DNA of 33,540 nt from Acidobacteria bacterium ADurb.Bin340 (lineage in GTDB: Bacteria; Acidobacteriota; Holophagae; Holophagales; Holophagaceae): the NCBI GenBank assembly GCA_002068835.1, contig MWBB01000005.1:1-33540 (forward strand), in the 5' to 3' direction. The notes under the pieces were generated by a model. The model ran no database searches. It saw only the letters and a program-made list of their open reading frames with translations, and was not told the origin of the DNA. Below are positions 1 through 33,540 of this stretch, in pieces. Within the stretch, counting starts at the first letter, position 1. Every line of letters starts with the position of its first letter. Position numbers and translations under genes: made by a program.

Positions 1-66
1 AGCCTAAACCGCCCCGCGATCCCCACGTAGCCGAGCCCGCAACGTCCTTTGACAGCCGGAGGTGCC

Positions 67-873
67 ATGCTTGCACGCCTCGTACTCCCCGCCCTGGTGG
101 CCCTGTCCGCCAGCCTCTCCCTGGATGCCCAGGCCCAGGTGGTCCAGCCCGCCAAGCCCGAGCCCGCCACCGAAGTGCGCACCGTGCCCCTGGCCGCCGG
201 AAGCACCCTCAAGGTCACCAACATCAACGGCCGCATCCGGGTGGAGGCCTGGGACCGGGAGCAGGTGGAATTCACCGGCGCCTTCAAACCCAGCAGCAAG
301 GACGAGCACGTGAAGGTGGTCCTCGAACCCAGTGCCAAGGGCCTGGAGATCCGCGCCGAGTATCCGAAATCCAAGGGATTCATGTACCGCGGTCCCGAAG
401 TGGCCATCGACCTGAAGGTGCCCCGCCGCGTGCTGCCCCGCCTGGAGAATGTGAACGGCAGCATCGAACTCACGGGCACCGAAGGGGACGCCCGGCTGAA
501 TTCCGTCAACGGCGGCCTGCGTGTCACGAACCTCCAGGGCGCCCTGGACGCCGACACCGTCAACGGCGCCATCCACCTGGACCGCGTGAAGGGACGCCTG
601 GAGGTGGGCACGGTCAACGGCGGCATTGCGGCCCTGAACCTGGACACCCAAGGCCAGGGGCTCAGCGCCAGGACCGTCAATGGGGCCGTGAAACTCCAGA
701 TGGGCGCACTCAAAGGCCATCTCGTGGCCACCACTGTGAACGGCGGCGTGAGCTTCAAGGCCCAGGGCGCCGAGCAGGTGGAGATCAAGCGGAAAAAGGT
801 CACCGCCACCTTCCCCGGCAGCGATCAGCAGCTCCGCATCAGCACCGTGAACGGCGGCATCGCGCTGGAGTAG
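67..873 (+). CDS. DUF4097-family exported beta-repeat protein
   Basis: 268 aa. The N-terminus is a Sec-type signal peptide (hydrophobic residues about 3-18, likely cleavage after a DAQAQ stretch near residue 24). The rest is built from short repeats, each carrying a VNG/TVNGG turn roughly every 20 residues (NINGRI, NVNGSI, SVNGGL, TVNGAI, TVNGGI, TVNGAV, TVNGGV, TVNGGI). This is typical of DUF4097 'putative adhesin' proteins, which are predicted beta-solenoids. The role of the family is not settled; some members sit beside anti-sigma factors or membrane stress genes. The ATG at 67 is chosen because GGAGG lies 4 nt upstream; a TTG at 49 in the same frame has no better ribosome site. The gene converges on the corrinoid operon across a perfect hairpin. 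The exported location is well supported; the function is unknown. Confidence 0.85.
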   Translation: MLARLVLPALVALSASLSLDAQAQVVQPAKPEPATEVRTVPLAAGSTLKVTNINGRIRVEAWDREQVEFTGAFKPSSKDEHVKVVLEPSAKGLEIRAEYPKSKGFMYRGPEVAIDLKVPRRVLPRLENVNGSIELTGTEGDARLNSVNGGLRVTNLQGALDADTVNGAIHLDRVKGRLEVGTVNGGIAALNLDTQGQGLSARTVNGAVKLQMGALKGHLVATTVNGGVSFKAQGAEQVEIKRKKVTATFPGSDQQLRISTVNGGIALE

Positions 874-900
874 GGCCCCACCCTCCGAGCCTCCAGCGCC

Positions 901-925
901 CCGGGGCCGACCCAGTCGGCCCCGG
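901..925. terminator. Bidirectional GC hairpin between convergent genes
   Basis: A perfect 11-bp inverted repeat (901-911 with 915-925, loop CCA) sits between the stop of the DUF4097 gene and the stop of the minus-strand substrate-binding gene. There is no U-tract on either side beyond AGTTT, so its action as an intrinsic terminator is inferred from position. Confidence 0.6.
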
Positions 926-929
926 AGTT

Positions 930-1733
930 TCATCTGCCCAGTTGCGCCTTCAGCCAGCGGGCCGTGTCCAGGAAGCTGGGGCCGTCGTGGATGAGGTTGC
1001 GGCCCTTGTCCACGGTGGAGGCGATCGCGGGCAGAGCCTCGGGCCAGCCCCGCTGGGCCCGCAGCGCGGCGGCATCCACGGGGAAGTCCGGTTCCTGGAA
1101 CAGGATCCAGCGCTCGGGCCGCAGGGCCTTCAGGGTGGCCTCCTCCAGGCGCGGGTAGGCTTCGCTTCCGGGAAGATCCACGGGGCGGCCGCCCGCCAGT
1201 TCGATCAGGTCGTGGATGAAGGTGAGCCCTCCCACGCCCCGCAGGTGGCGGCCGAACCACAGTTCCGCGAAGACCTCCGGCGGGTTCGCGGGGGCGTCCG
1301 CGAGGAGCGCCGCGAAGCCCGCTTCCATGCGTCGGCTCAGGGCCCGGGCTTCGGGCACCCGATGCATCAGCCCGCCCAGGGTGAGCTGGTTTTCCAGGAT
1401 GCCGTGGCGGCTGGCGGGCAGCGGCAGGGCGTACACGGGCAGGCCAGCCTGGGCCAGGCGCCGCCCAAAGGCGGTCTGGATGCCCAGGGTCACCAGCACG
1501 AGGTCCGGTTCCAGGGCCTTCAGGGCCGCGAGGTCCGTCTTCAGATAGTCGCCCACCACCGGCGCCGAGAGCCCGTCCACATAGCGGCTGCAGTAGGGCG
1601 TCACGCCGATCACCGCCTCGCCGCAGCCCAGCTCGAAGAGGGTTTCCGTGGCGCTGGAGACGAAACTCGCCACCCGCCGGGGGGGCCGTTCCAGGTCCAG
1701 CACGGTGCCGAAGGCGGGGCAGGTTACGCGCAT
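930..1733 (-). CDS. BtuF-like substrate-binding protein without signal peptide
   Basis: 267 aa, helical-backbone metal/cobalamin receptor fold (periplasmic-binding family of BtuF/FhuD type): the early RRVASFVSSATETLFELG segment and the following GVTPYCSRY and LEPDLVLVT blocks match the conserved N-lobe of this family. It is the last gene of the corrinoid uptake operon and its start overlaps the end of the ATPase gene by 10 bases. GGAG lies 5 nt before the ATG at 1733, and no hydrophobic leader exists upstream in frame. As written the protein is cytoplasmic, unlike ordinary ABC binding proteins and unlike the exported one encoded earlier in the operon. It could be an intracellular corrinoid-binding protein or a domain used with the importer. 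The family call is firm; ligand and location are inferred. Confidence 0.85.
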   Translation of the reverse strand: MRVTCPAFGTVLDLERPPRRVASFVSSATETLFELGCGEAVIGVTPYCSRYVDGLSAPVVGDYLKTDLAALKALEPDLVLVTLGIQTAFGRRLAQAGLPVYALPLPASRHGILENQLTLGGLMHRVPEARALSRRMEAGFAALLADAPANPPEVFAELWFGRHLRGVGGLTFIHDLIELAGGRPVDLPGSEAYPRLEEATLKALRPERWILFQEPDFPVDAAALRAQRGWPEALPAIASTVDKGRNLIHDGPSFLDTARWLKAQLGR

Positions 1734-2446
1734 GGGGGCTCCGGGAGTTCGGGAACGAGGGAGGTGACGAAGCGGGCTTCGATGCGGAAGACCGAGCGCA
1801 GCAGGTCTGCGGTGAGCACGGCGTGGGGCTCGCCATCCGCCACGAGGCGGCCCCGGTCCAGCACCAGGGCGCGGCTGAAGCGGTAGGCGGCGCGGATGTC
1901 GTGGAGGCTCACCAGCAGCGCGTGGCCGTGGTCGGCCAGCTTCCGGGCCAGGGCATAGACCTCCAGGGCGTGGCGCACATCCAGGCTGGAGGCAGGTTCG
2001 TCCCACAGCTGCACGGGCGCCCCCGTGGCCAGGGCCCGGGCCAGGAAGACCCGCCGCCGTTCGCCGCCGGAAAGCTGGGTGATGGCACGGCCTGCGAGGT
2101 GGGTGATGTCCAGCGCCTCCAGGGTCGCCTCCACGCCGTGGTCGTCGTCGTTCCAGGCATAGCGGCCCTGGGCCACCACCTCCCGCACGGGAAAGGCGAA
2201 GTCCGCGGGGCTTTCCTGGCCCAGCCAGGCCAGCATCCGGCCCCGCTCCAGGAAGGGGATGCGGGGCAGGTCGCGCCCGGACCACTGGATGCGGCCCTCG
2301 CACGGCAGCAGCCCCGCCAGGGCCGACAGCAGGGTGGATTTCCCCGCGCCGTTGGGACCCAGCACGGCCACCACTTCGCCCGCGCCAACGGCCAGGTCCA
2401 CGCCCGCCAGGCGGCCGGGTACGGAAAGGGCCTCGGCCCTCAGCAT
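1724..2446 (-). CDS. btuD: ABC transporter ATPase, cobalamin/Fe-siderophore type
   Basis: 240 aa nucleotide-binding subunit. Walker A GPNGAGKST is at residues 30-38, the Q-loop is in WLGQES, the signature is LSGGERRR, Walker B is VQLWDEP followed by the D-loop SSLD, and the H-loop is SLHD. All residues needed for ATP hydrolysis are present. The order of genes (receptor, binding protein, permease, ATPase) under a cobalamin riboswitch makes it the energising subunit of a vitamin B12 importer (BtuCD-F). Its ATG overlaps the permease stop by 7 bases and has only a weak ribosome site, which suggests translational coupling. The symbol is by context; the sequence alone would not exclude a siderophore importer. 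Confidence 0.92.
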   Translation of the reverse strand: MLRAEALSVPGRLAGVDLAVGAGEVVAVLGPNGAGKSTLLSALAGLLPCEGRIQWSGRDLPRIPFLERGRMLAWLGQESPADFAFPVREVVAQGRYAWNDDDHGVEATLEALDITHLAGRAITQLSGGERRRVFLARALATGAPVQLWDEPASSLDVRHALEVYALARKLADHGHALLVSLHDIRAAYRFSRALVLDRGRLVADGEPHAVLTADLLRSVFRIEARFVTSLVPELPEPPCA

Positions 2447-3423
2447 GGCCGCCGCCGCAGCAGGCCCAGCAGGAAGGGGCCGCCCACCAGGGCTGTTACC
2501 ACGCCCAGGCGCAGCCCGCCGGAAATGAAGCGGGTGGGCAGGTCGCAGAGGAGCACCAGGGCCGCGCCCCCCAGCATGGAGAGGGGCAGCAGACGCCGAT
2601 GATCGGGACCGAAGGCCAGGCGCGCCAGGTGCGGCACCACCAGGCCCACGAAGCCCACCACACCCGCTACCGCCGTAGCCAGGGCCGTGAGTACCGTGGA
2701 GAGCGCGATGAGCTGCCAGCGCAGGCGCCTCACATCCACGCCCAGACTCTGGGCGCCACCTTCGCCCAAGGCCAGCAGGTTCAGACGGCGGCCTAAAGGA
2801 AGCAGGAAGGCCGCGGCCAGCAGGATCCCCGGCAGGGCCATGGCCACATGCTCCCAGGTGCGGTTCTCGATGCCGCCCATGAGCCAGAAGAGGATCTGGC
2901 CGCTGGCCTGCACATCCACCGCGGAGAGCGCGATGAGGGCGCTGGTGCCTGCGCCGAACAGGGCGTTCAGGGCCACGCCCGCCAGCAGCAGATGCTCGGC
3001 GGAAGCCCCCTGCCGGGCCAGCAGCATCACGGCCCCCGTGGCCAGGAAGGCGCCCAGGATGGAAGCCGCAGGTACGGTGTAGAGGCTCCCCGCGCCGCCC
3101 GCGGCCAGGGCCGCCACGGCGCCCAGGGCCCCGCCGCTGCTCACGCCCAGCAGGCCCGGGCTGGCCAGCGGGTTGCGGAAGAATGCCTGCATCACCACGC
3201 CCGAAGCGCCCAGGGCCGCGCCCACGGCCAGACCCACAAGGGTGCGCGGCAGGCGGATGTCCCAGAGCACCGTTCGGGCCAGTTCGTCGCCCTGCCCCAG
3301 CAGGGCCGCGCCCAGGTCCCGGGCGGGCAGGGCCGCATCCCCGAAGGCCAGGGAAGCCAGGGCTGCACCCAGGACCAGCAGGCCCAGGATGGCCAGGGCC
3401 AAGGCCGACGGTGCCCGTTTCAC
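2440..3423 (-). CDS. btuC: FecCD/BtuC-family ABC permease
   Basis: About 327 aa with many hydrophobic helices across its length, as in BtuC/FecCD permeases. Family landmarks include RLPRTLVGLAVGAALGASG near the N-terminus and FVGLVVPHLAR in the C-terminal half. It forms the membrane channel for corrinoid import with the downstream ATPase. I choose the GTG at 3423: it overlaps the upstream binding-protein stop as GTGA, and GGAG lies about 7 nt upstream. An ATG at 3459 in the same frame would add 12 residues with no hydrophobic content and a larger overlap. Inner-membrane location is clear; the substrate comes from the riboswitch and neighbours. Confidence 0.92.
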   Translation of the reverse strand: MKRAPSALALAILGLLVLGAALASLAFGDAALPARDLGAALLGQGDELARTVLWDIRLPRTLVGLAVGAALGASGVVMQAFFRNPLASPGLLGVSSGGALGAVAALAAGGAGSLYTVPAASILGAFLATGAVMLLARQGASAEHLLLAGVALNALFGAGTSALIALSAVDVQASGQILFWLMGGIENRTWEHVAMALPGILLAAAFLLPLGRRLNLLALGEGGAQSLGVDVRRLRWQLIALSTVLTALATAVAGVVGFVGLVVPHLARLAFGPDHRRLLPLSMLGGAALVLLCDLPTRFISGGLRLGVVTALVGGPFLLGLLRRRPC

Positions 3424-4247
3424 GGGAAACGCTCCGGATGGAGGGCCCGGGCCACCCATTCGTAGGCCTCCACGCGCCGGTGGCTGGTGGCCGCCAGCAG
3501 CGCCCCGGGCACCGTCACCACCCGTCCCTGCTTCAGGGCAGGCAGGAAGCGGTAGGGGCTCAGGTTCTTCAATTGAGGAGCGAGGTCCTTGCCGGGTTCC
3601 GAAGGCCCGATGAGCACGGAGACTCGCCAGGTGAGGGGCTGTTCGCCGGGCATGGGCACGATGCCCCGGAGGCCGGCTTCCGCCGCGGCGTTCACGGCGC
3701 CTGCATGGTCGCAGATGTCCTGGAAGGAGGTGTCGGCGCCGGACACGAAGGGGTAGATGCCTGCCGACATCACCCGCACAGGCTTCACGCCTTCCAGGCG
3801 TTGCCGGAGGGTGGCCACGCGGGTTTCCGTGGCCTTCACCACCGCATCCGCCGCAGCTTCGCGGCCCAGCAGGCGGCCCAGTTCGCGAAGCGAACCCAGC
3901 ACCTCATCCAGCCGTTCGAAGCGCTGGATCACGTGGACCTTCACCCCCGCTCGGCGAAGCAGGACCAGGCTTTCCGGGGGCGCATAGCCCGTGGTCACCA
4001 CCAGGTCCGGGCGGAAGCGCAGGATCTCTTCCGCGGTGGAGTTGCGCAGCGCCGGGAAGCGCTTGGCCTTCGCCACGGAAGGCGCGTAGCGCGGATCGTG
4101 GCCCAGGTGCGACAGGGCCGCGATCTGGGAGGGCTCGGCCACGGCCATGAGCAGGTCGTCCGTGCCCACGGCCTGGCTCACCACCCGGCGCGGCGGCGCC
4201 GCAGCCAGGAAGGCCGAGGCGCAGAGGAGGAAGGCCATCCATCGCAT
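3420..4247 (-). CDS. btuF: Exported corrinoid ABC substrate-binding protein
   Basis: 275 aa, with a signal peptide (MRWMAFLLCASAFLAAAP, likely cut near residue 18). The body is a BtuF/HemT-type binding protein: the AEEILRFRPDLVVTTGY block and the VHVIQRFERLDEVLGSLRELG helix join are typical of helical-backbone metal receptors. It would carry cobalamin from the outer-membrane receptor to the BtuCD complex. Its start lies one base after the receptor stop (TGA-C-ATG) and no clear ribosome site is present, so translation is probably coupled to the receptor. Compared with the second binding protein of this operon it is exported, so the two are unlikely to be simple duplicates in function. Heme or siderophore binding cannot be excluded from sequence alone. 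Confidence 0.9.
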   Translation of the reverse strand: MRWMAFLLCASAFLAAAPPRRVVSQAVGTDDLLMAVAEPSQIAALSHLGHDPRYAPSVAKAKRFPALRNSTAEEILRFRPDLVVTTGYAPPESLVLLRRAGVKVHVIQRFERLDEVLGSLRELGRLLGREAAADAVVKATETRVATLRQRLEGVKPVRVMSAGIYPFVSGADTSFQDICDHAGAVNAAAEAGLRGIVPMPGEQPLTWRVSVLIGPSEPGKDLAPQLKNLSPYRFLPALKQGRVVTVPGALLAATSHRRVEAYEWVARALHPERFP

Positions 4248-4248
4248 G

Positions 4249-6261
4249 TCAGAAACGGTAGCGCGCTTCCAGGCTCACCGTGCGGGGCTGGGCCGGGAAA
4301 CCGAACACCTGGTAGGCGTCGTTGCGGCCATCCATCGCGCGGTTCTCCCATTCCGCCACGGTCCAGCGGTCCTGCAGCAGGTGCTCGCCCCGCAGGGCCA
4401 GATCGAAGGCGGCGTTCAGGCGGTAGCGCAGCGTGGCGGCCACATCGTTGAAGTGGACCTTCGAGGCGCCCAGCATCGCGGGGTAGCCGCCGAAATTCTC
4501 GTAGCGGGAGCCCGTCCAGCTCCAGCGCACATCCGCCCGCCAGGGGCCCGATGCCCAGTGGCCCGAGAGGCCGAAGGCGGCGAAGGGCCGCCGGATCACG
4601 GCGTTGGTCTGGAAGCGCTGGGCCTCGGGCGCATCGAGGTCCCGGGCTTCCTGGCTGCGGGCGAAGCCCTCCAGGCCCCAGGTCTCCGTGCGGTAGGCCA
4701 GGCTGCCTTCCACGCCCTGGATCCGGATGTTCTGTCCGTTGGCGTACACGTACTGGTTCAGGTCGAAGTAGAGCAGCCGGTCGAAAGTGGTGCGGCTGGC
4801 CTCCACCCGCGCGGACCAGGGGCCCCGCTCCCAGGTCCAGCCCGCCTGCAGGAAGGTGCTTTCCTCGGGCTGGAGAGGCCGGTAGGCGGCCGGATCGTAC
4901 TGCCAGCTCCCGGGGTCCAGCAGGGTCTTGGCCTGGTACATGACCGCGTAGAGATAGGGCAGACCGAAGCCGCTGCCTCCACTGGCGTAGAGGCGGTGGC
5001 CGCCGCCCAGCACCGTGTTGATCCCGAGCTTCCAGGTGCCCTTGCTCTCCGTATCCTCGGGCACGCCCGGGAAGCTGGAGAACACGAAGGCCTGGCGGAA
5101 CCACTGCTGGCGGTAGGAGCCCACCAGGCGCAGGGCCTCCACCGGCTGCCAGCGGCCCTCCAGGTTGGCGGCCAGGTAGCGGCCTTCGCCTTCGTTGAAG
5201 CCCCCGCTGTAGTCGGAGATGCGGGCGAATTCTTCGTAGGCGTCCACGCCGAGGCTCAGGCCTGCGGTGGTCGCGGGATCCCAGTGGAGTCCGCCCACCA
5301 CCTGGTTGCGGTGGCCCTTGAAGGGCTCCTGGCTGCCCGCGTAATCGTTGGGTTCCTGCCGCGCGGTGGTGGCGTGGCCCAGGCTCAGGTCCGCCTGGAT
5401 CGTTTCTCCCAAGGCGCTGCGCAGGCTGGCGATGAGCTGCTGGCTGCGGGTGGAGGTTTCGCGGTCCGCGTCGTACACCCGCGCCGTGGGGCTCACGCTC
5501 TGATAGGGGATGGGCACACCCTGGAAGGTGTTGCGGTAGGTCACGGTCAGCAGATGGTCTTCCCCGAGATTCCAACCGCTGGAGAGAAAGGCTCCCTGGC
5601 TGCGGAAGTCCTTGTCGGTCTCCGTGGCCTGGGCCTCCTGGTCCCCCTGGAGGGCGGCCCGCACCCAGCCCTTCTCGAAGCCGTAGGACACCGCCAGGCG
5701 GCCCCGCTGGATGGACTGGCTGCCCACCCCGGCCATCGCTTCGCCCTTCAGCCCTGCCTCGGCGCCGCCGGCGCTGTAGAGGGCCACCACGCCGCCCATG
5801 GCCTCGGATCCGAAGCGGGAGGAACAGGGGCCCTGCTGTACTTCGATGCGCTCGATGCCCACCAGCCCGATGCTGCTGGGGGTCACGGAGCCGAAGCCCG
5901 TGGGATCCGTCAGGCGGATGCCGTCCAGGGTCACGACCACGTCCTGGCTGCGGGCCCCGGCCAGGTTGAAGCTGGAGATGGTTCCCACACCGCCGTTGGA
6001 CACAAGCTGTCCAGGGAAGCGGGAGGCCAGGAGGTCCGCCAGGGTGCGGGGCGCCTCCCGTTCAATCTGTTCCAGCGTGATGACCTTCACGGGGTTGGGG
6101 GTTTTCACCACCTCCACCTGGGTGGCTTCCGCCGTGACGGTGACCGTGGCGCCGGCTTCGGCCTTGGGCTTGGGCCGCTCGGCGGCTTCCGGTTCAGGTT
6201 CGGGCCCTGCCCACAGGGCCGCCGGCAGGGCGAGAAGAAGGGTGAGACGGGTGATGCCCAT
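4249..6261 (-). CDS. btuB: TonB-dependent outer-membrane receptor, BtuB-like
   Basis: 670 aa. A signal peptide (MGITRLTLLLALPAALWA) is followed by a Pro/Glu/Lys-rich stretch, a TonB-box-like TVTVTA, a plug domain (ITLEQIEREAPRTLADLL, then GVGTISSFNLAG, VVTLDGIRL and the RIEVQQGPCSSRFG block) and a long beta-barrel ending in ARYRF with the terminal aromatic typical of outer-membrane barrels. It imports corrinoid across the outer membrane using TonB energy; tonB/exbBD are not in this window. The ATG at 6261 is chosen because GGAGG lies 7 nt before it; two upstream ATGs in the same frame (6267, 6279) have poor spacing. It directly follows the cobalamin riboswitch, which supports the substrate call. 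Confidence 0.93.
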   Translation of the reverse strand: MGITRLTLLLALPAALWAGPEPEPEAAERPKPKAEAGATVTVTAEATQVEVVKTPNPVKVITLEQIEREAPRTLADLLASRFPGQLVSNGGVGTISSFNLAGARSQDVVVTLDGIRLTDPTGFGSVTPSSIGLVGIERIEVQQGPCSSRFGSEAMGGVVALYSAGGAEAGLKGEAMAGVGSQSIQRGRLAVSYGFEKGWVRAALQGDQEAQATETDKDFRSQGAFLSSGWNLGEDHLLTVTYRNTFQGVPIPYQSVSPTARVYDADRETSTRSQQLIASLRSALGETIQADLSLGHATTARQEPNDYAGSQEPFKGHRNQVVGGLHWDPATTAGLSLGVDAYEEFARISDYSGGFNEGEGRYLAANLEGRWQPVEALRLVGSYRQQWFRQAFVFSSFPGVPEDTESKGTWKLGINTVLGGGHRLYASGGSGFGLPYLYAVMYQAKTLLDPGSWQYDPAAYRPLQPEESTFLQAGWTWERGPWSARVEASRTTFDRLLYFDLNQYVYANGQNIRIQGVEGSLAYRTETWGLEGFARSQEARDLDAPEAQRFQTNAVIRRPFAAFGLSGHWASGPWRADVRWSWTGSRYENFGGYPAMLGASKVHFNDVAATLRYRLNAAFDLALRGEHLLQDRWTVAEWENRAMDGRNDAYQVFGFPAQPRTVSLEARYRF

Positions 6262-6339
6262 TCGCATGCCTCCGCGCATGGAAGCCGGGAAGGGGCAGGC
6301 CGAGCCGTGGGCTGGGTTCCTGCACCGCTCCCTCGGCGG

Positions 6340-6540
6340 TTGGGAAGATCCCTGGACCGGTCTCCGGGCTCGCGCGCGGCAGGTTCCAGTGGAACCCCCG
6401 GTTCCTTCCCGAGGCATCGCCTCAGTGGTTCCGGCCAAGCCTCCCGATTCCTCGGGGCGCACACCGTTGCGGGGCAGCGCAGGATTCGCACCTGCTTCCC
6501 GACACCCAGGGCGGATGTCGAAGGGACCAGCCTCCCATGC
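6340..6540 (-). promoter_or_regulatory. Cobalamin (B12) riboswitch upstream of btuB
   Basis: Read on the minus strand, the leader contains the highly conserved cobalamin riboswitch core, with GGGAAGC, GTGCGAATC, then GCTGCCCCGCAACGGT (about 6463-6500), and downstream the B12-box-like GAGCCCGGAGACCGGTCC (about 6354-6372). These blocks and their order are diagnostic of the class. It ends about 80 nt before the receptor start, so it should turn the transport operon off when adenosylcobalamin or a related corrinoid is plentiful. Boundaries are approximate because I did not fold the RNA. No long U-tract follows the last helix, so control of translation initiation near the GGAGG at 6269-6273 is at least as likely as termination. 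Confidence 0.93.
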
Positions 6541-6579
6541 CCGGATCCCCCGGGCAAGGAAGGCCATCACAATCACGCC

Positions 6580-7197
6580 GGTGCAGGGTGCGATCCGGGG
6601 CAGAGCAGCCCGACCTCAGGCGAGCGGCAGGTTGTGGTAGCGCAGCACTGCGCGGTTGGGGCCGAAGACTTCCAGCTTCGTGAGGCCGAAGGGTGCCCCG
6701 TCCGCAAGGTCGAGCCGGAGGCGATGGCCGCGCGGGAAGCACCCTGCGGTGCAGGGTGCGATCCGGGGCAGAGCAGCCCGACCTCAGGCGAGCGGCAGGT
6801 TGTGGTAGCGCAGCACCGCGCGGTTGGGGCCGAAGACTTCCAGCTTCGTGAGGCCGAAGGGTGCCCCGTCCGCAAGGTCGAGCCGGAGGCGATGGCCGCG
6901 CGGGAAGCACCCTGCGGTGCAGGGTGCGATCCGGGGCAGAGCAGCCCGACCTCAGGCGAGCGGCAGGTTGTGGTAGCGCAGCACCGCGCGGTTGGGGCCG
7001 AAGACTTCCAGCTTCGTGAGGCCGAAGGGTGCCCCGTCCGCAAGGTCGAGCCGGAGGCGATGGCCGCGCGGGAAGCACCCTGCGGTGCAGGGTGCGATCC
7101 GGGGCAGAGCAGCCCGACCTCAGGCGAGCGGCAGGTTGTGGTAGCGCAGCACCGCGCGGTTGGGGCCGAAGACTTCCAGCTTCGTGAGGCCGAAGGG
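6580..7197 (-). repeat. Four tandem 168-bp repeats duplicating the cobC 3' end
   Basis: Units start at 6581, 6749, 6917 and 7085 with an exact 168-bp period; the fourth is incomplete (about 3.7 copies). The copies are identical apart from one base in the first (AGCACTGCG instead of AGCACCGCG). On the minus strand each unit holds the last 25 codons of cobC plus its stop (intact in the gene at 7120-7197), about 35 bp of 3' flank, and a roughly 50-bp linker not seen elsewhere in the window. At each of the three internal junctions there is a perfect 9-bp inverted repeat (GCACCCTGC/GCAGGGTGC, loop of 3) near 6740-6760, 6908-6928 and 7076-7096. The array lies between cobC and the btuB riboswitch. 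Confidence 0.95.
7076..7096 (-). terminator. Hairpin after cobC, repeated three times
   Basis: A perfect 9-bp stem with a 3-nt loop begins about 25 nt after the cobC stop codon. The same hairpin recurs 168 and 336 bp further on because of the tandem repeat; the last copy keeps only one arm. Only a short TTCCC follows, so strength as an intrinsic terminator is uncertain. Confidence 0.45.
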
Positions 7198-7689
7198 CTG
7201 CCAGGCCAGATCCAGGGCGCGCTCCAGGCCCAGCCCCAGGAAGTGGGCCAGGATGGCTCGCAGGGGACCCCCGTGGGCCAGCACCAGCGTGGACTGCTCG
7301 CCATCCAGGGCGCCCTGGACGGCGAGCAGGGCCCGGCTGGCGCAGCGGGCGAAACTCTCCCCCCCGGGCGGCGTGCCCAGGACGGGATTCTGGAAATAGG
7401 TTTCGGCGCCGGGAACCTGATCCCAGGGCAGGCCTTCCCATTCCCCGAACGCCTGTTCGCCCAGGTCCTTCAGCACGAGGCAGGGCAGGCCCAGGTCCAG
7501 CGCATGGACTCGCGCCCGCTGAAGTTCCGAGGTCAGCACCCGCTGAATGCCCAGCTGCTGAAGGTAGGCTTTGACCGAGGGCCAGGCCGCCTGTCCATCG
7601 GCGTTCACGGAGAGATCCAGGCGCCCGAGGGGGGCGCCCGAGGCGCTGGCGGAGGTGGGACCGTGGCGGAGGAGAAAGAGCGGCGTCAC
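7120..7689 (-). CDS. cobC: Alpha-ribazole phosphatase / histidine phosphatase family
   Basis: 189 aa phosphoglycerate-mutase-like phosphatase. The catalytic RHG motif is at residues 8-10 (FLLRHGPT), a GEWEG acidic motif lies mid-protein and the second histidine is in LAHGGPLRA, as in CobC. CobC removes the phosphate from alpha-ribazole phosphate or adenosylcobalamin phosphate in nucleotide-loop assembly. The GTG start at 7689 overlaps the cobS stop as GTGA, so the pair is probably translationally coupled, and the neighbour supports the substrate. A different histidine phosphatase substrate is possible by sequence alone. The last 25 codons and the stop occur three more times downstream as part of a tandem repeat; only this copy is joined to the gene body. 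Confidence 0.88.
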   Translation of the reverse strand: MTPLFLLRHGPTSASASGAPLGRLDLSVNADGQAAWPSVKAYLQQLGIQRVLTSELQRARVHALDLGLPCLVLKDLGEQAFGEWEGLPWDQVPGAETYFQNPVLGTPPGGESFARCASRALLAVQGALDGEQSTLVLAHGGPLRAILAHFLGLGLERALDLAWQPFGLTKLEVFGPNRAVLRYHNLPLA

Positions 7690-8414
7690 ACCATCAACGC
7701 TAACAGCACCGCTGTTTCCACCAACTGGTTCCCGGCCCCCAGCAGGTCCCCGCTGTGGCCGCCAAGGCGCCGCTTCAGGTAGAGGCACCACAGCAGGCAG
7801 GCGCCGAGTCCGGCCCGGGCAGCCATTCCCAGGTGGGGCAGGCCCAGGCGCCAGGCTCCAAAGCCCGCCAGGGCGGCCCAGCCCATCGCCATCAGGAAGG
7901 GGCCCCAGCCCAGGCCCCGATGCACCTCCTTGGCCAGGCCCGAGCCGATGGGCGGCAGCAGCCGCAGCACCAGGGCCACGGAAGCCCGCCCCCAGGCCAT
8001 GGCCAGCGGATAGGCCACAAGGGCGCGCGCGCCCAGTTCCACCAGCGAAACCGCCCGGAACGTGAGCAGGCACCAGAGGGCCATGGCGCCATAGGCCCCA
8101 ATGCGGCTGTCCTTCATGATTTCCAGCACCCGCTCCCGGGTCCAGCCGCCCCCCAGGCCATCGGTGGCATCCGTGGCGCCGTCCTCGTGGAAGCCGCCGG
8201 TGAGCATCAGTCCGAAGGCGATGCCCAGCACGGCGGCCACCCCGGGGGACCACACCTGGGACGCACCGTGGAAGATCCCCGCCGTGGCTAGGCCCACGAG
8301 GGCCCCGACCAGGGGGAACCAGCCCACGGCCCCGGCGATGTCATCGGCGTCCGTGGGCCGCCCGGGCACGGGCACCCGCGTGAGAAACCGAACCGCCGCC
8401 ACCAGACCCCGCAT
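7686..8414 (-). CDS. cobS: Adenosylcobinamide-GDP ribazoletransferase
   Basis: 242 aa polytopic membrane protein. The family signature GGFHEDGATDATDG is at about residues 73-86, preceded by the N-terminal RFLTRVPVP and the AGAVGWFPLVGALVG helix seen in CobS. It joins alpha-ribazole (or its phosphate) to adenosylcobinamide-GDP to make the complete cobalamin. The start at 8414 is favoured over longer starts because AGGAGG sits 5-6 nt upstream and the family begins here. cobU/cobP, cobT and cbiB are not present nearby, so other steps of the pathway must be encoded elsewhere. No cobalamin riboswitch is visible upstream of this gene. Confidence 0.93.
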   Translation of the reverse strand: MRGLVAAVRFLTRVPVPGRPTDADDIAGAVGWFPLVGALVGLATAGIFHGASQVWSPGVAAVLGIAFGLMLTGGFHEDGATDATDGLGGGWTRERVLEIMKDSRIGAYGAMALWCLLTFRAVSLVELGARALVAYPLAMAWGRASVALVLRLLPPIGSGLAKEVHRGLGWGPFLMAMGWAALAGFGAWRLGLPHLGMAARAGLGACLLWCLYLKRRLGGHSGDLLGAGNQLVETAVLLALMV

Positions 8415-8644
8415 CCCGACCTCCTGTCTCCCAGGATGGGGGAAGAAGGCCCTCCGGCGCAGGGGCGGTCCGAGGCCTTCGGGCAGAAGTGTTGACTGCT
8501 TGATGATTAGTGCGCAGCGCGGAACGTTCCGAAGCTGCGGTCCGGTGCTGAGGATCACAGCCTTTCAGGGGCGAGGGGTCCGGGTGCTACCCTGGCCCGT
8601 GTTGCGGGCGGCGGGCCGTCGCCCCCTTCCTCGAAGGATCCCCC
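8415..8644. other. Divergent intergenic region cobS / gcvPA
   Basis: 230 bp with no gene. It holds the cobS ribosome site (8416-8424 on the minus strand), a 10-bp palindrome GGAACGTTCC at 8521-8530 and the plus-strand leader of gcvPA. I see no glycine riboswitch core and no second cobalamin riboswitch. Promoters could not be placed with confidence. Confidence 0.6.
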
Positions 8645-10000
8645 ATGCGCTACCTGCCCTCGGCCCCCTCGGAGGACCGGGCGCTCCTCGATGCCATCGG
8701 CGTCGGGAGTGCCGAGGACCTGCTGACGGGGATTCCCGCCGCTCTCCGCCTGAACCGGAGTCTGGACCTTCCCCCTCAGCAGTCGGAACTCGACGTGCTG
8801 CGCACCCTGGAGGAGATGGCTGCCCGGAACACCCGCTTCCGCGCCCGCTTCCTGGGTGCCGGGGCCTACGACCACTTCGTGCCCTCGGCGGTGGACACCC
8901 TCACCAGCCGCGAGGAGTGGTTCACGGCCTACACGCCCTACCAGCCGGAGGTGAGCCAGGGCACCCTGCAGCACATCTTCGAGTACCAGACCCTGGTGGC
9001 GGACCTCACAGGGCTGGACGTCTCCAACGCCAGCCTCTACGACGGCGGCACGTCCTGCGTGGAAGCGGCCCTGATGGCCGTGCGCCTCCAGAAAAAGAAG
9101 AACACCATCCTGATCAGCCAGGGGCTGCATCCCCACTACCAGGAGGTGCTCTGCACCAACATTACGCCCCACGAGGGCCTGAAGCTGGTGCAGGTGGCCC
9201 TCACCGCTGAAGGCGTGACGGATCTGGACGACCTCAAGGCCAAGCTGGATGGCGATGTGGCCGCCGTGCTGGTGGGCTACCCCAACTTCCTGGGCTGCGC
9301 CGAGGACCTGCAGGCCATCGCGGCCATCACCAAGCCTGCCGGCGCCCTGCTGGTCTCCGTCACCCAGGAGGCCCTGGCCCTCGGGTGGTTCGAAGCCCCC
9401 GGCAAGCTGGGCGCCGACATGGCCTGCGGCGAAGCCATGAGCTTCGGCAACCGCCCCTCCTTCGGCGGCCCCTTCCTGGGCTTCCTGGCGGTGAAGGATG
9501 CCCACAAGCGGGAGATCCCCGGCCGCGTGGTGGGCCAGACCAAGGACCTGGAGGGCCGCACGGGCTACGTGCTCACCCTTACGGCCCGCGAGCAGCACAT
9601 CCGCCGCGACAAGGCCACGAGCAACATCTGCTCCAACCAGGGCCTTGTGGCGCTGCGGGCCAACATCTTCCTGCAGCTGGCGGGCCCCGAAGGCCTGAAG
9701 GGACTTGCCGCCCAGAACGTGGCCAAGGCCCAGTACCTGCGCCAGCGGCTGCTGGAGGTGCCGGGCTTCGAGGCCGTCCACGGGGCGCCCACCTTCAACG
9801 AGTTCACGCTGCGCTACCGGGGCGACCTGAAGGCGCTCCAGCAGGCCTGCCTCGCGGCGGGCATCCTGCCGGGGCTGGACCTGACGCCCTACGGCGAACC
9901 CCTGAAGGGCTGCATCCTCTGGTGCGCCACCGAGACCACCACCCGCGAGCAGGTCGAGCAGCTCATCGAAGTGCTCGCCCGCATCCCTGTCCATGCGTGA
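8645..10000 (+). CDS. gcvPA: Glycine dehydrogenase (decarboxylating) subunit 1
   Basis: 451 aa, N-terminal half of the glycine-cleavage P protein in organisms where it is split. Typical blocks are MRYLPSAPSEDRALLDAIGV at the start, GAGAYDHFVPSAVD, FTAYTPYQPEVSQGTLQ, EYQTLVADLTGLDVSNASLYD and TSNICSNQGL. The protein has a PLP-enzyme fold but lacks the PLP lysine, which is in subunit 2. Together with subunit 2 and GcvH it decarboxylates glycine. A purine-rich GAAGGA lies upstream of the ATG at 8645. gcvPB follows after 10 bases. gcvT and gcvH are not in the window. Confidence 0.97.
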   Translation: MRYLPSAPSEDRALLDAIGVGSAEDLLTGIPAALRLNRSLDLPPQQSELDVLRTLEEMAARNTRFRARFLGAGAYDHFVPSAVDTLTSREEWFTAYTPYQPEVSQGTLQHIFEYQTLVADLTGLDVSNASLYDGGTSCVEAALMAVRLQKKKNTILISQGLHPHYQEVLCTNITPHEGLKLVQVALTAEGVTDLDDLKAKLDGDVAAVLVGYPNFLGCAEDLQAIAAITKPAGALLVSVTQEALALGWFEAPGKLGADMACGEAMSFGNRPSFGGPFLGFLAVKDAHKREIPGRVVGQTKDLEGRTGYVLTLTAREQHIRRDKATSNICSNQGLVALRANIFLQLAGPEGLKGLAAQNVAKAQYLRQRLLEVPGFEAVHGAPTFNEFTLRYRGDLKALQQACLAAGILPGLDLTPYGEPLKGCILWCATETTTREQVEQLIEVLARIPVHA

Positions 10001-10010
10001 GGTGAGGACC

Positions 10011-11543
10011 ATGGCCCTGCGTCAACGTGAAACCCTGATCTTCGAGAAGTCCGTGGCCGGCAAGGTGGGCCTGGACCTGCCCCGGCTCGATGTGCCCGCC
10101 GCCGCGGACACCCGCCCCGCCCACCTGAAGCGCAGCGGCTTTGACGCCCTGCCCGAGGTGAGCGAGGTGGATGTGATCCGCCACTTCACTCGCCTCTCCA
10201 AGTGGAACTACGGGGTGGATGACGGCCTGTATCCCCTGGGCAGCTGCACCATGAAGCACAACCCGCGGCTCAACGAGAAGACCGCGGCCCTGCCGGGCTT
10301 TGCCGACAGCCATCCCATGACCCCCGCCGAGCACGTGCAGGGGAACCTGGCCCTGATGCACACGCTCCAGACCTGGCTCGGGGAAATCACGGGCCTGCCC
10401 GCCGTGACCCTGCATCCCAGCGCCGGCGCCTCCGGCGAACTGACGGGCGTGATGCTCATCCGCGCCTACCACCTGAGCAAGGGCGCCCAGCGCCGCATCA
10501 TCCTCATCCCGGACAGCGGCCACGGCACCAACCCCGCCACTGCCGCCATGGCGGGCTACGAGGTGGTGGAACTGCCCAGCCAGACCGATGGCACCATCAG
10601 CTTCGAGGATGTGACGGATCCCACCACGGGCAAGGTCCGCAAGGGACTCGCCGCCCTCATCCGCGAGCACGGCACCGAGATCGCCGGGGCCATGATCACC
10701 AACCCGAACACCCTGGGCATCTTCGAGTACCGCATCAAGGAGATCGCGGATCTGCTCCACGGGGTCGGCGCGCTGCTCTATATGGATGGCGCGAATATGA
10801 ACGCCCTGATCGGTGTGGCGCGGCCCGGCGATTTTGGCGTGGACGTGATGCACCTGAACCTCCACAAGACCTTCAGCACGCCCCACGGCGGCGGCGGTCC
10901 CGGCAGCGGTCCCGTGGCCTGCACCAAGGCGCTGGAACCCTTCCTGCCGCGGCCTGTGGTGGTGCGGGAGGAGGCCAAGCGCGGCGAGGGGGAGGTTCCC
11001 GCCTACACCTACCGCCTGGATTGGGATCGCCCCCAGAGCATCGGCAAGGTGCACACCTTCTTCGGCAACTTCGCCATGCTGGTGCGCGCCCTCACCTACT
11101 GTTTGTCCCACGGAGGCGACGGCCTGAAGACCGCCACCCTGCGGGCCATCGTGAACGCCAACTACATTCGCAAGCAGCTCACGGGCACCTTCCACCTGCA
11201 GTACGAAACACCCACGCTGCACGAAGTGGTCTTCGACGATGCCTTCCAGGCCAAGAACGACGTCCACACTCTGGACATCGCCAAGCGCCTGCTGGACTAC
11301 GGCTTCCACCCCCCGACGATCTACTTCCCGCTCATCGTGCACGGGGCCATCATGATCGAGCCCACCGAGAGCGAACCCAAGGAGGAGCTGGATGTCTTCA
11401 TCGACACGATGAAGCAGATTGCCCGGGAGGCTGCCGAGACGCCGGACCTGCTCCACCAGGCTCCGACCCTCACGCCCCTGCGCCGTCTCGACGAGACCAC
11501 CGCCGCCCGCAAGCCGGTGCTGCGCTGGACGAAACAGGCCTGA
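10011..11543 (+). CDS. gcvPB: Glycine dehydrogenase (decarboxylating) subunit 2
   Basis: 510 aa, PLP-binding C-terminal half of the P protein. The PLP lysine is in NLHKTFSTPHGGGGPGSGP (Lys about residue 286). Other conserved blocks are GSCTMKHNPRLNE, LHPSAGASGELTG and DSGHGTNPATAAMAGY. It works as a heterotetramer with GcvPA, forming the aminomethyl-lipoyl intermediate on GcvH. The ATG at 10011 has GTGAGGA a few bases upstream; an earlier ATG at 9993 would overlap gcvPA and has no ribosome site. A 12-bp perfect hairpin follows the stop. Confidence 0.97.
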   Translation: MALRQRETLIFEKSVAGKVGLDLPRLDVPAAADTRPAHLKRSGFDALPEVSEVDVIRHFTRLSKWNYGVDDGLYPLGSCTMKHNPRLNEKTAALPGFADSHPMTPAEHVQGNLALMHTLQTWLGEITGLPAVTLHPSAGASGELTGVMLIRAYHLSKGAQRRIILIPDSGHGTNPATAAMAGYEVVELPSQTDGTISFEDVTDPTTGKVRKGLAALIREHGTEIAGAMITNPNTLGIFEYRIKEIADLLHGVGALLYMDGANMNALIGVARPGDFGVDVMHLNLHKTFSTPHGGGGPGSGPVACTKALEPFLPRPVVVREEAKRGEGEVPAYTYRLDWDRPQSIGKVHTFFGNFAMLVRALTYCLSHGGDGLKTATLRAIVNANYIRKQLTGTFHLQYETPTLHEVVFDDAFQAKNDVHTLDIAKRLLDYGFHPPTIYFPLIVHGAIMIEPTESEPKEELDVFIDTMKQIAREAAETPDLLHQAPTLTPLRRLDETTAARKPVLRWTKQA

Positions 11544-11559
11544 ATGGACCTTTTCCCGG

Positions 11560-11587
11560 AACGAGGGAGGCTGCGGCCTCCCTCGTT
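11560..11587 (+). terminator. Hairpin terminator after gcvPB
   Basis: A perfect 12-bp stem (AACGAGGGAGGC with its complement, loop TGCG) starts 17 bases after the gcvPB stop and is followed by TGTTGTGTGG. It has a partly T-rich tail, making it the best intrinsic terminator in the window. Confidence 0.75.
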
Positions 11588-11596
11588 TGTTGTGTG

Positions 11597-11624
11597 GTGT
11601 CAGGGCTGCCCCTCGTAATACGAT
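11597..11624 (+). promoter_or_regulatory. Possible promoter of the M16 protease operon
   Basis: GTGTCA (11597-11602) and TACGAT (11619-11624) are 16 bp apart, each matching 4 of 6 bases of the sigma-70 consensus; an overlapping TAATAC starts at 11616. The site lies between the gcvPB terminator and the ribosome site AGGAGG at 11648-11653. Weak evidence, by eye only. Confidence 0.35.
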
Positions 11625-11658
11625 GGCTGTTCATCCCGACCGTCGACAGGAGGTACCC

Positions 11659-13257
11659 ATGATCCGGCCACCGGCCCTGACCCTGCTCGCTGCCGTGGTG
11701 GCAGCGGCGCCCCTGGCGGCCCAGCTGCCGCCCGTGAAGGAACACACTCTTTCCAACGGCATGCGCGTGCTCCTGGTGGAACGGCATGATGACCCGACCA
11801 TCGCCTGTGGCTGGATGGCCCGGGTGGGCAGCGTCAACGAGCGCCCCGGGATCACGGGGCTGGCCCATCTCTTCGAGCACATGATGTTCAAGGGGACGAA
11901 GACCATCGGCACCCGGAATGCGAATCGGGATGCGGAGCTGAACGAAGCCCAAGACCGCGTGCAGGCGCAGATCCGCGAGGAGATGGATCGGCTGCGGGAT
12001 CGTCAGCGCCGCGGCGAGATCGCCAACTTCCAGGATCCGGCCGTGCGGACGCCACGCCTGCAGCAGCTCCTGGACCAGTTCGATGCCCTGGTGAAGGAGC
12101 AGAGGGCCCTGGTGGTGAAGGACGAGATCTGGACGATCTACGCGGGAGCCGGCGGAACGGGCATGAATGCCAGCACCAGCCAGGATGTGACCCAGTACAT
12201 CGTGACGATTCCCGCCAACAAGCTGGAGCTGTGGGCTTGGCTGGAGAGCGACCGGCTGGCCAATCCCGTGTTCCGGGAGTTCTACAGCGAGCGCAACGTG
12301 GTTCTGGAGGAGCGCAAGCAGACTCTGGAATCCCGGCCCGGCGGTCTGGTGAGCGAAGCCTTCAACGCCATGACCTGGATGGCCCATCCCTACCACTGGC
12401 AGATCATCGGCTGGCCCAGCGACATCAGCCAGGTGACCCGGGAGCAGGCGAACGAATTCTTCGCCACCTACTACGCGCCCAACAACATCACCGCCATCCT
12501 GGTGGGAGATTTCAAGGCCGATCAGGTCCTGCCCGTGATCGAGCGCTACTTCGGCCGCATTCCGGCCAACCCCAAGGGCGTGCCTCCGGTGATCACCCAG
12601 GAGCCGGTCCAGCCGGCGGAGCAGCGCATGATCGCTTTCGTGGAAACCTCTCCGTCGGTGGAGGTGGCCTTCAAGACCGTCGCCGGGCTGCATCGGGATG
12701 CGCCGGCCCTGCAGGTTCTCGCCTCGGCGCTGAGCGGAAGCGGCGGCGGAATGATGCGCGGTGGCGGCGGACGCGCTTCGGGTCGGCTGGGCAAGAGCCT
12801 CGTGCTTGAGCAGAAGGCTGCCCTCAATGCCAGCGCCTTCAGCCGCGGGCAGAAGTACGCAGGCACCTTCGTGCTCCGCGCCACGCCCGCGCCGGGCAAG
12901 CGCCCGGAGGATGTGGAGCCTCTGCTCTATGCGGAAGTGGCCAGGATCGCCAAGGAGGGCATCACGGAAGCCGAGCTGGAGCGCGCCAAGAACGCCTACC
13001 AGATGGCCCAGTTCGCCCGGATGGACAACAATGTCGCGATCCGAAGCGTGCTGACGGCGGCTGAATCCGCTGGAACCTGGCGGGACCTGGAGGAGGCGCC
13101 CAAGCGCATGATGGCGGTGACCCGGGAGGACGTGCAGCGGGTGGCTCGCCAGTATTTCGCCCAGGAGAACCGCAGTGTCCTGATCACCCTGCGCAAGGGC
13201 AAAGGGGGCCCTCGGACCCGCCCCAACGCCCCGGCCGTGACTCCGGAGGTGAAGTGA
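11659..13257 (+). CDS. M16-family zinc metalloprotease, catalytic subunit
   Basis: 532 aa with a signal peptide (about residues 1-21, ending in LAA). The inverted zinc motif HLFEH is at residues 70-74 (GLAHLFEHMMFKGT) and the third ligand is probably Glu217 or 218 in ERNVVLEERK. Between them lies a charged, probably helical insertion of roughly 70 residues before GGTGMNASTSQDVTQY; in standard M16 enzymes the spacing is near 77 residues. The C-terminal half is the second M16 domain. The ribosome site CAGGAGG is well spaced before the ATG at 11659. It probably degrades peptides or processes proteins in the periplasm together with the next gene, which overlaps its stop. Confidence 0.92.
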   Translation: MIRPPALTLLAAVVAAAPLAAQLPPVKEHTLSNGMRVLLVERHDDPTIACGWMARVGSVNERPGITGLAHLFEHMMFKGTKTIGTRNANRDAELNEAQDRVQAQIREEMDRLRDRQRRGEIANFQDPAVRTPRLQQLLDQFDALVKEQRALVVKDEIWTIYAGAGGTGMNASTSQDVTQYIVTIPANKLELWAWLESDRLANPVFREFYSERNVVLEERKQTLESRPGGLVSEAFNAMTWMAHPYHWQIIGWPSDISQVTREQANEFFATYYAPNNITAILVGDFKADQVLPVIERYFGRIPANPKGVPPVITQEPVQPAEQRMIAFVETSPSVEVAFKTVAGLHRDAPALQVLASALSGSGGGMMRGGGGRASGRLGKSLVLEQKAALNASAFSRGQKYAGTFVLRATPAPGKRPEDVEPLLYAEVARIAKEGITEAELERAKNAYQMAQFARMDNNVAIRSVLTAAESAGTWRDLEEAPKRMMAVTREDVQRVARQYFAQENRSVLITLRKGKGGPRTRPNAPAVTPEVK

Positions 13258-14732
13258 TGACCGCCCGAATCGTCCTCGCCCTCATTTCGGGCCTCGTGTT
13301 CGCCCAGGCCCAGGCGCTGCCGTCCCGGCCCGAAGCCCTCAGCTTCCAGCCCCTGGTCTTCCAGGCCCCCAAGGCCCGGGATTTCAAAGCCCAGCTCCGC
13401 AATGGCATTCCGGCCTACCTCGCCCCGGATCCCACGGGGGCCCCGGTGATCCGTCTCACGGTTTCCTGGAAGGGGGGCGGTTTCCTCGATCCGGCCGGAA
13501 AGGAGGGACTCGCGACCCTTTTCGGTGGCCAGCTGGCCCAGGGCGGCACCGCCACCCGGACCCCTGCCCAGGTGGAAGAGGCTCTGGAGCAGACGGCGGC
13601 CTCCATCACGTCCGGCTGCGGCGACACGTCCGGAACCCTGAGTCTGGTGTGCCTGGAGAAGGACTTCGAGTCCACCTTCGAACTGTTCCTGGAGCTGTTG
13701 CAGCGTCCGGGATTCGCGGCCGACCGGCTGGAACTGGCCAAGCGCAGCCAGCGTCAGGCCATGGAACGCCGCAACGATGCCGTGACCTCCATCGCCCCCG
13801 CCGAGATGAACCGGCTGCTCTTCGGCGAGCACCATCACCTGGGCCGCGAGGCCACCGCTGCTGGGCTGGCATCCATCACCCGCGAGGACCTCCAGGCTTT
13901 CCACAACCGGCTGCTGCATCCCGCGAACCTGATGGTGACGGCCAGCGGAAAGTTCGATCGCAAGGCCCTGCTGGCGCGCCTCAATGGCAGCCTGGGCCGT
14001 CTGAAGGCCGCGGCAGGAGCCCAGGTGACGCCGAAGGTTCCGACTCCGGAACATGCCCGCAAGCCGGGGCTCTACGTGGTGGACAAGGCCGCCCCCCAGG
14101 CCATGGTGTCCTGGGCCTTCCCGGGCCTGCGCCGAAGCGATCCAGAGTGGCATGCTGCCTTCGTGATGAACCAGATCCTGGGCGGCGGCGGCTTCTCCAG
14201 TCGCCTCACCCGCACCATCCGGTCCAACGAAGGCTTGACCTACGGTGTTCGCACGGCCTTGGGTGAAGGCCCCCACTTCCGGGGCGATCTGGCGGGCAGC
14301 AGCCAGACCAGCAACAAGTCCGTGGCTTACCTGTTGCGGCTGGCCCTTGGCGAGATGCAGAAGCTGAAGGAGGCTCCGGTGCCTGAGGCGGACCTGAAGC
14401 TCATCAAGGACGCCATCATTGAATCCTTCCCGGCCCGCTGGTCCGGAAAGGCTGCGGTGGTGAACACCTTTGCGGGCGAAGCCCAGACCGGCTGGCCCGA
14501 GGATTGGTGGCAGGACTACCGCCAGAAGATCCAGGCCGTGACCGCCGCTGATGTGCAGAAGGCCGCCCGCCGCCTGCTGGATTCCAGCCAGGTGGTGATT
14601 CTCGCCGTGGGCCGCGCCGCCGAGATCGAGGCGGGAGATCCTGACCATCCGGGCGCCCTCAAGGATGTCCTGCCTTTGCCCCTGGTGCGCCTGCCGCTGA
14701 GGGATCCGCTCACCTTGCAGCCCCTGAAGTAG
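13257..14732 (+). CDS. M16-family protein lacking the zinc motif
   Basis: 491 aa, exported (hydrophobic leader ending AQAQA near residue 22). It aligns with M16 peptidases but where HxxEH should be it reads GLATLFGGQLAQGG, so the zinc site is missing. It keeps the partner-type block GGGGFSSRLTRTIRSNEGL with the later TYGV, the Arg/Tyr region that completes the active site of the other subunit. Known M16B enzymes work as heterodimers of one catalytic and one inactive subunit, which matches this gene pair. The ATG at 13257 overlaps the previous stop (TGATG) and GGAGGTGAAG precedes it, so the two are made together. Confidence 0.9.
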   Translation: MTARIVLALISGLVFAQAQALPSRPEALSFQPLVFQAPKARDFKAQLRNGIPAYLAPDPTGAPVIRLTVSWKGGGFLDPAGKEGLATLFGGQLAQGGTATRTPAQVEEALEQTAASITSGCGDTSGTLSLVCLEKDFESTFELFLELLQRPGFAADRLELAKRSQRQAMERRNDAVTSIAPAEMNRLLFGEHHHLGREATAAGLASITREDLQAFHNRLLHPANLMVTASGKFDRKALLARLNGSLGRLKAAAGAQVTPKVPTPEHARKPGLYVVDKAAPQAMVSWAFPGLRRSDPEWHAAFVMNQILGGGGFSSRLTRTIRSNEGLTYGVRTALGEGPHFRGDLAGSSQTSNKSVAYLLRLALGEMQKLKEAPVPEADLKLIKDAIIESFPARWSGKAAVVNTFAGEAQTGWPEDWWQDYRQKIQAVTAADVQKAARRLLDSSQVVILAVGRAAEIEAGDPDHPGALKDVLPLPLVRLPLRDPLTLQPLK

Positions 14733-14744
14733 GGGGGGCGGAAC

Positions 14745-14776
14745 GAACGGGGGGAGGCCCAGGCCTCCCCCCGTTC
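14745..14776. terminator. Bidirectional hairpin, M16 operon / ridA
   Basis: A perfect 14-bp inverted repeat (14745-14758 with 14763-14776, loop CCAG) lies between two convergent genes, 12 bases after the M16 stop and 18 bases beyond the ridA stop. There is no U-tract on either side. Confidence 0.65.
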
Positions 14777-14794
14777 ACGTACTCGAAACGGATT

Positions 14795-15172
14795 TCACAC
14801 TTCGGCGATCAGTTCGATTTCCACCTTGGCGCCCTTGGGGAGGGCGGCCACCTGCACGGTGCTGCGAGCGGGCTTGGCGCCCCCCAGGTGCTGTTCGTAC
14901 ACGGTGTTGAAGGTTCCGAAATCGCCCATATCCGTCAGGAACACGGTGGTCTTGATCACGCGGTCCCATCCGGTTCCGGCTTCGCGGAGAACGGCGTCCA
15001 GGTTCTGGAGCACCCGCTCGGTCTGGACCTGGATGCTGCCCGTGACCATTTCCATGGTTTCGGGCACCAGGGGGATCTGGCCGGAGGTGAAGAGCAGGTT
15101 GCCCACCACCTTGGCCTGGCTGTAGGGACCGATGGCGGCGGGGGCGCTGGAGGTGCTGAGGGTCTTGATCAT
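14795..15172 (-). CDS. ridA: RidA-family enamine/imine deaminase
   Basis: 125 aa, normal length for RidA (YjgF/YER057c/UK114). Diagnostic features are IGPYSQA, LLFTSGQIPLVP, and the C-terminal PARSTVQVAALPKGAKVEIE, whose Arg103 is the substrate-binding arginine of true RidA proteins. It hydrolyses reactive enamine/imine intermediates such as 2-aminoacrylate released by PLP enzymes. The ATG at 15172 has GGAGG with 4-nt spacing; an upstream in-frame ATG has none. The upstream minus-strand gene (SWIM protein) ends only about 23 bp before this start, so it may be the last gene of that operon, although the functions are unrelated. Confidence 0.95.
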   Translation of the reverse strand: MIKTLSTSSAPAAIGPYSQAKVVGNLLFTSGQIPLVPETMEMVTGSIQVQTERVLQNLDAVLREAGTGWDRVIKTTVFLTDMGDFGTFNTVYEQHLGGAKPARSTVQVAALPKGAKVEIELIAEV

Positions 15173-15195
15173 GGATCCTCCGAAGGGGTGGGTTT

Positions 15196-16155
15196 TCATT
15201 TTCCCCAGCGACGCTTCTTGTGTTTCCAAGGACGTTTGCTGGAGGGTGCGGGAGGGGGAAGGGCGCTTTCGAAGGGGCTGGCAGGCTGGGTTTCGCGGTC
15301 GTCCGCATCCTCCAGGTTGCCCACGCCTTCCTCGATCTGCTGCTGGACCACCTGGGCGGTACGGTGCATGAGGGCCGCCAGGCACAGGCTGGCCTCGATG
15401 CGGGCGTGGGGCAGGGGCCCCAGTTGCACGAAGACGCTGGGATCCGGGGGAAGGTTGCGGGGCAGCACCAGATCGGGAAGGCGCGCCTGCAAGGCATCGT
15501 AGGCATCCGGTTCCACCCGGAGCCAGGGGTCCGCAACGCCCTGTTTGCGGGTGAGGATGTCCGCCACGGGTTTCCGGGGCCTGCCCCGTTTCCGGGGTGC
15601 GGTCCCGGCTTCGGCGGCCGCCGCATCCAGCTGGGCCTGAAGGGCATCCAGCACCTCTTCCCGGGTGCGCCCCCGCAGGTCGAAGAGCAGCCACGGATCG
15701 CGGTCCAGGGCCTCGGCCATGATGTAGCACACGGCCGCCACATGCTTGCAGGGGTTGGCCCAGTCCGGGCAGTCGCAGTGGGTCTGCAGCTCCTTGGGCA
15801 CCCGGGGATAGAGGCTGGCGCCCGCTTCCCGGAAGGTTTCATCCAGTCCTTGGGGCATTTCGCCCGCCAGCAGGCTGGCCACGAAGCGGCTTTCCTGGGC
15901 GATGCCCTCCAGTGCCTTTTCCCACTGGGCTGGGGTGAGGGCTGGCAGGCCAAGGGTCACGTTGTAGGTCTTCCGGCCATGGACCTTGGCCTGGATTTCG
16001 CCGGGTACCACGGAGAAGTGGCTGACGGCGCCTTCCTCCGCGTACTTCTTGCCCCGGGGCAGGCGGTTCTCGTAGTCATCGCCCAGCTGTTCCAGGCCAC
16101 GGATCCAGAGCTGGCCCCACCAGGTGGTTCCGAAGCGTTCGGTGGAGTGGATCAT
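15196..16155 (-). CDS. SWIM zinc-finger protein
   Basis: 319 aa. The SWIM motif is C127-x-C129-x6-C136-x-H138 (THCDCPDWANPCKHVAAV). The N-terminal part (FGTTWWGQLWIRGLE) matches the usual N-terminus of bacterial SWIM proteins, and an AT-hook-like RKRGRPRKP follows near residue 188. The tail is rich in proline, lysine and arginine. It probably binds DNA or protein partners. Its ATG overlaps the stop of the SNF2 ATPase gene as ATGA, and this pairing occurs in many bacteria. The biological process served by the pair is not established. Confidence 0.9.
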   Translation of the reverse strand: MIHSTERFGTTWWGQLWIRGLEQLGDDYENRLPRGKKYAEEGAVSHFSVVPGEIQAKVHGRKTYNVTLGLPALTPAQWEKALEGIAQESRFVASLLAGEMPQGLDETFREAGASLYPRVPKELQTHCDCPDWANPCKHVAAVCYIMAEALDRDPWLLFDLRGRTREEVLDALQAQLDAAAAEAGTAPRKRGRPRKPVADILTRKQGVADPWLRVEPDAYDALQARLPDLVLPRNLPPDPSVFVQLGPLPHARIEASLCLAALMHRTAQVVQQQIEEGVGNLEDADDRETQPASPFESALPPPAPSSKRPWKHKKRRWGK

Positions 16156-19100
16156 GCGATCACCCCCTTCTTCACCCGGGGCTTGGCGGGCGTTCGCCGC
16201 TTGGGCTTGGGCTGCCCGGCCGGGGCTTCGGAGGGGAGGTCTTCCCCCATGCCCTCCGGCAGTTCGGCCTCATCCGGGGGCGGGAGTTCTTCCGGCAGGT
16301 CCACCGGCGCCGGGGCGGGCGCGTCCTCGTCGCTCATGAGATCGATGTTGCTGTCGAGCGCAACCAGGCGGCGCAGGGCGTCGTCGTCCAGCTCGGTGAG
16401 CCAGCCTTCGCCGGTGCCCACCACGCGGTCCGCCAGATCGCGCTTGCTCTCCAGCAGGGCGTCGATCTTCTCCTCCAGGGTGCCGATGGTGATGAGCTTG
16501 TGGACCTGGACATTGCGGGTCTGGCCGATGCGGTAGGTACGGTCCGTGGCCTGGTCCTCCACCGCCGGGTTCCACCAGCGGTCGTAGTGGAACACGTGGG
16601 TGGCGGCGGTGAGGTTGAGACCCACGCCCCCGGCCTTGAGGGAGAGCAGCATCAGCGGCGGACCGTCGGGGTCTTCCTGGAAGCTGCGGACCATCTCGTC
16701 GCGCTGTTCGCGGGTGCTGCCGCCGTGGAGGAAGGGCGGCTCGAAGCCCAGGCGGTCCGCCAGATGCACCTGCAGCCGGTCGCCCATCTCCCGGAACTGC
16801 GTGAAAACCAGGGCCTTCTCGCCGCTTTCCAGCACCTCCTCGATCATGTCCGTGAGGCGCTCCAGCTTGCCGCTGCGGCCTGCGTAGGGACCCGCCTGCC
16901 GCAGGAACTGGGTGGGGTGGTTGCAGATCTGCTTGAGGTGAGTGAGCAGGGCCAGGATGCGGCCCCGGCGCTCGATGCCCGAGGCGGCTGCCAGATCCTT
17001 CTCCATCTGGTCCACCCGGGCCTGATAGAGCAGGCCCTGTTCCCGGGAGAGCTGGGTGTAGACCTTCATCTCCTGCTTCTCGGGGAGATCCTCGATGATC
17101 GTCCGGTCCGTCTTCACCCGGCGGAGGATGAAGGGCCCCGCGCAGCCGCGGAGGTCGCGGGCGGCATCGGGATCGCGGTACTTCTCGATGGGGTTGGCGA
17201 AGCGCTCCTTGAACTGGGATTCGCTGCCGAGGAAGCCTGGCAGGGCGAAGGCCAGAATGGACCACAGCTCCAGCAGCCGGTTCTCGATGGGCGTGCCCGT
17301 GAGGGCCAGCTTGAAGGGGGCGCGGATGCGCCGCACGGCCTTGGCCTGGGCGCTGCCGGGATTCTTGATGGCCTGGGCTTCGTCCACCACCACCATGCCC
17401 CAGGTGCGGGTGCCGAAGGCCTCCTCTTCTCGCCGCACCACGCCGTAGGTGGTGAGCACCAGGGTGTGGGGCTGGAAGCTGGCGGGCAGTTCCTCGCGGT
17501 TGTTGCCGTGGTGCACGAAGAAGGGCACGCTCGGAGCGAACTTGGCGATCTCCCGTTCCCAGTTGCCCAGCAGCGACGTGGGGCAGATGAGCAGGGTGGG
17601 CGGGCCGAAGCGGGGGCTCTGCTCCTGTCGCATCAGCAGGAGGGCCAGGACCTGGATGGTCTTGCCCAGGCCCATGTCATCGGCCAGGATGCCGCCCAGA
17701 CCCAGGCGGGAAAGCCCTTCCAGCCAGGCCAGGCCCCGGAGCTGGTAGGGCCGGAGCTGGCCCTTGAAGCCCTTGGGCTGGGTGATGGGCTTGTCTGGCA
17801 GTCGTTTCAGTTCGGACAGGGCGCTGCCGAAATCACCGGCCACCTCCACTTCGATGGCTTCGGACACCCCGGGGATGCGGGCGGTGCCCGTGAGGGCAGC
17901 CGCCAGGGCCTCGCCCTTGGTCATTTTCTCGAAGCCAGCGCCACGGCTGGCCTGGATGACGGCGGTGATCTGCCGCAGGGTTTCGGGGTCCAGGGCCACC
18001 CACTTGCCCTTCCAGGCCACCAGGGGGTGCTTGAGGGAGGACAGCTGGGCGAAATCCTCCAGCTCCAGGCGGTCGTCTCCCAGCATGAGGGACCATTCGG
18101 CGCTGACGTTGCCCTCCAGCCCCTCCTGCCGGGTGGCGCCGGGCAGGGTGTCCTCCAGGGTCCGGGCCCCGAGGCGCACCTTCGCGCGCAGGCGGCGGGC
18201 ACCGCCGAATTCCGCCATGCCTTCGGGCAGGTGGACCAGGAAACCCGCCTCCTTGAGCTGGGCGGCGCCTCGGGTGAGGAAGGCCCAGGCCTCCGTGGGG
18301 CTCAGCTTCAGATCCTCGGGCTTCTGGCCCGCCAGGGCCCCTTCGAGGGCCGGGAAGAAGGGAACGGCCCGGGCGAGGCCCCGCAGCAGAACCTTGCGGG
18401 CTTCCAGCACCGTGGCGTCCGTGGTGGACTCCCAGAGCCGGGCGACCTCGACGAAATCCCCCTGGGGGGTTTCGAGGCCCACCCGCAGGGTCCAGCCTTC
18501 TTCGCTGAGGCGGTCCGCCTCCTGGAAGGCATCGCGGCCCGGCGGCACCGGTGGCGCCTCCAGGCGCAGGGAAGGCCGGATCCACTGGGTTCGCGCGCCC
18601 TCGCTCCACTGCTCCATCTGTTCGCCGAGGGTGCGCTCGGTGATGCCGCTGGTGGGGAATTCATTCATCGGATGGGAGAGGGCCACCATCAGCCGCTCGT
18701 CCCAGGGCAGGCGGTCCCGCTTGTGGCCCCGCAGACGATGGATCAGGCCCAGGCGCGGGTCCTCGCCGGGGCGCAGGCTGCCTGCCACGAACCGGGCCAG
18801 GAAATCGGCGCCGTGCTCCAGGAAGGCTTTCACGAGCGGTTCTGGCCGGGGCGGCAGGGCCAGATCGTCCTCCACCTCTTCGGGATCGAGGGTGCCCAGG
18901 GCCAGCCCCTTGGTGAAGGCCCAGAGGTCATCCTGGGGGAAGGCCAGGGCCGAAGGCGGGATGGCCTTCACCAGCCGGTCCAGGGCCTCCCGGTCCGAGG
19001 GGCTGGTGAGGCTGATGCCCCAGGAGGCCCGCCAGGGCGTGTTGCCGGTTTCCAGCTGGGGCAGCAGGGCGCCGCGCAGGACCAGGGACTGGAGCAGGCG

Positions 19101-19391
19101 CAGGGCCGAAGCCCAGAAGGCGATGCTGCCGCCCAGGCGCGGGTCGTCAGGGGCCAGGCTGGCCAGCCAGGGCAGGGCCCGCTGCCAACGCAGGGGCACC
19201 GTGTGGGCTTCCACCAGGGCGCCGTCGGGCAGGAAGATCCGGGCCCGGGCGGGGGTCAGCCGATCCCGGCCGTGGAGGTGCCCCGGCAGCCCCCGCAGGG
19301 TGCGGAGCCAGGCGTGGGAATCCGCCTCCCCCGGAAGGCAGATGACGAAGCCGCGGTCCAGCGGGCGATACTGGAGGATCGGACGGATCAT
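16152..19391 (-). CDS. SNF2/Rad54-family DNA-dependent ATPase
   Basis: 1079 aa. The C-terminal half is a two-lobe SNF2 motor: motif I LADDMGLGKT (about residue 576), motif II DEAQ (about 670), motif III LTGTPIENR, then lobe two with FLHGGSTREQRD, SLKAGGVGLNLT, WWNPAVEDQA and RTYRIGQ (about 953). The N-terminal ~500 residues are the less conserved region that bacterial SNF2 proteins carry before the motor. The tail is acidic and proline-rich and then basic (PKPKRRTPAKPRVKKG). It should translocate on DNA and remodel protein-DNA complexes. The start at 19391 is chosen because the homologous region begins MIRPILQY; a longer start at 19436 would run into rpiB. It is co-transcribed with the SWIM gene. 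Confidence 0.93.
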   Translation of the reverse strand: MIRPILQYRPLDRGFVICLPGEADSHAWLRTLRGLPGHLHGRDRLTPARARIFLPDGALVEAHTVPLRWQRALPWLASLAPDDPRLGGSIAFWASALRLLQSLVLRGALLPQLETGNTPWRASWGISLTSPSDREALDRLVKAIPPSALAFPQDDLWAFTKGLALGTLDPEEVEDDLALPPRPEPLVKAFLEHGADFLARFVAGSLRPGEDPRLGLIHRLRGHKRDRLPWDERLMVALSHPMNEFPTSGITERTLGEQMEQWSEGARTQWIRPSLRLEAPPVPPGRDAFQEADRLSEEGWTLRVGLETPQGDFVEVARLWESTTDATVLEARKVLLRGLARAVPFFPALEGALAGQKPEDLKLSPTEAWAFLTRGAAQLKEAGFLVHLPEGMAEFGGARRLRAKVRLGARTLEDTLPGATRQEGLEGNVSAEWSLMLGDDRLELEDFAQLSSLKHPLVAWKGKWVALDPETLRQITAVIQASRGAGFEKMTKGEALAAALTGTARIPGVSEAIEVEVAGDFGSALSELKRLPDKPITQPKGFKGQLRPYQLRGLAWLEGLSRLGLGGILADDMGLGKTIQVLALLLMRQEQSPRFGPPTLLICPTSLLGNWEREIAKFAPSVPFFVHHGNNREELPASFQPHTLVLTTYGVVRREEEAFGTRTWGMVVVDEAQAIKNPGSAQAKAVRRIRAPFKLALTGTPIENRLLELWSILAFALPGFLGSESQFKERFANPIEKYRDPDAARDLRGCAGPFILRRVKTDRTIIEDLPEKQEMKVYTQLSREQGLLYQARVDQMEKDLAAASGIERRGRILALLTHLKQICNHPTQFLRQAGPYAGRSGKLERLTDMIEEVLESGEKALVFTQFREMGDRLQVHLADRLGFEPPFLHGGSTREQRDEMVRSFQEDPDGPPLMLLSLKAGGVGLNLTAATHVFHYDRWWNPAVEDQATDRTYRIGQTRNVQVHKLITIGTLEEKIDALLESKRDLADRVVGTGEGWLTELDDDALRRLVALDSNIDLMSDEDAPAPAPVDLPEELPPPDEAELPEGMGEDLPSEAPAGQPKPKRRTPAKPRVKKGVIA

Positions 19392-19417
19392 GCTTCCAGG
19401 TGTCCTCGGAGGGCGGT

Positions 19418-19846
19418 ATGCGGCTGGGATTTGCAAGCGATCATGCGGGCTACGACCTGAAAGAACGCCTGAAGGCGTGGGCGATGGCGCAGGGACACGA
19501 GGCGGTGGACTTCGGCACCCATGGGCCAGCCTCTGTGGACTATCCGGATTTTGCGCACCGGGCGGCGGAAGGGAAAGAACAATGGGACAAGCTGGTCCTG
19601 GTGTGCGGTTCCGGCATCGGCATCAGCATGGCGGCCAACCGCCATGCCGGCATCCGCTGCGCCCTGGTGACCTCCCTTGAGCACGCCAAGCTGGCCCGGC
19701 AGCACAATGACGCCAACGCCATCGCTTTCGGCCAGCGGCTGACGGATCCGCTGCAGGCTGAATATTACCTGAAAACCTTCCTGGAAACCCCCTATGAAGG
19801 CGGGCGCCACCAGGGGCGTGTGGAGAAGATCGATGCGAAGTCCTGA
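19418..19846 (+). CDS. rpiB: Ribose-5-phosphate isomerase B
   Basis: 142 aa RpiB/LacAB-family isomerase. Conserved elements are FASDHAGYDLK, the Cys63 loop CGSGIGISMAANRHAGIRCA, and RQHNDANAIAFG. It interconverts ribose-5-phosphate and ribulose-5-phosphate in the pentose phosphate pathway. GGAGGG lies 5 nt before the ATG at 19418. The divergent SNF2 gene starts only 26 bases away, so the promoters of both genes must overlap each other's coding region. The gene overlaps rph by 14 bases. Confidence 0.96.
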   Translation: MRLGFASDHAGYDLKERLKAWAMAQGHEAVDFGTHGPASVDYPDFAHRAAEGKEQWDKLVLVCGSGIGISMAANRHAGIRCALVTSLEHAKLARQHNDANAIAFGQRLTDPLQAEYYLKTFLETPYEGGRHQGRVEKIDAKS

Positions 19847-20552
19847 CGCCCTGCGTCCCCTCGTCCTGGAAACGGGCGTTCAGGTCCATGCCGAAGGCTC
19901 CTGCCTGGTGCGCCTGGGGAACACCCACGTGCTTTGTTCCGCCAGCCTGGAGGAGAAGGTGCCGGGGTGGATGAAGGGCAAGGGCCGGGGGTGGGTGACG
20001 GCGGAGTACGGAATGCTGCCCCGCAGCACCCACACCCGCACCGACCGGGAGGCGGCCAAGGGCAAGCAGCAGGGACGCACCGTGGAGATCCAGCGGCTCA
20101 TCGGGCGCAGCCTGCGCCAGGCTGTGGACCTCGAAACCCTCGGCGAGCGCCAGATCACGCTGGATTGCGATGTGCTCAATGCGGATGGCGGAACCCGTTG
20201 CGCCGCCATCACGGGCGCCTGGGTGGCCCTGGTCCTGGCCCTGCGCGCGCACAGCCTGGAGGCGGCCCTGATGCGGCGCGTGGCCGCAGTGTCCGTGGGC
20301 CTGCTGGAACCCGGCGCCGAGGGGCGCCAGGGACTGATCCTGGATCTGGCCTACGAGGAGGATGTGCGGGCCGCGGTGGATGCCAACCTCGTGGCGACCC
20401 AGGCTCTCGGGGGGGCGGGGCTTGAGCTGGTGGAATTCCAGGCCACGGGCGAAGGCCGCAGCTACACCCGGGCCGAAGCCGAGGCCCTGATGGACCTGGG
20501 GCTCCAGGGATGCGCCCAGCTCATGACGGCCCAGGCGGAGGCTCTGGGATGA
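19833..20552 (+). CDS. rph: Ribonuclease PH
   Basis: 239 aa, 3'-5' phosphorolytic exoribonuclease that trims tRNA 3' ends. Family blocks are GNTHVLCSASLEEKVPGW, GWVTAEYGMLPRSTHTR, GRTVEIQRLIGRSLR and DCDVLNADGGTRCAAITGAW with the catalytic acidic residues. The N-terminus is slightly short compared with many RNase PH proteins: the usual RxDGRxxDELR motif is reduced to RSPDALRP. The ATG at 19833 overlaps the end of rpiB; GGAGAAG lies just upstream. Confidence 0.95.
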   Translation: MRSPDALRPLVLETGVQVHAEGSCLVRLGNTHVLCSASLEEKVPGWMKGKGRGWVTAEYGMLPRSTHTRTDREAAKGKQQGRTVEIQRLIGRSLRQAVDLETLGERQITLDCDVLNADGGTRCAAITGAWVALVLALRAHSLEAALMRRVAAVSVGLLEPGAEGRQGLILDLAYEEDVRAAVDANLVATQALGGAGLELVEFQATGEGRSYTRAEAEALMDLGLQGCAQLMTAQAEALG

Positions 20553-23311
20553 GGTCCGGGGCCCTGATCCTGGCCCTTGTGCTGGCATCGGGGCCTGTGG
20601 GCCTTCGGGCCCAGGAGGACGCGGCCGTGGTTCCGCTGGAACTGCCCCGGATCGAGGTGATTCCTCCGGACTTCGTCTTCCAGTTCCGGCCCCGGGTCGA
20701 GGTGCCGGGAAGGCCCACGGTGGCCCTGGCCTTGAGCGGAGGTGGTGCGCGGGGCGTGGGCCACATCGGCGTCTTCCAGGCGTTGGAGGCCGGCGGCTAC
20801 CCGGTGGACGCCGTGGTCGGCACCAGCGCGGGTTCCCTCTTCGGAGCCCTGTGGGCCTGCGGCTTTTCGGGCCGCGAGATGGAGGGCCTCTTCGAGCGCA
20901 TGGATTTCAACCGGGCCTTCCTGGACCCCCTCGTGCGGCAGCCCGGCAAGACGCTGGATGAGGATGAAGCTGAGAACGGAACGCTCATCGGGGTGCAGGT
21001 GGAGGCGGGGCTCCCCACCTTCGCTCTGGGGCTCCGTTCCGGCCGGGAGATCCAGCGCAGCCTGGAAGGCCTGCTGGCCCGAGGCGCCTACTTCTCCGGG
21101 GGTTCCTTCGATCGCCTGAGGGTGCCGTTCCGGGCCGTGGCCACCAACCTCCAGACCGGGCAGGGAAAGGTGTTCGATCGAGGGGATCTGGTGGAAGTGC
21201 TGCGGGCCTCCATGGCGGTGCCCGGGGCCTTCCGGCCCGTGGTCATCGAGGGGCAGCAGTTCGTGGATGGCGCCCTGGTGGAGAACCTACCCGTCCTTGT
21301 TTCCCAGCGCACCTTTCGGCCCAGCCTGACGATCGCTTCGGATGTTTCCACGCCGCTGAACGACCAGCCCACCACCAATTTCTTTTCCGTGACGGCCCGC
21401 AGCCTCGATCTGGCCATCGAACAGCGCCAGCGCGAAAGCCGCGAGGCTGCCACCGTGCTGGTGCAACCGGAGCTCGCGGGGGCGGATTTCTTCGATTACG
21501 GGAAGCAGTTGGCCGCTCTCGTGAAGGCGGGCCGCGAGGCCTTCGCCGCCCGGGAACCGGCCCTCCGCGCGGCCATCCTCAAGGCCTTCGGGGACGAAAC
21601 GCCGCTGCCCTTCGATCGGGTGCATGTGCCCAACGTCCATCAGCTGGATCCAGCCCTGAAGGCGGTTCTTGCAGAGCTGCTGCCGGAGGGGCGTCCGGTG
21701 CTCAGGGTGCGCCTGCTGGCCGCGATGCAGCAGGCCATCGTGCATGGCCACGCCCGCGCGGCCCGCGCGGAGGTGATCCCTTCGCCCGAGGGGCCCCGTC
21801 TGAGGATGATCCTGGACGCCTTCCCCGACGTGAGCGGCTGGGAGGTGGAAGCGCCGGATCCCTGGCGGAGGGGCCTGGAGCAGGAACTCCGGGCCGAGCT
21901 GCCCTCCGGGGCTCCCTTCAACCCGGCCCGCTTCGGCACCGTGCTGAACCGATGGGTCCATCTCATGGCTGCGGAAGGAGCGCCGCTGGCGGATGCCCGA
22001 GGTTCCGGTTTCGATGAGGCCACGGGCCTCATCCGGGTGGTCATCCGGGAACCGAAGCTGGGGGCCATCGAGGTGCGGAAGGGGCGCAAGGAGGACGAGG
22101 CCTACCTCGTGCAGGCGATGCAGCCCTTGCTGGGGCGGCCGCTGCGCACCCGCGAACTGCGCCAGACCCTGGACATGGCGGAGGAACGGCTGCACCTCTC
22201 CGAACTGCACTACCTGCTTCGGCCTTCCTCCGGCGTTCCCGAGGGTTCGGAAGCGACCCTGGTCCTGCTTCCCGTGCCCGCTCGCAGGCTCACCTTCGAT
22301 TTGAGCCTGGGCTACGAATCCACACTGGGAGGCGAAGTGGGCCTGCGTTTTTCGGCCCTGAACCTGGGAAACCGTCCCGTGGGTTTGGAAGTGGTGGCGG
22401 CCCGCAACCGCCTTCAGCGGGGCGCCTCGGCGGCCCTTCGGGTTCCCCTCTTCGGAGATCGTCCGGGAGCGGGTGTCCAGGTCTGGGCCAACGTGTTCGA
22501 GCAGCGCCTGGATACTCCTGTTCTCTTCCCCCTGCAGGAAGGCTTCGCGGACACCCTGGACCTGAAGGTGAAGAGTCGCGATCTGGGATTGGGGGGCTTC
22601 TGGCGGTTCGGGAATCAGGGCCAGGGACGGGTGGCCCTGGACGGCAGCTACCGCTGGGCGGCCTTCGCCCAGGAGGAAACGCTGGGGCGTCGCTCCCAGC
22701 GCTTCCTCCGCCTCAGTGCCGAATGGGACAACTTCGACCGCCACACCTTCCCTCGGCGTGGATTGATGCTACGGAGCCACTTCGGTGTGGGCGAATCCCT
22801 GGTCGGGCTCCAGCCCGAGGGGATGTTCCGGATGGCCTACCTGCGCGCCCGGGGGCTGACGGATTTCAGCGCTCGTCGTGCACCGCTGGGGCTGGGCCTG
22901 GATCTGGATGTGGAGTGGGGCTATGGCAAGGATCTGCCCCTGGATCGCTGGTGGGTGGTGGGTGGTCCCAGTTTCCTGGTGGGTTCCAAGTCCTTGGGCT
23001 TTCTGGCTCCCAACGTGCTGGTGGGCCGTTTCGGCGTGCCCTTCCGCATGAACGGACCCTTCGGGCTGTCTCTTCAGATGGTTCCCCGGCTGGATTACGG
23101 GCTCACCGGACGGACTTCTTCCGACCTGTTCCGGGATCAGCGGGGCCAGGGCGCAGGTCTGGTCATGCGGACCATGGTCGCCAAGTTCTATGTGGAGCTT
23201 TCCTACGGCTGGATGCGCACCCGCATGGCGGGCGAGCCCTGGACGCCTTTCCACGGCAGCTTCAACGCCCAGATCGGAACCCGCCCCTTCGATCTATGGA
23301 AGCGGCGCTGA
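20549..23311 (+). CDS. Patatin phospholipase with POTRA and outer-membrane barrel (type Vd autotransporter)
   Basis: 920 aa. A signal peptide (about residues 1-21, ending LRAQ) leads into a patatin domain: oxyanion GGGARGVGH at 64-72, nucleophile Ser93 in GTSAGS, and the catalytic Asp in FVDGALVENLPV near residue 239. A central region of about 300 residues follows, with at least one POTRA-like segment (GAIEVRKGRKEDEAYL onward). The C-terminal part is a BamA/TpsB-like barrel (YESTLGGEVGLRFSALNLG, then FDRHTFPRRGLML, and FVLELSY-like ending strands). This matches PlpD-type secreted lipases, which use their own barrel; PlpD is about 730 residues, so this one is longer. The ATG overlaps the rph stop as ATGA. 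The last 18 bases overlap the opposite-strand ubiD gene. Confidence 0.9.
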   Translation: MRSGALILALVLASGPVGLRAQEDAAVVPLELPRIEVIPPDFVFQFRPRVEVPGRPTVALALSGGGARGVGHIGVFQALEAGGYPVDAVVGTSAGSLFGALWACGFSGREMEGLFERMDFNRAFLDPLVRQPGKTLDEDEAENGTLIGVQVEAGLPTFALGLRSGREIQRSLEGLLARGAYFSGGSFDRLRVPFRAVATNLQTGQGKVFDRGDLVEVLRASMAVPGAFRPVVIEGQQFVDGALVENLPVLVSQRTFRPSLTIASDVSTPLNDQPTTNFFSVTARSLDLAIEQRQRESREAATVLVQPELAGADFFDYGKQLAALVKAGREAFAAREPALRAAILKAFGDETPLPFDRVHVPNVHQLDPALKAVLAELLPEGRPVLRVRLLAAMQQAIVHGHARAARAEVIPSPEGPRLRMILDAFPDVSGWEVEAPDPWRRGLEQELRAELPSGAPFNPARFGTVLNRWVHLMAAEGAPLADARGSGFDEATGLIRVVIREPKLGAIEVRKGRKEDEAYLVQAMQPLLGRPLRTRELRQTLDMAEERLHLSELHYLLRPSSGVPEGSEATLVLLPVPARRLTFDLSLGYESTLGGEVGLRFSALNLGNRPVGLEVVAARNRLQRGASAALRVPLFGDRPGAGVQVWANVFEQRLDTPVLFPLQEGFADTLDLKVKSRDLGLGGFWRFGNQGQGRVALDGSYRWAAFAQEETLGRRSQRFLRLSAEWDNFDRHTFPRRGLMLRSHFGVGESLVGLQPEGMFRMAYLRARGLTDFSARRAPLGLGLDLDVEWGYGKDLPLDRWWVVGGPSFLVGSKSLGFLAPNVLVGRFGVPFRMNGPFGLSLQMVPRLDYGLTGRTSSDLFRDQRGQGAGLVMRTMVAKFYVELSYGWMRTRMAGEPWTPFHGSFNAQIGTRPFDLWKRR

Positions 23312-24781
23312 GCCGTCGAGGCCGTAGGAAGCCCACCGATCCGCAATCCGCTCCAGGACCGCTTCGGGGAAGACCAGATCCCTCGGCCACTCCCGCGGGA
23401 AACCGTCGAAGGGTCTGTTCTTGCGCGTGGCATCAATGCCCACCTTGGAACCGAAGGCGAAGCGGTCGCTGGCGTGATCCAGCACATCCAGGGGACCGTC
23501 CACGAACATCATGTCGCGCCGGGGGTCCACGTTGCTGGTGAGGCGGAACAGCACCTCCTGCAGGTCATGGGGATCGATGTCCTCATCCACCACCACCACG
23601 CCCTTGGTGAACATGATCTGGCCGGTGCCCCAGATGGCGCTCATCACCTTCTGGGGATGGCCTGGGTACTCCTTTTTCAGGGAGACGATCACCAGGTTGT
23701 GGAAGGCGCCCGCAGCGGGCAGGTGCATGTCGCGGATCTCCGGCAGCACCATGCGCAGGAGCGGCAGGAAGATCCGCTCCGTGGCGAGGCCCAGGTAGGC
23801 GTCCTCCTGGGGCGGGCGCCCCACGATGGTGGCGGGGAAGACCGGATCCTTGCGCATCGTGATGGCCTCCACGTGCAGCACCGGGTAATCGTCCGCCAGG
23901 GAGTAGTAGCCCGTGTGGTCGCCGAAGGGCCCTTCGCGGCGCCGTTCCGCGGGATCCACCCAGCCTTCGATCACCAGCTCCGAATCCGCGGGCACCTCCA
24001 GATCGTTGGAGACGCACTTCACCAGCTCCAGCCCTTCGCCCCGCAGGAAGCCGCTGAAGAGCACCTCGCTGATGAAGGGCGGCAGGGGGGCCGTGGCGCA
24101 GTAGACCAGGTTCGGATCCCCGCCGAAGGCCACCGCCACGGGCATCCGCTCCCCGGGCGCGTAGCCGTGGCGGGCCCGGGCGCCATCGTGGTGGAGCTGG
24201 GTGTGGAAGCCCAGGGTGCGGTCGTCGAAGACCTGCAGACGGTAGAGCCCCATGTTCCGCCGGCCATCCTTGTAGCGCACATGGCTCATGCCGAGAGTGA
24301 TGAAGGGCCCTCCGTCCTCGGGCCAGGTGGTGAGCACGGGCAGCTCCGAGAGCTTCACCGCATCGCCCTGGAGCACAACCTCCTGGCAGAGCCCCTTGCG
24401 CACGGTCTTGGGCATCCAGGAGCCCACCTCGGCGAGCATCGGCAGCTTGGCCAGCTTGTCCAGGAAGCTGCCGCCGGGCTTCGGGAGGGCCTGCTGGATC
24501 AGCCCTTCGATGCGGTCCGCGATGGCGTCCAGGCCGCGGGGTTCCCGGTCCACGCCCAGGGCCATCTGCATGCGGCGCAGGGAGCCGAAGGCGTTCATCA
24601 CCACGGGCATCCGGTGGCCCTGGGGCCGCTCGAAGTACAGCGCCGAACCGCCCCCCGGCTGCTTGGACACCCGATCCGCGATGGCCCCCATCTCCAGGTA
24701 CGGATCCACCGCCACCGGAACCCGGCGCAGCTCGTCGGCGGCCTCGAGCCGCTTGAGGAAGGTCTGGAAATCCTGGGACAT
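23294..24781 (-). CDS. ubiD: UbiD-family prenyl-FMN decarboxylase
   Basis: 495 aa. The signature EGPFGDHTGYY (residues 283-293) carries the acidic catalytic pair, and the SVDPRRDMMFVDGPLDVLDH-like and FGSKVGIDATRK blocks near the C-terminus are typical of UbiD. The family decarboxylates aromatic or unsaturated acids with prenylated FMN made by UbiX. In ubiquinone producers the substrate is 4-hydroxy-3-polyprenylbenzoate; in menaquinone producers related proteins act in the futalosine route. No UbiX or other quinone gene is in the window, so the substrate is open. The ATG at 24781 has GGGAGG with 5-nt spacing. The 3' end overlaps the patatin gene tail to tail. Confidence 0.92.
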   Translation of the reverse strand: MSQDFQTFLKRLEAADELRRVPVAVDPYLEMGAIADRVSKQPGGGSALYFERPQGHRMPVVMNAFGSLRRMQMALGVDREPRGLDAIADRIEGLIQQALPKPGGSFLDKLAKLPMLAEVGSWMPKTVRKGLCQEVVLQGDAVKLSELPVLTTWPEDGGPFITLGMSHVRYKDGRRNMGLYRLQVFDDRTLGFHTQLHHDGARARHGYAPGERMPVAVAFGGDPNLVYCATAPLPPFISEVLFSGFLRGEGLELVKCVSNDLEVPADSELVIEGWVDPAERRREGPFGDHTGYYSLADDYPVLHVEAITMRKDPVFPATIVGRPPQEDAYLGLATERIFLPLLRMVLPEIRDMHLPAAGAFHNLVIVSLKKEYPGHPQKVMSAIWGTGQIMFTKGVVVVDEDIDPHDLQEVLFRLTSNVDPRRDMMFVDGPLDVLDHASDRFAFGSKVGIDATRKNRPFDGFPREWPRDLVFPEAVLERIADRWASYGLDGSAPLP

Positions 24782-24864
24782 GCGCGCCTCCCGAAGGTCA
24801 TCATCGCAGCCCCTTTGCGAAGGCTGCATACTTCAGGCATCCCATCCACAGTGCCGGAGGAACC

Positions 24865-25404
24865 ATGTCCCACGAACCCGAAGGCTGGGAGGCCCAGCGC
24901 GCAGAATTGGACGTATGGAAGGGGGCGCCCCTGGAGGAACTGGTCCAGCACATCGTGGACCGCTACCACCGCGAGGCCCGGGTGGAGATGGCCCGGCTGG
25001 AAACCCAGGTGGAAGAAGCGGCCCTCATGGAGGGGCGGCGCCATCCCGTGCTTCTGGAACTGCGGGAAGAGGTGGCCCGATTCTGCGTGGATCTGCGGGC
25101 GCACCTCCATGCCGAAGAGCGAATGCTCTTTCCGGCCCTGCTGGATCTGGCCCACGGACGGCCTCCCCAGGCGAGTGAAGATCTGCTGGAACCCCTGAAG
25201 CTCCTGGAGGACGAACACGGTGCCGTGGCGGGCCTTTTCAAGCGCATGCGGGCCCTCACGGACGGCTTCGTCCCCCCTGCGGATGCCCGGACCAGCCAGC
25301 GCAAACTCTTCGAAACCCTCCAGGCCCTCTCCGACAGTCTCTACCGCCACATCTACCTGGAGAACCAGGTGCTCTTCGCCCGGGTGCGGGCGCTGAAGAT
25401 GTAG
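24865..25404 (+). CDS. Hemerythrin-domain protein, RIC/YtfE-like
   Basis: 179 aa. The all-helical sequence has the spaced iron ligands expected of the RIC (repair of iron centres) family: HIVDRYHRE near residue 28, HPVLLELREE, HLHAEERMLFPAL, EHGAVAGLFKRM and RHIYLENQVLFAR. These form a di-iron site. RIC proteins restore iron-sulfur clusters after nitrosative or oxidative damage. The usual N-terminal ScdA domain with its Cys pair is replaced by a short segment of about 20 residues. GGAGG lies 5 nt before the ATG. Divergent from ubiD across 83 bp, with no operon partner. Confidence 0.88.
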   Translation: MSHEPEGWEAQRAELDVWKGAPLEELVQHIVDRYHREARVEMARLETQVEEAALMEGRRHPVLLELREEVARFCVDLRAHLHAEERMLFPALLDLAHGRPPQASEDLLEPLKLLEDEHGAVAGLFKRMRALTDGFVPPADARTSQRKLFETLQALSDSLYRHIYLENQVLFARVRALKM

Positions 25405-25567
25405 GAAGGCATCGTGGCCGGGGCATCCGGGCTCGCGCCATCGGCTGGCCCCGAAGGGGTGAGGGGCGTAGCCCCGAATCAAGCGGGCCGCCGATGTTTC
25501 TCGGGGCTTCGAGCCCCCTCCTCCGCCGCTGGACATGAGTGCGCCCCGCGTTTGCGGGGCGCTGATC
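25405..25567. other. Non-coding stretch with inverted repeats
   Basis: 163 bp between the hemerythrin gene and tRNA-His, with no gene. It is full of short G/C palindromes, for example GGGGCGTAGCCCC near 25463, GGGGCT-TCG-AGCCCC at 25503-25517 and a 9-bp stem at 25541-25562. Positions 25501-25527 resemble the 3' end of a tRNA. Confidence 0.6.
25541..25562 (-). terminator. Hairpin downstream of tRNA-His
   Basis: A perfect 9-bp stem (GCGCCCCGC with GCGGGGCGC, loop of 4) lies five bases beyond the encoded CCA of the minus-strand tRNA-His. No U-tract follows, so termination is inferred from position. Confidence 0.5.
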
Positions 25568-25645
25568 TGGGGCGGATGAGGGGACTCGAACCCCCGACAC
25601 CTGGAATCACAATCCAGTACTCTAACCAACTGAGCTACATCCGCC
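25568..25645 (-). tRNA. tRNA-His (anticodon GTG)
   Basis: The minus strand folds as a full cloverleaf: acceptor GCGGATG/CATCCGC, D-arm with GCTCAGTTGGTTAGAG, anticodon stem CTGGA/TCCAG around loop TTGTGAT (anticodon GTG), and T-arm with GGTTCGAGTCC-type loop. An extra 5' G (25645) opposite C73 is the hallmark of tRNA-His recognised by histidyl-tRNA synthetase. The 3' CCA is encoded. Confidence 0.97.
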
Positions 25646-25658
25646 GTTGGGGCCGATC

Positions 25659-25664
25659 AGGATA
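25659..25664 (-). promoter_or_regulatory. Likely -10 box of tRNA-His
   Basis: TATCCT on the minus strand lies 13 bases upstream of the tRNA 5' end, a distance that fits a -10 element with a short leader. No good -35 hexamer is visible. Confidence 0.35.
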
Positions 25665-25762
25665 TCACAGGGGTGGGGTTCGGGCCAGGGTGGAACCTGG
25701 GGGATGTTGGCATCATATGGTCTGCGGCCCCCGGTGTGCGGGGCCTGTTCCAGAGGATGGCC

Positions 25763-27283
25763 ATGAATCGTGTCGCGAAACAGACCTTGGGACTTTCCGT
25801 CTTTGCGGCGGCCTGTCTGGCTGCGGGGATGGGCCTGAGCTACCACTGGGTCGGGCAGGCCCAGGAGGAGAAGCCGGTCACGGTGGACGTGCGCAATGCC
25901 GGGGTGCTGCCGCCCATCGCCGAGGTGGCGGAGAAGCTCAATCCCACGGTGGTCGCCATCAAGAACACCACGTTCGTGAAGAGCCGGTCGGCTTCGGGTT
26001 TCCGGAATGAGGGGCCCAGCGATGAGTTCTTTGACTTCTTCTTCGGTCCGCGGCGTCCGATGCCCATGCCCCGGGAGGAGGAGAGGCGCCTCCAGGCGGG
26101 CGGCAGCGGCGTGGTCATCAGCCCCGATGGCGAGATCCTGACCAACAACCATGTGGTGGAAGGCATCCGGGGCGGCGATGCCGAGATCGAAGTGGCCCTT
26201 TCCGACAGCCGCACCTTCAAGGCCAAGATCCTGGGCCGCGACCGCGAGCTGGACCTGGCCCTGATCAAGATCGACGCCCGGCACCTGCCCTTCGCCAAGC
26301 TGGGCGATTCGGATGCCGCCAAGGTGGGCGAGTGGGTGGTGGCCATCGGCAATCCGCTGGGGCTCACCCACACCGTGACCCAGGGCATCATCAGCGCCAA
26401 GGGGCGCACGGCCCGCCAACTGGGAAACGGCAGCGGCGTGGAAGCCTTCCTCCAGACGGATGCGGCCATCAACCGCGGCAATTCCGGCGGTCCGCTGCTT
26501 AATCTCAAGGGCGAGGTGATCGGCATCAACACGGCCATCCGGGCCGACGGCCAGAACATCGGCTTCGCGGTGCCGGTGAACCAGGCCAAGCGCATCCTCA
26601 AGGACCTGCGCGCGGGCCGGCCCGTGAGCCGCGGTGCCCTGGGCATCTCCTTGGCCGAGCTGGATGCGGCCTTCCAGGATTCCCTGGGAGTGAAGGAAGG
26701 GGTGGTGGTGAGCGAGGTCTTCTCGGGCCAGGCCGCAGACAAGGCCAAGGTGGAGCGGCTGGATGTCATTACTGCGATCGATGGCGAGCCCGTGCGCAGC
26801 CAGGACGATCTGGTGGGCATCGTGAGCAGCCGCCGCGCTGGGGACCGGGTGGTGCTTTCCGTCGTGCGGGAAGGCAAGCGCAAGGAAATCCCTGTGGTTC
26901 TGGGCGACCGCAAGGATCTGCAGGAAGGGGAGGACGATGGCCAGGATGGGGAACGCGAGGGCAGCAAGGAAGACGGCGGCCGCGAACTGGACCTGGAGAA
27001 GACCTACGGATTCAAGGTGGCGCCCCTGACCCCTGCCACCCGGCACCAGTACCGCCTTGCGGAGGACCGCAAGGGCGTGGTGGTGGTCTCCGTGTCCACC
27101 CGCTCCGATGCGGCCGAGAAACTGGCCGTGGGCAATGTAATCAGCGCCGTGGGAACCCGCGATGTGGAGACCCTGGCCCAGTTCAACGCCGAAGTTAAGA
27201 AGCTGGGCGGCAAGTCCCTGATCCTCAAGGTGCAGGCATCCCAGGGGCCTGCGGCGATCACGGTGGCCATCCCGCCTCGCTGA
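25763..27283 (+). CDS. degP: HtrA/DegP-type periplasmic serine protease
   Basis: 506 aa. A hydrophobic N-terminal segment (residues about 8-27) anchors or exports it. The trypsin-like domain has the full triad: His130 in NNHVVEG, Asp164 in ELDLALI and Ser241 in NRGNSGGPL. Two PDZ domains follow: the first around GVVVSEVFSGQAADKAKVERLD, the second near GVVVVSVSTRSDAAEKLAVGN. They are joined by a very acidic linker of about 30 residues (QEGEDDGQDGEREGSKEDGG). DegP-type proteases degrade misfolded envelope proteins and help outer-membrane protein biogenesis. Two in-frame ATGs (25757, 25763) are possible; AGAGG spacing favours the second. A convergent hairpin follows. Confidence 0.93.
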   Translation: MNRVAKQTLGLSVFAAACLAAGMGLSYHWVGQAQEEKPVTVDVRNAGVLPPIAEVAEKLNPTVVAIKNTTFVKSRSASGFRNEGPSDEFFDFFFGPRRPMPMPREEERRLQAGGSGVVISPDGEILTNNHVVEGIRGGDAEIEVALSDSRTFKAKILGRDRELDLALIKIDARHLPFAKLGDSDAAKVGEWVVAIGNPLGLTHTVTQGIISAKGRTARQLGNGSGVEAFLQTDAAINRGNSGGPLLNLKGEVIGINTAIRADGQNIGFAVPVNQAKRILKDLRAGRPVSRGALGISLAELDAAFQDSLGVKEGVVVSEVFSGQAADKAKVERLDVITAIDGEPVRSQDDLVGIVSSRRAGDRVVLSVVREGKRKEIPVVLGDRKDLQEGEDDGQDGEREGSKEDGGRELDLEKTYGFKVAPLTPATRHQYRLAEDRKGVVVVSVSTRSDAAEKLAVGNVISAVGTRDVETLAQFNAEVKKLGGKSLILKVQASQGPAAITVAIPPR

Positions 27284-27304
27284 TCCCGGCTGTCCGCGGA
27301 CCTT

Positions 27305-27330
27305 CGGAGGCCGCCGGAAGGCGGCCTCCG
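27305..27330. terminator. Bidirectional hairpin after degP
   Basis: A perfect 11-bp inverted repeat (27305-27315 with 27320-27330, loop GGAA) lies 21 bases after the degP stop and 4 bases beyond the stop of the convergent nucleotidyltransferase gene. Confidence 0.65.
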
Positions 27331-27334
27331 CCGT

Positions 27335-28177
27335 TCAGGGCAAGGCGAGGCGCACCTGCCGTCCGTGCTCCGCGAACCAGAGGGCGTTCTGGTCCGGCAT
27401 GCCCGGCGGAGGGGCCGCGCCGGGACCCAGGATGCAGCGCTGGAAGGTCCCACTCGGGTGGGCGGAGGGATGCACATAGCACCCCGGAACGCGGCCTTCG
27501 GCCTGGGGGCCGAGGCGGGCTGCGGCGGAGATGAGCTGGTCCGGCGTGCCCACCTCCAGCCAGGGGAAGGGCTCCACCACCACGCCCAGATGGCGGCGCA
27601 GGCGGGGCAGCACATCCCGTTTGGTGTCGGCGGGGCCTTGATCGGGCAGCAGGGCCAGGGCTTCGGCGCCCCAGAAGGCTGCGCCCGTGAAATGGTAGGG
27701 GCCCCGGCCGGTCTCGCCCGGCGGCAGGATCCAGCCTTCGTCATCGGTCCACACGGGGTTCCAGGGTCCGCCTGGATGGGGCACCAGCAGCCAGCTCAGT
27801 TGGGCGCCACACCGCCGGTGCGACTCGAGAAAGGCCACCCAGGGGACCTCCGCCAGGGCATCCCCGTTCCACACGGCCAGGGGGTCGGCGCAGCGGCCCC
27901 GGGCGTGGCGGAGGCCTCCCGCGCTGCCGAGCAGTTCGGGCTCATCGAAGACGGTAAGGTGGCCAGCGGCCGCTTCCCGGAGGGCTTCGGCCAAATGGTG
28001 TGCGTTGCAGCCCAGCGTCTTGAAGCCTGCAGCCTTCAGCTGGTCCCCGCTCCAGAGCAGCAGCGGTTTGCCGACGAGGGGCCACGCGGGTTTGGGCAGC
28101 ACCTGGGACAGGGGGCCCATGCGGGTGCCGAGGCCGGCCGCCAGCAGGAACCCGTCAAGGGGTTTCAAGGACGGCAT
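27335..28177 (-). CDS. Sugar-phosphate nucleotidyltransferase, MurU/ManC-like
   Basis: 280 aa. The N-terminal signature FLLAAGLGTRMGPLSQVLPK is the NTP-binding loop of the GT-A nucleotidyltransferase family (NTP_transferase), followed by PKPAWPLVGKPLL and the metal-binding VWNGDAL. The size and the single catalytic domain with a short C-terminal part fit enzymes such as MurNAc-1-phosphate uridylyltransferase or mannose-1-phosphate guanylyltransferase. Which sugar is used cannot be told: an AmgK-type kinase, the usual MurU partner, is not next to it. The ATG at 28177 overlaps the previous gene by 23 bases and has no strong ribosome site, so it is probably translationally coupled. Confidence 0.85.
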   Translation of the reverse strand: MPSLKPLDGFLLAAGLGTRMGPLSQVLPKPAWPLVGKPLLLWSGDQLKAAGFKTLGCNAHHLAEALREAAAGHLTVFDEPELLGSAGGLRHARGRCADPLAVWNGDALAEVPWVAFLESHRRCGAQLSWLLVPHPGGPWNPVWTDDEGWILPPGETGRGPYHFTGAAFWGAEALALLPDQGPADTKRDVLPRLRRHLGVVVEPFPWLEVGTPDQLISAAARLGPQAEGRVPGCYVHPSAHPSGTFQRCILGPGAAPPPGMPDQNALWFAEHGRQVRLALP

Positions 28178-29468
28178 CCGGCGGGACGGGGCGGAGCAGG
28201 AAGCGCCGGGGGGCCATGCCGCGCATCTCCAGCACACGGATTCGCCAGCCCTGGAGGCGAAGCTCATCACCCTCCTGGAGGATGCGCCCCAGCTGCTCCT
28301 GGAAGAAGCCGCCGAGGCTTACGGAACCCGCTTCCGAATCCAGCTTCAGGTCCAGGTGGTCCTCCAGCTGCTCCAGGGTCACGGTGCCTTGGGCCAGCCA
28401 ACCGCCTCCGCGTGTCCGGCGCAGGTTGATGACCTCCCGGTCGAACTCGTCCTGGATCTCGCCCACCAGTTCCTCGAGGATGTCCTCCAGCGTGACGAGG
28501 CCATCCACGCCGCCATGCTCGTTCACCACCAGGGCCAGATGCTGCTTCTGGCGCTGGAAATCCAGGAGCAGGTCCTGGATCAATCGCATTTCGGGCACCA
28601 GGAAGGGGGCCCGGGCCAGTCGGCGCAGATCGAGGGTTTCGCCTTCTTCGTGGAGGGCCCAGAGCAGTTCCTTGAGATGGATGACACCCACCACCTGGTC
28701 GAGATTCCCCTCCACGAGCGGGATTCGCGTGTGGGGCGTGGTGCGGGCCAGCCGGAGGTTCTCCGCCAGGCTCCGGGTGGTGTCGAAGGCCACCACATTG
28801 CCCCGTGGGACGGCGATCTCCTTGACAGTGCGCCGGGAGAAGGCGAAGAGGTTCTCGATGAGTTCCGCTCGGGAAAGCTCCAGGCCGCCGCTCTCCCGGG
28901 TCTTCTCCAGGATCCGCTTGAACTCCTCCTCGGAGGGCAGCAGATCCTCGGCATGCTCTCCCGGAGGCAGGCCCATGAGGCGCTCGACACCTCGGCTCAG
29001 CAGCGAGAGCAGGGCTGTGAGGGGATGGACCAGACGGGACCACGCCAGCAGGGGGCGGGCGGTCCAGAGGGCCCAGCGACCCGCATTGCGGATGGCGAAG
29101 GAGCGGGGCAGCAGTTCCGTGAGGACCACATGCAGGGTGGTCATGAAGAGCAGCGCCAGGGTAGAGGCGAGGGGAGCCACCAGCCACGGCCACGGGAGCC
29201 AGGCCAGGGCGGAGGCCAGGGGGCCCTGGAAGAGATCCTCGCCAATGGCGCCGAAGGCCAGGGCCAAGGTGGTGATCGAAACGAGGATGGCCGAGAGGTG
29301 GTAGCTGAGGCGGGACTGGATCTCCAGGGCCGCCTGGGCCCGGGGATCCCGGCCCTTCATGGCCTCCAGTTGCGTAGGGCGCACTCGGACCACGGCGAAC
29401 TCCGCCAGCACGAAGAAGGCGGAGAGCAGGAGGAGAAGGGCGCTGAGGATCAGCGGCCAGAGGTGCAT
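28155..29468 (-). CDS. CNNM/CorC-type membrane protein (DUF21-CBS-CorC)
   Basis: 437 aa. Three or four hydrophobic segments in the first ~150 residues form the DUF21 (CNNM) domain. They are followed by two CBS domains (EIAVPRGNVVAFD onward, then LALVVNEHGGVDGLVTLEDILEELVGEI) and a C-terminal CorC_HlyC domain (GWLAQGTVTLEQLEDHLDL). Such proteins, often called hemolysin C or TlyC, are linked to magnesium or cobalt homeostasis in the inner membrane; direct hemolysin activity is doubtful. The gene starts 10 bases after the FrzS-like gene ends, so the two and the nucleotidyltransferase form one unit. Confidence 0.92.
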   Translation of the reverse strand: MHLWPLILSALLLLLSAFFVLAEFAVVRVRPTQLEAMKGRDPRAQAALEIQSRLSYHLSAILVSITTLALAFGAIGEDLFQGPLASALAWLPWPWLVAPLASTLALLFMTTLHVVLTELLPRSFAIRNAGRWALWTARPLLAWSRLVHPLTALLSLLSRGVERLMGLPPGEHAEDLLPSEEEFKRILEKTRESGGLELSRAELIENLFAFSRRTVKEIAVPRGNVVAFDTTRSLAENLRLARTTPHTRIPLVEGNLDQVVGVIHLKELLWALHEEGETLDLRRLARAPFLVPEMRLIQDLLLDFQRQKQHLALVVNEHGGVDGLVTLEDILEELVGEIQDEFDREVINLRRTRGGGWLAQGTVTLEQLEDHLDLKLDSEAGSVSLGGFFQEQLGRILQEGDELRLQGWRIRVLEMRGMAPRRFLLRPVPPDAVLETP

Positions 29469-29478
29469 GTCGGGAGGC

Positions 29479-31314
29479 TCAGACGGGGCGTGTCAGGTCC
29501 GAAGCGCGCCGGATGCCGTTCTCCAGATCCTTGAGGGCCTCGGAGAGGGATTCCAGCCGGGCTGTGCGCTCGTTCAGGTGCCCATCCAGCTCCCGCTTGG
29601 CCTGATCGAGCTGCGCGTGCTGCTCCTGAAGGGCGGCCAGATCGGCTTCGAGCTTACCGATGCGGCCTTCACGCTCGTCGATGCCCTGCAGGAGCTCGAT
29701 CCGCTGCCGCTCCGATTCCGTGGTCAGGCGGGTGAGCTCGTGCTCCCGCTCCAGGGCGATCTTCTGCAGCCGATCCTTGGCGGTCTGGAGCTCGTCGCAG
29801 GCCTTCTGGGCCTGGGCCAGTTCCGTCGCATGCAGTTGCCGGGCCCGCTTCAGCTCCGCCTCGTGGGCCTTCAGGGCCTCGGCCAGTTCGGTTTCTCGGG
29901 CGGCCAGGGTCGATTCCCGTTCGGCCAGGAGGCCTTCCAGCTCCTGGCGCCGGGCCTCGGCCTGCTCCAGGGCTGCGTTCCGCGCCTGGGCGTCCTTCTC
30001 CATGTGGCCCAGGCGGCTGCCTTGCTCGGCCAGTTCGCGGCGCTGTCCCCGGAGCGTGGCCTCCAGGCCGGCGATGTCCACCTTGAGGACATCCACCTCG
30101 CGGGCATGGGCTTCGATCAGTTCGTGCCGCTGGGCGGCTTCCGTCTCCAGTTCGGTCATGCGGGCCAGTCGGGCCTCGGTTTCGGCCTGCATCCGGTCCA
30201 GGGCTTCCCGAGCATCGCGGGCTTCGCGCCGCAGGGTGTCGAGCTCGGGCTGCATGCGCTCCAGGCTCTTCCGGGCCTCAGCGGCCGATTGGGCCTGTTT
30301 TGTCTGTTCGGCTTCCGCGGTCTGGGCCCGCTGGTCAGCATCCTGGGCGCGCTGCTCTGCGGCCCCAAGGGCTTCCTCGGTCTCTTTGAGGCGCTGCTGG
30401 AGCTCTCCGGAGTGCTCCGCCTGCTTGCGTTCGGCCTCATCCAGGTTGCGGGTGGCGCGGGCATGGGCTTCCTGGATGGAAGCCAGTTCGCCGGATTGGG
30501 CTTCCAGGCGGGATTCCAGTTCGGCGGTGGCGCGGCTGTGGTCCTGAGCCAGCCCGCGGAGGCGCTCCACTTCCCCCTGGAGGTGGTCGCGTTCCGATTC
30601 GAGCCGCTGGGCCAGATCGCGGGCCTGCTTCAGTTCCGCGAGTTCGTGGTCTTTGCGGGCCAGGGCTTCGCCCATGTCCTGGAGCTTGACCTCCAGATCC
30701 TTCACCCGGGCATCCAGGAGTTCCACGCGTCCCGCATCCTTGGACGCCGCAGCAGGCTTGGGAGGCAGGAGGGCCGGGATGGGGATCGCGGGCGCCGGTG
30801 AGGCCGCTGGGGCCGGGCGTGGGGGCGCCGGAGGCAGGGGCGCCGGGACCGGCGGCACCGGCATGGATTCATCGAGAAGGCTCTCTTCCCAGGCGCCGCC
30901 CAGATCAACCATGTCGCCGAAGGGGTTATCCGGATCCACGGCCCTGCGGGGCACCAGGGGTTCCAGGGCCGTGACCAGGGTGCTGGAATCGATGGGCTTG
31001 TTCAGGTAGAGATCGGCCCGGCCCTTCAGGCTGCGATGGCGGGCGTACTCCTCCTCCGTGGCCTTGGCGCTGATGAGGGCGATCTTGACGGCCGACAGGG
31101 CGGGGTTCCTCCGGATGGAGGAGCAGACGGCGTAGCCCTTGTTCTCGGCAACCTCCACGCAGAGCAGGACCGCTGCGTAGCCGCCGCCCTCCAGGCGCTG
31201 GAGAACCTCCTCGGTGCGGTTCAGGTAATCCACCTCGAAGGCCGCCTCCAGGGCGACCTGGTGGTCCTGGATGAACCGACGGTCACTGTCCACGATGAGC
31301 AGGCGCTGGCCCAT
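29479..31314 (-). CDS. FrzS-like protein: atypical receiver plus long coiled coil
   Basis: 611 aa. Residues 1-120 are a response-regulator receiver fold: acidic pair Asp9/Asp11 (IVDSD), strand-3 LLCVEVAENKGY, Ser82 and Lys106 in LNKPID. The usual phospho-acceptor aspartate position is Cys52. A proline/alanine linker (about 150-195) leads to about 400 residues of continuous heptad-like coiled coil rich in Ala, Glu, Arg and Gln. This layout is that of Myxococcus FrzS, a type IV pilus motility protein with an atypical receiver; the RSLKGRADLYLNKPID stretch also looks like it. AAGGA precedes the ATG at 31314. Without a phospho-acceptor it is likely a protein-interaction hub rather than a phosphorylated regulator. 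The motility role is inferred. Confidence 0.85.
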   Translation of the reverse strand: MGQRLLIVDSDRRFIQDHQVALEAAFEVDYLNRTEEVLQRLEGGGYAAVLLCVEVAENKGYAVCSSIRRNPALSAVKIALISAKATEEEYARHRSLKGRADLYLNKPIDSSTLVTALEPLVPRRAVDPDNPFGDMVDLGGAWEESLLDESMPVPPVPAPLPPAPPRPAPAASPAPAIPIPALLPPKPAAASKDAGRVELLDARVKDLEVKLQDMGEALARKDHELAELKQARDLAQRLESERDHLQGEVERLRGLAQDHSRATAELESRLEAQSGELASIQEAHARATRNLDEAERKQAEHSGELQQRLKETEEALGAAEQRAQDADQRAQTAEAEQTKQAQSAAEARKSLERMQPELDTLRREARDAREALDRMQAETEARLARMTELETEAAQRHELIEAHAREVDVLKVDIAGLEATLRGQRRELAEQGSRLGHMEKDAQARNAALEQAEARRQELEGLLAERESTLAARETELAEALKAHEAELKRARQLHATELAQAQKACDELQTAKDRLQKIALEREHELTRLTTESERQRIELLQGIDEREGRIGKLEADLAALQEQHAQLDQAKRELDGHLNERTARLESLSEALKDLENGIRRASDLTRPV

Positions 31315-31451
31315 TGAATCGTTCCTTGGCTGCCGGACCAGTCTACCCGCACCGCTCCGGATGTGCCCGGGGTGGGCACGGCCTGGAGGCTTCTTTTCGT
31401 GCGTCGTGCCCGGAGTAGTCTGCTGGAATGGGCCAGATGCATGGAGGCGCC
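31315..31451. other. Divergent intergenic region, FrzS-like / asparaginase
   Basis: 137 bp with no gene. Candidate -10 boxes are TAGACT on the minus strand near 31341-31346 and TAGTCT on the plus strand near 31415-31420 (with CTTTTC 17 bp upstream). A ribosome site GGAGG precedes the ATG at 31452. Weak evidence by eye. Confidence 0.35.
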
Positions 31452-32437
31452 ATGAAGATGGGACGCTGGATCCTGGGGTGGGGCATTGCGGCGGGCCTCG
31501 CCGCGGCGCCTCCGATCGTGCTGGTGCATGGAGGCGCCAGTTGGATGGGACCGAAGCCGCCGCGCGGAAGGGGATCGAAACCCTGAAGACCGGCGGCGGC
31601 GCCCTGGCGGCTGCCCTGGAAGCGACGGTGGTCCTGGAGGATGATCCCCGCTTCAACGCCGGAACGGGGGCCAACATCCGCCTGGATGGCCGCACGGTTC
31701 AGATGGATGCGGCTGTGATGGACGGAAGCACGGGGGATTTCGGTGCCGTGGCGGCGCTGGAGGGGGTGAAGAATCCCGCACGCGTGGCCTTGAAGGTGAT
31801 GGAAAGTCCGCATCTCCTTTTGGCGGGTGAAGGCGCTCAGCGCTTTGCGCGGGTCATGGGCTTTCCACCCTACGACCCCATCTGCCCGGAGAACCGGGCC
31901 CGCTTCGAACGGCTGAAACAGCTCCTGGCCGAGGCGGATCGCGGGAACTCCGAACTGGAGGCCTGGACCGGCTACGACTGGCGGAAGGCCTGGAACTTCC
32001 CGCGGCCCCTGAAGGAGGCCCTGGTGGAGCTTCTGGGCCACCCCGATACGGTGGGCGCCGTGGCCCGGGATGCCCAGGGGCGCTATGCCGCAGCCATCTC
32101 CACGGGGGGAACCAGCATCACCTTCTACGGCCGTGTGGGGGATGTTCCGATCTTCGGCGCGGGGATCTACGCCGGGCCCAGGGGGGCTGTGGCCTGCACC
32201 GGCCACGGCGAGGAGATCATCAAGCGGCTCGTGGCCAAGTCGGTGTACGACGATCTGGCCCGGGGCCTGCACCCTCAGAAGGCCGTGGATCGGGCCCTTC
32301 GAAACGTGCCGCCCTCCGTGGGGATGGGCATCATTGCCGTGGGCGACCTCGGAGATGGAGCCGGCTGCAACCTGGATGGGCCCCGGAAGGGCAGTTACCG
32401 CGGGACCCAGCGCATGGCCTGGAGCCTGGCCCGCTGA
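31452..32437 (+). pseudogene. Frameshifted Ntn-hydrolase L-asparaginase / isoaspartyl peptidase
   Basis: The start is clear: GGAGG, ATG at 31452, signal peptide, then PPIVLVHGGA, the standard beginning of plant-type asparaginase. After about 31540 this frame runs only to a stop near 31584. The rest of the protein continues in another frame from about 31541: TEAAARKGIETLK, ATVVLEDDPRFNAGTGANI, the nucleophile Thr in DTVGAVARD (codon 32048-32050), FGAGIYAG and CTGHGEEI, to the stop at 32437. Compared with the family, about 10 residues after HGGA are also missing, which fits a small deletion of 3n+1 bases. The C-terminal part is otherwise intact, so the loss is recent or a sequence error. An intact form would be exported and cut isoaspartyl or asparagine amide bonds. 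Confidence 0.85.
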
Positions 32438-32884
32438 TCAGCCCTTCAGGCAGGCCAGGGCCTCCTGCAGGCAGGCTTCCCAGGTGTCATCCGGAGTTTC
32501 CTCGAACAGGAACTCCACCGCATTCCCTGCCGGGTGGGCTTCCGGATGGGCCGACCAGGCCTCGAAGAGGGTATCCAGAGGGGCGCGCTCCAGCTTGTGG
32601 GCCCGGAATTTGTGGGCCTTGCGGGCCCGGTCGGGGTCCGGGCCCCGGAGGGCCAACCCATGCCGGGGCGTCAATCGGAATCCGAAGGCCTGGGACCAGA
32701 TCCCCCCCAGCTTCTGGTTGAAGTGGAGAAAGGTGCCATGGATGGAGCGGGTGGCCTCCAGGCCGCGGTCGGGTCCCTGCCAGGCTGTGGCCCAGCGAAG
32801 CAGGAGGGCCTCGGCCCGGGCCCGCTCTGCGGGGGGATGGACCTTGGGCAGGACCGCTTCCAGGAATGCCTCCAGCTGCTCCAC
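32438..32884 (-). CDS. Uncharacterised protein, 148 aa
   Basis: No family recognised. The GTG at 32884 is chosen because AAGGAGGG lies 4-5 nt before it; longer in-frame ATG starts near 32959-32971 run into the neighbouring divergent gene. The protein is soluble-looking, with no signal peptide or membrane segment, and is rich in Leu, Ala, Arg and His. It has the segments IHGTFLHFNQKLGGIW, GFRLTPRHGLALRG and a lysine/arginine patch (RKAHKFRAHKLERA), and an acidic C-terminal helix. The stop abuts the asparaginase stop with no gap: the two stops form the palindrome TGATCA. Confidence 0.7.
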   Translation of the reverse strand: MEQLEAFLEAVLPKVHPPAERARAEALLLRWATAWQGPDRGLEATRSIHGTFLHFNQKLGGIWSQAFGFRLTPRHGLALRGPDPDRARKAHKFRAHKLERAPLDTLFEAWSAHPEAHPAGNAVEFLFEETPDDTWEACLQEALACLKG

Positions 32885-32969
32885 GATCCCTCCTTGGATG
32901 TCTCTAGTTAACTCCAGGCGCCGGTGCCCCGAAAGGTAAGGAGATGGGCCCCGGTCCATCCTCATCCCC

Positions 32970-33540
32970 ATGAAGCCTTCTGACCTGCGTCCACCGCGGC
33001 GCACTCCCTGGTGGTTGCTGCCTGCGGCGGGCGGCGCGGCAGGGCTGTGGATCACCGCCTTCAATGCCTGGATCGGGCCTGGCATGGGGGCCGCCGCAGG
33101 AACCTGGGTCCTCTGGATGGGGCTTGCGCTGCTGGCGGCCGGAGCTTCCGTGGCGCTCCATCTGCACACCAAGGCCAGCCTGGCCGGGGCGGAAAGACGT
33201 CTTCGGCGTTCAGAAGAGGCGCTGGCGCGCTTCTTCAATGCCATCCCGGTGGGGGCGCTCCTGCTGGATGGAGTGGCCCGTGTGATCCGGGCCAATGCCC
33301 GGGCGCTGGCCCTGCTGGGGCAGGACGAGGAAGGTGTGCGGAAGGTGGATTGGCGGGATCCGAACATGACCCTGCTGCAGGCGGACGGCAACCTCATCGC
33401 CCCGGAGGATCGCCCCCTGATCCGCGCCCTTCGCACGGGCAAGCGGGTGGAGGAAGTGGTCCTCGGGATCGAGCGTCCCGACGGCAACTGGGCCTGGATC
33501 TCCGTGACCGCCGAGCCGCACCTGGACGCCGAGGGGAGAG
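32970..33540 (+). CDS. Membrane PAS-domain sensor, N-terminal part
   Basis: Open at the window end; 190 codons are visible. The N-terminus has two hydrophobic segments (about residues 14-30 and 39-64), then a short helical linker (AERRLRRSEEALARFFNAIP) into a PAS domain (GALLLDGVARVIRANARALALLG, followed by the RPDGNWAWISVTAEP strands). This is the start of a membrane-bound sensor, probably a histidine kinase or diguanylate cyclase; the output domain lies beyond the window. A TAA stop lies 27 bases upstream in the same frame, so the ATG at 32970 is the only reasonable start, though its ribosome site is poor. Confidence 0.8.
   Translation, partial: MKPSDLRPPRRTPWWLLPAAGGAAGLWITAFNAWIGPGMGAAAGTWVLWMGLALLAAGASVALHLHTKASLAGAERRLRRSEEALARFFNAIPVGALLLDGVARVIRANARALALLGQDEEGVRKVDWRDPNMTLLQADGNLIAPEDRPLIRALRTGKRVEEVVLGIERPDGNWAWISVTAEPHLDAEGR

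Follow-up and report, generated by a model that had tools for sequence, protein, structure and literature searches.

Repeat array at the cobC locus

The window, by which we mean the whole stretch of 33,540 nucleotides analysed here, belongs to a draft Holophagaceae genome designated G000. A cobC gene with a GTG start is read directly on its minus strand, and the encoded phosphatase matches NCBIfam model TIGR03162 with an E-value of 8.6e-29, under that model's curated cut-off. CobS, a TonB-receptor Plug protein and a periplasmic binding protein are encoded around it. Tandem Repeats Finder (TRF) placed an array at the cobC end, at 6579-7202 (period 168, 3.7 copies, 99% match, score 1232), in agreement with the tandem repeat reported in the preliminary description. 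Another short tandem repeat occurs at 21751-21812 (period 32, 1.9 copies). The features of the locus are as follows.

7120..7689, minus strand: cobC (alpha-ribazole phosphatase-like), with the functional tail copy in its final 75 nt, 7120-7194
7027..7119, minus strand: element copy 1 plus spacer, 93 nt from the stop to the next tail; covariance-model core 7025-7110 (R1 match, 58.4 bits, E-value 5.5e-10)
6952..7026, minus strand: detached cobC tail 2, comprising 24 codons and the stop, without any difference from the functional tail
6859..6951, minus strand: element copy 2 plus spacer (R1 match 6857-6942)
6784..6858, minus strand: detached cobC tail 3, identical to the functional tail
6691..6783, minus strand: element copy 3 plus spacer (R1 match 6689-6774)
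6616..6690, minus strand: detached cobC tail 4, with one silent difference at 6649
6579..6615, minus strand: truncated fourth element, its first 37 nt, ending in the helix-1 loop and followed by native DNA (100% match to 1-37 of the 93-nt segment)
6338..6524, minus strand: cobalamin riboswitch, natively next downstream of cobC and outside the element (Rfam RF00174, 72.4 bits, E-value 3.4e-16)

Read on the minus strand, the cobC body and functional tail are followed by three rounds of a 93-nt segment plus a tail, then by 37 nt of a fourth segment and native DNA leading toward the riboswitch, which precedes the TonB-receptor gene. The proposed tandem duplication of the cobC tail is thus seen as four 75-nt tails, each consisting of FGLTKLEVFGPNRAVLRYHNLPLA plus the stop, and the riboswitch match places the array between cobS-cobC and the riboswitch, as first described. 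The earlier count of four near-identical units holds for the tails, which differ at a single base; the three complete intervening segments are identical and the fourth is only partial. The number of units could itself be an assembly estimate, because the draft genome consists of 448 contigs.

Structure of the element

The preliminary description had divided the DNA between the tails into a 3' flank and a 50-bp linker of unknown origin. Each of them is half of a single structured element, about 75-90 bp long and here termed E, and the linker together with the junction hairpin belongs to a dispersed element present in most genomes of the family. The perfect hairpin noted at the internal junctions is there (GCACCCTGC-ACC-GCAGGGTGC), but the junction does not create it: this hairpin is helix 1 of the family-wide element, and GCACCCTGC/GCAGGGTGC of G000 is replaced by GCACGCTGC/GCAGCGTGC, a compensatory change, in G023, a genome from another genus.

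The shape of E is a three-way junction, obtained by folding each of the G000, G023 and G060 recR copies, and compensatory changes were found at 12 of 19 pairs in an alignment of 22 copies. Among 95 distinct copies, 95.5% of base-pair cells were kept, double changes numbered 336 versus 106 in shuffles, and the covariation score was 0.472 versus 0.121 in shuffles and at most 0.044 with partners slid, figures that lean towards the model because this alignment was fitted to it. The sequence that copies at unrelated loci have in common is confined to the stretch between defined ends (GACTAC...CCCCGT in the main subfamily). Pairing with covariation is seen for the outer stem CCCC(C)x...yGGGG, which lies inside these ends; the outermost GACTAC and CCCCGT are not inverted repeats. 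E has no coding capacity. A scan of window positions 6500-7300 with 4227 Rfam models gave zero matches up to an E-value of 1, and membership of E in a known Rfam family was rejected.

Two further arrangements were observed. At L199 (G060:C1:653500-654550) an element-like segment is nested in the helix-2 loop of another element. At L038 (G004:C16) the 5' end of a macB-like gene is repeated twice around a 69-bp hairpin segment other than E, and the hairpin GCACCCTGCCCCGCAGGGTGC comes next; this segment perhaps represents a related element family.

Distribution of the element

Parts of the 93-nt segment match many places across the family. The pattern CCCCGGATCGN{40,70}CGGACGGGGC was found at 33 places in 18 genomes, and the reversed control pattern at none. 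Extending the proposed search for the linker and unit in other genomes with a covariance model yielded matches in at least 63 of 77 Holophagaceae genomes, with at least 25 in the richest; both figures are minimum values, as scoring was confined to the best candidates. In a phylum sample of 247 genomes, matches were limited to Holophagaceae and three genomes of one other family. True members in the named collection come from Geothrix (terrae, paludis, limicola, rubra, campi and fuzhouensis) and other Holophagaceae/Acidobacteria. A scan of 84,980 species returned matches beyond Holophagaceae/Acidobacteria that are taken as chance, since they have neither helix 1 nor direct repeats. Carriage of E by phages was rejected: the sole match on a viral contig has no helix and no direct repeat. 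The open-access literature on Geothrix and Holophagaceae yielded no earlier description of E or its gene-end arrangement; subscription papers were beyond reach and may hold one.

Gene-end repeats and polarity

Long direct repeats of the adjacent gene's end flank E in 36 of 43 sampled copies, at a score threshold of 20 or more that about 0.1% of 2,000 random positions reached. Weaker repeats are visible on inspection in several of the remaining copies. In the named collection, a repeat accompanies 68 of the 75 copies with a clear helix-1 stem, under a slightly looser score. Repeat length ranges from 21 to 220 bp, with a median of 65 (33 sampled copies). The longest, at L138 (G012:C99), surrounds an E that lacks a clear host gene.

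About 25 unrelated genes, many of them housekeeping genes, show this gene-tail arrangement. Targets identified by profile are MutL, RF1, RecR, MiaB, XerD, FtsK, RF3, CobC, superoxide dismutase, cupin, MacB/FtsX, M24 peptidase, XPB-type helicase, histidine kinase, alpha/beta hydrolase, GIY-YIG, Usp, GT9 transferase, ABC ATPase and helicase. The functional gene end lies 5' of E in 20/20 of these targets (chance under random orientation about 1e-6), a score for which the left-hand proteins were chosen for the profile scan and the right-hand frames judged by eye only. The detached copy starts within a few nucleotides of the 3' end of E.

Individual copies illustrate this range. A second E in the window's genome (L114/L203, G000:C8:16051-16124) lies at the 3' end of prfA (RF1), whose 82-bp tail is duplicated. 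At L149 (G010:C304) E sits at the 5' end of prfC, and the gene's functional start, MNIQQEIQRRRTFAI, is unlike the detached one, MNLLEQIARRRTFAI; the functional and detached starts reportedly differ likewise where ICE SXT integrates at prfC. One copy, L127 (G071:C1, about 2803365-2803443), has no direct repeats and is located inside an ORF6N-like gene (named by eye), where it is read in frame as 27 added codons free of stops.

Empty and filled sites

The recR site is filled in Geothrix genome G060 and empty in its close relative G066, where the tail and stop run into CCTTCCC. In G060 the 68-bp gene end is duplicated around the insert: the detached copy retains the native codons, stop and flank, while the last codon and stop of the functional copy are new and come from a 25-nt spacer preceding E. 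Such a new gene end is what integrases of larger elements might leave behind as attachment-site scars, in the manner of ICE SXT at prfC, and the restoration of gene ends from the element side and the presence of the prfC 5' end among the targets (L149) fit that reading as well. We nevertheless regard it as very unlikely, as one E is common to about 25 different genes, the copies examined have no cargo genes in the surrounding 1.5 kb or so, and the repeats are homogenised within genomes.

At xerD, G060 carries two units, the second with a decayed E and followed by a short native tail, and G066 and G099 are empty. Among 47 genomes of the genus Geothrix, pepP is filled in G003 (two units), G021, G065, G099 and G084. 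The insertion is decayed in G074 and may have been deleted from G060, G066 and G063, and most of the other genomes shown have an empty site. Besides these two genes and cobC, multi-unit loci were found at mutL (G066) and cupin (G094, G088 and G060). Copy-number variation at cobC is plausible, given that loci other than cobC have one or two units depending on the species.

For any given target gene, most species have no E there. This sparse occupancy weighs against the view that E and the detached gene end form a selected unit, namely a conserved regulatory RNA acting in stability, in attenuation or through a leader peptide. In favour of such an RNA, the structure is preserved by compensatory changes, also between species at the same cupin locus, and the spacers at miaB are similar in three genera. 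However, the targets have no common pathway, and E has the same orientation as the gene at 3' ends and the opposite one at 5' ends, which puts opposite strands of E in the transcript. A regulatory RNA thus appears an unlikely explanation.

The cobC site in related genomes

The 93-nt segment is also present in G023, with 120 of 147 bp matched (82%) without gaps. One G023 contig, on which the riboswitch lies downstream, breaks off within the unit, and the contig with cobC stops just before the tail; an array in this genome is inferred rather than read, as the evidence consists of contig ends. The insertion point is common to G000 and G023, with GGGGCACCC joined to TTYGGCCT. In G006, from the same genus as G023, the riboswitch follows closely after cobC and the element is absent, leaving an empty site. 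The unit, sought in relatives, is thus present in one and missing from another, and the earlier suggestion of a fresh duplication is doubtful, the same junction having been found in a different genus at 82% identity over the 147 bp compared. The idea that the linker is coding sequence in frame with cobC was rejected, because the changes between G000 and G023 are not at third codon positions (by eye).

These comparisons also bear on whether the extra units in the window are an error of repeat resolution. The fragmentation of the draft into 448 contigs and the near identity of the units would allow it. An orthologous unit in G023, where contig ends flank the repeat on both sides, and comparable structures in genomes assembled as one contig or obtained from isolates (G003 and Geothrix terrae, for example) make an assembly artefact highly improbable.

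The preliminary description had also suggested that stacked hairpins may insulate cobSC transcription from the riboswitch-controlled uptake operon (btuB). The array does sit between the two transcription units, and its hairpins are very stable (E folds at -42.8 kcal/mol). Nonetheless, an insulator is unsupported, since neither a promoter nor a terminator signature was found at positions 6300-7300. The arrangement extends well beyond B12 genes, to the 5' ends as well as the 3' ends of some 25 unrelated genes, and G006 keeps the cobC-riboswitch neighbourhood without the array. We see next to no likelihood of an insulating or terminating function, and a role in B12 regulation is not needed to explain the array.

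Probable local homogenisation and search for an enzyme

In G010, an identical 77-nt E occurs at two unrelated genes with unrelated flanks, and homology of these copies to the recR copy begins at GACTAC and ends at CCCCGT. Detached copies are at least as close to the gene end of their own genome as to the copies of other species in 16 of 16 cases at mutL, pepP, queE and miaB; at sodB and cupin the corresponding counts are 4/5 and 6/10. The miaB insertion recurs with a similar spacer in three genera, and the shortest copy (G012) begins at a different point. These data fit insertions that are old and have had their repeats homogenised locally, together with a new transposition now and then.

We also searched for an enzyme that might drive E. 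PF01797 (Y1/RAYT) occurs in 13 of 77 family genomes and is absent from the E-rich G099, G084, G062 and G009, and RVT_1 (PF00078) occurs in only 22 of 77 and is absent from many element-rich ones; RAYT/Y1 and reverse transcriptase were accordingly rejected as drivers, their presence not tracking E. A diversity-generating retroelement was discarded on the same limited occurrence of RVT_1 and because copies are nearly identical, with differences not confined to A (by eye). No larger cargo-bearing versions were found in the flanks of copies without a near direct repeat. Origin of the spacer from a donor locus was set aside, as no donor was found.

Origin of the array

Very probably, the array arose when the small non-coding E inserted at the 3' end of cobC with duplication of the gene end, after which the unit of cobC tail plus E expanded in tandem. 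E would insert near a gene end and the target would be duplicated, so that the gene would remain whole or receive a slightly altered end. The direct repeats could then let the unit of gene end plus E expand, contract and homogenise through slippage or unequal recombination, probably assisted by the hairpins of E. At cobC in G000 the unit would have grown to three complete copies plus a half, as read from the draft assembly.

Several points count against this explanation. The expansion step rests on a draft assembly. Symmetric target duplication predicts both orientations, and one alone is seen. Closely spaced direct repeats around a hairpin should often be lost, yet the insertions at miaB and other genes appear to persist across genera. 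The in-gene copy L127 has no direct repeat, and no enzyme was traced among the Y1 and RT families. Three candidate mechanisms remain: a transposase with sharp recognition of the 3' end only, a recombinase that circularises the gene end plus element at the element's 3' end, or the attachment-site scars judged very unlikely above.

More tentatively, E may represent a new class of mobile element, a possibility we advance with some reserve: a three-way junction of 75-90 bp that always faces outward from the gene end and duplicates 21-220 bp of it by a mechanism not known for any transposase, the duplicated gene ends then long kept alike by local homogenisation.

Comparison with known systems

Like prokaryotic MITEs and Rickettsia palindromic elements, E is short, non-coding, dispersed and structured, with direct repeats at insertions (PMC10969869), and as in the Rickettsia elements at least one copy (L127) is in frame within a gene. 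Unlike both, it is a GC-rich three-way junction with sharp but dissimilar ends. MITEs typically have terminal inverted repeats (about 4-30 bp), leave target duplications as short direct repeats and have a related autonomous transposon in the same or related genomes. In E, by contrast, the direct repeats are long, and the duplications consist of 21-220 bp of gene end with fixed polarity. No parent transposase was found among the Y1 and RT families surveyed or the cargo checked near copies.

REP/BIME elements with RAYT transposases are likewise palindromic, extragenic, present in many copies and at times clustered (PMC2817692). Y1/RAYT genes, however, are missing from most E-rich genomes. To our knowledge, gene-end duplications are not a feature of REP elements.

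IS1549 and IS1634, of the IS1634 family, produce long variable direct repeats of 8-514 bp on insertion, for which no mechanistic model existed as of 2008 according to the excerpt of PMC2266710. The repeats of E are similarly long and variable (21-220 bp, and 68 bp at recR against the empty site). The same excerpt describes full insertion sequences with a transposase, which E does not have, and reports no gene-end polarity like that of E (PMC2266710). Symmetric target duplication does not predict this polarity.

Integrative elements at gene ends include SXT at prfC and SGI1-like islands at trmE or dusA, and in the extracts from PMC8409611 they resemble E in having direct repeats at the gene end and a gene kept whole by element-side sequence. 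As described in those extracts they bring their own genes and an integrase and have a preferred site (PMC8409611), whereas the tiny E occupies about 25 genes.

If the proposed explanation is true, many gene ends in one bacterial family are doubled around one folded element. Successive gene tails in such genomes should then not be annotated as tandem genes, and short-read assemblies may break at the gene-tail repeats that flank E. The family would also offer a natural system for the origin of long, variable target duplications, and for the question of how direct repeats so near each other avoid being deleted and yet evolve in concert.
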